A stretch of 64,000 nucleotides of DNA from Pseudooceanicola aestuarii. Lineage in GTDB: Bacteria; Pseudomonadota; Alphaproteobacteria; Rhodobacterales; Rhodobacteraceae. Below are positions 1 through 64,000 of the stretch, one piece after another. The first letter of the stretch is position 1. Each line of letters begins with the position of its first letter. Made by a program: the position numbers and the translations under genes. The stretch spans positions 2,644,001 to 2,708,000 of the forward strand of contig NZ_JAAFZC010000001.1 of the NCBI RefSeq assembly GCF_010614805.1. The letters run 5' to 3'. The notes under the pieces were generated by a model that ran no database searches, had not been told where the DNA came from, and was given only the letters and a program-made list of their open reading frames with translations.

Positions 1-1
1 C

Positions 2-1030
2 TTCGACGTACAGAGGCGCTGGCGCAGCTGTGCCGCCCTGGGCGGCGGGGAGACGGGGCGTGCGCTGGTACTGGGCCTGCTGCGCGGTGCCGGGCGGGAT
101 GTCGATGACGTCTTCTCCGGCGCGGGCTACGGCCCCGCCCCCCTGACGGAGGCAGAGCGCGCCGCAGGTCGCCCCCCCGCCGATCCGGCGGAGGCGGCCG
201 ACATGCCTGACTGGCTCTGGCCCGCGCTGGTGGACGCGCAGGGCGCCGATGCCCGCCCGATTGCCGAGGCGATGCGCAATCGCGCCCCCCTGTTCCTGCG
301 GGTCAATCTGAACCGCGCCAGCGTCACAGAGGCCGCGACCGCCCTGGCAGAGGAGGGAATAGCCACCCGCCCGCATCCGCTGGCCGCCACCGCACTGGAG
401 GTCACCGAAGGCCCGCGCAAGGTCGCCGGCAGCCGCGCCTTTGCCAACGGGTTGGTCGAATTGCAGGATGCCGCCAGCCAGGCGATCTGTGCCGCCCTGC
501 CGCTGTCCGACGGGATGAAGGTGCTGGATTACTGCGCCGGGGGCGGCGGAAAGGCGCTGGCAATGGGGGCCGCGCACCGGCTGGAGATCACCGCCCATGA
601 CGCCAACCCCGCCCGGATGGGTGACCTGCCCAACCGGGCCGAACGCGCCGGGCTGCGCATCGCCACCGCCGACCGTGCCGCCCTGCCGGGGCGCGGACCT
701 TTTGACCTGGTGCTCTGCGATGTGCCCTGTTCCGGCAGCGGTGCCTGGCGCCGGGCGCCGGGCGGGAAATGGCTGCTGACGCCGGCGCGTCTGGAAGCGC
801 TGGCCGAGATACAGGACAGTATCCTGGAGGAGGCCCGCATGCTGGTCGCCCCGCGCGGCAGGCTGGCCTATGTCACCTGTTCGCTGCTGACCCGGGAGAA
901 CGACGCCAGGGTGGAGGCCTTCGTCGCGCGCCATCCCGACTGGCAGGCCGAGAGGCGCCTGCGTTTTACCCCGCTGGACGGTGGGGATGGATTCTTCTTG
1001 GCAATATTGGGGCGCGCCGGGCAGACTTGA
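2..1030 (+). CDS. rsmB: RsmB/NOP-family 16S rRNA (cytosine-C5) methyltransferase, 5' end outside window
   Basis: The frame is open from base 2 to the TGA at 1028-1030, so the N-terminal part lies outside the window. It is a SAM-dependent RNA m5C methyltransferase of the RsmB/NOP2 family. Visible are the SAM-binding motif around LDYCAGGGGK, motif IV DVPCSGSGAWRR with its cysteine codon at 728-730, and motif VI TCSLLTREND with the second cysteine at 878-880. The two-cysteine arrangement is the family catalytic signature. An internal ATG at 203 would start in the middle of the fold and is not a credible start. Whether the missing part carries the NusB-like RNA-binding domain of true RsmB cannot be seen, so the subfamily name is tentative. 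It is followed by cckA on the same strand after 72 bp. Confidence 0.85.
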   Translation, partial: FDVQRRWRSCAALGGGETGRALVLGLLRGAGRDVDDVFSGAGYGPAPLTEAERAAGRPPADPAEAADMPDWLWPALVDAQGADARPIAEAMRNRAPLFLRVNLNRASVTEAATALAEEGIATRPHPLAATALEVTEGPRKVAGSRAFANGLVELQDAASQAICAALPLSDGMKVLDYCAGGGGKALAMGAAHRLEITAHDANPARMGDLPNRAERAGLRIATADRAALPGRGPFDLVLCDVPCSGSGAWRRAPGGKWLLTPARLEALAEIQDSILEEARMLVAPRGRLAYVTCSLLTRENDARVEAFVARHPDWQAERRLRFTPLDGGDGFFLAILGRAGQT

Positions 1031-1078
1031 CCCCTGGGCGGACCATCGGGGCGAAAAACGTCGCGAAGCTGTCCGCTG

Positions 1079-1093
1079 TTAGGGAATGGTTAA
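1079..1093 (+). promoter_or_regulatory. Candidate CtrA box upstream of cckA
   Basis: TTAG-N7-TTAA (15 bp) ends 9 bp before the cckA ATG. The consensus for CtrA in alphaproteobacteria is TTAA-N7-TTAA, so one of eight defined bases differs. This is pattern matching only. The closeness to the start codon would suit repression or a promoter lying upstream in the rsmB gene. Confidence 0.35.
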
Positions 1094-1102
1094 TTAGTTC
1101 GC

Positions 1103-3592
1103 ATGACAAAGGGGACGTCAGAAAGGCCAGAGACGAAGAACCCCGCGATGATGAGCACCACCACCGACCTGCCCGATCCGATCCGGGGCCCGCGCCAGAG
1201 GCCAAAGCTGATACGGACCTGGGCCTTTGCGGTGGCGGGGATGCTTCTTCTGGCGGGGTGGGCGCTGGACGCCGGCCCGGTCTCCGCGATCCTGGCGGTC
1301 AGCGGGCTGTCGCTGTTGCTGATGATGCTGGTGCTGACCTGGCTGGTGCCCCGGCTGACCGGGCCGGCGTCCTCCGACGCGATCCTGGACCTGGCCTGGG
1401 ACGATCCGGTGCCGCAGTTCCTCGCCGCTTCGGAGGGGGAGGTGCTGGGCCTCAACCCCGCGGCGGAGGCCCGGTTGGGCCCGCCCGCAGGACGCACCGT
1501 CAAGGCCTTGTTGAAACAGGCGGTTTTTTCCTCCGCCGCGATGGTTCAGCGGCTTCAGGACCATGCCCTGCGCCATGGTCCGGTGGCTGAAGATGGCATC
1601 GGCCCGCAGGGCCAGCTGCGGCTGTCGGTCCGCGACATGGGCCGGGGCCGCATCCTGTGGCGGATGGAGGATTTCGGCGGCGCCGCCATCGGGGAAGAGA
1701 CCGCGCAGGTGCCGTTGATCGCCGTTGGACGGGGCGATTCCATATTGTTCATGAACACCTCCGCGCGCAAGCTGATCGGCAGCCGCCCGGTTCGGCTGAC
1801 CGACCTGTTGGCCAATCCCCCGCCGGAGGCCGCGCCCGATGCCGGATCCGAGTCCGGGTCTGATAGCGGGTACGGGTCTGATACCGGGTACGTGTCTGAT
1901 AGCGGGTACGGGGCGGGTGCTGCTCCGGGCGCTTTGCCGGAGGGCCCGCAGCGGATCCACACCGCCCAGGGCATCCAGACCCGCCTGTTCACCGAAATCG
2001 CCAATATGCACGGCCGGCGGGCAATCCTGTTGCTGCCCCCGCCCGGCGCCTTGCCCTCCGCCGTGCCGCCGCACGCCGGGGCGGATGCCCAGCCGACCGG
2101 GATATGGGACACGCTGGACCAGCTGCCCGTCGCCCTGTTGCGCATGAACCTGCGGGGAGAGCTGGAGCTGGCCAACCGCCACGCGCAACTATTGCTGTCC
2201 GTGGCGCGCGAGCCCGGCGTCAGCCTGGCGAGCCTGACGGAGGGGCTGGGCCGTTCCGTCAGCGACTGGGTGGAGGAGGCAGCGACCGGCACGCCGCCGC
2301 AGCCCGAATTCCTGCGTCTGTCCAAATCCGAGAACGAGGCCTTTGTCCAGATGACCTTGCGCCGTGTCGAGTTCGGCGAAAAGCCGGGCCTGATCGCCGT
2401 TCTCAGCGACGCGACCGAGCTGAAGACGTTGGAAGCGCAATTCGTGCAAAGCCAGAAAATGCAGGCAATCGGGCAACTTGCCGGCGGCGTGGCGCATGAC
2501 TTCAACAACCTGCTTACCGCCATCACCGGCCATTGCGACCTGATGCTGCTGCGCCATGACGAGGGCGATCCCGATTTCGCCGACCTGGTGCAGATCAACC
2601 AGAACGCCAATCGTGCTGCGGCGCTGGTGGGCCAGTTGCTGGCCTTCTCGCGCAAGCAGACGCTGCGGCTGGAAACGCTGGATCTGCGCGACACGCTGTC
2701 GGATCTGACCCATCTGCTGAACCGCCTGGTGGGCGAAAAGGTCACCCTGTCCCTGTCCCACGATCCGTTGCTGTCGCAGGTGCGCGCGGACAAGCGGCAG
2801 TTCGAACAGGTGCTGATGAACCTGGTGGTCAATGCCCGCGATGCCATGTCCGGCAGTGGTGAAATCCGCATCTCCACCGAGAACATGTTCCTTGATTCGG
2901 CGTTGCGGCGCGACCGGGCGACGGTTGCGGCGGGGGAATATGTCTGCGTCACGGTCTCCGACACCGGCACCGGCATCCCGCCCGACAAGCTGCCCAAGGT
3001 GTTCGAGCCGTTCTTTACCACCAAGCGCGTGGGAGAGGGCACCGGGCTGGGCCTGTCCACCGCCTATGGCATCATCAAGCAGACCGGCGGCTTCATCTTC
3101 GCCGACAGCGTGATGGGGCAGGGTGCCACGTTCACCATGTTGCTGCCCGCGCAGATGCAGCCCCGCGGCACCGCGCTTCAACGTCCCGGTGTGCCCCCCG
3201 GCGCGGCGGTGCCGGGGGTGATCGACGGCGTGGTCTTGCTGGTGGAGGACGAGGCTCCGGTACGCGCTTTTGCCTCCCGCGCGCTGCGGATGCGCGGGTT
3301 CACCGTACTGGAGGCCGGCAGCGGGGAGGCGGCGCTGGAACTGCTCAAGGACGCCGCCACCAAGATCGACGTTTTCGTCACCGACGTGATCATGCCCGGA
3401 ATGGACGGCCCCACCTGGGTCAAGGAGGCGCTGACCCACCGCCCCGGCACGCAGGTGGTCTTTGTCTCCGGCTATGCGCAGGAAAGTTTCGACGATACCA
3501 GCGCCAGCATTCCCAATTCCGTTTTCCTGCCCAAGCCGTTCTCCCTCGCGCAGCTGACGGAGACGGTGCAGGCCCGGTTGAGCGCGGGGTGA
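1103..3592 (+). CDS. cckA: Hybrid sensor histidine kinase CckA
   Basis: An 829-residue membrane hybrid kinase. Two N-terminal transmembrane segments (about residues 38-56 and 60-82) are followed by a PAS-like sensor region, a second PAS-like domain (about 330-440), the HisKA phosphoacceptor with H465 in the motif VAHDFNN, an HATPase domain with GTGIPPDKL and GTGLGLSTAYG boxes, and a C-terminal receiver domain with phospho-acceptor D761 in VTDVIMPGMDG. This order is that of CckA, which through ChpT controls CtrA phosphorylation; ctrA and sciP lie 33 kb downstream. A Gly/Ser/Asp/Tyr-rich linker with three hexapeptide repeats interrupts the sensor region at residues 252-269. A downstream ATG at 1148 is an alternative start, but both keep the two membrane segments. 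ChpT is not in the window. Confidence 0.9.
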   Translation: MTKGTSERPETKNPAMMSTTTDLPDPIRGPRQRPKLIRTWAFAVAGMLLLAGWALDAGPVSAILAVSGLSLLLMMLVLTWLVPRLTGPASSDAILDLAWDDPVPQFLAASEGEVLGLNPAAEARLGPPAGRTVKALLKQAVFSSAAMVQRLQDHALRHGPVAEDGIGPQGQLRLSVRDMGRGRILWRMEDFGGAAIGEETAQVPLIAVGRGDSILFMNTSARKLIGSRPVRLTDLLANPPPEAAPDAGSESGSDSGYGSDTGYVSDSGYGAGAAPGALPEGPQRIHTAQGIQTRLFTEIANMHGRRAILLLPPPGALPSAVPPHAGADAQPTGIWDTLDQLPVALLRMNLRGELELANRHAQLLLSVAREPGVSLASLTEGLGRSVSDWVEEAATGTPPQPEFLRLSKSENEAFVQMTLRRVEFGEKPGLIAVLSDATELKTLEAQFVQSQKMQAIGQLAGGVAHDFNNLLTAITGHCDLMLLRHDEGDPDFADLVQINQNANRAAALVGQLLAFSRKQTLRLETLDLRDTLSDLTHLLNRLVGEKVTLSLSHDPLLSQVRADKRQFEQVLMNLVVNARDAMSGSGEIRISTENMFLDSALRRDRATVAAGEYVCVTVSDTGTGIPPDKLPKVFEPFFTTKRVGEGTGLGLSTAYGIIKQTGGFIFADSVMGQGATFTMLLPAQMQPRGTALQRPGVPPGAAVPGVIDGVVLLVEDEAPVRAFASRALRMRGFTVLEAGSGEAALELLKDAATKIDVFVTDVIMPGMDGPTWVKEALTHRPGTQVVFVSGYAQESFDDTSASIPNSVFLPKPFSLAQLTETVQARLSAG
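1856..1909 (+). repeat. 18-bp x 3 in-frame minisatellite inside cckA
   Basis: Three tandem 18-bp units encode GSDSGY, GSDTGY and VSDSGY. They sit in a low-complexity linker of the CckA sensor region, preceded by further degenerate Gly/Ser/Asp codons. In-frame repeats of this type commonly change copy number by replication slippage without breaking the frame. Confidence 0.9.
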
Positions 3593-3605
3593 CAGGCGGT
3601 GCGGC

Positions 3606-4205
3606 TCAGGCTGCGGGAATCGCGTCGTAAAGCTCGAATTCCTCGGCGCATTTGCGGCGCAGCTTGGCCTCTACCTCCGGGGACAGCTCGGCCACGCCGG
3701 GGGGAGAGACATTCTCCCGCGTCAGGATGATCCGGGTCTCCAGCCGGGCCTCCAGAAAGGCCAGCAGCGCCGGCTGATCCTCGTAGCGGAACAGATGATC
3801 GACACGGGTGCCGTTGGGCCGCGGTTCCAGGAACCGGGCCTGACTGCCGACATTGGCAAATCCGGGCCGGTCGCCCTTGCAATATCCCTGCACGAAGGCG
3901 TCGAAATCCATGTCATGTGTGGCATTCGGATGGCCGCGCATGAATGGCCGCTGGCGGTACCGATACCAGCTGTTCAGCCAGGAAATCGGCTCGCGCATGA
4001 CAGCCAGGGTTTCCATCCGTTCGGCGACGAATTTCTCCAGAACCGGGCGAAAGAACCTGTTGTAGCGATAGACCGGCGCGTGTTTCAGCTCCGGCGGGTC
4101 GGTGACGACCATGGAGGCCAGCGGCGCCAATGCCCTTTCATAGGCGGTGGTACCGGTCTTGGGGACGGACAGAAAGACCAGGCGAGATTTGGAAAAAACC
4201 AGCAT
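3606..4205 (-). CDS. Sulfotransferase-family protein
   Basis: A 199-residue cytoplasmic protein. The N-terminal SVPKTGTTAYERAL matches the 5'-phosphosulfate-binding loop of PAPS-dependent sulfotransferases, and VMREPISWLNSWYRYR matches the 3'-phosphate-binding motif (R followed by P and a conserved S). The acceptor cannot be deduced. It converges with cckA, with 13 bp between the stop codons, and is divergent from recA, sharing a 193-bp upstream region. At about 200 residues it is shorter than many sulfotransferases but carries both nucleotide-binding motifs. It could be a carbohydrate or lipid sulfotransferase. Confidence 0.75.
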   Translation of the reverse strand: MLVFSKSRLVFLSVPKTGTTAYERALAPLASMVVTDPPELKHAPVYRYNRFFRPVLEKFVAERMETLAVMREPISWLNSWYRYRQRPFMRGHPNATHDMDFDAFVQGYCKGDRPGFANVGSQARFLEPRPNGTRVDHLFRYEDQPALLAFLEARLETRIILTRENVSPPGVAELSPEVEAKLRRKCAEEFELYDAIPAA

Positions 4206-4299
4206 TGTCAGACCTTTCTGACGGCATCTTCAGATAATTTTCTTATCCTAACCACTCCTTAATCTATTTCCAAGACAGTGGTGAAAGCGAAGAAGGATC

Positions 4300-4328
4300 T
4301 TGAAGTGTTCTTCTTTTGCCCCCATAAC
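4300..4328 (+). promoter_or_regulatory. Predicted recA promoter (-35/-10)
   Basis: TTGAAG at 4300-4305 and CATAAC at 4323-4328 are separated by 17 bp and match 4/6 positions each of the housekeeping hexamers. The LexA box begins 6 bp after the -10 element, where the transcript should start. That is the usual placement for repression. Confidence 0.6.
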
Positions 4329-4334
4329 TGACTG

Positions 4335-4349
4335 GAACAAGAGGCGAAC
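4335..4349. promoter_or_regulatory. LexA (SOS) box of recA
   Basis: GAACAAGAGGCGAAC is an exact GAAC-N7-GAAC direct repeat, the reverse complement of the alphaproteobacterial LexA operator GTTC-N7-GTTC. It lies just past the predicted -10 element and 49 bp before the recA ATG, as expected for LexA repression of recA. Confidence 0.9.
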
Positions 4350-4398
4350 ATTGGCAATCATTGCCGCCCCGCAGCGGGTGTGAAATAAGGAGCCAAGA

Positions 4399-5466
4399 AT
4401 GGCAACGGCAGATCTTCTTACCATGGACAGCAAACGCGACGCGAACAAGCAGAAGGCCCTGGACAGCGCATTGGCCCAGATCGAACGGCAGTTCGGCAAG
4501 GGGTCCATCATGAAGCTGGGCGGCGACAATGCCCTGCGCGATATCGAGGCGACCTCCACCGGGTCGCTGGGGCTGGACATCGCCCTGGGGATCGGCGGTC
4601 TGCCCAAGGGCCGCATTATCGAGATTTACGGCCCCGAAAGCTCGGGCAAGACCACGCTGACGCTGCATTGCGTGGCCGAGGAACAGAAAAAGGGCGGCGT
4701 CTGCGCCTTTGTCGACGCCGAACATGCGCTGGACCCGCAATACGCGCGCAAGCTGGGCGTCGATCTGGACGAATTGCTGATTTCCCAGCCCGACACCGGC
4801 GAACAGGCGCTGGAGATCACCGATACGCTGGTCCGCTCCGGCGCGGTCAGCATGGTGGTGGTCGATTCGGTCGCCGCCCTGACCCCCAAGAGCGAACTTG
4901 AGGGCGACATGGGCGACAGCTCCGTCGGGGTGCATGCCCGCCTGATGAGCCAGGCGATGCGCAAGCTGACAGGCTCCATCGCGCGGTCCAATTGCATGGT
5001 CATCTTCATCAATCAGATCCGGATGAAGATCGGCGTCATGTTCGGCTCCCCCGAGACGACGACCGGCGGCAATGCGCTGAAGTTCTATTCCTCCGTCCGG
5101 CTGGACATCCGCCGGATCGGCGCGATCAAGGACCGCGACGAGGTCGTCGGCAATTCCACCCGCGTCAAGGTGGTGAAGAACAAGGTTGCGCCGCCGTTCA
5201 AACAGGTGGAATTCGACATCATGTATGGCGAAGGCATCTCCAAGACCGGCGAATTGCTGGACCTGGGGGTCAAGGCCGGTGTGGTGGACAAGTCCGGCTC
5301 CTGGTATTCCTACGGGGACGAGCGGATCGGCCAAGGGCGGGAGAACGCGAAGACCTTCCTGAAGGACAATCCCGACACCGCCTACCAGATCGAGGACAAG
5401 ATCCGCGCCGCCCACGGGCTGGAATTCGGCGATGGACTTGGCCCGGACGACAGCCTGACGGAATGA
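4399..5466 (+). CDS. recA: Recombinase RecA
   Basis: A 355-residue protein, normal RecA length. It catalyses ATP-dependent strand exchange in homologous recombination and acts as LexA co-protease. Walker A GPESSGKT is at residues 78-85, VVVDSVAAL corresponds to Walker B, and the L2-loop region carries [16 protein letters not shown]. The start follows a good ribosome-binding site (AAGGAG) 8 bp upstream. It is preceded by an exact LexA box, so it is SOS-inducible, and followed by a strong hairpin terminator, so it is probably monocistronic. Confidence 0.98.
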
Positions 5467-5496
5467 GTGATGCCACCCCCCGCGCGGGCGGGGGAG

Positions 5497-5541
5497 AACG
5501 CATTCGACGGGCGGTCCGGAAACGAGCCGCCCGTTTGCGTT
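5497..5541 (+). terminator. Rho-independent terminator of recA
   Basis: The inner stem ACGGGCGG (5507-5514) pairs with CCGCCCGT (5527-5534), and an outer AACGCA/TGCGTT pairing extends it. A short T run directly follows the inner stem. It lies 30 bp after the recA stop. Confidence 0.7.
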
Positions 5542-5627
5542 GCGCGCGGAGACCGCAGCCGGTGGACACTGCTTTCGCGCATCGCTAAATCGGGACGGAC
5601 GCCACTCCGAAAGGCCAGAGCACGCCC

Positions 5628-8288
<2,661 letters not shown>

Positions 8289-8291
8289 ACC

Positions 8292-8579
8292 ATGCCCAAA
8301 GCCTATTGGATCGCCAATGTCCGCGTCACGGACGAGGAAGCCTATGGACGCTACGCCGCGCTGGCCGGCCCTGCCATCGCCAAGCACGGGGGGGAATTCC
8401 TGGCCCGCGCCGGGCGCTACGTGCAGCTGGAAGGCCGGGACCGCAGCCGCAATGTACTGGCCGTGTTCGACAGTCTGGAAGCGGCTGAAGCCTGCTATCA
8501 TTCGCCCGAATACCAGGAGGCGTTGAGCCATGCGCGCGACGCCTCCGAACGGGATCTGCTGATCCTCGAAGGGGTCTGA
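8292..8579 (+). CDS. DUF1330-family protein
   Basis: A 95-residue protein of the DUF1330 family, small ferredoxin-like alpha/beta proteins (dimeric alpha-beta barrel type) of unknown biochemical role. The family core is visible as MPKAYWIANVRVTDEEAYGRYAALAGPA and the later GRDRSRNVLAVFDSLEAAEACYHSPEYQEAL. It starts 3 bp after the alaS stop and probably forms an operon with it, although a functional link to aminoacylation is not established. No signal peptide; cytoplasmic. Confidence 0.85.
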   Translation: MPKAYWIANVRVTDEEAYGRYAALAGPAIAKHGGEFLARAGRYVQLEGRDRSRNVLAVFDSLEAAEACYHSPEYQEALSHARDASERDLLILEGV

Positions 8580-8905
8580 CGGCGCGCGCGGGCGCTGAAA
8601 ACTTCAGGGGGCGGGCCGGTTTCGGCCCGCTGGACCGCCCATCACGGAGAATCGATTCGCCGTGATTGTTTCGCATAATTGCCAAATCCCGACATTTTGT
8701 CGCGATTGCAATGCATTGAGAAACAAAAGATTTTTCATGATTTATTTACAATTCCACCCACCCTCCCGGATTCGGGAAGGTGAGAGGGGGAAAACCCTCG
8801 GTTCTTCTGCAAAACCCGGGCATTGTGGCGAAAACAAGCCTTTTTGGTGGCTATGACAATTTCGGCGATGATACCCTTATCCTGCATTTTAACCTGGAGG
8901 ATGTT
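8580..8905. other. 326-bp AT-rich intergenic region with several small hairpins
   Basis: No gene was found. The left part holds a GC stem-loop at 8611-8630 (GCGGGCCG/CGGCCCGC) and a 26-bp palindrome at 8641-8666. The middle is AT-rich and carries CGACA-TTT-TGTCG at 8690-8702, so a promoter for the downstream secreted-protein gene is likely here. The right part has two adjacent hairpins, TCCCG/CGGGA at 8764-8777 and GAGGG/CCCTC at 8784-8799, which would fall in a 5' leader of that gene. Confidence 0.5.
8641..8666. repeat. 26-bp imperfect palindrome after the alaS-DUF1330 unit
   Basis: ATCACGG at the left end pairs with CCGTGAT at the right end around GAATCGATTC, with a single mismatched pair (8648/8659). 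TTGTTT follows, so it could be the terminator of alaS-DUF1330. Its near-perfect dyad symmetry around TCGA would equally fit a protein-binding operator. Confidence 0.5.
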
Positions 8906-9175
8906 ATGAAGAAAACCATCATTACCGCTTGTCTTCTCGCTATCGCGTCCGTCGCCCCGGCGATGGCATGGGACGGCAAGGTCGTCGCCTGCTACAAGAA
9001 ACATTGGGTCCAGCCAAGCTACAAGGTCTCCAAAGTTCTCGTCATGGATGGCCACAAGAAATATGAACATCGCGGTCATCACGTCGTCGAAGTCTGGTAT
9101 CCGCCGGTCTACAAGGAAGTGAAGACCCAGCTGACCAACGGCCATTATATCATGAAGAAATCCCACTGCCATTAA
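8906..9175 (+). CDS. Small secreted protein, paralogue 1 (unknown function)
   Basis: An 89-residue protein; the start is fixed by CTGGAGG 5 bp upstream. Residues 1-21 form a clear Sec signal peptide ending AMA, leaving a basic, His-rich mature protein of about 68 residues that begins WDGKVVAC and ends HCH. It is a paralogue of the next gene, sharing W(D/E)GKxVAC, YxVxK, DG, YEH, YPPxYKE, HYxM and a C-terminal CH. The two conserved cysteines, one near each end, would suit a disulfide or metal binding; that is inference. I do not recognise the family. A longer in-frame start at 8780 lacks a ribosome-binding site and would bury the signal peptide. Confidence 0.8.
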   Translation: MKKTIITACLLAIASVAPAMAWDGKVVACYKKHWVQPSYKVSKVLVMDGHKKYEHRGHHVVEVWYPPVYKEVKTQLTNGHYIMKKSHCH

Positions 9176-9229
9176 GGCGATCGGAATTCTCCATCACGGC
9201 TTTTGCGCGGCCTTCGGGCCGCGCATCCC

Positions 9230-9270
9230 GGTCCGGCGCCGCTGCGTATTTTCGCGCCGGACCCTTTTTT
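9230..9270 (+). terminator. Strong terminator between the two secreted paralogues
   Basis: A 10-bp stem GGTCCGGCGC (9230-9239) pairs with GCGCCGGACC (9254-9263) and is followed by six T (9265-9270). A second hairpin with a TTCG tetraloop precedes it (9205-9224, GCGCGGCC/GGCCGCGC). The first paralogue therefore ends its own transcript, and the second should have its own promoter or be reached only by read-through. Confidence 0.85.
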
Positions 9271-9368
9271 CAGCACTTTTGCCACAAATTCAGCCCGTTT
9301 TGCCCCTCCGCAGGACGCAAAGGCAGGTCAAGCCTGTCTCGTGCGATATTGAGGACGGAGGTTTCCAC

Positions 9369-9635
9369 ATGAAACGCATCCTGGTTGCGGGCCTTGTCCT
9401 GTCGGCCCTTGCCAGCCCCGCGCTGGCCTGGGAAGGCAAGACGGTCGCCTGTTTCAACAAGGTCCTGGTACCTGCGAAATACAGCGTCACCAAGATCAAG
9501 ATCAAGGACGGCAAACAGCAGTACGAACACCGCAACGGGCGGATCGAACTGGTGGACTACCCGCCGCTGTACAAGGAACAGCGCAAGGTGGTCGAGCCGG
9601 AACATTACGTGATGCGGCCGATTCCGTGTCACTGA
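9369..9635 (+). CDS. Small secreted protein, paralogue 2 (unknown function)
   Basis: An 88-residue protein with a ribosome-binding site GACGGAGG ahead of the ATG. Residues 1-20 are a signal peptide ending ALA; the mature part begins WEGKTVAC and ends PCH. It aligns over its whole length without long gaps with the gene at 8906-9175, sharing both cysteines and the YEH and YPPxYKE motifs, so the pair arose by tandem duplication. It has diverged strongly elsewhere, including fewer histidines. Probably periplasmic or secreted. No known family recognised. Confidence 0.8.
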   Translation: MKRILVAGLVLSALASPALAWEGKTVACFNKVLVPAKYSVTKIKIKDGKQQYEHRNGRIELVDYPPLYKEQRKVVEPEHYVMRPIPCH

Positions 9636-9673
9636 GGTCCGGCCCGCCAGGGCTGGGCGCATCTCGACAGGAA

Positions 9674-9707
9674 AAGGCGCCCGAGGCTTGGCCCGGGCGC
9701 CTTTTTT
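9674..9707. terminator. Bidirectional terminator
   Basis: AAGGCGCCC (9674-9682) pairs with GGGCGCCTT (9695-9703). A T6 run is on the + side and an A-rich flank on the left, so it can end the secreted-protein transcript and also the minus-strand typA transcript that converges here. Confidence 0.85.
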
Positions 9708-9776
9708 GCATGTCAGGATCGCCGTGCACGGGCAGGGGCCGCGATGGCGCCCCCCGTCCAATGATCGAACGCGGGT

Positions 9777-11594
9777 TCAGGCGCCGCGCGCCATCCGCTT
9801 GCGTTCATGCGGGTCCAGATAGCGCTTGCGCAGGCGGATCGCCTTGGGCGTGACTTCGACCAGCTCGTCATCGTTGATATAGGCGATGGCCTCTTCCAGC
9901 GACAGGGTGATCGGCGTCGTCAGGCGGACGGCCTCGTCCGTGCCGGAGGCGCGCACGTTGGTCAGTTTCTTGCCCTTGAGCGGGTTCACTTCCAGGTCGT
10001 TCTCCCGGCTGTGTTCGCCGATGATCATACCTTGGTAAACGGCCGCCTGGGCGCCCAGGAACATCTTGCCACGATCTTCGAGGTTCCACAGGGCATAGGC
10101 CACCGTTTCGCCGTTCTCCATGGAGATCAGGACACCCGCACGCCGGCCGGGGATCGACCCCTTGTGCGCTGTCCAGCCGTGGAACACGCGGTTCAGCACC
10201 CCGGTGCCGCGCGTGTCGGTCAGGAACTCGCCGTGGTAGCCGATCAACCCGCGCGAGGGGACATGCGCCACGATGCGGGTCTTGCCGGCGCCGGCCGGTT
10301 TCATTTCGGCCAGGTCGCCCTTGCGGGCGCCGGTGATCTTCTCGATCACGGCACCGGAATATTCGTCATCCACATCGATGGTGACTTCTTCCACCGGCTC
10401 CTCGCGGCCGGTTTCGCCGTCGCGCATGATCACCTGCGGGCGGGAGATCGACAATTCGAACCCTTCGCGGCGCATGTTCTCGATCAGCACACCCATCTGC
10501 AGTTCGCCCCGGCCCGAGACTTCGAAGGCCTCGCCGCCGGGGGTGTCCTGAACGCGGATAGCGACGTTGGATTCGGCTTCCTTCAGCAGGCGTTCGCGGA
10601 TGACGCGCGATTGCACCTTCTTGCCGTCCCGGCCGGCCAGCGGGCTGTCGTTGATGCCGAAGGTCACGGTGATGGTGGGCGGGTCGATGGGTTGGGCGTC
10701 CAACGGGTCATCGACGGCCAGGGCGCAGATCGTGTCGGCCACGGTGGCCTTGGACATGCCGGCGATGGAGACGATATCGCCGGCGATGGCCTCGTCGATG
10801 TCCTGTTGCCCCAAGCCACGGAAGGCCTGAATCTTGGTGACGCGGAATTGCTCGATCTTCTGACCGATGCGGGACAGCGCCTGCACGGTCTGCCCGACCT
10901 TGAGCTTGCCGGATTCCACACGGCCGGTCAGCAGGCGCCCGACAAACGGGTCCGAGCCGAGGGTGACGGCCAGCATGCGGAAATCCTCGTCCTGGCGGGC
11001 GATCTGGCGCGGCTTGGGAACGTGGTTGACCACCAGCTGGAACAGCGCGGTCAGATCCTGGCGCGGGCCGTCCAGTTCCGCATCCGCCCAGCCGGAGCGG
11101 CCGGAGGCGTAGAGATGCGGGAAATCCAGCTGGTCCTCATCGGCGCCCAGATTGGCGAACAGGTCGAAACATTCGTCCAATGCGCGATCGGGCTCGGCGT
11201 CGGGTTTATCGACCTTGTTCAGCACCACGATCGGGCGCAGCCCCAGGGCCAGCGCCTTGGAGGTCACGAACTTGGTCTGCGGCATCGGCCCTTCTGCGGC
11301 GTCGACCAGCAGGACCACGCCGTCCACCATGGACAGGATCCGCTCAACCTCGCCACCGAAATCGGCGTGGCCGGGGGTGTCGACGATGTTGATCCGGGTG
11401 CCCTTCCATTCGACGCTGGTGGCCTTGGCCAGGATGGTGATCCCGCGCTCCCGCTCCAGGTCGTTGCTGTCCATGGCCCGTTCGGCCACGGCCTGGTTGT
11501 CCCGGAAGGCGCCGGATTGTTTCAGAAGCTCGTCGACAAGCGTGGTCTTGCCGTGGTCGACGTGGGCAATGATGGCGATATTTCGCAGGTCCAT
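9777..11594 (-). CDS. typA: Ribosome-associated GTPase TypA/BipA
   Basis: A 605-residue, full-length translational GTPase of the TypA/BipA family, which binds the ribosome and affects assembly and stress adaptation. The G domain starts at the N-terminus with HVDHGKTT (G1), followed by [10 protein letters not shown] (G2), [10 protein letters not shown] (G3) and [10 protein letters not shown] (G4). EF-G-like domains II, III and V and the TypA-specific C-terminal domain follow ([43 protein letters not shown]). It is read in the same direction as ssb, 230 bp upstream, but a hairpin lies between them. Confidence 0.97.
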
Positions 11595-11662
11595 GGGATC
11601 TCTCGTTCAGGGGTCGGCGCCCGCCTAACGCGGTCCGGCCCGGAATACCAGTCCAAAGCGGC

Positions 11663-11692
11663 AAACCCCCGGCGGAAAGGCTCTGCCGGGGG
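11663..11692 (-). terminator. Terminator of ssb (minus strand)
   Basis: On the minus strand CCCCCGGC pairs with GCCGGGGG around an 11-base loop and is followed by TTTG. It lies 130 bp after the ssb stop and upstream of typA. Confidence 0.6.
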
Positions 11693-11824
11693 GAGGAAGC
11701 GGGCGTAGGCGGCCCGCGTTTGCGGCGGGCGCATTGGGCCATGCGCCGGGGCGTCGGGATCAGGCCCCGCGCCGGGCGCCGGGGCAAGGGGGCGCCGCTG
11801 GGGCCGGTTGTCGTGCCGCGTGGT

Positions 11825-12367
11825 TCAGAACGGGATCTCGTCGTCGAGATCGCGGGAGGGCGCACCGCCGCCGCCGCCGTCACGACCACCGCCATTGCCG
11901 CCCCGGTCGTCATAGCCGCCGCGATCGTCGTAGCCGCCACCGCCGCTACCACCACCGTAGCCGCCGCCACCGCCGCCCCCGTAGGAGCCACCGCCACCGC
12001 CACCGCCACCTTCGCCGCGGCCATCCAGCATGGTCAGCTCCGACCGGTAGGGGCGCAGCACGACCTCGGTGGAATAGCGGTCCTGCCCGGACTGGTCCTG
12101 CCATTTGCGGGTTTCCAGCTGGCCTTCGATATAGACCTTGGAGCCCTTGCGCAGATATTGCTCCGCCACGCGGATCAGCGGTTCGGAAAAGATGGCGACG
12201 GAATGCCATTCCGTGCGTTCGCGCCGCTCTCCGGTGTTGCGGTCTTTCCAGTTCTCGGAGGTGGCGATGCGCAGGTTGCACACCTTGCCGCCGTTCTGAA
12301 AGGACCGGACTTCGGGATCGCGGCCCAGATTCCCGATGATGATCACCTTGTTGACGGAACCTGCCAT
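11825..12367 (-). CDS. ssb: Single-stranded DNA-binding protein
   Basis: A 180-residue protein. The OB fold occupies about residues 1-110 ([29 protein letters not shown]). A long glycine-rich linker with YGGG and YDDRGG repeats follows, and the acidic tip DDEIPF recruits repair and replication partners. It protects single-stranded DNA during replication, recombination and repair. A clear ribosome-binding site (AGGGAGAG) precedes the start. No SOS box was seen upstream, in contrast to recA. The Gly-rich linker DNA is a near-homogeneous GGC/GGT tract and so prone to slippage. Confidence 0.97.
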
Positions 12368-12570
12368 GATGCTCTCCCTGTCTGAATGTGGCGCGCCTCG
12401 AATCCGGCGCTCTGTGAGGCAGGGTTACAGCAGAGCGTGAGGAAAAGGTAAAGTTTTCCCGCGCGCGCCGGGTCCGCTGACCGCAGGGCAGGACCGCCAC
12501 CGCCGGGGGGTGCATTTCGCGCTGCGACCGACTATATTGCCTGCGGTTGTTGCAAGGCGGGGGACACCAC

Positions 12571-13155
12571 ATGTGCAAAGCGGCGTTCGGCGCCCTGCTG
12601 ATCGGGGCCGTGACCCTGACGGACGCGCAGGCGGATGTGCTGGGATCAAAGGCGCGCAAGACCGCGTTTCGCAGCCAGACCGGCCTGTTGGACCGGCGCG
12701 CCTCGCAGCAGTACAACACCTCCGTGCGGTTGCAGCCGCCCAGCGTGAACACGCCAACGAAATGGTCCAATCCGGCCTATACCGGGCGCTACCGGGGTGA
12801 GTTTCTGGACATGGCGCGTTCGGCCGCGCTGCGCCACGAGGTGCCCGAGGGGATTTTCCTGCGTCTCGTGGAAAAGGAAAGCAACTGGCAGCCCACCGCC
12901 CTGTCGCACAAGGGGGCGATCGGGCTGGCGCAGCTGATGCCCGACACCGCCGCGCGGCTGGGCGTGGATCCGCAGGATCCCTTTCAGAACCTGGACGGCG
13001 GCGCGCGCTACCTGGCGAAGCAATACCGCGATTTCGGCTCCTGGCGGCTGGCGCTGGCGGCCTACAACGCCGGGCCCGGCGCGGTGCGGCAATACAACGA
13101 CGTGCCCCCCTATGCCGAGACGCAGGATTACGTTCGGGTGATCTGGGGGGAATAG
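12571..13155 (+). CDS. Lytic transglycosylase (SLT domain), periplasmic
   Basis: A 194-residue protein with a signal peptide (residues 1-21, ending AQA). The C-terminal half is an SLT-type lytic transglycosylase domain that cleaves the MurNAc-GlcNAc bond of peptidoglycan. The catalytic Glu is in EKESNWQPTALS, followed by KGAIGLAQLMPDTA, the repeat-like GGARYLAKQY, and AAYNAGPGAV. The ATG at 12571 has a ribosome-binding site (AAGGCGGGGG); the TTG at 12547 would extend the signal peptide by eight residues and is less likely. It stands alone, divergent from ssb. The small size suggests local wall remodelling, for example for a secretion or motility apparatus, but that is inference. Confidence 0.88.
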   Translation: MCKAAFGALLIGAVTLTDAQADVLGSKARKTAFRSQTGLLDRRASQQYNTSVRLQPPSVNTPTKWSNPAYTGRYRGEFLDMARSAALRHEVPEGIFLRLVEKESNWQPTALSHKGAIGLAQLMPDTAARLGVDPQDPFQNLDGGARYLAKQYRDFGSWRLALAAYNAGPGAVRQYNDVPPYAETQDYVRVIWGE

Positions 13156-13374
13156 CCCCGGGCCCTGCCGCGCAGGACCGGTCCGCCGGGCGCTCCGTGG
13201 TGCGCTTGGACCGAACCGGCGGGTTATCGCCACCCGACGCGGGATTGACGCGGAACCAAATCAGTTCTTGCGGGGTTCTTCTGCCAATGACGGACGCGTC
13301 CCGACGTCCGGCCCGTGCCGCCGACTGGCCCTCCCCCAGGTCGCGCACGGGCGTTTTGGAAAGCGAGTGATACC

Positions 13375-13899
13375 ATGCTGAAGACAACCACCGCCGCACT
13401 GGCGCTCTTTGCGGCGCTGGCCGCCCCTGCGCTGGCCCTGACCACCCCCTATCCCGTCTCCGATGTCGAGGTGACCACCAATATCGAAGGGGTCGAAGTC
13501 GGCGACGTGACCGAATATTATCCCGCCTTCAATGACGATCTGGCCCGCGCCATCTGGGACCGGGTGGAGAACCCGATGACCGACGGCTCCAACGGGTTCG
13601 AGATCGACGTGAAGGTGACGTCCCTGCAACTAGACGGCGGGCCAATGGGCGCCCAGGGCGAGTTCAACCAGATCGAAGGCATTGCCGTCTACACGTTCCA
13701 CGGCGCCGACAATCCCGCCGGCACCTTTCCGATCGCGGTCAATGCGCGTGCCGGTGACAGCGTCGCGGGTGCAGTTAACCTGATGCCGGGCGAGGGCGAC
13801 TACTATGTCGCCATGCTGGATGCCTTTGCCCAAGGGGTACAGAACAAGCTGGCCGATCTGCCCGCCCCCGAACCCGAAGCGAACATGTCGGACAATTGA
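13375..13899 (+). CDS. Exported protein of unknown function
   Basis: A 174-residue protein with a signal peptide (MLKTTTAALALFAALAAPALA, written here only as residues 1-21, ending ALA). The mature part is acidic, without cysteine and without membrane segments. It has an N-terminal stretch PYPVSDVEVTTNIEGVEVG and a region FEIDVKVTSLQLDG resembling a beta-rich envelope protein. No family is recognised. The start was chosen for the signal peptide and a ribosome-binding site (AAAGCGAG). It is monocistronic, ending at a bidirectional terminator. Confidence 0.75.
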   Translation: MLKTTTAALALFAALAAPALALTTPYPVSDVEVTTNIEGVEVGDVTEYYPAFNDDLARAIWDRVENPMTDGSNGFEIDVKVTSLQLDGGPMGAQGEFNQIEGIAVYTFHGADNPAGTFPIAVNARAGDSVAGAVNLMPGEGDYYVAMLDAFAQGVQNKLADLPAPEPEANMSDN

Positions 13900-14057
13900 T
13901 CGTGCTTGTCCCCGGACCGGGGTTGAACCGGGCCGGGGGCGATCACAGGTGTCAATTGACGGTTGAACCAAAGGCGCGCCGCCGCGACCGGTCCCGATCC
14001 TGATCCCGCCACGCGCGGGCCGCGCCGTCACCGAATACGTCCATCCCTCCGGACGTG

Positions 14058-14091
14058 AAAACGGCCCGCCACTCTCTCGGCGGGCCGTTTT
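14058..14091. terminator. Bidirectional terminator
   Basis: ACGGCCCGCC (14061-14070) pairs with GGCGGGCCGT (14079-14088), flanked by AAAA on the left and TTTT on the right. It separates the convergent exported-protein gene and the ABC transporter operon. Confidence 0.85.
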
Positions 14092-14172
14092 GGTGTTCGC
14101 ATAACCCGTCCGCGCGGCTTGCCCGGGCAATCTGGCAGGGCCTTGGGCGAGGTCGGGGCCATGGCCCCGCCG

Positions 14173-16254
14173 TCACTCGGCGGCGATCTGGATCACCGGC
14201 GCCATCTCCCGGAATTTCGCGTCCGACAGGTGGCACTTGATCTGGTGGCCGTCGAAATCGCGCATCGGTGGCACCTCGCGCTCGCACAAATCGCCCGGCA
14301 CCTCGGATTTCCAGCGGCAGCGCGTCTGGAACGGGCAGCCCGGCGGTGGCGCCATGGCCGAAGGCACGTCGCCCTCCAGCACGATATGCGTCTTCTCCAC
14401 GCTGGTGTCGGCGATCGGCACGGCGGACAGCAGCGCCTCCGTATAAGGGTGATAAGGCGGAGAGAAGACCTCCTCCGTGGTGCCCAGCTCCACCACGTGA
14501 CCCAGGTACATCACCATGACCCGATCGCTGAGATAGCGCACGATGGACAGATCGTGCGAGATGAACAGCAGCGTCGTCTTCTCGTCGCGCTGGATTTCCA
14601 TCAGCAGATCGGTCACCGCCGCCTGGACCGACACATCCAGCGCCGAAACGGGTTCATCCGCCACCACGATCCGTGCCCCGCCGGCAAAGGCCCGCGCGAT
14701 GCCGACGCGCTGTTTCTGGCCACCCGACAGCTGGCGCGGCATCCGGTCGGCAAAGGCGCGGGGCAGTTTAACCAGGTCCAGCAGGGTCAGCATCCGCTCG
14801 CGGCGCTCTGCCGGGGTGTCGCCGATGCCGAAGACCTCAAGCGCGCGCATGATCTGGCGGCCGACGCTCATCGACGGGTTCAGCGTGTCGAACGGGTTCT
14901 GGAACACCATCTGAATGTCGGCGATGGTGCGGGCGCCGCGTTTCTCGATCGGGATGTCCTGAATCTCCCGATTGTCGAGGAAAATCTTCCCGTCGGTCGC
15001 CGTCTCCAGCCCCATCAGCACCTTGGCCAGGGTGGATTTCCCGCAGCCGGATTCGCCAACGATGGCCAGCGTTTCGCTTTCGCGCGCTTCGAAAGTGAGG
15101 GTCTCGTTGGCCTTCACCACCTTCTTCTCGCCACCGCTGAACAGGGCAGAGGCCGCGACCTCGTAATATTTGCGCAGGTTCTCGATCCGCAGGATCGGCG
15201 CGCCGGGCCGGGGCTTTTCCTTGCGTGCGATATTCTGCGGCGGGGCGGACCAGTCGATTTCCTCGAACCGCAAACAGCGGGAGCGGTGGCGCGCATCGCC
15301 CGGTACGTCGAACATCGCGATATCGGTGGCGTCGCAGCGGCCTTCGACGAAATAATCGCAGCGCGGGCCGAAATTGCAGCCTGGCGGGCGCTCGTGGGGC
15401 AGGGGGAAATTGCCCGGAATGGCCACCAGCGGGCGGGCGGATTTGTCCGCTCCGGGCAGCGGGATCGACCGGAACAGCGCCTGCGTATAGGGGTGACGCA
15501 TCTTGTCGAACACATCTTCGATGGAGCCGGTTTCCACCGCTTCCCCCGAATACATCACGCAGATCCGGTCGCAGGTTTCCAGCACCAGCCCGAGGTTGTG
15601 GGATATGAACAGCATGGAGGTGCCGTATTTCTTGCCCAGGTCTCGGACCAGCTCGACCACCGCCGCCTCAACCGTCACGTCCAGCGCGGTGGTGGGTTCG
15701 TCCAGGATCAGCAGCGCGGGGTTGGCCATCAACGCCATGGCGATGACGATCCGCTGTTGCTGCCCGCCCGATAATTGGTGCGGATAGCTTTGCAGCATCC
15801 GCTTGGGATCTGGCAGTTTCACATCGGTGACGACCTCCAGAGCGCGGGCATAGGCTTCCTTCTCGCTGACGCCCTCGTGAATCATCGGGACTTCCATCAG
15901 CTGCTTGCCGATGCGCATCGCCGGGTTGAGGGAGGCCATCGGCTCCTGGTAGATCATCGCGATCTCGTTGCCGCGAATGTCGCGCAGCTCCTCGGCGGAC
16001 ATCTCGTTCAGATCGCGGCCCTTGAACTTGATGCTGCCGCCGACGATGCGACCGTTGACGCCCAGATCCTGCATCACCCCCAGGGCGACGGTGGATTTGC
16101 CGCAGCCGGATTCCCCAACCAGGCCGACGGCCTCTCCCGGTTGGACGTTAACGGAGAAATCCATCACCGCCGGGATCTCCCGCAGGCGGGTGAAGAAGGA
16201 AATCGACAGTTGGTCGATCTCCAGGATGGGGCCGTCGTGGTCAGGACGTTTCAT
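14173..16254 (-). CDS. Peptide-type ABC transporter, fused double ATP-binding subunit (DppD-DppF type)
   Basis: A 693-residue cytoplasmic ATPase containing both nucleotide-binding domains of a peptide/nickel-type importer in one chain. The first domain has Walker A GESGCGKST near residue 50 and signature LSGGQQQR; the second has Walker A GESGCGKST near residue 405 and signature LSGGQKQR. Each domain ends with an oligopeptide-transporter C-terminal extension carrying cysteines (CNFGPRCDYF and CPFQTRCRWK) that in this family can bind an iron-sulfur cluster. The start at 16254 has AGGAG seven bases upstream; a start at 16281 is possible. It is the last gene of the operon. The substrate is not deducible. 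Confidence 0.92.
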   Translation of the reverse strand: MKRPDHDGPILEIDQLSISFFTRLREIPAVMDFSVNVQPGEAVGLVGESGCGKSTVALGVMQDLGVNGRIVGGSIKFKGRDLNEMSAEELRDIRGNEIAMIYQEPMASLNPAMRIGKQLMEVPMIHEGVSEKEAYARALEVVTDVKLPDPKRMLQSYPHQLSGGQQQRIVIAMALMANPALLILDEPTTALDVTVEAAVVELVRDLGKKYGTSMLFISHNLGLVLETCDRICVMYSGEAVETGSIEDVFDKMRHPYTQALFRSIPLPGADKSARPLVAIPGNFPLPHERPPGCNFGPRCDYFVEGRCDATDIAMFDVPGDARHRSRCLRFEEIDWSAPPQNIARKEKPRPGAPILRIENLRKYYEVAASALFSGGEKKVVKANETLTFEARESETLAIVGESGCGKSTLAKVLMGLETATDGKIFLDNREIQDIPIEKRGARTIADIQMVFQNPFDTLNPSMSVGRQIMRALEVFGIGDTPAERRERMLTLLDLVKLPRAFADRMPRQLSGGQKQRVGIARAFAGGARIVVADEPVSALDVSVQAAVTDLLMEIQRDEKTTLLFISHDLSIVRYLSDRVMVMYLGHVVELGTTEEVFSPPYHPYTEALLSAVPIADTSVEKTHIVLEGDVPSAMAPPPGCPFQTRCRWKSEVPGDLCEREVPPMRDFDGHQIKCHLSDAKFREMAPVIQIAAE

Positions 16255-16324
16255 GCGGAGACTCCTGCGTGGCGTGGCCAAAAGCTGGCGAAATCAGGGA
16301 TGTGCAAGGCGTTGTTCATCTGCG

Positions 16325-17521
16325 TCAATCCTTCAGGCTTTCTTCGCGCAGGCCATCGGCCAGCAGGTTCAGCCCCAGCACCATGGACAGTAGCGCCATG
16401 GCGGGCACGATCGCGGGATGCGGATAGATCGACAGCAGCTTGCGCCCCTGATTGATCGTCGTCCCCCAATCCGGGCTTTCCGGTGGCAGACCCAGCCCGA
16501 AGAAGCCCAGCGTGCCCAGCAGGATGGTGGTGTAGCCGATGCGCAGGCAGAAATCGACGATCAGCGGGCCGCGCGCATTGGGCAGGATCTCCCACAGCAT
16601 GATGTACCACGGCCCTTCGCCCCGGGTCTGGGCGGCGGCGACGTAATCGCGGGTCTGGATGTCCAGAGCCAGCCCCCGCACGATCCGAAACACCGTGGGC
16701 GCGTTGACGAAGACGACGGCGACAAACACGATCAGGATGCCGCCGGGAATGTCGAACAGGTCCACCGCGCCGGGCAGGAAGTTGATCGGCGTGCCGGGAT
16801 CGTTGATCAACGACAGGTAGAGCCACCCCAGCCCGATGATCAGCACCGACAGCAATATCGTGCGGCGCGCGGGCTGCGTGTGGTAACGCGAATTGATCAG
16901 CACCGTCAGGAAGATGATCGGGAACAGGAACAGCACCACCGCCATGTAGCCCGGGATCCCCGTGGCCACCATTTCCGGCGTCACCAGCAGGTAGAACAGC
17001 AAGATCACCGGGAAGGCCAGGATCAGGTTGGCAAGGAAGGACAGCACCGTATCCAGCCGCTTGCCGAAATATCCCGCCGGCAGGCCCAGCGTGATCCCCA
17101 CCATGAAGGCAAAGACAGTGGCCAGCGGCGCGATGCGGATCACCACCCAACTGCCCGAGACCATGCGCGAAAAGACGTCCCGCGCCAGCGTGTCGCCCCC
17201 CAGCAGGTAATAGGGATAATCGCCCGCCTCCGCCCCGCGCAGGGGGGTGCCGGGGGCCTTGTTCTTCATTCCCGTCGCGGCGCTGAGCGGATCGTGGGTG
17301 ACAATCCAGTCGAACAATCCGACGAACAGGCCGGTATAGACCCAGAACATGACAAGGCCGAAGCCCACCATGCCGATGATGTTGTCAAAGAGTTTGCCGT
17401 AAAGCCCCAGCCGTCGCTTGTAGAGGATCGACAGTGCAAAGGTGAGCAGAAGTGCGATCCAGACCGGCGTGAACTGGTAGAGAACGCGGGGAATGATCTC
17501 CCCCCATGTCAACGGTTCCAT
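16325..17521 (-). CDS. Peptide-type ABC transporter permease (DppC family)
   Basis: A 398-residue inner-membrane protein, about 100 residues longer than typical DppC. It has two N-terminal membrane spans and the binding-protein-dependent transport core with the EAA-type loop around IQTRDYVAAAQTRGEGPWYIML. The extra length lies in the first periplasmic region (DPLSAATGMKNKAPGTPLRG) and in an inserted pair of spans with the loop NDPGTPINFLPGAVDLFDIPGG. GGDTLARDVFSRMVSG is a hallmark of DppC-type permeases. It lies 12 bp after the stop of the partner permease gene. Confidence 0.92.
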   Translation of the reverse strand: MEPLTWGEIIPRVLYQFTPVWIALLLTFALSILYKRRLGLYGKLFDNIIGMVGFGLVMFWVYTGLFVGLFDWIVTHDPLSAATGMKNKAPGTPLRGAEAGDYPYYLLGGDTLARDVFSRMVSGSWVVIRIAPLATVFAFMVGITLGLPAGYFGKRLDTVLSFLANLILAFPVILLFYLLVTPEMVATGIPGYMAVVLFLFPIIFLTVLINSRYHTQPARRTILLSVLIIGLGWLYLSLINDPGTPINFLPGAVDLFDIPGGILIVFVAVVFVNAPTVFRIVRGLALDIQTRDYVAAAQTRGEGPWYIMLWEILPNARGPLIVDFCLRIGYTTILLGTLGFFGLGLPPESPDWGTTINQGRKLLSIYPHPAIVPAMALLSMVLGLNLLADGLREESLKD

Positions 17522-17533
17522 TCCTGTTCCCCC

Positions 17534-18577
17534 TTACGAGATCCGGATGCGCGGATTGAGGTAGACATACCCGATATCCGAAATCAGTTGGGTCATCAGC
17601 ACGACAAAGACCGACACCACCGAGATGCCCAGCAGCAGGTCGATATCGTTGTTGCCCGCGGCCTGCACCAGCGCCCAGCCCAGACCCTTGTAATTGAACA
17701 GGGTCTCGACAATGACGACGCCGTTCAGGATCCACGGGAATTGCAGCATGATCACGGTGAACGGCGCGATCAGCGCGTTGCGCAGCGCGTGTTTCAGCAC
17801 GATGTTTCGAAAGGTCACGCCCTTCAGCCGGGCGGTGCGGACATATTGCGCTGTCATCACCTCGGCCATGGAGGCGCGGGTCATGCGGGCGATGTAGCCC
17901 ATGCCGTATAGCGCAATGGTCAGCACCGGCAGAAAGAAGTTCTCGAAGGTGGCATCGTTCATCGCCGCCGTCGCCGTGCCCTTGAACCATTTCAGTCCCA
18001 CGGCGGAGGAGGCGAAGACCGCAATCAGGATCACGCCCGAGACATATTCCGGTGTCGCCGTCGTCGCGATGGAGAAGGTCGACAGCCCCCGGTCCAGCCG
18101 CGACCCTTCGCGCATACCCGCCAGCACGCCGATCGTCAGCGCCATGGGAACCATCAGGATCATGACCCAGAACATCAGCTTGCCCGTCAGCGCCAGTCGC
18201 GTGCCGACGATGGTGACGACCTCTTCACGGAAGACGCGGCTTTCGCCCCATTGGCCCTGAAGAATGCCGCAGAAGGTGGCGGATTCCTCGGCCGTCATGC
18301 CGGGTGTGACGCAGCGCCCGCGATAGCCGTTGGCGGTGTCGGAGGTCCAGCCCGGCCAGACGCCCAGCCATTCGCCATAGCGGATCGGCATCGGCTGGTT
18401 GAAGCCGTTGTTTTCCAGCCAGTTGGCGACCTGCTCGTCGCTCATTCGGCTGTTGCCTTCGAACTTCGCGATCTTTTCCAGGTTCGGCTCTAGATTGGTG
18501 AAGAAGAACACGATGAAGCTGAGGCACAGCGCCGTCAGGATCATCGTCCCTGTCCTTTTCAGAAGGAAGAGGAGCAT
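17534..18577 (-). CDS. Peptide-type ABC transporter permease (DppB family)
   Basis: A 347-residue inner-membrane protein. The N-terminal span (LLFLLKRTGTMILTALCLSF) is followed by a long periplasmic loop, then the permease core with the coupling-helix sequence YVRTARLKGVTFRNIVLKHALRN and the closing NPRIRIS, all DppB-like. The ATG at 18577 is preferred: it follows CAGGG and yields the usual DppB N-terminus, whereas 18625 would add 16 basic residues. A strong hairpin lies between this gene and the preceding substrate-binding protein gene. Confidence 0.92.
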   Translation of the reverse strand: MLLFLLKRTGTMILTALCLSFIVFFFTNLEPNLEKIAKFEGNSRMSDEQVANWLENNGFNQPMPIRYGEWLGVWPGWTSDTANGYRGRCVTPGMTAEESATFCGILQGQWGESRVFREEVVTIVGTRLALTGKLMFWVMILMVPMALTIGVLAGMREGSRLDRGLSTFSIATTATPEYVSGVILIAVFASSAVGLKWFKGTATAAMNDATFENFFLPVLTIALYGMGYIARMTRASMAEVMTAQYVRTARLKGVTFRNIVLKHALRNALIAPFTVIMLQFPWILNGVVIVETLFNYKGLGWALVQAAGNNDIDLLLGISVVSVFVVLMTQLISDIGYVYLNPRIRIS

Positions 18578-18646
18578 ATCTTTTCCCTGTCTGGCCGCGC
18601 GGCCGGGCGTTCGCCGCCTCTGCAATCGCGCCGCTGAGATCGGTAA

Positions 18647-18670
18647 GGGGGCCGCACCATGGCGGCCCCC
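18647..18670 (-). terminator. Intercistronic hairpin after the substrate-binding protein gene
   Basis: A 9-bp stem GGGGGCCGC/GCGGCCCCC with a six-base loop, followed on the minus strand by TTACC without a real U tract. Such hairpins after the binding-protein gene usually stabilise the upstream mRNA or act as partial terminators, raising binding-protein levels over the membrane subunits; that role is inference here. Confidence 0.55.
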
Positions 18671-18697
18671 CGGGTCAATGAGGGGAGCAGGGCCCGA

Positions 18698-20344
18698 TCA
18701 GGCCTCTTTCCACCATTTGTAGTGATGCATTTCGAAAGTCGGGTGCATCTCGGTGCCGTGTACGGTGGGCTTGTAATGGCGGAACAGGGACCGCCAATAA
18801 GGTTGGATCATCACACCATCGTCCAGCATGATCTGCTCCAGGTCCGCCATCACCTCGCGTCGGGCGTCGGCGTCGGCGATGGACATCGCCTCGGCCAGCT
18901 TGGCGTCGAAATCCGCGTTCGACATCGCGGTTTCGTTCCAGGCCACGCCGGAGCGGTAGGCCAGCGCCAGGATCTGCACGCCCAGGGGCCGCATGTTCCA
19001 CTCCGTCGCGGACCAGGGATAGACCAGCCAGTCGTTCCAGAAGGTGGAGCCGGGCAGGATCGACCGCTGCACGTTGATGCCCGCGTCCCGGACCTGCGCG
19101 GCCACGGCATCGCAGGTTTCCGACTGCCACTGGTCGTCGATGGAAATCAGCTCGAAGCTGGTATCGGCATGGCCCGCCTCTTCCAGCAGGGCAACCGCCG
19201 CTTCGGGATCGACCTCGACCTTGGGGATCTCGGCGTATTCGGGGTGGATCGGGCAGACGTGGTGATGTTCGGCCACGGTGCCCAGCCCGGCATAGCCCAG
19301 TTCCAGCACGATGGCGGGATCAACGGCCATTTGCAGCGCCTTGCGGACCTTCACGTCATTGTAGGGCTCGTGGTTCTGGTTGAACCGCACGCAGATCGTG
19401 GAGGCCGTGACGGCCTCCGACTTGGTCCATTCCAGCGCGTCCAGCACTTCGATGAACTCGCCGGTGGATTGGTAGGTCATGTCGATCTCGTCGGCATCCG
19501 CCGCCGCGACCCAGGCGGCCATGTCGGTGCCGAAATCGATGAATTCGATCCGGTCCAGATAGGCGCCTTCGCCCCACCATTGGTGATCTTCGTTGCGCAC
19601 CAGCACCTGGCGCACGCCGACCTCGTTGACCTCCGGCAGGAAGGGGCCGGTGCCGATCGGATCATCCGCCGGATCGCCGCCGGCATAGGATTGATGCACG
19701 ATGGCCGCCGGGTAGTCGGCCATGCCGGGGATGATGGTAATGTCGGGGGAGGCGCAGACCAGTTTCACCGTGTGATCATCCACCACGGTGATCGCACCCT
19801 CGCGCGCCATGCCGGTTTCCTCGTCGATCAGAGAGGTCATGCGGGAGGCCATGGAATTGCCGTCCACATTGGTCTCGCACCAGCGATTGATGTTGAAGGC
19901 CACGTCTTCGGCGGTGAAGGGATCGCCGTTGTTCCAGGTTACGCCCTGGCGGACGTTCAGGGTGTATTCAGTGGCGTCCTCGTTGGCTTCCCAGCTTTCC
20001 AGCAGGATGCCGGCAAAGCTGCCGTCGCGGTTGTATTCGGTCAGGTATTCCAGCCAGCCGCGGCTGAAATTCGCCATTTGCGACCAGTCGAAATTGCGCG
20101 GATCCTTCAGCGCCTTGGTTTCCATCTGCACCCGCAGGGTGCCGCCGCGCTGCGGCTCCATGTGGCTTTCGGCGGCGACGGGGGCGTCCAGCCCGCCCAG
20201 CGCGTAGGCCATCGGCGTGGCAACCCCCAGCGCCGAGGCGCGGGTCAGGAATTCGCGGCGGCTCAGCTTGCCCGCGCGGAACTCCTGGGCATACATCCTG
20301 GCCGCCGGGTGGACCCCCGCGCCAGTTTGGATTTCGTCCTTCAT
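18698..20344 (-). CDS. Peptide-type ABC transporter substrate-binding protein (SBP family 5, Tat-exported)
   Basis: A 548-residue periplasmic binding protein of solute-binding family 5. The long N-terminus carries a twin-arginine motif ([11 protein letters not shown], near residue 30) and a hydrophobic stretch ending near APVAA, so it is exported folded by Tat. Family features include GGTLRVQM at the mature start, [19 protein letters not shown] and the later GTGPFLPEV. The ligand is unknown: family 5 proteins bind peptides, opines, sugars or nickel. The start at 20344 is preferred because GGAG lies six bases upstream; the ATG at 20350 abuts it. It is the first structural gene of the operon, downstream of the AraC regulator. 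Confidence 0.93.
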
Positions 20345-20604
20345 GGTCATCTCCCTGTGACTCCGGCCCGGGGTTCGACCCGGACCCTTGATCTATCCGT
20401 GCATCTATCCCTGCGCGCCCTGCCGCAACATTGCTGCGTGGATCGGCGCGTGGATGGAACATCGCTTCATTCGGCACGAAGCCGGGCCTTGCGTCAATTC
20501 TTCACTTCGCGGTTGCGATGTCAAAAAGCGACACTCTCCCCAAGCAAAAACGACATCGGCCTCGGGTTCAACGGTGAATTCCGATCTGCGGGCCAAATTT
20601 CACA

Positions 20605-21396
20605 TTATTGATGAGCGCGACGTCGAAGTGCCGTAGGGGCAGCGCCGGTATGTTTCTGGATAAAGCGTGTAAAATAGGCGGCACTGGAGAATCCCAGCCC
20701 TTCTGCCACATCGCGCACCGGGGCGTCTCCGTCCTCCAGGCGGACGCGAGCCTCGTGCAGGACGCGCCCGGTCAGGATGTCGGCGGCGGTCAGCCCGGCG
20801 GTCTGGCGGCAGGTGCGGGACAGGTGGGTCGGCGTGACCCCCAGCGCGGCGGCGTGGTCGGCCATGCTGTCGCCGTTGCGGAAATCCCGTTCGATCAGGG
20901 CGCAATAGGCCGCCGCCAGCCGTTCGGCCGCGCGCGGCGGCGGGGCGGGCGCCTCGTTGGACAAGGCCCGCCGCAACCAGACAGAGAGCAGCCCGGCATG
21001 GGCGAGCAGCGCTTCCTCCCCGAAGGGACGGTGGGTCGATTGCTCGCGCTGCATGGCGTCGATCACGGCGGTCAGCTCTGCCTGCGAGAGGGTCTCGCGC
21101 ACCCGCAGCAAATGCGGCTCTGCCGGTAGGATGTCGACGGCATCGGCGGGGATCATGACCGCGTATCCCAGGGCCTGGGCACCGAAATCCATCATCGCCA
21201 GCGTGCCAGGGGGGATCAGGATGGCGGACCAGGCGCCAAAGCCGTGCCGCCGTCCCAGCAAGGTCACCCGTCCCTGGCCCCGCGTGATCCACAGGAACAG
21301 GGCATAGGGGCGCCCATGGGGCAGGGACAGGCGCCAATCGGCACCGCGAAGGAATTGCGCCAGCGTTAGGCAGCGGGTGGTTTCCGGTGTGGGCAT
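20605..21396 (-). CDS. AraC-family transcriptional regulator
   Basis: A 263-residue protein. The N-terminal two-thirds looks like an AraC-type cupin ligand-binding domain (about residues 15-130, WSAILIPPGTLAMMDF). The C-terminal AraC DNA-binding domain has two helix-turn-helices: MADHAAALGVTPTHLSRTCRQTAG and VRDVAEGLGFSSAAYFTRFIQKHTG followed by PTALRR. Same orientation and 260 bp upstream of the ABC transporter genes, so it is the likely regulator of that operon. Inverted and direct repeats upstream of its own start may be its operator. Confidence 0.9.
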   Translation of the reverse strand: MPTPETTRCLTLAQFLRGADWRLSLPHGRPYALFLWITRGQGRVTLLGRRHGFGAWSAILIPPGTLAMMDFGAQALGYAVMIPADAVDILPAEPHLLRVRETLSQAELTAVIDAMQREQSTHRPFGEEALLAHAGLLSVWLRRALSNEAPAPPPRAAERLAAAYCALIERDFRNGDSMADHAAALGVTPTHLSRTCRQTAGLTAADILTGRVLHEARVRLEDGDAPVRDVAEGLGFSSAAYFTRFIQKHTGAAPTALRRRAHQ

Positions 21397-21416
21397 CGCA
21401 TCCTGGAAAGATCGAG

Positions 21417-21478
21417 AAACGTAAAGAAATTCAGCAAATATAGTGTATCAACTTGACCGAAAGGTCACCAAACGTAAA
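21417..21478. promoter_or_regulatory. Repeat cluster upstream of the araC-type gene
   Basis: Two exact AAACGTAAA direct repeats (21417-21425 and 21470-21478) flank an AT-rich stretch and an inverted repeat TGACC-GAAA-GGTCA (21454-21467). All are within 85 bp upstream of the regulator start at 21396 and plausibly hold its promoter and an autoregulatory site. Confidence 0.4.
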
Positions 21479-21547
21479 CAGATCTTTTCACGTTCCGGCG
21501 ATCTTCAGCCTTGGGAAAGGGGCACGGTGTCATCCGACACTGGGGGA

Positions 21548-22471
21548 TCACGGGCGTGCGACGGCCTGCCAGCCCGTCATCCGGGCGCGGAACCAGGTGC
21601 GCTGCCGCTTGGCGTATTGGCGGGTGGCGATCACGGCCAGGCGCTCTGCTTCCTCCAGCGTGATCTCGCCACGCAGATGAGCGATCAGCTCGGGTCCGCC
21701 AATCGCGCGTGAGGACGGGCGGGCAGGATCCCAATCGTGCAGGTTGGCGCGCGCCTCCTCCAGCGCGCCGCCGCGCAGCATCTGGCCAAACCGCCGGGCA
21801 ATACGCTCGGCCAGCCAGTCGCGGTCGGCATCCAGGACCAGCGGATGCGCCGCCGTCAGAGGCAGGGCGGGCGGCGGCGTGTCGGCCTGCCAGGCGGCCA
21901 GGCCCCGGCCTGTGGCGCGCTGCACCTCCCAGGCGCGCTGCACCCGCGCCGGGTTCGCCAGATCCAGACGGGCCTGCGTGGCCAGGTCCAGCGCGGCGAT
22001 CATCGGGCCGGTGCCGGCGTCCCGCAACAGGGCGTCGGCCTCTGCCCGGACCTGCGGCGGTATGGCCGGAATTTCGGCAAGGCCTTCTGTTAAGGATCGA
22101 AAGTAAAGCCCTGTTCCGCCAACGAAAATGGGCCGCTCTTCATGTGATAGATGAAGTTTGGCCGCGCGCAGCCATGCGCCCGTCGAATAGGCGTGATCCC
22201 GTGCCACATGGCCGAACATCACATGCGGCGCGCGGGCCTCGTCCTCCGCTGTGGGGCGGGCGGACAGCACGCGCCAATTCTCGTAGACCTGTAGCGCATC
22301 GGCATTGACGATCACCCCGCCCAACCTCTCGGCGATGCGCAGCGCCAGGGCGGATTTCCCCGATGCGGTGGGGCCGGCGATCAGGACCGGGCGGTCGCGA
22401 CCGAGGCCCCGGATCACGGCATCCCAGCCATCGGTCCGGACGATCGCGGGGGCGGTTTGCGCCGGGATCAT
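21548..22471 (-). CDS. miaA: tRNA dimethylallyltransferase
   Basis: A 307-residue protein, normal MiaA length. It adds the dimethylallyl group to A37 of tRNAs that read UNN codons. Visible are the P-loop [22 protein letters not shown], the [10 protein letters not shown] motif, and the C-terminal [14 protein letters not shown] and [13 protein letters not shown]. The ATG at 22471 was chosen by family alignment. The frame stays open far upstream through the antisense strand of pyrH, which is an artefact of high GC. It is divergent from pyrH, 99 bp apart. Confidence 0.96.
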
Positions 22472-22570
22472 CGCGCTGTCTCCAATTGGCCGCTTTCCCG
22501 CATTGAACCTTGCACCGTTTTCCGACATTTTGCGCGCGAAATCCCATGCCCCAGCCGGAAGGAACGCACC

Positions 22571-23299
22571 ATGGCCGATGCCGCGTCCGAACTCAAGTAC
22601 AAGCGCGTCCTTCTGAAGATATCCGGAGAGGCGCTGATGGGCGACCAGGGCTACGGGCTGCACCCGCCCACGGTGGAACGGATCGCCCAGGAGGTCAAAT
22701 CGGTTCACGACCTGGGGGTGGAGATCTGCATGGTCATCGGCGGCGGCAACGTCTTTCGCGGCCTGCAAGGGTCCGCCCAGGGGATGGAGCGGACCACCGC
22801 CGATTACATGGGCATGCTGGCCACGGTGATGAACGCGCTGGCGATGCAGGCCTCGCTGGAGGGGCTGGGCGTGTTCACCCGCGTCATCTCCGCCATTCCG
22901 ATGGACCAGGTGTGCGAACCCTACATCCGCCGCCGTGCTGTCCGCCACCTGGAGAAAAAGCGCGTCTGCATCTTTGCCGCTGGCACCGGGAACCCATATT
23001 TCACCACCGACACGGCGGCAACTTTGCGAGCGAATGAAATGGCTTGCGAGGCGATCTTCAAGGGAACCAAGGTCGATGGCGTCTATGATAAGGACCCGGC
23101 CAAACATGATGACGCCGTGCGCTATGACCGCGTCACCTATGACGAGGTCCTGGCCCAGCATCTGAATGTCATGGATGCCTCCGCCATCGCGCTGGCGCGT
23201 GACAATCGCAAGCCGATCGTCGTCTTTTCCCTGGATGAGCCGGGCGGGTTCCGCGGTATCCTGGCGGGCAAGGGCACCTATACGCTGGTGCATGACTGA
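22571..23299 (+). CDS. pyrH: UMP kinase
   Basis: A 242-residue cytoplasmic amino-acid-kinase-fold protein that phosphorylates UMP to UDP. Motifs are [37 protein letters not shown] and the loop [12 protein letters not shown]. The ATG is preceded by GGAAGGAACG. It begins the envelope/isoprenoid run and is followed by frr after 143 bp, the usual order in bacteria. Confidence 0.98.
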
Positions 23300-23409
23300 G
23301 CCCACAGCGCGGTGGGGGCAGGCCGCCGCCGCGATCCGGGGCACGGGGCGGCGTACCACGGCGTCCCTATACAATTGCGGGCCGCTGGCATAGAACCGCG
23401 CTGATCACG

Positions 23410-23435
23410 GAAACGAACGGCCAAGAAACGAACGG
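23410..23435. repeat. Two exact 11-bp direct repeats just upstream of frr
   Basis: GAAACGAACGG occurs at 23410-23420 and again at 23425-23435, a 15-bp period, ending 7 bp before the frr ATG. The repeat covers the place where the ribosome-binding site should be, so it could influence translation or be an operator. No known motif was matched. Confidence 0.6.
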
Positions 23436-23442
23436 ATAGCCC

Positions 23443-24006
23443 ATGTCTGAAGATTTCGAACTGGACACTGACGACCTGAAACGCCGCATGGATGGCGCCA
23501 TGGCCAATCTGCGGACGGAATTCGCCTCTCTGCGCACCGGACGGGCCTCGGCCTCCATGCTGGAGCCGGTGATGGTCGATGCCTATGGATCCATGACGCC
23601 GATCAACCAGGTCGGCACCGTCAACGTGCCGGAGCCGCGGATGGTGACCATCAATGTCTGGGACAAGGGCCTGGTCAACAAGGTTGAGAAGGCGATCCGC
23701 GAATCCGGCCTGGGGATCAACCCGCAGATGAACGGTACGATCATCATGCTGCCGATCCCCGAGCTGAACGAGGAACGTCGCCGCGAATTGACCAAGGTTG
23801 CCGGCAGCTATGCCGAACATGCCCGCGTGTCGGTGCGCAATGTGCGCCGCGACGGCATGGACCAGATCAAGAAGGCGAAATCCGACGGCATGTCCGAGGA
23901 CGACCAGAAGTTCTGGGAGACCGAGGTTCAGGACCTGACCGACAATTACATCGCCGAAGTCGACAAGGCCCTGGAGGGCAAGCAGGCGGAGATCATGCAG
24001 GTCTGA
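23443..24006 (+). CDS. frr: Ribosome recycling factor
   Basis: A 187-residue, full-length RRF that splits post-termination ribosomes together with EF-G. Typical segments are [63 protein letters not shown] and the C-terminal [22 protein letters not shown]. It lies between pyrH and uppS in conserved order. The ribosome-binding site is weak and lies within the 11-bp direct repeat. Confidence 0.98.
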
Positions 24007-24027
24007 GCCGGGAGGAGGCGCAGGGAC

Positions 24028-24741
24028 ATGAGCGGATCGGGCGGCCCGGCACATGTGGCCATCATCATGGACGGCAACGGACGCTGGGCCAGCATGCGCG
24101 GCCGGCCGCGCCTGTTCGGGCACCATGCCGGCGCCCGGCGGGTGCGCGAGATCGTGGAGGCCTGCCCGGATCTGGGGGTCGAATATCTGACCATATTCGG
24201 TTTCTCGACGGAGAACTGGAAACGCACCCAGATCGAGGTCGCCGGGCTGATGTCGCTGTTCCGCTCCTATATCCGTCGGGAGGCGCGGGCGCTGCGGGCG
24301 CAGAACGTGCGTGTCCGGTTCATCGGCGACCGTCCGGGTCTGGACGAGAAGTTGCAGGCGCAGATGGACGAGTTGGAAGAGATGACCGAGGATTGCACCG
24401 GTACCAACCTGACCATCGCGCTGAACTACGGCGGCCGGGACGAGGTCGCACGCGCCACGCGCCGGCTGGCGCAGGACGTGGCCGAGGGGCGGCTTGATCC
24501 TCACAAAGTGGATGAAGAAACCCTTCCAAGGTATTTGGATACTTACGTTTTGCCTGATCCTGACCTGGTGATCCGAACCTCGGGAGAGGCGCGAATCTCG
24601 AACTTCCTGCTGTGGCAATCGGCCTATGCGGAATATGAGTTCATCGACACGCTGTGGCCCGATTTCAGCAAGGAGATCTTTGCCGATGTCGTGGCCAGCT
24701 ATGCCGGGCGTGATCGCCGCTTTGGCGCGGTGAAGGGCTGA
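24028..24741 (+). CDS. uppS: Isoprenyl (undecaprenyl) diphosphate synthase
   Basis: A 237-residue cis-prenyltransferase that makes undecaprenyl diphosphate, the lipid carrier for peptidoglycan and polysaccharide. The start motif HVAIIMDGNGRWA contains the catalytic Asp, followed by GHHAGARRVREIVE, FGFSTENWKR, and the C-terminal DLVIRTSGEARISNFLLWQSAYAE with conserved RTSGE and SNF. The ATG follows GGGAGGAGG. Probably translationally linked to cdsA, which starts 1 bp after its stop. Confidence 0.98.
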   Translation: MSGSGGPAHVAIIMDGNGRWASMRGRPRLFGHHAGARRVREIVEACPDLGVEYLTIFGFSTENWKRTQIEVAGLMSLFRSYIRREARALRAQNVRVRFIGDRPGLDEKLQAQMDELEEMTEDCTGTNLTIALNYGGRDEVARATRRLAQDVAEGRLDPHKVDEETLPRYLDTYVLPDPDLVIRTSGEARISNFLLWQSAYAEYEFIDTLWPDFSKEIFADVVASYAGRDRRFGAVKG

Positions 24742-24742
24742 G

Positions 24743-25549
24743 ATGGCGGGACGAAACTGGTCTGACCTGGCGCCCCGGCTGATCTCGGGTCTGGTGATGG
24801 TGGCTCTGGGGCTGGCGCTGATCTGGGCGGGCGGCCTTTGGTGGCGCCTGGGCATCACGCTGATCTGCGGCGGCATGGTCTGGGAATTGCTTCGCCTGAT
24901 CGCGCCGGACCGGCCGGCGGTGGCCTGGCAACTGGCGGCGGTGGCGGCGGGCTGTCTGCTGATCGCCACGCTGGTGCCGCCCAGTTTCGCGCTGCCGCTT
25001 CTGTTGGCGCCGTCGATGGCGGGGCTGTCGCTGGTCCCGCACAAGCGCACGATGTTCCTGACCTTCACCGCGATGATCCTGCTGGCGGGGTTTGGCATGA
25101 TCCAGCTGCGCAACGACATGGGCCTGGTCTGGATGGCCTGGCTGGTGGCCGTGGTCGTGGTGACCGATATCGCGGGTTATTTCGCCGGGCGCCTGATCGG
25201 CGGGCCCAAATTCTGGCCGCGCGTCAGCCCCAAGAAGACCTGGTCGGGTACCGTCGCGGGATGGGTCGGGGCGGCGCTGACCGGGCTTCTGTTCGGGGCG
25301 CTGACCGGCAGCGGTGTCTGGCTGGTGGGGATTTCCGTCGGCCTGTCCATGGCCGCGCAGATGGGCGACATGGCCGAAAGCGCCACGAAACGCCGCATCG
25401 GGGTCAAGGACAGTTCCACCCTGATCCCCGGCCATGGCGGCTTGCTGGACCGGTTTGACGGGATGCTGGGCGCCTCGCTGCTGCTGCTGGTGGCGCGGCC
25501 GCTGGGTGCGTTGCCGGTGGCGGCGACGCTGCCGGGGCTGGGCGGCTGA
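24743..25549 (+). CDS. cdsA: Phosphatidate cytidylyltransferase
   Basis: A 268-residue polytopic membrane enzyme that makes CDP-diacylglycerol from phosphatidic acid and CTP. There are about seven membrane segments, and the C-terminal family signature is in full view (SATKRRIGVKDSSTLIPGHGG plus LLDRFDGML). The ATG at 24743 directly follows the uppS stop, and the TGA overlaps the dxr ATG in TGATG, so translational coupling on both sides is likely. Confidence 0.95.
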   Translation: MAGRNWSDLAPRLISGLVMVALGLALIWAGGLWWRLGITLICGGMVWELLRLIAPDRPAVAWQLAAVAAGCLLIATLVPPSFALPLLLAPSMAGLSLVPHKRTMFLTFTAMILLAGFGMIQLRNDMGLVWMAWLVAVVVVTDIAGYFAGRLIGGPKFWPRVSPKKTWSGTVAGWVGAALTGLLFGALTGSGVWLVGISVGLSMAAQMGDMAESATKRRIGVKDSSTLIPGHGGLLDRFDGMLGASLLLLVARPLGALPVAATLPGLGG

Positions 25550-26736
25550 TGCGCCGGATCTCCATTCTGGGGGCGACCGGGTCTATCGGGCAAAGCACCA
25601 TCGACCTGATCGCCCGCGATCCCGGCGCCTATGCGGTGGTCGCGCTGACCGGCGGGGCCAATATCACGCAGCTTGCGGCGGATGCGCGGCGGCTGGGCGC
25701 GCAAGTGGCCGTCACCGCCCGCGACGATCTGCTGGAGGATCTGCGCGCCGCGCTGGCCGGTAGCGGCGTCGCCGTGGCCGCCGGGCGCGCCGCCCTGCTC
25801 GAAGCGGCCGCACGGCCCGCCGACTGGGTGATGTCCTGCATCGTGGGCGCCGCCGGGCTGGAACCGGGGCTGGCCGCCCTGCAACAGGGCAATGTGCTGG
25901 CGCTGGCCAACAAGGAAACGCTGGTCTGCGCCGGCCCGCTGATCATGGCGGAGGCCCGCGCGCGCGGGGCCACGATCCTGCCGGTGGACAGCGAACATTC
26001 GGCGATCTTCCAGGCTTTGCTGGGCGAGGACATTTCCAGCGTGGAGTCGGTGACGCTGACCGCCTCGGGCGGGGCGTTCCGCGACTGGCCGCTGGCCGAC
26101 CTGGCCCGCGCCACGCCCGAACAGGCGGCGACCCATCCCAATTGGGACATGGGCCAACGCATCACCATCGACAGCGCCTCGATGTTCAACAAGGCGCTTG
26201 AGATGATCGAGGCGCGGGAGCTGTTCGGCCTGCCGCCCGACAGGATCGACGCGGTGATCCATCCCGAAAGCCTGGTGCATGCGCTGGTCACCCATGTCGA
26301 TGGCGGCACCATTGCGCATCTGGGCGCGCCGGACATGCGCCATGCTATCGGCTATGCGCTGAACTGGCCGGACCGCGCGCCGTTGCCGGTGCCGCGGCTG
26401 GATCTCGCCGCGGCCGGGGCGCTGACCTTTCGCGCGCCGGATCTGGCGCGGTTTCCCGCGCTGCGCATCGCGCGCGCGGTGATGGCGCGGGGCGGGCTGG
26501 CCGGCGCGGTGATGAACGCGGCCAAGGAGACGGCGCTGGACGCATTCCTGGCGCGCCGGATCGGATTCACGGCGATGGCCGACACGGTCTCACGCGTTCT
26601 TGACGTGGCAGAGGCCGAATCGGGCCTTATTGATGCCCCGTTTTCGCTGGATAACGTGTTAAGGGCTGACCGGTTCGCACGAAAAACGGCCCGGGACGAT
26701 GTTGCGTCCGCAAGCCGAGACAATACAGGTAGGTAA
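25549..26736 (+). CDS. dxr: 1-deoxy-D-xylulose-5-phosphate reductoisomerase
   Basis: A 395-residue, full-length enzyme for the committed step of the MEP isoprenoid pathway (DXP to MEP, NADPH). Visible are the nucleotide-binding ISILGATGSIGQSTIDLI, ALANKETLVCAG, PVDSEHSAIFQ (metal ligands D and E), LTASGGAFR, and TIDSASMFNKALEMIEARELF. It overlaps cdsA by one base and is 2 bp from rseP. It supplies the isoprenoids that UppS extends. Confidence 0.98.
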   Translation: MRRISILGATGSIGQSTIDLIARDPGAYAVVALTGGANITQLAADARRLGAQVAVTARDDLLEDLRAALAGSGVAVAAGRAALLEAAARPADWVMSCIVGAAGLEPGLAALQQGNVLALANKETLVCAGPLIMAEARARGATILPVDSEHSAIFQALLGEDISSVESVTLTASGGAFRDWPLADLARATPEQAATHPNWDMGQRITIDSASMFNKALEMIEARELFGLPPDRIDAVIHPESLVHALVTHVDGGTIAHLGAPDMRHAIGYALNWPDRAPLPVPRLDLAAAGALTFRAPDLARFPALRIARAVMARGGLAGAVMNAAKETALDAFLARRIGFTAMADTVSRVLDVAEAESGLIDAPFSLDNVLRADRFARKTARDDVASASRDNTGR

Positions 26737-26738
26737 AC

Positions 26739-28091
26739 ATGGAATTCTTGCCCCAGTTCGGTGGCGTCCTCTGGACACTTCTGGCGTTCGTCGTCGCCTT
26801 GTCGATCATCGTCGCGATCCACGAATTCGGGCATTACATCATCGGACGCTGGTCCGGTATCCATGCGGAGGTCTTCTCTCTCGGGTTCGGACCGGTGCTG
26901 TTCAGCCGCCGTGACCGGCGCGGCACGCTCTGGCAGGTCGCGGCGCTGCCGTTCGGGGGCTACGTGAAATTTCTGGGCGACAGCGATGCCGCCTCTGCCG
27001 GGACGGATGGCGAGGCGATCGCCCGGATGTCCGCGCAGGAACGGCGCCGCACCATGCATGGCGCCCCGCTCTGGGCGCGCGCGGCGACGGTTGCGGCCGG
27101 CCCGGTATTCAACTTTGTCCTGTCGATCCTGATTTTCGGCGCCATCTTCCAGCTGCGCGGCGAAGTCGCGGACCCGCTGACCGTAGGCGATCTGCGCCCG
27201 CTGCCCGCCGCCGAACAGGTGGTGACCCTGGAAGAGGGCGACGCCATCCGTGCCATCGCCGGGGTTCCGCTGCCGGAAGGGGAGGGCGCGCAGAGCCCCG
27301 CCGCCTTCCCGGAGGCGCTGCCGATCCGCGCCACGCTGCCCTATGACGTGCTGCGCGACGGGCAGGCGGTGTCGGTCACCGGGCCCTATCCCTTCCCGCC
27401 GCTGATCACCCAGCTGGCGCCAAAATCCGCCGCCTATTCCATCGGCCTGAAACAGGGCGACGTGATTACGGCAGTGGATGGCGCGCCGATCATCGCCTTC
27501 AGCCAGCTGAAGACCCGGGTGGAGGCCTCCAACGGCGCGCCGTTGCTGTTGGATGTCTGGCGCCCCGCCACGGCGGAGACGCTGGAATTCGCCCTGACCC
27601 CGCGCCGCGTCGACGAGCCGGACCCCGAAGGCGGGTTCCGCACCGAATGGCGCATCGGCATCGCCGGGGGCATGGCGTTCGAGTTGGCGACCGAACGCGC
27701 CGGCCTGTTGACCAGCCTGGGAGAGGGGGTCGCCCAGACCGGGCGCATCGTGTCCTCTTCCATCTCGGGGCTGTATCACATGGTCGCCGGCAAGATTTCC
27801 TCCTGCAACATGACCGGGCCGATCGGCATCGCCCAGACTTCGGGCGCGATGGCCAGCCAGGGGGCGACCAGTTTCATCTGGTTTGTCGCGGCGCTGTCCA
27901 CGGCGGTGGGACTGCTGAACCTGTTTCCGGTGCCGGTGCTGGATGGCGGCCATCTGGTGTTTCATGCCTACGAGGCCGTGCGCGGCCGCCCGCCTTCGGA
28001 CCGGGCGCTGCGGGTGCTGATGGGGATTGGCCTGGCGCTGATCCTGTCGCTGATGGTGTTTGCGCTGACCAACGATATCTTCTGCCCCTGA
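26739..28091 (+). CDS. rseP: RIP metalloprotease RseP (site-2 protease)
   Basis: A 450-residue inner-membrane zinc protease that cleaves membrane-anchored anti-sigma factors and signal-peptide remnants. The HEFGHYIIGRW box (HExxH) in the first span is the catalytic site. A PDZ domain lies around residues 225-300 (GLKQGDVITAVDGAPI), and the C-terminal NLFPVPVLDGGHL supplies the third ligand region. It starts 2 bp after dxr and ends at a hairpin terminator, so the small gene and bamA that follow may be transcribed separately. Confidence 0.97.
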   Translation: MEFLPQFGGVLWTLLAFVVALSIIVAIHEFGHYIIGRWSGIHAEVFSLGFGPVLFSRRDRRGTLWQVAALPFGGYVKFLGDSDAASAGTDGEAIARMSAQERRRTMHGAPLWARAATVAAGPVFNFVLSILIFGAIFQLRGEVADPLTVGDLRPLPAAEQVVTLEEGDAIRAIAGVPLPEGEGAQSPAAFPEALPIRATLPYDVLRDGQAVSVTGPYPFPPLITQLAPKSAAYSIGLKQGDVITAVDGAPIIAFSQLKTRVEASNGAPLLLDVWRPATAETLEFALTPRRVDEPDPEGGFRTEWRIGIAGGMAFELATERAGLLTSLGEGVAQTGRIVSSSISGLYHMVAGKISSCNMTGPIGIAQTSGAMASQGATSFIWFVAALSTAVGLLNLFPVPVLDGGHLVFHAYEAVRGRPPSDRALRVLMGIGLALILSLMVFALTNDIFCP

Positions 28092-28146
28092 TCCGGGCGC
28101 GGCGCGGCGCCGAAGCGCGGGGCAGCCTTGCGCGGCGGTCCCGTGG

Positions 28147-28170
28147 AACGTGGCACGAGCGCCACGTTTT
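28147..28170 (+). terminator. Terminator after rseP
   Basis: AACGTGGC (28147-28154) pairs with GCCACGTT (28161-28168) across a six-base loop, followed by TT to give a TTTT run. It lies 55 bp after the rseP stop and separates it from the small gene at 28259. Confidence 0.75.
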
Positions 28171-28222
28171 CGCCCAAGTCCGGCCCTCAAACCCGCGCAT
28201 TCGGCTGCCACCTTACGATCCA

Positions 28223-28244
28223 CCCACGTTTATTCCGACGTGGG
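28223..28244 (+). promoter_or_regulatory. 5' hairpin abutting the ribosome-binding site of the small gene at 28259
   Basis: CCCACGT (28223-28229) pairs with ACGTGGG (28238-28244) across an eight-base loop. The ribosome-binding site AGAGGAGAAAGG begins directly after it. The hairpin could modulate translation or protect the 5' end of the mRNA. No riboswitch class is recognised. Confidence 0.45.
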
Positions 28245-28258
28245 AGAGGAGAAAGGCC

Positions 28259-28393
28259 GTGAATATGAAACTTTTTCTTGATGGTTATCGTGGCATGGCG
28301 CTGCTGGTCGAAATGACCCTCGATCGTTTTCTGATGGGCGGAGTGCTTGCCTTGGGACTGTCGGCTGGGGCGGTCCTTCTGCAACTGGTCTGA
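28259..28393 (+). CDS. Small single-span membrane protein (44 aa), unknown function
   Basis: GTG start with AGGAGAAAGG 2-11 bases upstream; an ATG two codons later is an alternative. The 44-residue product has an amphipathic, charged N-terminal half (KLFLDGYRGMALLVEMTLDR) and one hydrophobic segment (about residues 25-43, ending LLQLV). It lies between the rseP terminator and bamA, in the middle of the envelope biogenesis run. A purposeful Shine-Dalgarno sequence, a hairpin leader and the membrane-protein composition support it as real. No family is recognised. Confidence 0.6.
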   Translation: MNMKLFLDGYRGMALLVEMTLDRFLMGGVLALGLSAGAVLLQLV

Positions 28394-28563
28394 CCGGACC
28401 TGCGGCGGCCCCGCTGCCAGGGGCGCGGAAATCTGTGGATAAATCACCACATCAGGCAGAGCCATGCGCGCAACCCACAAGGGATTGCGCGCATTGCCAT
28501 TTTGACAAGCCGTGGCATTCCAGATACTCACCCATGAAAGGGATGTCTGACAGGGTCTGGAAC

Positions 28564-30900
28564 ATGACAAGAGAACACGGAACCGGGGCTGCCACCCGCA
28601 CCCGCCGCGCACGTCTGATGAGCGGCGTTGCCGTCGCAGTTTTTTCATCTGTTTTCCTGTCCTTGGCCAGCGACGCCTCGGCGCAGAGCTACAGGTTCAA
28701 CAATGTGCGCGTCGAAGGAAACCAGCGGATCGAGGCCGGGACCGTCGCGTCCTACGCCGGAATCGGGCAGGGGCAGACAGTATCGGCGGGCGATCTGAAC
28801 GCCGCATATCAGCGCATTCAGAACTCCGGCCTTTTCGAAACGGTGGATATCGTGCCCCAGGGCGGCACGCTGGTGATCAAGGTCACCGAGTTCCCGACCG
28901 TCAATCGCATCAATTTCGAAGGCAACCGCCGCATCGATGACGAGGCGCTGTCGGGCCTGATCAACACCAAGCAGCGGCTGGTGCTGAACCCCTCCGAAGT
29001 GGAGGCCGATGCCGCCCTGATCTCCGAGGCCTATGCCGAACAGGGCCGCGTGTCCGCCCGTGTGACGCCGCGTGTGATCCGCCGTTCCGACAATCGCGTC
29101 GACCTGGTGTTCGAGATTTTCGAAGGCGGCAATACGGAGGTCGAGCGGATCTCCTTTGTCGGCAACACCGTCTATTCGGACCGGCGCCTGCGGCGCGTGC
29201 TGGAATCGAAACAGGCGGGCCTGCTGCGCGTGCTGTTCAAGCGCGACACCTTTGTCGAGGGCCGGGTGGAATTCGACAAGCAGGTGCTACAGGATTTCTA
29301 CTTCTCCCGCGGCTATGTCGATTTCCGCACCACCGGCGTCAACGCCGAGCTGGCGCAGGAGCGGGACGGCTATTTCGTCACCTTCAACATCCAGGAAGGT
29401 CAGCAGTTCGATTTCGGCCGGATCACCATGACCAGCGATTATGACGGCGCCGATCCTGCGGAATTCCAGGAGGTGCTGAAGATCCGTGAGGGCGTGACCT
29501 ATTCGCCCGCGCTGGTCGAGAACGAAATCGCCCGGCTGGAACGGCTGGCCCTGCGCAAGGGGCTGGATTTCCTGCGGGTGGAGCCGCGCATTACCCGCAA
29601 CGAGCGCGACCTGACGCTGGATGTGGAATTCGTCCTGACCCGTGGCCCCCGCGTCTTTGTCGAGCGGATCGATATCGAGGGCAACACCACCACCATGGAT
29701 CGCGTGATCCGGCGCCAGTTCGACAGTGTCGAGGGCGATCCCTTCAACCCCCGTGCCATCCGCGAGGCCGCGGAACGCATCCGGGCGCTTGGCTTCTTCG
29801 CCAATGCGGAGGTGAACGCGCGCGAAGGGTCCCGGTCCGATCAGGTGGTTGTGGATGTCGACGTCGAGGAAACCACGACCGGGTCGCTGTCCTTTGGCGG
29901 CACCTATTCGACGACCAGTGGTTTCGGCCTGGCCGCGACCTTCAAGGAAGAGAACTTCCTGGGCCGGGGTCAGCGGTTCTCCTTCTCCTTCTCGGGGGCG
30001 GATTCGAACCAGGTCTATGGCATCACCTTTGCCGAACCGGCCTTCCTCGGGCGGGACGTGGCCTACAACTTTGCCCTGGGCTACCGAGAAACCGAAAGCG
30101 ATTACGCCAATTACGACACCACGATCATCAATTTCCAGAACGGGTTCACCTTCCCGCTGGCGGAACGCTCGACGCTGTCGCTGACCTACGGGCTGGAAAG
30201 CACGGATATCTCCATCCCCTCCGGCAGCTCTACCGGGGCTCTGATCACGGCGGAGGCGGCGCAGGGCGATCTGATCACGTCCTACCTGGGCTATCAGTAC
30301 AGCTACGACAGCCGGATCTCGGGGCTGAACCCGAATGCGGGCGTGCTGCTGCAATTCGGTCAGGATTTCGCCGGGTTGGGGGGGGATGTGAAATACATCC
30401 GCACTTCGGCCAAGGCGATCGCCCAGACGAAGATCCTGAACGAGGAAGTCACCCTGCGCGCCACCTTGCAGGGCGGTGCGGTCAATTCGCTGGACGGATC
30501 CAACACCCGCGTCACCGACCGCTACCTGATCGGCAATTCGATCATGCGCGGGTTCGAGCCGGACGGGATCGGCCCGCGGGAAATCACCTCCTCTTCCGAT
30601 GATGCGCTTGGCGGCAATTACTTCGCCGTTGCGCAATTCGAGGCGGAATTCCCCCTGGGCCTGCCCGAGGAATACGGGATCACTGGCGGTCTGTTCTACG
30701 ATATCGGGTCAGTCTGGGGTCTGGATCAGACCAATTCCGACGTGATCTACGAAAATTCCGTGGTGCGCCAGGTGGTTGGCCTGTCGGTCTTCTGGTCGAC
30801 GCCGATCGGGCCGCTGCGGTTCAACTGGTCGAAGGCGATCCAGAAGGAGGATTTCGACCAGGAGCAGACCTTTGACCTGACCATCCGCACGGATTTCTAG
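28564..30900 (+). CDS. bamA: Outer membrane protein assembly factor BamA
   Basis: A 778-residue outer-membrane protein that inserts beta-barrel proteins. A signal peptide (RRARLMSGVAVAVFSS, ending DASA) is followed by five POTRA domains (the first begins YRFNNVRVEGNQRIEAGTV; later FVERIDIEGNTTTMDRVIRRQF). The C-terminal beta-barrel contains SNSIMRGFEPDGIGPRE-like segments with the conserved RGF, and ends IRTDF with the C-terminal Phe of barrel proteins. The ATG at 28564 was chosen because AGGG precedes it by 8 bases and it gives a normal signal peptide; ATGs at 28534 and 28543 are possible. It is followed by skp and fabZ in conserved order. Confidence 0.96.
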   Translation: MTREHGTGAATRTRRARLMSGVAVAVFSSVFLSLASDASAQSYRFNNVRVEGNQRIEAGTVASYAGIGQGQTVSAGDLNAAYQRIQNSGLFETVDIVPQGGTLVIKVTEFPTVNRINFEGNRRIDDEALSGLINTKQRLVLNPSEVEADAALISEAYAEQGRVSARVTPRVIRRSDNRVDLVFEIFEGGNTEVERISFVGNTVYSDRRLRRVLESKQAGLLRVLFKRDTFVEGRVEFDKQVLQDFYFSRGYVDFRTTGVNAELAQERDGYFVTFNIQEGQQFDFGRITMTSDYDGADPAEFQEVLKIREGVTYSPALVENEIARLERLALRKGLDFLRVEPRITRNERDLTLDVEFVLTRGPRVFVERIDIEGNTTTMDRVIRRQFDSVEGDPFNPRAIREAAERIRALGFFANAEVNAREGSRSDQVVVDVDVEETTTGSLSFGGTYSTTSGFGLAATFKEENFLGRGQRFSFSFSGADSNQVYGITFAEPAFLGRDVAYNFALGYRETESDYANYDTTIINFQNGFTFPLAERSTLSLTYGLESTDISIPSGSSTGALITAEAAQGDLITSYLGYQYSYDSRISGLNPNAGVLLQFGQDFAGLGGDVKYIRTSAKAIAQTKILNEEVTLRATLQGGAVNSLDGSNTRVTDRYLIGNSIMRGFEPDGIGPREITSSSDDALGGNYFAVAQFEAEFPLGLPEEYGITGGLFYDIGSVWGLDQTNSDVIYENSVVRQVVGLSVFWSTPIGPLRFNWSKAIQKEDFDQEQTFDLTIRTDF

Positions 30901-30909
30901 GTCGGGATC

Positions 30910-31629
30910 ATGCGCCTCTGGCGATCTGTCACTCTTGCCCTGGGCCTGTTGTTCGCGGCGGGCCCGGCGGTGCTTGCGCAGCAGGACGCAGCGGTGCCGC
31001 GCAGCCCGGTGCTGGTCGTCGATACCGAACAGCTGTTCGGACGCTCCGGGCTGGGGGCGCAGATCGCCCGCCAGATCGAGGCGGAGGCCTCTGCACTGGC
31101 GGCGGAGAACCGCCGGATCGAGGCTGAGCTGGCCGAGGAAGAGAAGGCCCTGACCGCCCGGCGCGCTGAGATGCCAGCGGCGGAATTCCGGGAGCTGGCC
31201 GACCGCTTCGACGAAAAGGTCACCCGTATCCGCAACGAACAGCAGCAGAAGGCCCGGACCTTTGGCGCCGACAGCGACGCCGCGCGCCGCGAGTTCCTGG
31301 TCAGCGCCCAGCCGGCGCTGGAGGCGATCATGCGGGAGGCCGGCGCCGCTGTCGTGCTGGACCGGCGCACCACTTTCCTGAGTGTCGATTCCGTCGACAT
31401 CACCGAGGAGGCCGTGCGCCGCATCGACGCCGCCGCCGGGCTGGAGACGCCGGCGGAGGGCGACCCGGAAGGCGGTCCCGCCACGCCGGGCACGCCCTCT
31501 GCCATTCCAGCGCCGCCGTTCAACGCGCCGGTCCTGCCCGGCACGGCAGAGCCGCCGCAGCCCGGACCCACGCCGCGCCCCACCCAGGACAACGCCCCGG
31601 ACGGCGAGACGGGATCCGCCACCGAATGA
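30910..31629 (+). CDS. skp: OmpH/Skp-family periplasmic chaperone
   Basis: A 239-residue protein with a signal peptide (residues 1-23, ending VLA) and an OmpH-like domain rich in coiled coil (about residues 50-120, IEAEASALAAENRRIEAELA). Skp holds unfolded outer-membrane proteins for BamA, which is encoded 9 bp upstream. The protein carries an unusual C-terminal tail of some 60 residues rich in Pro, Gly and Ala (from about residue 175), absent in classical Skp of about 160 residues. The tail is probably disordered. Confidence 0.87.
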   Translation: MRLWRSVTLALGLLFAAGPAVLAQQDAAVPRSPVLVVDTEQLFGRSGLGAQIARQIEAEASALAAENRRIEAELAEEEKALTARRAEMPAAEFRELADRFDEKVTRIRNEQQQKARTFGADSDAARREFLVSAQPALEAIMREAGAAVVLDRRTTFLSVDSVDITEEAVRRIDAAAGLETPAEGDPEGGPATPGTPSAIPAPPFNAPVLPGTAEPPQPGPTPRPTQDNAPDGETGSATE

Positions 31630-31739
31630 GGCCCGCGCTTGCCCCGCCATGGGGGAGTTGCTAGGCAATCCAGATCTGCGCCCGCTTCGGTGCGCGCTCC
31701 GTGACCGCGCCCCCGTGGCAGAGACCAAGGACAGATGAC

Positions 31740-32204
31740 ATGACCGACGACCTCCTCAGCGCCGATATCGACCGCATCCAGCGCATCCTGCCGCATCGCT
31801 ACCCTTTCTTGCTGGTCGACAAGGTGGTGGAAATCGACGGGATCAAATCCGCCAAGGGGATCAAGAACGTCACCATGAACGAGCCGCATTTCCAGGGCCA
31901 TTTCCCCGGCAAGCCGATCATGCCCGGTGTCACCATCGTGGAGGCGATGGCCCAGACCTCGGCCGTGATGGTCGGCACCGCCATCGGCATGGAGGACCGC
32001 GACATGCTGGTCTATTTCATGGCGATCGAGAAGTGCAAGTTCCGCCGCATGGTCGTCCCCGGTGACGTGCTGGAAATGCAGGTGACGACGCTGCGCGGCA
32101 AGCCGGGCGGCAAGGTCTGGCGCTTTGGCGGCCGGGCTACCGTCGAGGGTGAGCTGGCCTGTGAATGCGAATTCACCGCGATGATGGACCTGCCCAAGGA
32201 GTGA
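31740..32204 (+). CDS. fabZ: 3-hydroxyacyl-[ACP] dehydratase FabZ
   Basis: A 154-residue hot-dog-fold dehydratase of type II fatty acid synthesis. The catalytic His is in [11 protein letters not shown] and the catalytic Glu in [12 protein letters not shown], with [11 protein letters not shown] between them. The ATG at 31740 gives the standard length; the earlier in-frame ATG at 31701 lacks a ribosome-binding site. It is followed 5 bp later by lpxA, with which it shares the hydroxyacyl-ACP substrate pool. Confidence 0.97.
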
Positions 32205-32209
32205 CGCCC

Positions 32210-33046
32210 ATGACCGACGCCCATGATGCCGACGCGATTTCGCCCCGGGCGGAGATCCATTCCCACGCGCTGGTAGAGCCGGGGGCGCAGATCGCGGCGG
32301 GCGCCCGGATCGGCCCGTTCTGTCACATCGGCCCCAAGGCGGTGATCGGCCCGCGCGTCGAATTGATGAGCCATGTGGTGGTGCAGGGCGTCACCGAGAT
32401 CGGGGAAGACACGCTGATCCATCCCTTCGCGGTGATCGGCGGCATTCCCCAGGATCTGAAATTCAAGGGCGAGGAAACCCGACTGGTCATCGGCGCCCGC
32501 AACCGGATCCGCGAACATGTCACCATGAATGCCGGCACCGACGGTGGCGGCGGGGTCACCCGCGTGGGGGACGATTGCCTGTTCATGGCCGGCTGCCACG
32601 TCGCCCATGATTGCCAGGTCGGCAACCATGTGGTGATCGTCAACAACTCGGCCCTGGCCGGGCATTGCGTGATCGAGGACGAGGTGATCGTAGGCGGGCT
32701 GTCGGGGGTGCATCAATTCGTGCGCATCGGGCGCGGCGCGATCATCGGCGCCGTCACCATGGTGACCAACGATGTCATCCCCCATGGGCTGGTCGCCGCG
32801 CCGCGCGGGGCGCTGGACGGGTTGAACCTGGTCGGGCTGAAACGGCGCGGTGTGGCGCGGGCGGACATCACGGCCCTGCGCGCGGCGTTCCAGATGCTGG
32901 CACAGGGGGAGGGCGCCTTTCAGGATCGCGCCCGCCGCCTGGGCGAGGAAACCGAAAGCGAATACGTCCGCGAGATCGTGACCTTCGTCACCGGAGCCAG
33001 CGACCGGTCGTTCCTGACGCCGGGCGGGAAGGCAGGCGGGACGTGA
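32210..33046 (+). CDS. lpxA: Acyl-[ACP]-UDP-N-acetylglucosamine O-acyltransferase
   Basis: A 278-residue left-handed beta-helix acyltransferase for the first step of lipid A synthesis. Hexapeptide repeats are evident (ARIGPFCHIGPKAVIGPRV), along with the catalytic His region in CHVAHDCQVGNHVVI and the FVRIGRGAIIGAVTMV segment, followed by the helical C-terminal domain. The ATG at 32210 has AAGGAG upstream, overlapping the end of fabZ. Its stop overlaps the GTG start of lpxI. Confidence 0.97.
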   Translation: MTDAHDADAISPRAEIHSHALVEPGAQIAAGARIGPFCHIGPKAVIGPRVELMSHVVVQGVTEIGEDTLIHPFAVIGGIPQDLKFKGEETRLVIGARNRIREHVTMNAGTDGGGGVTRVGDDCLFMAGCHVAHDCQVGNHVVIVNNSALAGHCVIEDEVIVGGLSGVHQFVRIGRGAIIGAVTMVTNDVIPHGLVAAPRGALDGLNLVGLKRRGVARADITALRAAFQMLAQGEGAFQDRARRLGEETESEYVREIVTFVTGASDRSFLTPGGKAGGT

Positions 33047-33879
33047 CCGCCGATCCCGAAGCCGGTGTTGGGGGCGCGGGCGCGGGGCGGCTGGGCGTGA
33101 TCGCGGGGGCGGGCGCCTTGCCCGCCGCGCTGGCCGCCGCCGATCCGCAGGCGCTGTGCATCGCCTTCGAGGGCGCCGATGTCGCCCTGCCGGAGGACCG
33201 CCTGTTCCGCCATCGTATCGAACGGCTGGGCGGCGTCTTTGACGCGCTCCGCGCCGGCGGCGTGACCCGCGTGGTGCTGGCCGGCGCCATGGCGCGCCCG
33301 GCGCTGGATCCCGCCGCGCTGGACCCGGTGATGCAGGCATTGGCACCGCGTCTGCTGGCGGCCATGCAGGGCGGCGACGACACGCTGCTGCGGCTGGTCG
33401 TCGCCGTATTCGAGGCCGAAGGCTTTGCCGTGCTAGGCGCGCATGAGCTGTTGCCTGAGCTGACCGCAGCCGCCGGCCACCTGGCCGGGCCGGTGGTCCT
33501 GGATCGCGCCCTTGCCGATGCCGCGCGCGGCGCCGCTATCCTTGACGCGCTGGCACCGGTGGATGTGGGCCAGGGTTGCGTGGTGGCGCAGGGGCTGTGC
33601 CTGGGGATCGAGACGTTGCAGGGCACCGACGCGCTGCTGGATTTCGTGGCGCGGACGCCGGCGCATCTGCGCGGAGAGGGCGGGGTTTTCTGCAAGCGGC
33701 CCAAGGCCGGGCAGGATCTGCGCGTCGACATGCCCGCCATCGGGCCCGACACGATTGCCGGCGCGCGGGCCGCCGGATTGGCGGGGATCTGCATCGCGGC
33801 GCGCGGCGTGGTGATCCTGAACCGGGCGGAAACGCTGGCGGCGGCACAGGCCGCCGGGATCAGCCTTTGGGCGCAATGA
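33043..33879 (+). CDS. lpxI: UDP-2,3-diacylglucosamine pyrophosphatase LpxI
   Basis: A 278-residue enzyme that hydrolyses UDP-2,3-diacylglucosamine to lipid X, replacing LpxH in alphaproteobacteria. Family features are LGVIAGAGALPAALAAA at the N-terminus, LGAHELLPELTA, QGLCLGIETLQGTDALL, CKRPKAGQDLRVDMPAIGPDTI and AAGLAGICIAARGVVILNR. The GTG start at 33043 overlaps the lpxA stop (GTGA), which places it tightly between lpxA and lpxB. Confidence 0.95.
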   Translation: MTADPEAGVGGAGAGRLGVIAGAGALPAALAAADPQALCIAFEGADVALPEDRLFRHRIERLGGVFDALRAGGVTRVVLAGAMARPALDPAALDPVMQALAPRLLAAMQGGDDTLLRLVVAVFEAEGFAVLGAHELLPELTAAAGHLAGPVVLDRALADAARGAAILDALAPVDVGQGCVVAQGLCLGIETLQGTDALLDFVARTPAHLRGEGGVFCKRPKAGQDLRVDMPAIGPDTIAGARAAGLAGICIAARGVVILNRAETLAAAQAAGISLWAQ

Positions 33880-33892
33880 CGGGAGGCCGGGG

Positions 33893-35053
33893 ATGCGTGT
33901 CTTTCTGATCGCGGGCGAACCGTCCGGCGATGCTCTGGGCGCGGCGGTGATGGCCGGGCTGCAACAGCTGGCGCCGGGCGTGACCTTCACCGGGGTCGGC
34001 GGGCCGCGCATGATGGCCAAGGGCATGGACAGCCTGTTCCCGATGGATGAGCTGTCGGTGATGGGCATCGCCGAGGTGCTGCCGAAGTATTTTCACCTCA
34101 AGCGCCGCATCCGCGAATGCGCAGACGCGGTCCTGGCCGACCCGCCGGACCTGCTGCTGACCATCGACAGTCCGGATTTCTGTCTGCGCGTCGCCCGGCA
34201 GGTGAAAGCCGCGTCGGACATTCGCACCGTGCATTACGTCGCGCCGACTGTCTGGGCCTGGCGTCCGGGGCGCGCGGCGAAGATGGCGCAGGTCATCGAC
34301 CATGTTCTGGCCCTGCTGCCGTTCGAACCGCCTTTGATGCAAGCCGCCGGAATGCAATGCGATTTCGTCGGTCATCCGGTGGTGGCCGATCCGGCGGCAA
34401 GCGAGGCCGAGGCCGCCGCCTTTCGCCTGGCGCACGGGCTGGGCGACGTGCCGCTGGTGCTGGTGCTGCCGGGGTCGCGCCGGGCGGAGGTGACGCGGCT
34501 GGCGCCGGTGCTGGGCGATGTCTGTGCCCGGCTGTTGCAGCATGTGCCTGCCGCCCGGTTCGTGCTGCCCGCCGCCGCGCCGGTGGCCGGGCTGGTTACG
34601 GAGCTGACGGCGAACTGGGTCCAACGTCCGCTGATCCTCGACCCGCGCGAGACCATCCCGGTGGCCTTCGCGGCGGAGAAACGCGCCGCCTTTCGCGCGG
34701 CTGATGTGGCGGTCGCGGCTTCTGGCACCGTCTCGCTGGAGCTGGCGGCCGCGGCCACGCCGATGGTCATCGCCTATGACATGAGCTGGCTGAGCCGGCA
34801 GATCATCCGCCGGATGCTGATCACCGACACCACGACGCTGGTCAACCTGGTCTCCGACACCCGCGCGGTGCCTGAATTCCTGGGCGAACGCTGCCGCGCC
34901 GAGCTGATCGCCCCCGCCGTGGCAGAAACGTTGCAGGCGCCCCAGGTTCAGGCCCAGGCGATGGATCTGACAATGGCGCGTCTGGGCCGCGACGGCGAGG
35001 CCCCCGGCCTGCGCGCCGCCCGCGCCATCCTGGACCGACTTCCGACAGGCTAG
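33893..35053 (+). CDS. lpxB: Lipid A disaccharide synthase
   Basis: A 386-residue glycosyltransferase of family GT19 that condenses lipid X and UDP-diacylglucosamine. It begins FLIAGEPSGDALGAAVM and contains VGGPRMMAKGMDSLFPMDELSVMG, IDSPDFCLRVARQVK, VAPTVWAWRPGRA, DFVGHPVV and LPGSRRAEV. The ATG is preceded by GGAGGCCGGGG. It closes the envelope run. Downstream, before mnmA, there is a run of ten C and a GC palindrome. Confidence 0.97.
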   Translation: MRVFLIAGEPSGDALGAAVMAGLQQLAPGVTFTGVGGPRMMAKGMDSLFPMDELSVMGIAEVLPKYFHLKRRIRECADAVLADPPDLLLTIDSPDFCLRVARQVKAASDIRTVHYVAPTVWAWRPGRAAKMAQVIDHVLALLPFEPPLMQAAGMQCDFVGHPVVADPAASEAEAAAFRLAHGLGDVPLVLVLPGSRRAEVTRLAPVLGDVCARLLQHVPAARFVLPAAAPVAGLVTELTANWVQRPLILDPRETIPVAFAAEKRAAFRAADVAVAASGTVSLELAAAATPMVIAYDMSWLSRQIIRRMLITDTTTLVNLVSDTRAVPEFLGERCRAELIAPAVAETLQAPQVQAQAMDLTMARLGRDGEAPGLRAARAILDRLPTG

Positions 35054-35158
35054 GAACCGGCCGCTGCTTGCGGATTTCGGCACCGTGCGTCGGACGGCCC
35101 ATCGGGGCAACGTGGCGCGGGACGCCCGCGCATTGCCCCCCCCCCGCGCGCGGGGGCC

Positions 35159-36304
35159 TTAATGCCCGCGCCAGATCCAGCCGCCACCCAGGATGCGACT
35201 GCCGGTGCTTTCGTAGAACACGCAGGCCTGCCCCGGGGAAACGCCTTCCTCGGGGGTCAACAATTCCACCTCCGCCTCGGTGGCGGAGAGGGGGCGGATG
35301 ATCGCCTCCCGCGGGGGGCGGGTAGAGCGGACCTTGACCAGGACGTGATGCTCCGCCCCGGCGTCAAAGGAGCCGTCGCCCAGCCAATTGATTTCCCGCA
35401 CCGGGATGGTGCGCGTGGCCAGCAAGTCCTTGGGGCCGACGATGACCCGGCGGCTGTCCACGTCCAGCTTCACCACGTAAAGCGGCTCTGACAGGCCGCC
35501 GATGCCCAGGCCTCGGCGCTGACCGATGGTATAATGGATCACCCCGTCATGCCGGCCCAGCACGCGGCCGTCGGAATGCACGATCTCGCCCGGTTCGGCG
35601 GCGCCGGGGCGCAGCTTCTCGATGACGGAGGCATAATTGCCGTTGGGCACGAAACAGATGTCCTGGCTGTCGGGCTTGTCCGCCACGGCCAACCCGTATT
35701 TCGCCGCAAGGGCGCGGGTTTCATCCTTTGATTTCAAGTGCCCCAGGGGAAATCTCAGGTAATCCAACTGTTCCGCTGTGGTTGAAAACAGGAAATAGCT
35801 CTGATCGCGATTGGCATCCGCTGCGGAATGCAATTCCGCGCCAGTTTCGCCCATCTTGCGCTGGATATAATGGCCGGTGGCCATGCAATCTGCATCCAGA
35901 TCCCGCGCGGTTTCCAGCAAGTCCTTGAATTTCACGCGTTCATTGCAGCGGATACAGGGCACGGGCGTGGCGCCGGCCAGATAACTGTCGGCGAATTCGT
36001 CAATCACGGCGTCCTTGAATATATTTTCATAATCCAGGACGTAATGGGGGAAACCCATCTCCTCGGCCACGCGGCGGGCGTCGTGGATATCCAGCCCGGC
36101 ACAGCAGGCGCCCTTCTTGGCCAGGGCGGCGCCGTGGTCATAGAGCTGAAGCGTGACGCCGACGACGTCATAGCCTTCTTCGGCCAGCATCGCGGCCACG
36201 ACAGAACTGTCGACCCCGCCCGACATGGCAACCACCACGCGCGTCTCCGAGGGTGGTTTGGCAAAACCGAGCGAATTCAAACCTTTGGTATCATCAAGCG
36301 CCAT
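35159..36304 (-). CDS. mnmA: tRNA-specific 2-thiouridylase MnmA
   Basis: A 381-residue enzyme that thiolates U34 of glutamate, lysine and glutamine tRNAs. The PP-loop is [16 protein letters not shown]; the catalytic cysteines lie in [11 protein letters not shown] and [11 protein letters not shown]. The C-terminal [14 protein letters not shown] and [13 protein letters not shown] segments complete the family pattern. The ATG at 36304 has GGAGG four bases upstream. It is divergent from sciP and has a good promoter upstream. Its TAA overlaps the GC palindrome that separates it from lpxB. Confidence 0.96.
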
Positions 36305-36348
36305 GGGGCCTCCGATCAGGGGAGATTGCGGCGTGGGAAAGGGGTCCA

Positions 36349-36376
36349 GATATAGGAAAATGCAATCTATTCTCAA
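36349..36376 (-). promoter_or_regulatory. Predicted mnmA promoter
   Basis: On the minus strand, TTGAGA (36376-36371) and TATATC (36354-36349) are separated by 16 bp, with the start codon 45 bp further on. This is a good housekeeping-type promoter match. Confidence 0.6.
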
Positions 36377-36439
36377 GGGGCGGTTTCATCCCTCGTTAAA
36401 TTCCTTGGCTCAGAAAGGCCGGGAAAGCGAGGTTTGGCC

Positions 36440-36718
36440 ATGTATCTGAAGAAAGTGCCCGGTCCCAGGGCGATAAACCTGCCCGACGGCAGCATCCTTA
36501 CGCGCGCGGATCTGCCGCCTGCGGAGACTCACCGGTGGGTAGCATCGCGCAAGGCTGCGGTGATCAAGGGGGTGCAGCACGGCCTCATCACCCGCGAAGA
36601 GGCGCTGGCCACCTATGGGCTGAGCGCGGAAGAATTCCTGGAATGGGTCCGCGCCGTCTCCAACCACGGGGAGGAGGCGTTGAAGGTCACCTCCCTGAAA
36701 CGCTACCGCCATTCGTGA
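36440..36718 (+). CDS. sciP: CtrA inhibitor protein SciP (DUF1153 family)
   Basis: A 92-residue helix-turn-helix protein of the DUF1153 family. In Caulobacter the family member SciP binds CtrA and blocks its recruitment of RNA polymerase. Recognisable are the N-terminal GPRAINLPDGSILTRADLPP, the central RWVASRKAAVIKGVQHGLI, LTREEALATYGLSAEEFLEW-like spacing, and the C-terminal GEEALKVTSLKRYR. It lies directly upstream of ctrA, separated by 92 bp, so the antagonist and its target are neighbours. The ATG at 36440 gives the usual length; TTG at 36434 is an alternative. Confidence 0.93.
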   Translation: MYLKKVPGPRAINLPDGSILTRADLPPAETHRWVASRKAAVIKGVQHGLITREEALATYGLSAEEFLEWVRAVSNHGEEALKVTSLKRYRHS

Positions 36719-36744
36719 ACAGTTGGACAACGGGGCGGGAATGG

Positions 36745-36760
36745 GTAACCTGCAATTAAC
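36745..36760 (+). promoter_or_regulatory. Candidate CtrA box upstream of ctrA
   Basis: GTAA-N7-TTAAC, one mismatch from TTAA-N7-TTAAC, ends 50 bp before the ctrA ATG. This is the expected location for CtrA autoregulation, as in Caulobacter. Prediction only. Confidence 0.45.
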
Positions 36761-36810
36761 CTTTTGGGGTCAGGTTGGTCTCTGACGAAAGGCGTAACGG
36801 AGAGAACGGT

Positions 36811-37533
36811 ATGCGTATTTTGCTGGTAGAAGATGACCCGACGACGTCCAAAAGCATCGAGATGATGCTGTCCCATGCGAACCTTAATGTCTACACGACC
36901 GACTTGGGGGAGGAGGGGATCGATCTCGCAAAGCTCTATGATTACGATCTTATTCTTTTGGACCTTGGCCTTCCCGACATGAACGGGCACGAGGTTCTGC
37001 GCCAATTGCGCCTCGCCCGGATCGAAACGCCGATCCTGATTCTTTCCGGCTCTGACGATACCGAGAACAAGATCAGGGGGTTCGGTTTCGGCGCCGATGA
37101 TTACCTGACCAAACCCTTTCACCGGGAAGAACTTGTCGCGCGCATTCACGCCATCATCCGCCGGTCCAAGGGGCATTCCCAATCGGTGATCCGCACCGGC
37201 CAGATCGAGGTCAACCTGGACGCCAAGACCGTCGATGTGGGCGGCCAACCCGTGCATCTGACCGGCAAGGAATACCAGATGATGGAATTGTTGAGCCTGC
37301 GAAAGGGCACGACCCTGACCAAGGAGATGTTCCTGAACCATCTTTACGGCGGAATGGACGAGCCGGAGTTGAAGATCATCGATGTCTTCATCTGCAAACT
37401 GCGCAAGAAGCTCAGCACCGCGACTGGCGGGCAGAACTTCATCGAAACGGTCTGGGGCCGGGGCTACGTGCTGCGCGATCCCCTGCCGATGCAGGTGGAT
37501 GACCAGATGCTGGCCGTCGGCGTCATCGGTTGA
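36811..37533 (+). CDS. ctrA: Cell-cycle/motility response regulator CtrA
   Basis: A 240-residue OmpR-family response regulator. The receiver domain begins [20 protein letters not shown], with phospho-acceptor D51 in [14 protein letters not shown] and K/T positions in SGSDDTENK and [11 protein letters not shown]. The winged-helix domain includes [13 protein letters not shown] and [14 protein letters not shown]. The near-exact CtrA core sequence identifies it. In Rhodobacterales CtrA controls motility, chemotaxis, gene transfer agent and related genes and is not always essential. The ATG at 36811 is preceded by CGGAGAG; an upstream in-frame GTG would add 12 residues foreign to the family. It is regulated through CckA (1.1 kb) and probably SciP. 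Confidence 0.97.
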
Positions 37534-37571
37534 CGCGCGCCAAACCTTCCGCGCGGCTGACCGGGCTGTGA

Positions 37572-42181
<4,610 letters not shown>

Positions 42182-42209
42182 CCGAAGAATATCCGGTTTG
42201 TTCGCAAAT

Positions 42210-42224
42210 GTTCCCAAAAAGTTC
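42210..42224. promoter_or_regulatory. LexA (SOS) box upstream of a 40-residue membrane protein
   Basis: GTTCCCAAAAAGTTC is an exact GTTC-N7-GTTC operator. A third GTTC lies at 42200-42203, six bases before the first half-site, so the locus has three GTTC half-sites in tandem. It is intergenic, after recG and 67 bp before the start codon of the small gene. Confidence 0.85.
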
Positions 42225-42291
42225 TTTACATGACGTAAGCGGTATGAGAACAAAGAGGCAACACGAGACGGAACACAGGAAGGGCGAACAG

Positions 42292-42414
42292 ATGCTGACA
42301 CAAATCATCACCGTGGCGAGCCGGTCCCGCCGGACGTTGGTGCAGGATCTTCTGGGCGTTGTCGCCCTGATGGTACTGCTGCTTGCCTGTCTGTTTCTTC
42401 CCGGTTTCGGATGA
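42292..42414 (+). CDS. SOS-controlled small membrane protein (40 aa), candidate division inhibitor analogue
   Basis: ATG preceded by GGAAGGG at normal spacing. The 40-residue product has a basic N-terminal half (SRSRRT at about residues 10-15) and a single hydrophobic segment (about residues 19-38, GVVALMVLLLACLFLPGF), predicting N-in, C-out insertion in the inner membrane. It is isolated between an exact LexA box and a perfect terminator, so it forms its own SOS-inducible unit. In Caulobacter the LexA-controlled 29-residue membrane protein SidA blocks division through FtsW/FtsN; size, topology and control are alike here, but no sequence homology is claimed. A longer in-frame start at 42244 lacks a good ribosome-binding site. 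Confidence 0.7.
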   Translation: MLTQIITVASRSRRTLVQDLLGVVALMVLLLACLFLPGFG

Positions 42415-42543
42415 GTTTCTGCCCGCGTTCCAGTGACTGGATCCCCCGCTGTCCCAGCGGCCCGGTCTTGCCTGATCCGGCTTTAGGGGTTGCCTCATGC
42501 CCCGTTCGGGGATCTGGAGTCCCGCATTGGAACGCTATTACTG

Positions 42544-42578
42544 ACCGCCGCATCCTCCCCGGATGCGGCGGTTTTTTT
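42544..42578 (+). terminator. Terminator of the SOS-controlled small gene
   Basis: ACCGCCGCATCC (42544-42555) pairs perfectly with GGATGCGGCGGT (42561-42572) across a five-base loop and is followed by a T7 run. It is one of the strongest terminators in the window and marks the small gene as an independent transcription unit. Confidence 0.9.
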
Positions 42579-42740
42579 CGTGAAAACTTGTCTGGAATGT
42601 TTCGAAGCCGACCGGGACGAATGGGTGCGATGCTCTGCCACCTGGCGCGCCGGCTGAACCGCTGGCGATACGGGTGTGCCCTGCGGCGCGGATTGTGGCC
42701 GATCTTTGGGATTGCGGGCGGGCAGTCCGCGCCGGGGCGC

Positions 42741-43214
42741 TCAGGCGCAGTCGGATCGGGCGGCGATATCCATTGCTTCCGACAGGGCGTCCAGAGACAG
42801 CAGAATGGAAGCGTGGCGGTTCTTGTACTCCTGCGCCGGGCGCAGAACTTCCAGCCCCCCGAACGGGGCGGGCGGGGTCGGGCCGTCGTCCTTCAGCATC
42901 GCCTTCAACGCGTCGCGGGCGGCGTGAATTTCGTCCCGGCTGGCGCCGATCACATGCGCGCCGACGACGCTGGCGGCTGCCTGGCCCAGGGCGCAGGCCT
43001 TCACGTCCTGCGCGTAATCCGATATCCGCCCGTCGGCGACCTGCACATCCACGGTCACGGTCGATCCGCACAGCGGCGCCCGGCGTTTCACGCTGGCGGC
43101 AGGGCTGTCCAGCCGGCCGGTGCGGGGAATATCCGCCGCAAGGGCCAGTATACGTTCGGAGTAAAGCTTGATGAGATCGCTATCGGCCAAACCGGATCCT
43201 TTCGGCACTGTCAT
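42741..43214 (-). CDS. NifU/IscU-like iron-sulfur cluster scaffold family protein
   Basis: A 157-residue cytoplasmic protein of the IscU/NifU N-terminal fold. LCGSTVTVDVQV and DVKACALGQAAASVVG carry the first two conserved cysteines, and SLDALSEAM is near the C-terminus. The third scaffold cysteine is not present: the position reads NRHASILLSLDAL where IscU has a Cys. It might therefore be a specialised scaffold or delivery protein, for example associated with the SUF pathway, rather than a classical IscU. It is divergent from hisI, 57 bp apart. Confidence 0.8.
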   Translation of the reverse strand: MTVPKGSGLADSDLIKLYSERILALAADIPRTGRLDSPAASVKRRAPLCGSTVTVDVQVADGRISDYAQDVKACALGQAAASVVGAHVIGASRDEIHAARDALKAMLKDDGPTPPAPFGGLEVLRPAQEYKNRHASILLSLDALSEAMDIAARSDCA

Positions 43215-43271
43215 TCGCTGGGTTATGCCTTAGATAGGCGCAAGCCGCCATGATGCAAAAGGTTATGCCCG

Positions 43272-43631
43272 ATGTCCTTCGATCCTGCCACGCTGAAATA
43301 CGACGCCAAGGGGCTGATCCCCGCCATCGCACAGGATGCGGAGAGTGGTGAGGTCCTCATGATGGCCTGGATGAACGCCGAATCCGTTGCCCGCACGCTG
43401 GAGACGGAGCGCGTGACCTATTGGTCCCGTTCGCGGCAGGCATTCTGGGTCAAGGGAGAAAGCTCGGGCCATGTGCAGAAATTGCGGGCGTTCCGGGTGG
43501 ATTGCGACCGCGATTGCCTGCTGGTCCTGGTGGATCAGGAGGGGCCGGCCTGCCATACCAACCGTCGCAGCTGTTTCTACACCGAGGTGCAGGAGGGGGC
43601 GGAGGTCGAGCTGATGAAACCCATGGTCTGA
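43272..43631 (+). CDS. hisI: Phosphoribosyl-AMP cyclohydrolase
   Basis: A 119-residue single-domain HisI that opens the adenine ring of PR-AMP in histidine synthesis. The conserved stretch VLMMAWMNAESVARTLETERVTYWSRSRQ is followed by VDCDRDCLLVLV and ACHTNRRSCFY, which hold the zinc and magnesium ligands. It lacks a fused HisE domain, as usual in alphaproteobacteria. The other his genes are not nearby. It converges with gluQ. Confidence 0.97.
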   Translation: MSFDPATLKYDAKGLIPAIAQDAESGEVLMMAWMNAESVARTLETERVTYWSRSRQAFWVKGESSGHVQKLRAFRVDCDRDCLLVLVDQEGPACHTNRRSCFYTEVQEGAEVELMKPMV

Positions 43632-43646
43632 GGCGCGCGACCCGCA

Positions 43647-44498
43647 TCAGAGGCCGATCATGCGGCGCAGATCCGCCGGGCTTTGCCCACCCTCCCGGTA
43701 GAGAGCGATGGCACGGGCGTCGTCACGCTTCGCCAGCCGCTTGCCGGCTGCGTCGCGGATGAGGCGATGATGGTGATAGCGCGGGCGGGGCAGGTCCAGC
43801 AGGGCCTGCAACAGGACGTGGATTGCCGTGGCCTCGAACAGGTCGGCGCCGCGGGTGACCAGGGTGACGCCTTGGGCTGCGTCATCCACCACGACCGACA
43901 GGTGGTAGGAGGTGCCCATGTCGCGCCGCGCCAGTACCACATCGCCGATGGCGGTTGCCATGTGGTCGGTGCCGGGGGTGATCTGGCCGGCGTGATCGGG
44001 CCCTTCCTCGGCAAAGACAGGAGGGCCACGCAGCGCCAGGGCCCGGGCCATGTCCAGTCGCAGGGCGACGTCTTGCGGCATGGGGCCGGTGGGGGGCGTT
44101 GCCGGGCGGCAGGTGCCGGGATAGACAAGACCATCGGGGCCGTGTGGCGGCGGTGCCCCTTCCTGCGGGGCGCTGACAGCGGCGGCGATGTCGCGGCGGG
44201 CGCAGCGACAAGGGTAAAGCAGCCCGGCCTCCCACAACCGGTGCAGCGCTGCGTCATAGGCGGCCTGCCGGTCGGATTGGCGCATCACGGGTTCCGGCCA
44301 GGACAGGCCAAGCCACTGAAGATCATCGTAAATCTGTGCTTCCCAATGGGGGCGGGCGCGGGCGCGGTCGATATCCTCGATCCGCAGCAGGAAACGGCCG
44401 CCGGCGGTCTGGGCCAGATCTTGCGCCAGAAGCGCGGAATAGGCGTGGCCCAGGTGCAGCGGTCCGGTGGGAGACGGCGCGAAACGCGTGACTGTCAC
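43647..44498 (-). CDS. gluQ: Glutamyl-Q tRNA(Asp) synthetase
   Basis: A 283-residue truncated paralogue of GluRS catalytic core, without an anticodon-binding domain. It attaches glutamate to queuosine in tRNA-Asp. The class I signature is FAPSPTGPLHLGHAYSAL (HIGH-like HLGH) and the KMSKS-like site is KRLAKRDD. A zinc-binding region has CRCARRD and YPGTCR. The GTG at 44498 follows the stop of the methyltransferase gene after one base and gives the family N-terminus; upstream in-frame ATGs fall within that gene. Confidence 0.93.
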   Translation of the reverse strand: MTVTRFAPSPTGPLHLGHAYSALLAQDLAQTAGGRFLLRIEDIDRARARPHWEAQIYDDLQWLGLSWPEPVMRQSDRQAAYDAALHRLWEAGLLYPCRCARRDIAAAVSAPQEGAPPPHGPDGLVYPGTCRPATPPTGPMPQDVALRLDMARALALRGPPVFAEEGPDHAGQITPGTDHMATAIGDVVLARRDMGTSYHLSVVVDDAAQGVTLVTRGADLFEATAIHVLLQALLDLPRPRYHHHRLIRDAAGKRLAKRDDARAIALYREGGQSPADLRRMIGL

Positions 44499-44499
44499 G

Positions 44500-45111
44500 T
44501 CAGCGGGTTCTTTCGGCCACGTAGACCACGGCACCGATGCCCTCCTGGGGGAGGTGCGGACCGGCCTCGCGGCTGATCAGGCGCAGGCTGCCGTCCTCGC
44601 AGGCGGCGGTCACGCGGGCCTCGTAATCGGGGTCTTCGAGAGTGTGATCGTTGAACGAGAACGCCAGCAACGCGCCGGTGCCCAGCACCGCCAGCAGTGC
44701 ATCGAACACCGACAGCGGTGCGGCCCCGGCGCCGATCACGCCGGTGGCGACGATGGCGGCATAATCGCCACGCTGAACGGGCAGGTCGTCGTCCGGGCGG
44801 ACGTGGATCACGCGCCGGTAGATGCCCTTGTCCGCCGCCCGTTCCAGCATCTCGGCGGAGACGTCCAGCCCGTCGATCCGGTCGAACCCGGCCGCGTGCA
44901 AGGCGGCGCCGGACAGGCCGGTGCCGCAGCCGAAATCCAGCACCGGGCCGCTGCCGCCGGCATCCTTCAACGCCTGGGCAACGCGGGTGGGGGTGGCATA
45001 TCCGGCCTGTCGCAGGTCGTCGTCATAGGAATGCGACCAGCGGTCATAATGGTCGCGCAGCGCCTTGGGGTCGGTCAGGCCGTAGACGCCCTTGAGGAAT
45101 TCTTCTGTCAT
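44500..45111 (-). CDS. Class I SAM-dependent methyltransferase
   Basis: A 203-residue Rossmann-fold methyltransferase. Motif I is VLDFGCGTGLSGAAL (about residues 57-71), followed by GLDVSAEMLERAADKGIY (motif II acidic residue) and YAAIVATGVIGAGAAP. The N-terminus contains the YDRWSHSYDDDL pattern seen in small-molecule methyltransferases of the Williams-Beuren/TPR type. The substrate is unknown. It is nearly fused to gluQ (one-base gap), which suggests co-translation but not necessarily a shared pathway. Confidence 0.85.
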   Translation of the reverse strand: MTEEFLKGVYGLTDPKALRDHYDRWSHSYDDDLRQAGYATPTRVAQALKDAGGSGPVLDFGCGTGLSGAALHAAGFDRIDGLDVSAEMLERAADKGIYRRVIHVRPDDDLPVQRGDYAAIVATGVIGAGAAPLSVFDALLAVLGTGALLAFSFNDHTLEDPDYEARVTAACEDGSLRLISREAGPHLPQEGIGAVVYVAERTR

Positions 45112-45180
45112 GGCGGGAGTAGAGCACGCGCCGCGCCAAAGGCAAAGGGCCTGCGCGGGTTATGTTCCGGTGGGGCGCGG

Positions 45181-45846
45181 CTAACCTGCGGCGAGAGCGC
45201 CGGATGCCACATCTTCGGACACGGCGATCAGGTCGGTATAGGTGGCGGGGTTGCGCGCCATGCCGTCGATCAACCGCCGGGTCAGGGTCTTCATCACCGC
45301 CATGCCGAAAACGGGATCCTGGAAATGCAGCCTGAGAAAGGTCTTCTCGTCGATCCGGTGCAGCCGCGCGGGGCAGGTCGTGCGAACGCTGGCGCTGCGC
45401 TGCGCGGCATCGGTGAAAAAAGCGATTTCGCCGAAGATTTCCCCGGCGCCGATGGTGATTCCGATTTCCTCGATCAGGATCTCACCGGAGGCGATGTAAT
45501 AGAGCCCATCGGCGGCGTCGCCCTTGGCAAATACCTGGGTGCCCGCGGCCACATTGCGTGCGGGGGCGTAATCCGCGATGACGGAGAAATCCGGCGGCCC
45601 CTCGGTCGGGGCGGCGGTCAGCCGGCGCCGCAGCGACAGGATTTCCCACAGCCGGTAGCTGTTGAACGGGAGCAGCACCAGTTCCATCAGCACCATCGGC
45701 CAAAGCTGTTCCAGCATGGCATAGGTGACGAAAAAGAGGCTGGACAGGATCGCCATGACGCGTAGCGGCAACATCGTCTTGACCGCGTAGGATGCGATGG
45801 TCAGCCCGGCAGCAAGCCAGCCGAGCGTTTCGATAAACAACGTCAT
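45181..45846 (-). CDS. Three-span membrane protein with cyclic-nucleotide-binding domain (Popeye-like architecture)
   Basis: A 221-residue protein. Three membrane segments lie in the N-terminal 75 residues (about 3-22, 27-46 and 48-70). A cytoplasmic cNMP-binding domain follows (about 90-190): AAGTQVFAKGDAADGLYYIASGEILI, then the phosphate-binding cassette GEIFGEIAFFTDAAQRSASVR with the Glu and Arg expected for ligand contact. This is the architecture of Popeye-domain proteins, known as cAMP effectors in animals and found in some bacteria. No HTH or kinase is attached, so it is a sensor or adaptor of unknown output. Ligand binding is inferred. Confidence 0.75.
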   Translation of the reverse strand: MTLFIETLGWLAAGLTIASYAVKTMLPLRVMAILSSLFFVTYAMLEQLWPMVLMELVLLPFNSYRLWEILSLRRRLTAAPTEGPPDFSVIADYAPARNVAAGTQVFAKGDAADGLYYIASGEILIEEIGITIGAGEIFGEIAFFTDAAQRSASVRTTCPARLHRIDEKTFLRLHFQDPVFGMAVMKTLTRRLIDGMARNPATYTDLIAVSEDVASGALAAG

Positions 45847-45985
45847 GACATCCCTTCAAACCTGAAACGTCTGGCAGGATGGGCAGGGCAGAGGCGAAAA
45901 GAAAGGAAAAACCGCCTGCTGTGTACAGGTTTCTCATCCCGGCGGGGGCGCGGCGGATCGTGCCGCGACGCGCCCGGCCGCTGAC

Positions 45986-47344
45986 CTAGGCCGCCGGCAG
46001 GGTGGGTGCCAGTGCCAGCCAGTCAGCCCACAGGCTCTTGGCCCGGTCGGTATAGGCCTTGTAGCGGTCCTTGCGCCCGCGACGACCACCCTTGAGCCCC
46101 GCCACCGGGGGAAAGAGGCCGAAGTTCACGTTCATCGGCTGAAAGGTCTTGGCCTCCGCGCCGCCGGTGATGTGCGTAACCAGCGCACCCATCGCGGTTT
46201 CGGGCGGCGGCGGCGGCAGGGTCCGGCCCTGGATCTGCGCGGCGGCCATGCGCCCGGCCAGCAGACCCATCGCAGCGCTTTCGACGTAGCCCTCGACGCC
46301 GGTGATCTGCCCGGCAAAGCGGATATGGGGCCGCGATTTCAGGCGCAATTGATCGTCCAACAAGGTCGGAGAGTTCAGGAACGTGTTGCGATGGATGCCG
46401 CCCAGCCGGGCAAAGCTGGCGTTTTCCAGCCCCGGAATCATGCGAAACACCTCGGTCTGGGCGCCGTATTTCATCTTGGTCTGGAAGCCGACGATGTTGA
46501 ACAGCGTGCCCAACGCATTGTCGCGGCGCAGCTGCACCACGGCATAGGCCTTTTCCTCGGGCTTGTGCGCATTGGTCAGGCCAACGGGTTTCATCGGCCC
46601 GTGGCGCAGCGTTTCACGGCCGCGTTCGGCCATCACCTCGATCGGCAGGCAGCCGTCGAAATAGCCGGCGGTCTCGCCCTCGTGGAACTCGGTCTTGTCG
46701 GCGGCCAGCAGCGCATCGATAAAGGCCTCGTATTGGTCGCGGGTCATCGGGCAGTTCAGGTAGGCCTTCTGCTCCGCCTCGGTCTCGCCCTTGTCATAGC
46801 GCGACTGGGCCCAGACCGTGCCCATATCGATGCTGTCGGCATAGACGATGGGGGCTATGGCATCGAAAAAGGCCAGCGCCTCCGCCCCGGTTTCGGCGGC
46901 GATGGCAGTGCCCAGACCTTGCGAGGTCAGCGGCCCGGTGGCGATGATCCAATGCCCGTCCTCGGGCAGGGTGTCGATCTCTCCGGCCTCGACCCGAATG
47001 CGCGGATGGGCCTGCAACCGGGCGGTCACCTCTTCGGAGAAGGGATCGCGATCCACCGCAAGCGCGCCGCCGGCCGGCAGGCGATGAGCGTCGGCCGTCT
47101 GCATGATCAGCCCGTCCGCCTGCCGCATCTCCCAATGCAGAAGGCCCACGGCGTTCTGCTCGTTGTCGTCCGAGCGGAAGGAGTTGGAACAGACCATCTC
47201 CGCCAGGTTGCCCGTGCGATGGGCAAAGGTGCCCACATTGGGCCGCATCTCGTGGATCACCACGTTCACGCCCGCCTGCGCCGCTTGCCACGCCGCTTCG
47301 GATCCGGCCATTCCGCCGCCGATGATATGCAATTCGTCACTCAT
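45986..47344 (-). CDS. trmFO: Methylenetetrahydrofolate-tRNA-(uracil-5-)-methyltransferase TrmFO
   Basis: A 452-residue FAD enzyme making m5U54 in tRNA from methylene-THF. The FAD-binding [16 protein letters not shown] is at the N-terminus, with the conserved [12 protein letters not shown] containing a family cysteine, then [60 protein letters not shown] and the C-terminal [12 protein letters not shown]. The start at 47344 matches the family; ATG at 47353 adds three residues. Confidence 0.96.
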
Positions 47345-47385
47345 GCAGCGCATCTAGGCCATCGCCGCGCGGTTGTTAAGAGGGG

Positions 47386-48705
47386 TCAGCGCGCGATCAT
47401 GTCCATCGGCAGGCCAGAGGGCACGCTGTCCGGGGCGCCCAGCCGCCCGGTGGTCGCGCGTGGATCGGTCAGAGCATCGAGAAAGGCCAGGATATCGGCC
47501 ACTTGCGTATCGCTCAGCGTTACCGGGGTGATTTCGACGGCGGCGGCGATGCGGATCAGCTCTTCCTGGTCGTGCAGTACCGCCCAATCGCCGGTGTCGC
47601 CCCCCAGGTCCGGAAGCACCGCCTCTGCCGGATCATAACTGGCCAGGGAGCGAATGGGATCCAGGTGATGCCGCACGATCCCCTCCAGCGTGGCAAAAGC
47701 GCCGGAATGGCCATAGGGGGCAGTCTTGGCGACGTTGCGCAGCGACGGCGTGCGGAACCTGTAGCGGTCGGGATCGTCGCCCGACACCGCGCCGCGCCCG
47801 TAGTCATAGGCGCTGTCCGCGACCTTCCCCGGACCCAGCTGCGGGACCCCGATGGCGTGGAACCCGTGGTCGGTCTGGAACGTGCCGGAATGGCAGCTGG
47901 CGCAATTGGCAGGGCCGTAGAACAGATCCATCCCATGTCGCTGCGCGGCATCCAGCGCGGTGGCGTCCCCGGCCAGGTAGGCGTCAAATGGCGTGGCCGT
48001 GGCGCGGAATTCAAAGGCGATGAACTCTGCCAGAGCACGGGCGACATCGGTGAAGTGCAAGCTGCGGTCAGGCCCGATGATCCTGGCGAAACGGGTGCTG
48101 TAGCCGGGGATCGCCTCCACCCTTTTGCACAGCACGTCCCAGACCCCGCCCGCGCCCTGGAACCGTTGGTCCCGCGCCAGGTCGGCGATCAGGTTCTCGC
48201 CCGGATGCCCGGCCATTTCCTCGGCCGAGGTGACGGGCATCATCGCCTGAGCCGCCAGGGCCGAGGGCACGGGCCGTTCCAGCGCCGCGCGGTCCGGCAT
48301 GCGGATGCCGAACGGTGCGTCCTTGTCAGTCTGCACCCGCCCGTCGTGGAACATCACCCCGAATTCGCGCGCGCCCAGGTTGAACAGCGCCGGTGCATTG
48401 CGCGGGATGCGGTGGCTGGGGGCGGTGGCCATGTCCAGCCGCCGGTTCAGTCCCAGATCCCGCCCCCCTTCGCCCAGCCCGAGAGAGACACCGTCGCCCG
48501 AAGCCAGGCTGGGATGATGGCAGGTCGCGCAGGCGATGTTGCGATTGCCCGACAGGACCGGATCAAAGAACAGGTCACGGCCCAGCATCACGACTTCGGG
48601 ATCGAGGGGGAAGAAATCCGAGGGGGTCACCGCATCAGGCAGGTCGGCGGCCAGAGAGAGATTGGCCTGGAGGGACAATATGCCGACGGTGACCCACGCT
48701 CGCAT
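47386..48705 (-). CDS. Dihaem cytochrome c peroxidase / MauG-family protein
   Basis: A 439-residue exported protein (signal peptide residues 1-19, ending LAA). The first haem site is CATCH near residue 60 and the second CASCH near residue 270, typical of the bacterial dihaem peroxidase and MauG family. Between them lie the usual RNAPALFNLG and MFHDGRVQTDKDAPFG. It probably reduces H2O2 in the periplasm, but MauG relatives modify partner proteins, and no partner gene is nearby. The minus-strand promoter probably lies in the AT-rich 240-bp gap upstream. Confidence 0.88.
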   Translation of the reverse strand: MRAWVTVGILSLQANLSLAADLPDAVTPSDFFPLDPEVVMLGRDLFFDPVLSGNRNIACATCHHPSLASGDGVSLGLGEGGRDLGLNRRLDMATAPSHRIPRNAPALFNLGAREFGVMFHDGRVQTDKDAPFGIRMPDRAALERPVPSALAAQAMMPVTSAEEMAGHPGENLIADLARDQRFQGAGGVWDVLCKRVEAIPGYSTRFARIIGPDRSLHFTDVARALAEFIAFEFRATATPFDAYLAGDATALDAAQRHGMDLFYGPANCASCHSGTFQTDHGFHAIGVPQLGPGKVADSAYDYGRGAVSGDDPDRYRFRTPSLRNVAKTAPYGHSGAFATLEGIVRHHLDPIRSLASYDPAEAVLPDLGGDTGDWAVLHDQEELIRIAAAVEITPVTLSDTQVADILAFLDALTDPRATTGRLGAPDSVPSGLPMDMIAR

Positions 48706-48945
48706 CGTCTTTGAAACCTTTTAACTCTAATTCGATATGTTTAGCAAAGGAAAATGAGGCAAAAAAGCGACCGGACTAGAACCAGACTGATCTCGATCCG
48801 GAAACAAATCCACGCGATTCAGCAGGTTTCTTCAGGTGCGCCGATGAAATGGCGATATCGATTTCGCGTCAATTCGCGAACTTCTGGCGCTATCTGACGT
48901 CTGCCGCCACATTTCCGCCCGAATTCCGTTTGGCGCAAGTTTGCC

Positions 48946-49728
48946 TCAACCCCAATCCGGCGGGCGTTTTTCCAGGAAGGCGGTGATGCCTTCGTCGGTT
49001 TCGGCATCCAGCATGTTCTGCACCATGACCTGGCCGGTCAGGGCATAGGCCTCCTCTACCGGCAATTCGGCCTGCGCGTAAAACGCAGCTTTGCCGACGC
49101 GCACCGCGCTGGACAATTTCGCGGCCAGGGTTTCGGCCAGCTGCATCGTCTCGGCCTCCAGCGTCTCCGCCGGGACGGCGCGGTTGATCAGGCCGATTTC
49201 CACGGCGCGATCGGTGTCGATGAAGGCGCCGGTGGTCAGCATCTCGAACGCCTGCTTGCGCGGCACGTTCCGGCTGAGCGCGACCATCGGAGTCGAGCAG
49301 AACAGCCCGATATTGACCCCGTTGACCCCGAACCGCGTGTCCTGCGCCGCCACTGCCAGGTCGCAGGTGGCCACCAATTGGCAGCCCGCGGCCGTGGCGA
49401 TGCCGTGCGGTTGGGCGATGACCGGCTGCGGCAGAGTGCGGATCTGGCGCATCACTGCCGTGCAGCGGTCGAACAGGTCGCCGAACGCGGCAGCACCACC
49501 ATCGGCGGCCTGGCGCGCCGCCTGCATCTCCTTCAGGTCGTGGCCGGCGCAGAATGCCTTTCCGGCACCGGACAGGATCACCACCCGAATCGCGCGGTCC
49601 CCGGCCAGTTTATCCAAAGCCTCCGACAAGGCCGTCAGCATCGCATCGCTCAGCGCATTCAGGCTGGCGGGGGCATTCAGATGCAACCGCGCGATCGCCC
49701 CGGTGTCGTGCCGTTCCAGAATTGCCAT
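48946..49728 (-). CDS. Enoyl-CoA hydratase/isomerase-family protein (ECHDC3-like)
   Basis: A 260-residue crotonase-fold protein. The oxyanion-hole segment is AFCAGHDLKEM and the second GIATAAGCQLVA. Both catalytic glutamates of classical enoyl-CoA hydratase are replaced: Gln in GCQLVA, and the usual PEIKLG reads GVNIGLFCSTPMVALSR. That last sequence resembles the ECHDC3 type, whose reaction is not established. It may be inactive as a hydratase or catalyse a different CoA reaction. It stands alone, divergent from the thioesterase gene 56 bp away. Confidence 0.88.
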   Translation of the reverse strand: MAILERHDTGAIARLHLNAPASLNALSDAMLTALSEALDKLAGDRAIRVVILSGAGKAFCAGHDLKEMQAARQAADGGAAAFGDLFDRCTAVMRQIRTLPQPVIAQPHGIATAAGCQLVATCDLAVAAQDTRFGVNGVNIGLFCSTPMVALSRNVPRKQAFEMLTTGAFIDTDRAVEIGLINRAVPAETLEAETMQLAETLAAKLSSAVRVGKAAFYAQAELPVEEAYALTGQVMVQNMLDAETDEGITAFLEKRPPDWG

Positions 49729-49784
49729 CTTGTACCTCCGCGCTGTTTGCCGAACTCTAGGCGCCGAATGACAGGGAGGAAAGC

Positions 49785-50207
49785 ATGTCTGTACGCATGG
49801 ATGCCACGGCGCTGGCCGCGTTTCTGGAACGGGAATTCCCGCAGGTGCACAGTGATTTCGTGATCGAGCGGGTGGCCGAGCGTGAGGTCACCGTGCGTCT
49901 GGCGGTCGAGACCCGTCACCTGCGGCCGGGCGGCACGGTGTCCGGGCCGACGATGTTCTCGCTGGCGGATGTGACCGTCTACCTGGCGGTTCTGGCGATG
50001 ATCGGCCCGCGCGCTCTGGCGGTGACGACCAATTGCTCCATCGATTTCATGCGCAAACCGGCCAACGGCGCGGATCTGCTTGCCACCTGCCGCCTGCTGA
50101 AGCTGGGGCGGTTGCTGGCGGTGGGCGATGTGCTGATCCATTCCGAAGGCGTTCCCGACCCGGTGGCCCGCGCGACATTGACCTACGCGATCCCGCCCGA
50201 AGGGTAG
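49785..50207 (+). CDS. PaaI-family hot-dog thioesterase
   Basis: A 140-residue single hot-dog-fold protein of the PaaI/YdiI acyl-CoA thioesterase type. The N-terminus leads into LRPGGTVSGPTMFSLADVTVYLAVL, where the segment GPTMFSLAD corresponds to the active-site helix, and TTNCSIDFMRKPANGADLLATCRLLKLGR is typical. It would hydrolyse acyl- or aryl-CoA. It is divergent from the ECHDC3-like gene and may act with it, but this is only a contextual hint. Confidence 0.85.
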   Translation: MSVRMDATALAAFLEREFPQVHSDFVIERVAEREVTVRLAVETRHLRPGGTVSGPTMFSLADVTVYLAVLAMIGPRALAVTTNCSIDFMRKPANGADLLATCRLLKLGRLLAVGDVLIHSEGVPDPVARATLTYAIPPEG

Positions 50208-50294
50208 GGCAGGCGGGGCGTTCCGAGAATGGGGTATTATTATACCGAAAATTCAAGTTATTGTTTTTGCGTGATTTATTCGGATATGATGCGC

Positions 50295-50322
50295 TTGACT
50301 GGCGCGCTGTCGCCTGTATAAC
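50295..50322 (+). promoter_or_regulatory. Predicted rplM-rpsI promoter
   Basis: TTGACT (50295-50300) and TATAAC (50317-50322) are separated by 16 bp, a near-consensus housekeeping promoter 67 bp before the rplM ATG, in an otherwise AT-rich 180-bp gap. Such strength is expected for ribosomal protein genes. Confidence 0.7.
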
Positions 50323-50388
50323 CCGCCCATCACGTCGCCCGGTGTCCCCATGGGATCGCCGGGCTGCCAAATTCAAAGGGCACCCGAT

Positions 50389-50847
50389 ATGAAAACCTTT
50401 TCTGCGACCCCGGCGGATATCGACAAGAAATGGATCCTGATCGATGCCGAAGGCATCGTTCTGGGCCGTCTCGCATCGATCATCGCCATGCGGCTGCGTG
50501 GCAAGCACAAGGCCACCTTCACGCCCCATATGGACATGGGCGACAATGTCATCGTCATCAACGCCGACAAGGTGCAGCTGACGGGCAAGAAACGCGACAA
50601 GCCGAACTACTGGCACACCGGTTATCCGGGCGGCATCAAGAGCCGCAGCACCGGCCAGATCCTGGAAGGCGCGCATCCCGAACGCGTGGTCACGCAGGCG
50701 GTCAAGCGTATGCTGCCGGGCAACCGGCTGTCGCGCCAACAGATGACCAACCTGCGCGTCTATGCTGGCGCCGAGCATCCGCACGAGGCGCAATCGCCCG
50801 ACGTGCTGGATGTGAAATCCATGAACTCCAAGAACACGCGGAGCTGA
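50389..50847 (+). CDS. rplM: 50S ribosomal protein L13
   Basis: A 152-residue protein. Typical segments are [58 protein letters not shown] and the [15 protein letters not shown] motif followed by [14 protein letters not shown]. The ATG at 50389 is chosen by family alignment and a preceding AAAGGG. It is paired with rpsI 3 bp downstream, the universal bacterial arrangement. Confidence 0.98.
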
Positions 50848-50850
50848 TAG

Positions 50851-51351
50851 ATGGCCGATCAATTCAATTCGCTCGAAGAGCTGAAGGGCGCCGTGACCGA
50901 GGATATCGGCGGCGTCGCGGCAACGGCCGAGGCTGACGAACCGCGCGATCCCGTCCGGGACGAGCTGGGCCGTTCCTACGCGACCGGCAAACGGAAGGAC
51001 GCGGTCGCCCGGGTCTGGATCAAGCCGGGCTCCGGCAAGGTCTCCGTGAACGGCAAGGAAATGGACAAGTATTTCGCCCGTCCGGTTCTGCAGATGATCC
51101 TGCGCCAGCCCTTCACCGTTGCCGGTGTCGAAGGGGAATTCGACGTCATGGCGACCGTCAAGGGCGGCGGCCTGTCCGGTCAGGCCGGCGCGGTCAAGCA
51201 CGGGATTTCCAAAGCCCTGCAACTCTACGATCCCAGCCTGCGCGGCGCGCTGAAAGCCGCCGGCTTCCTGACCCGCGACAGCCGGGTCGTGGAACGGAAG
51301 AAATACGGCCGCCGGAAGGCACGTCGGAGCTTCCAGTTCTCCAAGCGTTGA
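50851..51351 (+). CDS. rpsI: 30S ribosomal protein S9
   Basis: A 166-residue S9 with an acidic N-terminal extension of about 40 residues seen in alphaproteobacteria. The core starts at [27 protein letters not shown], contains [19 protein letters not shown] and ends in the highly conserved [19 protein letters not shown], which reaches into the ribosome P site. It is followed by a strong terminator. Confidence 0.98.
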
Positions 51352-51386
51352 TCCCCTGCGGATCGCGTTTCGCGACAGGAATTCGG

Positions 51387-51415
51387 AAAGGCCGTCCCGC
51401 TGGGGCGGCCTTTTT
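51387..51415. terminator. Terminator of rplM-rpsI
   Basis: AAAGGCCG (51387-51394) pairs with CGGCCTTT (51406-51413), extended inside by CCC/GGG pairing, and followed by a T5 run. The A-rich left flank means it may also act for the convergent minus-strand methyl-accepting protein gene. Confidence 0.85.
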
Positions 51416-51488
51416 GCTTGACCGGATGCAGCGGATTTTTCGGAACTTGGCCGCAAGGGCAAGACCCCCGCCTGGCCAAGCGGCGCGG

Positions 51489-53348
51489 TCATCCGGTGCG
51501 CTGTTCACGCCGGGTGGCCAGGTTGATCGGCAGCAAGGAGGTGAGGTCGTCACTGGGGGGAAGCGGTGACAGGGTGAACCCACCGACGGTGAGCGACAGG
51601 GTCTGCGCCTTCTGCGCCAGCCGGGCATTGGCATCAAGTGTCTCGCCGAACAGCGTGGCGTTCTTGCGCGTCACATCGTCGAGTTGGTCGATCGACAGGC
51701 TGATGCCCTCCACGTCGCGGGACTGGCGGTCGGTAGAAGCGGCGATGGTCGTCATGCGGATGGCGATATCCTCGATCGCGGCGCCGATCCCGTCCAGCGC
51801 GGCGCCCGAATCCTTGACCAGCTGCACCCCCTCGACAATCTGCGCGGAGGAGGCGGCGACCAGGGCGTCGACCTCCCGCGCGGCCTCGGAAGAGCGGCCG
51901 GCCAGCGCCCGGACCTCCGCCGCGACAACAGCAAAACCGCGACCGGCATCGCCTGCGCGGGCAGCCTCCACCCCGGCGTTGAGGGCCAGCAGGTTGGTCT
52001 GGAAGGCGATATCCTCGATCACCGAAACGATCTTGCGTACCACGCCGGCATCGGCGGCGATCCCGTCCATTGCGCCAAGCGCCCGGCCCATGACTTCGCC
52101 CCCCCGCGCGGCCTTCTGGCGAGCCTCCTCTGCCTGGGAATGGGCACGGGCGGTGTCTTCGGCGACGCTGTGCAGCCAGGCGGTCGATTGCTTCAGCGTG
52201 GCGGCGATGCCGGTCAGGGTCTCCGACTGGTGTTCGGTGCGATCGGACATGTCGCAGGCGGCGTCGTTGATATCGCCCGACAGGGTCTGGATCTGTCGGG
52301 TTTCGGCCAGAACGTGCTGCAAGGTGGTTTCCAGACGGGCGACTGCCCGGTCGAAGCTGAGGGCGAGATCGGCGTAGTCGGGGGACAGCGGCGTTTCGAC
52401 CCGCGCGGTCAGGTTGCCCTGTGCCAGCTCTGCGAACTTGTCGCGGAAAAGGGTGATCACCTCTTCCACGGCGCGGGCATGGTCAAGGCGCAGCGCCTCG
52501 CGATCAGCCTCCGCCGCGCGGGCAATTTCGGCGTTGGTGCGCGCCTCCTCCAGCGCGGATTCGGCGCCGGATCGGGCCAGTGCGGCGGCATGTACCGCAT
52601 CCTCCGCCCGTTGGCGGGCCTGTTCGGCGGCCAGCTGGTCGCGGCGGGCATCTGCACCGGCGCGGCGGGCCTGGTCTTCGGCCTGAAGGGCGCGGAACAG
52701 CCGCCGCCCGGCGGTGATCGTCTGTCGTTCGCGCACCCATACGGCCAGCAGCAGGCAGCCGGTGGCACACCAGATCCAGAACAGGTGGAAAGTCGCGTGC
52801 AGCAATCCGCCCTGCGCCGGTGGCCCCCCCGGCAGCGCGGGCAGGGCCAGCGCCGCGATCAGCACCTGAAGCGACAGCATCGCCGCGCTGGCCAGCAACG
52901 CGCCGCGATGGGCCATGGTGGCGATGGCGGTCATGGCGACGATGAAGATGACGTGACTGTCCGCCTGGGCCGGGTGTCCGGCCAGCGTGGCCTGAAAGGT
53001 GAAGGTCAGCCCGATCAGCGCCAGCGCCCCACCATAGCAGCGCGCGACGCGTGGCAGGCGAGCGGAAACCAGCGCGACGGCCGCGAGCAGCAATCCGAAG
53101 ACCGCCGGCCACAGCAGCGGTCGCCCGATGGCCAGGGCGGCCAGACCGGGCAGCACGCCAAAGACGGCGTAGGCATGGCAATTCAACTGGCCGCTGTAAT
53201 CCTGTAGCGCCTTCAGCCGGGCCATGGGGTCGGGCGCGGCGCCATGGACCAGGCCAGAATGTGGCGCGGAGGGGGGATCGGCGGGCTGCCGGGCGAGGTC
53301 GCGAGCGGCGTCGGGCTGCGGGGCAGTGGCGTCAGCAAGGGGGGGCAT
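51489..53348 (-). CDS. Methyl-accepting chemotaxis protein with multi-span N-terminal membrane domain
   Basis: A 619-residue protein. About six hydrophobic segments lie between residues 50 and 205 with only short loops, so there is no classical periplasmic sensor domain. Long coiled coil and a HAMP-like region follow (about 210-340). The cytoplasmic signalling domain contains the MCP hairpin tip [24 protein letters not shown] and [20 protein letters not shown], which contacts CheA/CheW. The ligand or cue is unknown; membrane state or energy sensing is possible. The first 40 residues are Pro/Ala-rich. A candidate CtrA box precedes the gene, which fits CtrA control of chemotaxis. Confidence 0.88.
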
Positions 53349-53391
53349 GATGCGGTCCTATCTGTTCCACATCCCTCCTATGCCAGAGGTC

Positions 53392-53406
53392 TTACCGTAG
53401 CTTTAA
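53392..53406 (-). promoter_or_regulatory. Candidate CtrA box upstream of the methyl-accepting protein gene
   Basis: On the minus strand TTAA-N7-GTAA, one mismatch from the CtrA consensus, ends 44 bp before the start of the gene. Prediction only; its placement at a chemotaxis gene is consistent with known CtrA regulons. Confidence 0.4.
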
Positions 53407-53426
53407 CACTGACAAAAAACCCGCAG

Positions 53427-54047
53427 CTAGCGATCCGCCTCGATCAGACCGAGACCGCGCAGGTAGACGCCGATCGCGCTTTCCAGCAGCTCTTCGGGCG
53501 GAAACGGGCTTTGCCGACCGGGCGAATTGCGCGCAAAAAGTTCCACCACCCCATGGCACATCGCCCAGATATGGGCTGAAAACATCGACGCCGGCGGGCG
53601 CTTTCCCTCGGGGATCTGTTGTGACAGGTCTTCGGCGGCGCGTTCCAGCACATCCCAGGCGCGGCGCGCGACGACGGCCAGGTCGGGATTGCGGTTCACC
53701 GACACGCCGCTTTCGAACATGGCGATGTAATGGCCGGGATATTTGCGCGCAAAGGCGAGATAGGCGCGGCCGGTGCTTTCGAACGCGGCCAGCGCGGAAG
53801 GCTGGCCCTTGTGATAGGCGTATTCCATCACGTCGGCAAAGATCTCGTAGCCCTGGCGCGCGGCCTCGGCGATCAGGTCTTCGCGGCCCTCGAAATGGCG
53901 ATAGACGGCGGCGGGCGTGACGCCGGCCTGTTTCGCCGCCTCCGACAGGGTGAAGCCGGTGGGGCCCTTGGCTTCGATCAGGGACAGCGCGGCCTCCACC
54001 AGCGCCTGTCGCAGGTTGCCGTGGTGATAGCCGCGTTTCTTAGGCAT
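53427..54047 (-). CDS. TetR-family transcriptional regulator
   Basis: A 206-residue repressor. The N-terminal HTH is at about residues 10-55 ([43 protein letters not shown]), followed by a C-terminal ligand-binding domain of the TetR_C type common in alphaproteobacteria. The ATG at 54047 overlaps the stop of ppk2 by eight bases, so the two are translationally coupled and the regulator may control its own operon. The effector is unknown. Confidence 0.9.
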
Positions 54048-54909
54048 CCCAGATGTCCGGGCCACCGCTGACGGCCGGGTCGATCCGGCCCAGGGCCTTG
54101 TCGTCGCGGCGGTCATAGGGCAGGGCGGTCAGCACCTGGCGAATCGCGGCGAGGCGCGCGCGACGCTTGTCATCCGAACGGACCACGGTCCAGGGGGCAT
54201 GGTCGCTGTGGCTGCGGCGCAGAGTCTCGGAAATGGCGTCGGAATAGGCGTCCCATTTCTTCAGCCCCTCGGCGTCGATCCAGCTGAGCTTCCATTGCTT
54301 CAGCGGGTCGCCCTCCCGCTCCAGGAACCGGCGCAGCTGTTCGGCACGACCGACGTTCAGCCAGAACTTGAACAGGTGGATCCCGTCCTCCACCAGCATC
54401 TTCTCGAAATCCTGAACCTGGGCAAAGAAATGCTCCCGCTGGGCATCGCTGCAGAAACCGAAGACATGTTCGACCACGCCGCGATTGTACCAGGAGCGGT
54501 CGAAGAACACGATTTCCCCGGCGGTCGGCAGGTGCTGCACGTAGCGTTGGAAATACCATTGCCCGGCCTCGGTATCCGAGGGCTTGGGCAACGCCACGTT
54601 GCGCGCCCCGCGCGGGTTCAGGTTCTCGCGAAACCGCTTGATCGTGCCGCCCTTGCCGGCGGCGTCGCGGCCCTCGAACAGACAGACGACGCGGGCGCCG
54701 GTGGCCTTGGCCCAGGCCTGCATCTTGACCAGTTCGATTTGCAGCGCCTCCAGCTCTTTTTCGTAGGCCTTGCGCGGCATCCGTTCGGCATAGGGGTAGC
54801 CGGGGTTCAGGATGTCGCCCTTGTCGGCGCGTTTTATCGCGTTGCGCACCTCATCGGGGGCATCGTTGCGGTAGAAGGCGCTGATCGCGCCGTCAAAGGG
54901 CAGGTCCAT
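54040..54909 (-). CDS. ppk2: Polyphosphate kinase 2 (PPK2)
   Basis: A 289-residue kinase that transfers phosphate between polyphosphate and nucleoside diphosphates. Walker A-like [26 protein letters not shown] and Walker B-like [20 protein letters not shown] are diagnostic, followed by [15 protein letters not shown] and SDDKRRARL. It appears to be a class I PPK2, which prefers diphosphates and uses polyphosphate as donor or acceptor. It ends inside the start of the tetR-type gene. The link suggests phosphate-energy control by that regulator. Confidence 0.95.
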
Positions 54910-54993
54910 GCGGTCGATCCTTTTCGTACAATATGGGCAGGCGGACGCCGTTGCGCAATCGGGGGCGGGTGGCGGACGGTCCCCGCGCCGCCG

Positions 54994-55962
54994 TCAGCGC
55001 AGGCCGGCGCGGGTGGCCGCGCGGTCGATGGCGGCGATCACGGCCTCCTGGGCGACGTGGTGGGGCATGTGGCCGATCCCGTCCAGTGCCACCAGGTTGG
55101 CCGAGGGCACATCGCGGGCCAGCGCGCGCGAATGAATGTCCAGATCGACGGTGGTGTCGGCGGTGCCATGCACGATCTCGATCGGCAGGGTCAGGGCGGG
55201 ATAGCGCGGTGCCAGGTCGCGCAGCTCGGCCCGCAGGTCGGTGCGCTGCTGGGCATTGGCCATCAGTGAATGCGGGCGCAGGATCAGCGGCGTGCCGATA
55301 TGGTCGGCATAGCCCTCGGGGGCGGATTGCGGAGCAAAGACACCGTCCAGCGCGCGCGCGACATAGCCGGGCGTCACCCAGGCGGCAAGGGTCCAGGCCA
55401 GCGCCGGGCCGATCACCGGCCGCGCCATGGTGGCATAAAGCATGTTCAGATCACCGGGCCAGGGGTAGGTGGCTCCGGCGATATCCACGACGGCCGACAG
55501 GGTGCCGGGGTGATCCACCGCCCAGGCCATCGCCACGGCGCCGCCAAAGCTTTGGCCCGCCACGACGGGCCGGTGCAGGTCCAGCGCGGCGGCGGCGGCC
55601 TGCAACAGCGCCGCCTGGTCGCGGATCGTCACGCCGCGCGGCGCCAGCCGGGGTGTGTGGCCCAGACCGGGCCGGTCGAAGATCGTGACGCGGTAGTCCT
55701 GCGCCAGCCGGCCGGCGAGGGAAAAGGTGAAATCCCGCGTGTTCCCGGAGGCGCCATGCAGCAGCACCAGGTCCGGTCCCGTTCCCATCTGCTGGAAATG
55801 CACCGGGTGGCCGTTGACCGTCACGATCTGGCCCTGGGGCGGGAATGCCGCCTCGGCCTCTGCCGCGCGGCGGCTGGCGCGCCACCAGGTTGCGGCACCG
55901 AAGGCGGTCAGCAGGATCAGAAGCAGGGTCAGCGCCTTAACCAATGTTCCGGCCTCCGCCAT
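54994..55962 (-). CDS. Alpha/beta hydrolase with N-terminal membrane anchor
   Basis: A 322-residue protein. An N-terminal hydrophobic segment (about residues 7-30) anchors it in the membrane, followed by an alpha/beta-hydrolase fold: oxyanion loop [12 protein letters not shown], nucleophile elbow [16 protein letters not shown] with the Ser, acid residue in [11 protein letters not shown] and His in [11 protein letters not shown]. The substrate is unknown. The start overlaps the 3' end of metA by 26 bp (ATG at 55962; 55974 also possible), so it is probably translated with it. Confidence 0.85.
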
Positions 55963-56917
55963 CAGGGCGCCCATCTTCCTGGCCCGGCTCCCCGGGTTGC
56001 GCCCCGATCCGCGCCATGTCGAACGGCGTGGTCTGGTAGATCTGGTTGATCCAGTTACCGTAGAGCAGATGCGCATGGCTGCGCCAGCGGTTGGTCGGCG
56101 GCAGGGCGGGATCGTCGTCGGGGTAGTAATTGGCGGGCACCTTGATCGCGGTGCCGGCGGCGACATCGCGGTCGTATTCGTCCTTCAGCGTGGTGCTGTC
56201 GTATTCCAGGTGGTTGATGATGTAGATCGCCCGGTTTTCGGGATCCTCCACCAGGCAGGGCCCGGTCACGTCCGAGGTCAGCAGCGTGGTCAGCCCGGCC
56301 CGGTCGATATCTTCCTGGCGCATCTCCGTCCAGCGCGACACCGGCATGACGCAATCGTCGGAGAACCCGCGCAGATAGGGATTGGCCGGCGCCAGATTGC
56401 GGTGCCGGAAACAGCCGAAGGCCTTGTCCGTCAGGATATGCTTGGGCACACCGTGGAAATGCCAGGCCATGGCCATGCCGCCCCAGCACACGCCAAAGGT
56501 CATGTGCACATGGGTGCGGGTCCAGTCCATCACCTCCCGCAGCTCGTCCCAATAGGTGACGTCCTCGAAATCCATATGCTCGATCGGGGCGCCGGTGATG
56601 ATGAAGCCGTCGAATTTCTCTCCGCTGGCCTTCACCTCGGCGAAGGAGCGATAGAAATTCTCCATGTGTTCGGCCGCGGTGTTGCGGGCCTGATGTTCGC
56701 TCATCCGGATCAGCGACAATTCGATCTGCAACGGCGTGGCACCGATCAGCCGGGCGAACTGGTTCTCCGTCTGGATCTTCTTGGGCATCAGGTTCAGCAA
56801 TCCGATGCGCAACGGGCGGATATCCTGCCGGGCCGCGTTTTCCTCCGCCATGACCATGACGCCTTCGCGGGTCAGAACCTCGAAGGCGGGCAGGTCGGCG
56901 GGGATCTTGATGGGCAT
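55937..56917 (-). CDS. metA: Homoserine O-acyltransferase MetA
   Basis: A 326-residue enzyme of the MetA family that activates homoserine with acetyl- or succinyl-CoA for methionine synthesis. It begins [20 protein letters not shown]. The catalytic Cys is in [16 protein letters not shown] and the His-Glu pair in [15 protein letters not shown]. The acyl donor cannot be assigned from sequence by eye. An ATG at 56974 would add 19 residues atypical of the family. It follows an ATPase-like gene by 28 bp and overlaps the hydrolase gene. Confidence 0.95.
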
Positions 56918-56945
56918 GGTCTGGGCCTCGGCTGATTGGAAGGGG

Positions 56946-57818
56946 TCAGATAGGGTCTTGGGCGCGACGCTCAAGGGCGCGGGCGATCAGGTCGGTGAAA
57001 TCCGCCGCGTCACGCACCTGCTGGACCTCGTCGGCGGTGACGGTCACGCCGCGCCGCGCCATGGCGGCATAGCGCGGCTGGCGATGCGCCAGCGCCCGGG
57101 CATAGGTCCAGCGGACAAAGGCGTCCGGGTCGATCGCCTCGGGGCGCTGGCCCGTCTCCTGCTGGTAGTCGCGCCATGCGTCATCCAGGAAAGCGGGCTG
57201 GTAGTACATCGGCTTGGGCGCCCGGTCGAACCGGCGCACCAGTTCGGCGGTATGGGCGTCGTCGCCCTTCAACCAGACGGGCAGGGCGGCGCGGGTGACG
57301 GCGGCCAGCACCGGGTCGTCGGGGTCGTCGGGGTCCACCACCTCGCAGATGGAGCCGCTGGTGTCGCAAACGAAATGCGGATAGCCGTAGATCCGCCCGG
57401 CCCGTTCCGCGAAATGCCCGGTATCCAGCAGGGCCGCGATCTCCGCCGTGCGATGCTGGTCCTGGCGTTGCATGTATTCGTCGAAGGGCAGACCGCCCCG
57501 CGCCGGATCGCCCGGCTTGCCAAGATAGGTGGACAGCGGCGCGAGGTTCTCGAAGGTGATGTTGGAGCCGATATAGATCGAGTCGGACATCAGCAGATCG
57601 CGCAGAAAAGGCACCTGCATCGCGTGCCGCTTGGCATTGTCGGCGATATGTTCGCCCATGTAGCGGGTGCCGATGCGGTAATCGACGGAATAATGGAACC
57701 AGTCGCCGCTGTCGCGCAGCATGTTGGACAGGTAGGTCTTGCCCAGGCCGGACATGCCGAACAGCAGCACCTGCTTGTGCGGGGCGTCGCGCCACGCCTG
57801 TGCGGTGGGGTAACGCAT
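56946..57818 (-). CDS. P-loop ATPase/kinase-like protein of unknown function, upstream of metA
   Basis: A 290-residue cytoplasmic protein with a Walker A loop [19 protein letters not shown] near residue 20. The segment [24 protein letters not shown] suggests a nucleoside-kinase-like P-loop fold. It has a TSGSICEV motif and an acidic repeat DPDDPDDP near residues 160-170. I do not recognise the family as one of known function. The gene precedes metA by 28 bp in the same direction, so the two are likely co-transcribed, but a link to methionine synthesis is only contextual. Confidence 0.75.
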
Positions 57819-57904
57819 CTGGGCCTGTCTCCTTGTGGGCGTCCTGGCGCGGCCGGTCGCGCCCGGTCGTGCGGCGTCTTGGGTAGGTCAGCCGGCCCGC
57901 CGCG

Positions 57905-58810
57905 TCAAACGCTTATGCGTCGCAGGGCGCGCCCGTCCAGCACCACCAGCCCCAGCCCGACCAGCGCCAGCCCGCCGTAGTGGCGCGGCTCCAGCGACTC
58001 GCCCAGTGTCGCGGCGCCCAGCACGATGGCCACCGGCGCCACCAGCAGCGTGACCAGCATCAGGTTGCCCGATCCGGCCTTGGCCAGGATGGAGTAATAC
58101 AGCAGGAACGCCGCCGCGGTGGAGACCAGCGCGTAATAGCCGATCGCCCCCCAGGTCGCTGGCGCCAGGTCCAGCGTCAGCGGTCCTTCGATCAGCAGGG
58201 CCAGCGGAGCGATCACCAAGGTCGCGCCGGTCAGCATCCCCGCCGCCGCGACCTGCGGTTTCAGCCCGCCCAGCGTTGCCCGCGCCCAGCTGCCGCCGCA
58301 TCCATAGCAGAAGGCGGCGCCGATACAGGCCAGCTGCGCGGTCGACCGCAGGTCGATCTCTCCGAGGAATTCCAGCCCCATCGCCGTGGCCACGCCCAGG
58401 AACCCCAGGGAGACCCCGATGCCCTTGCGCGCGGTCAGCTTCTCGTCGGCGAAGACCAACGCCGCGATCAGCACGCCGAAAACGGCGGTGGAGGCATTGA
58501 AGATCGACACCAGCCCCGTTTCCAGGTGCTGGGTGCCGAAGGCCAGCAGCGCAAAGGGCAGCACGTTGTTGATCACCCCCATCACCAGGAATGCGCCCCA
58601 GGTCCGCGTGTCGCGGGGCACCGGCAGCCGGGCGATCAGCACGAAGATCCACAGCGCCAGCATCGCCCAGAATGTCCGATGCAGGACCGAGGTCAGCGGC
58701 CCGACCTCGCGCAGCGCGATCTTGATCGCCAGGAAGGAGCCGCCCCAGATCAGGCCCAGCAGTAGAAGCTGGCCCCAGGCGGCGCCGGAGATGGATTTTT
58801 GCGGTGTCAT
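57905..58810 (-). CDS. DMT-superfamily (EamA) transporter 1
   Basis: A 301-residue membrane protein with ten predicted spans in two EamA repeats. The first begins GQLLLLGLIWGGSFLAIKIAL and the second around AQLACIGAAFCYGCGGSWARA. It is a drug/metabolite exporter of unknown substrate, often amino acids or other metabolites. The ATG at 58810 is chosen because upstream codons lie in a Pro/Arg-rich segment. It is in the same orientation as the next DMT gene, 147 bp upstream. Confidence 0.9.
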   Translation of the reverse strand: MTPQKSISGAAWGQLLLLGLIWGGSFLAIKIALREVGPLTSVLHRTFWAMLALWIFVLIARLPVPRDTRTWGAFLVMGVINNVLPFALLAFGTQHLETGLVSIFNASTAVFGVLIAALVFADEKLTARKGIGVSLGFLGVATAMGLEFLGEIDLRSTAQLACIGAAFCYGCGGSWARATLGGLKPQVAAAGMLTGATLVIAPLALLIEGPLTLDLAPATWGAIGYYALVSTAAAFLLYYSILAKAGSGNLMLVTLLVAPVAIVLGAATLGESLEPRHYGGLALVGLGLVVLDGRALRRISV

Positions 58811-58957
58811 GCGGCGGAGAGGATACCGGATCGCCGTGCGGCGCAACCCGGTTCCTGCGCCAAAGTGCGGCCGGGCGCGCGGATGAGAGAGGGGGGCGCG
58901 GACGGGGTCCCGGCCGCCCCCTCCCGGCGGTCGCCCGGGCATCGGCCGGCACAGGCG

Positions 58958-59845
58958 CTAGCTGGGGCGCGTCTCGTACCGGATGTTGAGGTAATTGGCC
59001 GCAAAGATCACCGAGGCGCCAAGCACCACCCAGATATCCAGCGGCTCCGCGTAAAAGCTCATCCCGACGATGGCGGCCAATGGCAGGCGCATGAAGTCCA
59101 GCGGCATGATCACCGCCGCCGAGGCCAGAGACAGCGCCTGCGTCAGGCATAGATGCGCGGCCAGACCGCAGCAGCCGATCACCACCAGCCAGGGGGCCAT
59201 TGCGGCGGTGGGCAGCGCGATGGACCCGTCGTACAGCGTGCAGACCAGCCCGAAAATTGTCTGAAGCACGGTCAGCCACAGAACGATGTTCAGCGTCGTC
59301 AGGGTCCGCGTCAGCTTCTTGGTCATGATGCCGGTCAGGGCAAAGCACACGGCCCCCAGGGCAATGGCCAGCACGCCGATATTCACCGTCTCGATCCCCG
59401 GCCGGGTGACGATGAGGATGCCCACGAAGCCCGCCAGCGTGGCCAGGATCCGGTTGCGGGTCATCGCCTCGCCCAGCAGCAGGGGCGACAGCACCAGAAC
59501 CCAGATCGGGCCGGTGAATTCGATCGCGAAGACCTGCGCCAGCGGGATCACCGTGATGGCGAAGAACCAAAGATTCTGACCGATGAAATGCGCCCCGTTG
59601 CGCAAGACATGCAACCCCATCCGCGCCGTCGTCACCTGTCCCCAGCCGCCACGCCCGGTGATCAGCACGATCATCACAGCCAGCCCGACCAGGCTGCGAT
59701 AGGTCATGATCTCGAACGTGTCATACTCCCCGGAAACGGCGCGCCCGGCGACGGCCATGCCAAGGAAACACACCACCGCCCCCATCATCCAGATGGCGGC
59801 GCGCAGCGTATCGCGGCGGGGGTCGGGTTGGGCAAGCGCGGTCAT
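58958..59845 (-). CDS. DMT-superfamily (EamA) transporter 2
   Basis: A 295-residue membrane protein with ten predicted spans. It begins AAIWMMGAVVCFLGMAVAGRAVSG, with the typical TYRSLVGLAVMIVLI after the first span, FAIEFTGPIWVLVLSPLLLGEAMTRNRILATLAGFVGIL closing the first EamA repeat, and a C-terminal VILGA-like ending followed by NYLNIRYE. Similar to the neighbouring gene in family but not close in sequence. The substrate is unknown. Confidence 0.9.
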   Translation of the reverse strand: MTALAQPDPRRDTLRAAIWMMGAVVCFLGMAVAGRAVSGEYDTFEIMTYRSLVGLAVMIVLITGRGGWGQVTTARMGLHVLRNGAHFIGQNLWFFAITVIPLAQVFAIEFTGPIWVLVLSPLLLGEAMTRNRILATLAGFVGILIVTRPGIETVNIGVLAIALGAVCFALTGIMTKKLTRTLTTLNIVLWLTVLQTIFGLVCTLYDGSIALPTAAMAPWLVVIGCCGLAAHLCLTQALSLASAAVIMPLDFMRLPLAAIVGMSFYAEPLDIWVVLGASVIFAANYLNIRYETRPS

Positions 59846-60440
59846 GCCACCTGTCCTGCGCCGAATGCCACCAAAGGGCAAGCCGGTTCAGGCCCCGTTC
59901 GCGGCACGGGCGCAGTTGCAGGCGGTGCGCGGCGGAAGGGGGCCGGGGGGGCTGCCGTGCAATGGCCTACCCCCTCCCGCCGGGAGAAGAGAGGTCGGGC
60001 GCGTCGCATTTCGCCTTGGCGGTTTGGCGGTTGAAAAATGTGGGGGGGCGTCGCGCGGTGGTGTGTCTCCCTGCGTTGCGGCCCGGACAGGACGGTCTGG
60101 GGGCGGGGCGGATAGGTGTGCCTCAGATCCGCGCCGTGCGGGGTGTTCGCAGCCTGCCGGTCCGGGGCGCGCCCCGGCGCCACAGCGACCCGCACATCGC
60201 CGGTCTGACGGGCGCCCGTTCCGGTTTGGCCCTGTCGGGGGCAGCTTCGCCCGATGTTGTCCTGTCCGGGGCAACCTTGTCAGGCGCCACCTGTTCCCGG
60301 CGTCTCCCGCCATGTTGGCCTCCCCCGTGTTGGCCTCCCCCGGTGTCGCCTGCCGGCGAGACCCTTTGCTGAGTGCCGACCCATCCAGCAGCGCGCTTGT
60401 TCAACGGCGCGCCCGCCCTGCGATGCCCCTGGGATGCGGC
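59846..60440. other. 595-bp region without a convincing gene, with short tandem repeats
   Basis: No ORF here has a ribosome-binding site or recognisable protein. The region is very GC-rich. It holds a 15-bp near-perfect tandem duplication (60312-60326 and 60327-60341, GTTGGCCTCCCCC core) and three degenerate copies of CCTGTC-GGGGCA around 60231-60290. The antiporter gene ends at the right border, so this is its 3' region and the upstream region of the DMT gene. Confidence 0.5.
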
Positions 60441-61688
60441 CTACATCAGCTCCGGCGTGCGTCCGACCCGCTTGGCCACGCGGGCCACCGTCAGGCCCTG
60501 CACGAGGATGGAGAAGATCACCACGCAATAGGTCGCCGTCAGGATCAGCGGTTTCCACTCCCCTTCGGGCAGCGACAGGGCCAGCGCGACGGAGATCCCG
60601 CCCTTCAGCCCGCCCCAGGTCATGATCTGGATCGTCCCCTGATCAAAGCTGCGGAACGGGCGCAGCAGCAGCACGGGCACCGACACCGCCGCCAGCCGCG
60701 CCACCAGCGCCAGGCCGATGGCCAGCACGCAGGCCAGCAGGTATTCGTCCTCGAAGGCCAGGGCAAAGACCTCGAAGCCGATCAGCAGGAACAGCACGGC
60801 ATTCAGGATCTCGTCGATCAGCTTCCAGAAGGCATCGACATAACGCCGCGTCGCCTCGGACATGCCATGGCGGGCGCCGATATCCCCGATCAGAAGCCCC
60901 GCGCAGACCGCCATGATCGGGGCAGAGACATGCAACGCCACCGCCAGTTCATAGCCGCCAAAGGCCAGACCCAGGGTAATCAGCACCTCAAGGGAGGGAT
61001 CGTCGATATGGCGCATCACCCGGAACACCAGCCAGCCCAGCACCAGCCCCAGGGCCGCGCCACCTCCGGCTTCCTGCACGAACAGGATCGCTGCATCGGC
61101 CAGACCGCTGCCATGGGCGTCGTCACCGGGAAAGGCCATGCCCAGCAGCACCAGGAACACGACGTAGCCGACGCCGTCGTTGAACAGACTCTCCCCCGCG
61201 ATCTTGGTCTCCAGCGTCTTGGGCAGGTCGGCCTCCCGCAGGACGCCCAACACCGCCACCGGATCGGTGGGCGAGATCAGAGCCCCGAAGACCAGCGCCA
61301 CCAGGATCGGCATTCCGCAGATCGCCGCAAAGCCCAGGCCGAAGATCACCGTAGACAGCCCGACGCCGATGGTGGCCATCAGCAGCACCAGCCGCCATTG
61401 CCGGCGCAGGTCCGACAGCTTGACATGCAGTGCCCCGGCAAACAGCAGCAGGCCCAGCATCCCCTCCATCAGCGCCTCGGAGAAATCGATGCCGATGACG
61501 ATCCCGCGCACCTGTGCCGCGACCTCCAGCTCCGGCGCCACCAGGTCCAGCGCCAGCACGGCGAAGGACGACACCAGCGCCACCAGCAGGATCCCGATGG
61601 CCGAGGGCAGCTTGAGCGTGAAGTAATTCACCGCGCCAAAGGCACCGGCAAGGACAATCAGGAGAGAGGCGATCTGAAGCAGGGACAT
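60441..61688 (-). CDS. Na+/H+ antiporter, CPA1 family (NhaP-like)
   Basis: A 415-residue inner-membrane antiporter with about 12-13 predicted spans. The ion-binding ALISPTDPVAVLGVLREADLPKTLE and GESLFNDGVGYVVFLVLLG are the hallmark motifs of CPA1, with the conserved D and N residues; MTWGGLKGGISVALALSLP follows. It exchanges Na+ (or K+) for protons at the membrane. The ATG at 61688 has GGAG seven bases upstream and is preferred over 61709. It stands alone. Confidence 0.92.
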   Translation of the reverse strand: MSLLQIASLLIVLAGAFGAVNYFTLKLPSAIGILLVALVSSFAVLALDLVAPELEVAAQVRGIVIGIDFSEALMEGMLGLLLFAGALHVKLSDLRRQWRLVLLMATIGVGLSTVIFGLGFAAICGMPILVALVFGALISPTDPVAVLGVLREADLPKTLETKIAGESLFNDGVGYVVFLVLLGMAFPGDDAHGSGLADAAILFVQEAGGGAALGLVLGWLVFRVMRHIDDPSLEVLITLGLAFGGYELAVALHVSAPIMAVCAGLLIGDIGARHGMSEATRRYVDAFWKLIDEILNAVLFLLIGFEVFALAFEDEYLLACVLAIGLALVARLAAVSVPVLLLRPFRSFDQGTIQIMTWGGLKGGISVALALSLPEGEWKPLILTATYCVVIFSILVQGLTVARVAKRVGRTPELM

Positions 61689-62389
61689 CGGGAGGCTCCG
61701 CATGGGCACAGGATGCCCCGCGATAGCACCTCGCCCCCTGTCACGCCATCACGGATCGGTTTGGGGGAGAGACAAGGGCGGGAAGGGGTGAGAGGTATCC
61801 TCGGCTCGCCGGGCCATCACGGATCGGTTTGGGGGTGCGGAAGAGCTGTGACGCCAAGGGACCGCGACGTTCAGGCGGGCGGTGCGACCGGGCGCGGAAA
61901 TTCAGGGAAGGGCGAAGGGCGGCTTCGATCCGAAGACTTCGCCACGGCAAACCATGCCTGTCGGTATCTCGCTCGCGCGCCCGCCGCGCAACAATGAGCC
62001 GGCCCAAGGCTGGCGGGGCCCGGAGCGGGATCCGGGTCAAGAATGTCAGCGCGTCGTAAGGCTTCTTTCCCGCGATTGCCCTTTCCCCCGTTACGCAGGC
62101 CAGCCCTGGGGGGCGCCCGATCAGGCCGGTGCGGACGGATCGGAACTGGCGGGTCTGGCGGGTAGGTGTCGGGCGATCCCGCCGCCCACCAGATGCGCTG
62201 GCACCACCAGGTGTTAGGTCGTGTGGAAGGGGCGTGACGGAATAATGGAGAGAGAGGAGCGGTCGGGCGATCCTGCCGCTTCTTGCCCTCCATCGCGCTA
62301 CCTGCGTTCAAGGGTTGTCGAACGTCGGGGAACGGGCGGGGATACTGGAGATGTGGTAGGGATCATACCGCACCTCCGGTGGCCGGACC
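61689..62389. other. 701-bp region without a convincing gene, with two pairs of direct repeats
   Basis: No ORF looks coding; frames remain open only because GC is high. A 23-bp exact direct repeat occurs at 61745-61767 and 61813-61835. A second pair, 17 of 18 identical, occurs at 62168-62185 and 62262-62279 (GTCGGGCGATCC core). The region separates the antiporter gene from the EEP-family gene. Confidence 0.5.
61745..61835. repeat. Exact 23-bp direct repeat, 68-bp period
   Basis: The repeat at 61745-61767 begins GCCATCACGGATCGG and ends in five G; it is repeated without change at 61813-61835. Between them is 45 bp of unrelated sequence. It lies just upstream of the antiporter start. Its function is unknown. 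Confidence 0.85.
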
Positions 62390-63130
62390 TCAAGGTGACT
62401 CTGCTATCCGGGACAGATCCACCACCAGCGGCAGGTGGTCGGAGGCGATGCGCGCGGGGCGGGTGATGTGGGCGTGCACCGGGCCGGCGTGCAGGCCGGC
62501 GGCCTGGGCCTGACTGCTGAGCGCGAAGCGGTCCAGCGCGCCGACGGGGCGCGGCGCGGGGTAGCCGGGCGGGCAGGGCAGCAGATCAAAATCGCGCAGC
62601 TCTGCCGCCAGCGCCAGGGGGGCGCCCCAATGGTTGAAATCGCCCGCGATCAGCGTCGGGCGGATCGGGTGACGCTCCAGCTGGCGCCGGATCTCCGACA
62701 CTTGGCGCAGCCGGTCGCGGGTCAGCAGCGACAGGTGGACGCCGACCACGCGCAAAGGCCCCAGCACGGTGTCCAGATCAGCCAGGATCGCGCCGCGCGG
62801 TTCGATCCCCGGCAGGGTCAGCGTGTCCAGCCCTTCGACCGCGATCCCCGGCCGCAGCAGCATCGCATTGCCATGCCAGCCCAGCGACACGCCCGGCCCG
62901 GCGCCATCGGGGGTGGCAAAGGGCAGGGCGTGCCATCCCTCCGCCTGCAAAAGGTCTGGCGGCAGGGCGGCAGGACGGGGGGGCAACCGCTTGTCGGCTT
63001 CTTGCAGGACCGCGATCTGGGCGCCGGTATCCTCCAGCACTTCCAGCGCGCGATGGGGGTTGCGCCGCAGGTCCAGCCCGACACATTTCTGCAAGTTGTA
63101 GGTTGCGATCCGCAGGCGGGGTGCTTTCAT
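62390..63130 (-). CDS. Endonuclease/exonuclease/phosphatase (EEP) family protein
   Basis: A 246-residue protein of the EEP metal-dependent phosphodiesterase fold. Motifs are RIATYNLQKCVGLD, IAVLQEADKRLPPR (metal-binding Glu), VVGVHLSLLTRDRLRQV, LIAGDFNHWGAPL (Asp and Asn) and IASDHLPLVVDL (catalytic His). The substrate may be a nucleic acid, phospholipid or inositol phosphate. No signal peptide, so probably cytoplasmic. The start ATG at 63130 overlaps the putative start of the divergent membrane-protein gene. Confidence 0.9.
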   Translation of the reverse strand: MKAPRLRIATYNLQKCVGLDLRRNPHRALEVLEDTGAQIAVLQEADKRLPPRPAALPPDLLQAEGWHALPFATPDGAGPGVSLGWHGNAMLLRPGIAVEGLDTLTLPGIEPRGAILADLDTVLGPLRVVGVHLSLLTRDRLRQVSEIRRQLERHPIRPTLIAGDFNHWGAPLALAAELRDFDLLPCPPGYPAPRPVGALDRFALSSQAQAAGLHAGPVHAHITRPARIASDHLPLVVDLSRIAESP

Positions 63131-63824
63131 GGAGAGAGACCTCGCATGCTTGGGAAAGGTTGTCATCTTGTTCAGTGAACAGACCCTCGTCGCCCGCCTG
63201 ATCTGGGCCGCGTTGCTGATATCGGCGGCGGTTTCGCTGATCCTTGGCCGCTGGTCGCTGACCTTCGTGTCGCTTGCGACGCTGGGGCTGTCGGTGGCGC
63301 CGCTGTTCGTCGCGCGCTGGGTAGAGGTGCGTGTGCCGCCGTCCTTCATCGCGGCGATGGTGATCTTTGTCGGCGGCACGCTGTTTCTGGGCGAGGTATT
63401 CGATTTCTACGAACGGTTCTGGTGGTGGGACATCGCGATGCATGGTGGCTCTGCCGTGGGGTTCGGGCTGATCGGCTTTGTCCTGGTGTTCATGATGTTT
63501 CAGGGCGACCGTTACGCCGCGCCGCCCTGGGCGATCTCGCTGTTCGCGTTCTGCTTTGCCGTCGCCATCGGCGCCGCCTGGGAGGTCTTTGAATTCAGCA
63601 TGGACCAGCTGCTGGGCACCAATATGCAGAAATCCGGGCTGCTGGACACGATGGGCGACCTGATCGTCGACATGATCGGCGCCAGCCTGGGCGCGCTGAC
63701 GGGGTTCGCCTATCTCAAGGGGCAGCAGCTGAGCGGGATGACCGGGCTGATCGCCGAATTCGTCAAACGCAACCCGCGGTTCTTCCGTCGTCACGGGACG
63801 GGCCGGAAAGCAAAGCGGAAATAA
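63129..63824 (+). CDS. YjdF-like (DUF2238) membrane protein
   Basis: A 231-residue membrane protein with about six predicted spans. GEVFDFYERFWWWDIAMHGGSAVG matches the YjdF/DUF2238 family pattern, as does AAWEVFEFSMDQLLGTNMQ followed by DTMGDLIVDMIGAS. The C-terminus is very basic (RRHGTGRKAKRK). The annotated ATG overlaps the divergent ATG of the EEP gene by two bases; a TTG at 63168 with GGGAAAGG upstream is at least as likely as the true start. The function of the family is unknown. Confidence 0.8.
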   Translation: MERDLACLGKVVILFSEQTLVARLIWAALLISAAVSLILGRWSLTFVSLATLGLSVAPLFVARWVEVRVPPSFIAAMVIFVGGTLFLGEVFDFYERFWWWDIAMHGGSAVGFGLIGFVLVFMMFQGDRYAAPPWAISLFAFCFAVAIGAAWEVFEFSMDQLLGTNMQKSGLLDTMGDLIVDMIGASLGALTGFAYLKGQQLSGMTGLIAEFVKRNPRFFRRHGTGRKAKRK

Positions 63825-63876
63825 CGACTTGACCTCCTGCGCGCGGCGGCGTCCACATGGCGCCGAGGGAGGAGAC

Positions 63877-64000
63877 ATGCGCAAGGACAGGATTGACCTG
63901 GCCGGGGCGGCCGGGCTTGTGCTGGTTTCGGTCATATTGGGCACCAACCAGATCGCGATCAAGCTGACGGGCAGTGGCATCGCGCCAGTCTACCAGGTGG
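63877..64000 (+). CDS. DMT-superfamily (EamA) transporter 3, 3' end outside window
   Basis: The ATG at 63877 follows GGGAGGAG. The 41 residues seen show a first span (LAGAAGLVLVSVILGTNQIAIKL) with the GTNQIAIK motif of EamA-type transporters. The gene runs off the window, so family membership is inferred from the N-terminus only. Confidence 0.7.
   Translation, partial: MRKDRIDLAGAAGLVLVSVILGTNQIAIKLTGSGIAPVYQV

Follow-up and report, generated by a model that had tools for sequence, protein, structure and literature searches.

In Caulobacter crescentus, the LexA-controlled protein SidA, which has 29 residues and is located in the inner membrane, acts on FtsW and FtsN (PMC4211646, available text). 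YneA, ChiZ, and SosA are likewise SOS-induced small membrane proteins that inhibit division; the membrane helix of YneA binds TM7 of FtsW, and low-confidence models suggest FtsW as the target of ChiZ, SosA, and SidA (PMC13396833, available text). TisB and DinQ, known from the type I toxin-antitoxin pairs TisB-IstR and DinQ-AgrB, are SOS-induced single-span toxins and not division inhibitors; the dinQ promoter is under two LexA operators, DinQ left filamentation unchanged, and antisense RNAs keep the toxins under control (PMC3567139, available text). In Rhodobacter sphaeroides, the small RNAs (sRNAs) CcsR1-4 (from ccaF1), UdsB, and UdsC are derived from mRNA 3′ regions; RNase E matures several of them (PMC8625941 and PMC9779115, available texts).

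Here we analyzed a window of 64,000 nucleotides from Pseudooceanicola aestuarii (contig NZ_JAAFZC010000001.1, positions 2,644,001 to 2,708,000), the whole stretch to which all positions below refer. Inspection of the sequence downstream of recG revealed a LexA-type operator, a second LexA-like site, and a promoter-like stretch, followed by a gene of 40 codons. With SidA, this gene shares predicted LexA control, a very small product within the single-span size range of about 30 to 40 residues, and an alphaproteobacterial host, a likeness of features; it differs in encoding 40 residues, in lying behind recG, and in the structured RNA downstream of it. Outside the membrane, YneA and ChiZ carry a LysM domain and SosA an extended region, whereas the microprotein described here has only a few residues past its membrane segment, and no LysM domain was matched among 38 relatives. 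The type I toxin-antitoxin pairs resemble the locus in their SOS-induced small membrane peptides and, for dinQ, in the two LexA operators; here the structured RNA lies on the same strand in the 3′ region, and neither the start of the leader nor the pairing of leader and 3′ RNA gave a sign of an antisense RNA. For the RNA part, the 3′-end sRNAs of R. sphaeroides are the closest precedent, as they also come from protein mRNAs (a small protein in the case of CcaF1) with RNA elements in the 3′ region. Their upstream genes are different (RSP_6037, RSP_1771, and RSP_7527), the RSP_7527-udsC promoter is of the RpoHII type, and recG occurs 0 times in the main texts of PMC8625941 and PMC9779115.

Our literature search covered SOS division inhibitors and SOS small proteins in the Rhodobacteraceae as well as the operator sequence, and we recognized no description of this gene, although an earlier mention is possible. 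Abundant marine bacteria belong to the Rhodobacteraceae, as do the Rhodobacter and Roseobacter models. Division arrest after DNA damage is not described for them in the literature searched; the locus is a candidate for such an arrest in most of the family genomes sampled, so that the question can be put to the test in laboratory strains. The locus further contributes a protein family and a structured RNA, both below the cutoffs of Pfam, NCBIfam, and Rfam. In the main text of a study of Dinoroseobacter shibae that predicted LexA sites in silico, recG is mentioned 0 times, and the available passages do not name the locus (PMC6473078; the site tables are in the supplements).

A LexA-type operator and putative promoter downstream of recG

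recG (40094 to 42181, plus strand), identified by the Pfam domains RecG_wedge, DEAD, and RecG_dom3_C, is the constant upstream neighbor of the gene. It adjoined the open reading frame (ORF) in 28 of 28 loci of one set and in 22 of 25 loci of another, in which the three loci without recG were weak matches (E values of 0.2 to 0.8). A preliminary description of this DNA had placed the gene after recG and behind an exact GTTC-N7-GTTC operator with a third GTTC beside it. All of this was borne out: recG lies directly upstream, and a sequence scan located the operator at 42210 to 42224 (plus strand; site A) and the extra GTTC half-site 6 nucleotides before it (42200 to 42203, plus strand). What that description had overlooked is a second LexA-like site at 42248 to 42262 (site B), which reads GTTG-N7-GTTC on the minus strand (GAACAAAGAGGCAAC, GAAC-N7-CAAC, on the plus strand) and is close to the recA operator GAACAAGAGGCGAAC. 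On the plus strand, site A is followed by a −35-like element, TTTAC in this copy (42225 to 42229; the third base is G in 13 of 90 relatives), and a putative −10-like element, ATGAGAAC (42244 to 42251), that is conserved in the aligned loci. We take these to be the promoter elements, assuming the alphaproteobacterial, Caulobacter-type pattern; a sigma-70 scan of positions 41000 to 44000 found no promoter.

With seven occurrences in the window, where 1.14 are expected, and 128 in the 4.2-Mb genome, compared to 59 for the reversed pattern, the exact motif GTTC-N7-GTTC is weak evidence by itself. It was, however, present within 200 bp upstream in all 90 loci picked solely by protein similarity, with both GTTC halves of site A invariant in the alignment, whereas the control spacing GTTC-N8-GTTC was found in the same interval in 0 of 90, and we therefore accept the operator as not due to chance. 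GTTC-N6-GTTC, which includes the extra half-site, occurred within 200 bp upstream in 86 of the 90. These loci are strong protein matches (weakest E values of 7e-13 in the wider family, searched with a profile, and 2.4e-4 in the genus, searched with a single sequence), and the set excludes the weak tail of the family search, in which E reaches 0.0087. In the converse search, promoter DNA alone matched at least 118 stretches of the GTDB genome collection; among the 80 matches listed, all 80 lay behind recG and 79 carried the ORF, the 80th being truncated by the end of the data, and all titles were of Rhodobacteraceae-type organisms or unclassified Alphaproteobacteria.

The operators of known SOS genes in the genus are of the same type. 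GAAC-N7-GAAC was found upstream of recA in 22 of 22 genus loci, as GAACAAGAGGCGAAC in 19 of 22 genus genomes, and upstream of lexA in 21 of 21 loci (21 of the 22 genus genomes had a lexA match). Site B resembles this recA operator and, in two divergent relatives (G022 and G108), consists of an exact GAAC-N7-GAAC; hence our reading that LexA occupies the promoter at two positions. With the operator present at every one of the protein-selected loci, conservation supports well the LexA control proposed in the preliminary description, and we consider it highly probable that the gene belongs to the SOS regulon, with LexA predicted to bind at the locus and DNA damage to induce it.

The window also contains recA itself (from about 4444, plus strand), with the LexA operator GAACAAGAGGCGAAC at 4335 to 4349 (minus strand), 109 bp before the matched start, which was used as a yardstick. 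Elsewhere in the window, an opposed pair of GTTC-N7-GTTC motifs (17471 to 17485, minus strand, and 17515 to 17529, plus strand), 29 bp apart, surrounds the start of an ORF at 16325 to 17521 (minus strand) and is probably due to chance. The spacer of site A (window positions 42210 to 42229 and relatives) contains a very strongly conserved A-tract that is absent from the lexA and recA operators, suggesting that a further factor may bind there.

A 40-codon gene found across the Rhodobacteraceae

The ORF has 40 codons, as described before, and extends from the ATG at 42292 to the TGA at 42414 (42292 to 42414, plus strand), with the Shine-Dalgarno-like sequence AGGAAGGG (42277 to 42284, plus strand) 7 nucleotides before the start. 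A Shine-Dalgarno-like 4-mer was present in the leaders of 145 of 157 relatives. Conservation of the ORF, ribosome-binding site, and box beyond this strain had been named in the preliminary description as a check; it was run here, and all three proved to be conserved.

Within the genus, the protein was detected in 20 of 21 other genomes (E ≤ 2.4e-4, 45 to 59% identity), and the sole genome without a match is 77% complete. A profile built from 21 sequences detected it in 346 of 395 Rhodobacteraceae genomes sampled, representing 312 of 351 genera (E ≤ 0.01). Twenty of the 49 apparent negatives were examined: 8 contained the promoter pattern (0 of 20 for the reversed control), with a short membrane ORF of divergent sequence behind it in each case, and the exact pattern was absent from the other 12. 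recG was found for seven of these eight divergent loci; one further promoter site, in genome G077, had neither recG nor a short membrane ORF. The divergent versions L317 (genome G108) and L316/L324 (genome G022) keep both LexA sites and the match to the 3′ RNA with a protein below the profile threshold, so that 346 of 395 understates the true range. We interpret the locus as a LexA-repressed SOS transcription unit that forms part of the Rhodobacteraceae core.

Among 387 genomes sampled across the class, 15 gave a match at E ≤ 0.05, 6 within the family and 9 outside it. On inspection, the nine outside (E values of 4e-4 to 0.022) all proved to lie inside open frames of 245 to 547 codons; two of them span profile positions 4 to 37 and 4 to 39, recG was found in 0 of 9 in the stretch inspected, and GTTC-N7-GTTC was found in 0 of 9 in the preceding 250 bp.

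A protein database search returned 592 relatives at E ≤ 0.001 among 1,190 candidates; for the best 120 of these 592, every readable name is "hypothetical" or "uncharacterized," and Pfam domains are lacking throughout. The window protein itself matched 0 Pfam families. With a profile of 38 rows, two families were hit in Pfam (best E, 0.024), two in NCBIfam (best E, 0.055), and one in PHROGs (E, 0.0029; its function is not known), in every case by a single member, and there was no match in the PDB.

Conserved features of the microprotein

The single membrane helix of the preliminary description agrees with what was found here: the protein has one strongly hydrophobic stretch, and AlphaFold2 predicts one helix comprising residues 2 to 39 (mean pLDDT, 82.7). 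All 160 distinct proteins contain a 17-residue window with a mean hydropathy of ≥1.75, and none of the 160 has a charged residue past the membrane segment. A basic N terminus, also noted earlier, is a property of this copy and not a general trait, since among the 160 proteins, the part preceding the membrane segment carries a net positive charge in 69, no net charge in 64, and a net negative charge in 27.

D19 and G22 are invariant in the 160 distinct proteins, and L34 (159 of 160), P37 (158 of 159), L26 (153 of 160), and L30 (146 of 160) are nearly so. The eight divergent versions have D at position 19 in seven cases and E in one, and G at position 22 in seven cases and A in one. The six conserved positions lie on one face of the helix (R = 0.81, a value matched by 0.16% of random sextets, the six having been picked after their conservation was seen); an unselected spectrum test gave a P value of 0.047 and showed, near 125 degrees, another peak about as high. 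A conserved face that ends in Leu-Pro suggests that the helix has a protein partner. The median dN/dS over 70 pairs, which are not independent of each other, was about 0.15, indicating purifying selection. Conservation thus supports well that this is a real, translated gene and that its predicted product spans the membrane once. In Paracoccus saliphilus (locus L203), a 31-residue version retains the D-x-x-G membrane core, with most of the N-terminal part missing.

A structured RNA in the 3′ region

The gene had been described as self-contained and ending in a perfect terminator. This part of the description did not hold: 128 nucleotides separate the stop codon from the terminator hairpin, and these belong to a structured RNA that is conserved (42417 to 42577, plus strand, including the terminator). 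Its architecture consists of a closing helix (42425 to 42434 with 42526 to 42535, plus strand) around a branched domain (42425 to 42535) that folds into three inner hairpins in this copy, and an intrinsic terminator hairpin with a CCGCCGC stem followed by a T run (42543 to 42573, plus strand), in whose outer helix 100% of cells are paired. From the stop codon to the T run of the terminator, the element measures about 150 to 220 nucleotides, and its first motif, TTCTGCCTGC or a close variant, was matched in 34 of 50 loci, 2 to 43 nucleotides past the stop codon. This varying gap suggests that ORF and RNA are cotranscribed from the LexA promoter as a single transcript.

Compared with shuffled sequences, the copy in the window has a fold that is better by 5.95 standard deviations (z-score, −5.95). 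An RNA model built from 21 sequences (R1) matched 98 of 100 loci (the window, 24 of the 28 loci L085 to L112, and 75 of the 80 promoter-selected loci), with no match at L173 and L174. Ninety-six of the 98 are nontraining sequences; the matches of the window and of L193 equal or contain training sequences. Under strict filters, the model was found in 83 of 120 family genomes; outside the family, it matched in 8 genomes (best E values of 5.7e-5 to 0.0072, by score only). A closing helix of at least 5 bp was present in the folds of 94 of the 98 relatives, 56 of these 94 having three inner hairpins. The consensus structure consists of the closing helix and the terminator only, as the inner hairpins vary in length and come from single folds. 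Double changes were seen at 15 of the 18 modeled pairs (97 distinct rows), and the covariation score was 0.463, a value attained by 0 of 500 shuffles (score, 0.150); with slid partners, the score did not exceed 0.083. The score of the RNA is favored because the alignment was fitted to the structure. GCCTG, GCCTC, and TGTCC motifs are enriched (4.1 per RNA versus 1.2 in single-base shuffles) and are often located in loops, being 66% unpaired compared to 40% overall.

None of the Rfam families reached its gathering cutoff at the 3′ RNA, Xoo2 (27.8 bits; cutoff, 45) and ar7 (16.6 bits; cutoff, 60) remaining below it. 6S RNA (RF00013) has its only match in the genome elsewhere (C1:2280422-2280578; 35 bits, below the cutoff of 46.4). 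UdsC of R. sphaeroides was rejected as the same RNA, its gene RSP_7527 having an RpoHII-type promoter and the sRNA a length of 67 nucleotides (PMC8625941, available text). The available part of a survey of 104 RNAs contains no known motif that matches the 3′ RNA (PMC2864571), and the main text of an sRNA survey in Ruegeria pomeroyi mentions recG, SOS, and LexA 0 times (PMC4809877). Pairing in cis between the leader and the 3′ RNA of one transcript was also rejected, as matched pairs (−29.90 kcal/mol) were no better than mismatched ones (−29.97 kcal/mol) in 157 transcripts. The 3′ RNA probably either stabilizes the message or is processed to an sRNA. Elsewhere in the window, Cis52_sRNA of Ruegeria (Rfam RF02647) was matched with 134.8 bits at 17779 to 17956 (plus strand), antisense to a permease-like ORF at 17534 to 18625 (minus strand).

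Proposed function and alternatives

Since a single-span microprotein under predicted LexA control is present in most of the family and has a conserved helix face, a specific membrane partner fits it best. In our model, LexA bound to site A, over the −35 region, keeps the unit off in undamaged cells, and LexA probably also occupies site B, which covers the −10 and start region. Upon DNA damage, RecA filaments would trigger self-cleavage of LexA, and one message would be made that encodes the 40-residue inner membrane microprotein and ends in the branched RNA. The microprotein would most likely pack the face formed by D19, G22, L26, L30, L34, and P37 against a partner membrane protein, the likeliest candidates being late divisome components such as FtsW, FtsI, or FtsN, and septation would pause until repair is done.

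That the microprotein is a division inhibitor, SidA-like in principle, is thus our best single guess, which we put at a little below an even chance. The known SOS-induced single-span proteins that have a target act on late division, an analogy that favors this reading. It is also favored by the lack of a SulA homologue: the domain PF03846 was detected in none of the 22 genus genomes searched (the Escherichia coli control was positive). Nor did 38 relatives of the microprotein give a SulA match. Against the division reading counts that an occurrence in most family genomes is not in itself a pointer to it. For this gene, our literature search found no expression, phenotype, or interaction evidence from any organism.

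A main rival is an SOS peptide like TisB or DinQ, which would insert into the inner membrane, lower its potential, and slow growth, leading to tolerance with no specific block of division. Size class, single span, and LexA control would all be the same, and so would the two LexA operators, as in dinQ (PMC3567139, available text); these peptides also demonstrate that SOS-induced single-span proteins need not act on division. Those toxins are, however, checked by antisense RNAs, for which the aligned start of the leader (first bases only) offers no conserved block beyond the promoter and the leader-3′ RNA pairing energies give no support. The conserved Leu-Pro-ending face points instead to a protein partner. 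Type I toxins of this sort are usually patchy in distribution, unlike the occurrence across most of a family seen here, and we regard this function as unlikely.

Equally, the partner might be a different membrane protein, such as the CckA/DivL phosphorelay, a protease, or a transporter, so that the microprotein would be an SOS-induced regulator that links damage to the cell cycle or to gene transfer agents. Small membrane proteins commonly tune larger ones, and the range of the gene fits the Rhodobacteraceae. In Rhodobacter capsulatus, the gene transfer agent RcGTA requires LexA by a mechanism that is not known but appears to act via CckA (PMC9638019, available text). We would not expect this regulator role to be the correct one, but depolarization of the TisB/DinQ kind and control of a protein such as CckA share most of the probability left by division inhibition.

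It is much less probable that the RNA is the main product, with the LexA promoter driving an sRNA precursor and the ORF a secondary passenger. The strong covariation of the 3′ RNA and its enrichment in largely unpaired GCCTG/GCCTC/TGTCC motifs would agree with this, as would the several sRNAs that R. sphaeroides derives from mRNA 3′ untranslated regions (PMC8625941, available text), but the clear purifying selection on the protein and its invariant residues imply that the ORF is no passenger. The RNA might instead act alongside the protein. One rather doubtful extension of the division inhibitor reading is that a single SOS message serves as a Rhodobacteraceae-wide checkpoint, in which the microprotein would halt septation by helix packing while the 3′ RNA, with its CCU-rich loops, would mature into an sRNA that retunes translation during repair, both being fired by LexA.

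Least probable of all is that a regulator other than LexA reads the promoter block and that the GTTC repeats are coincidental, for although the block exceeds one LexA box in both length and conservation and its first GTTC is spaced by N6 rather than N7 in 86 of 90 loci, GTTC-N7-GTTC is exact in 90 of 90, and site B resembles the recA operator and is exactly GAAC-N7-GAAC in G022 and G108.
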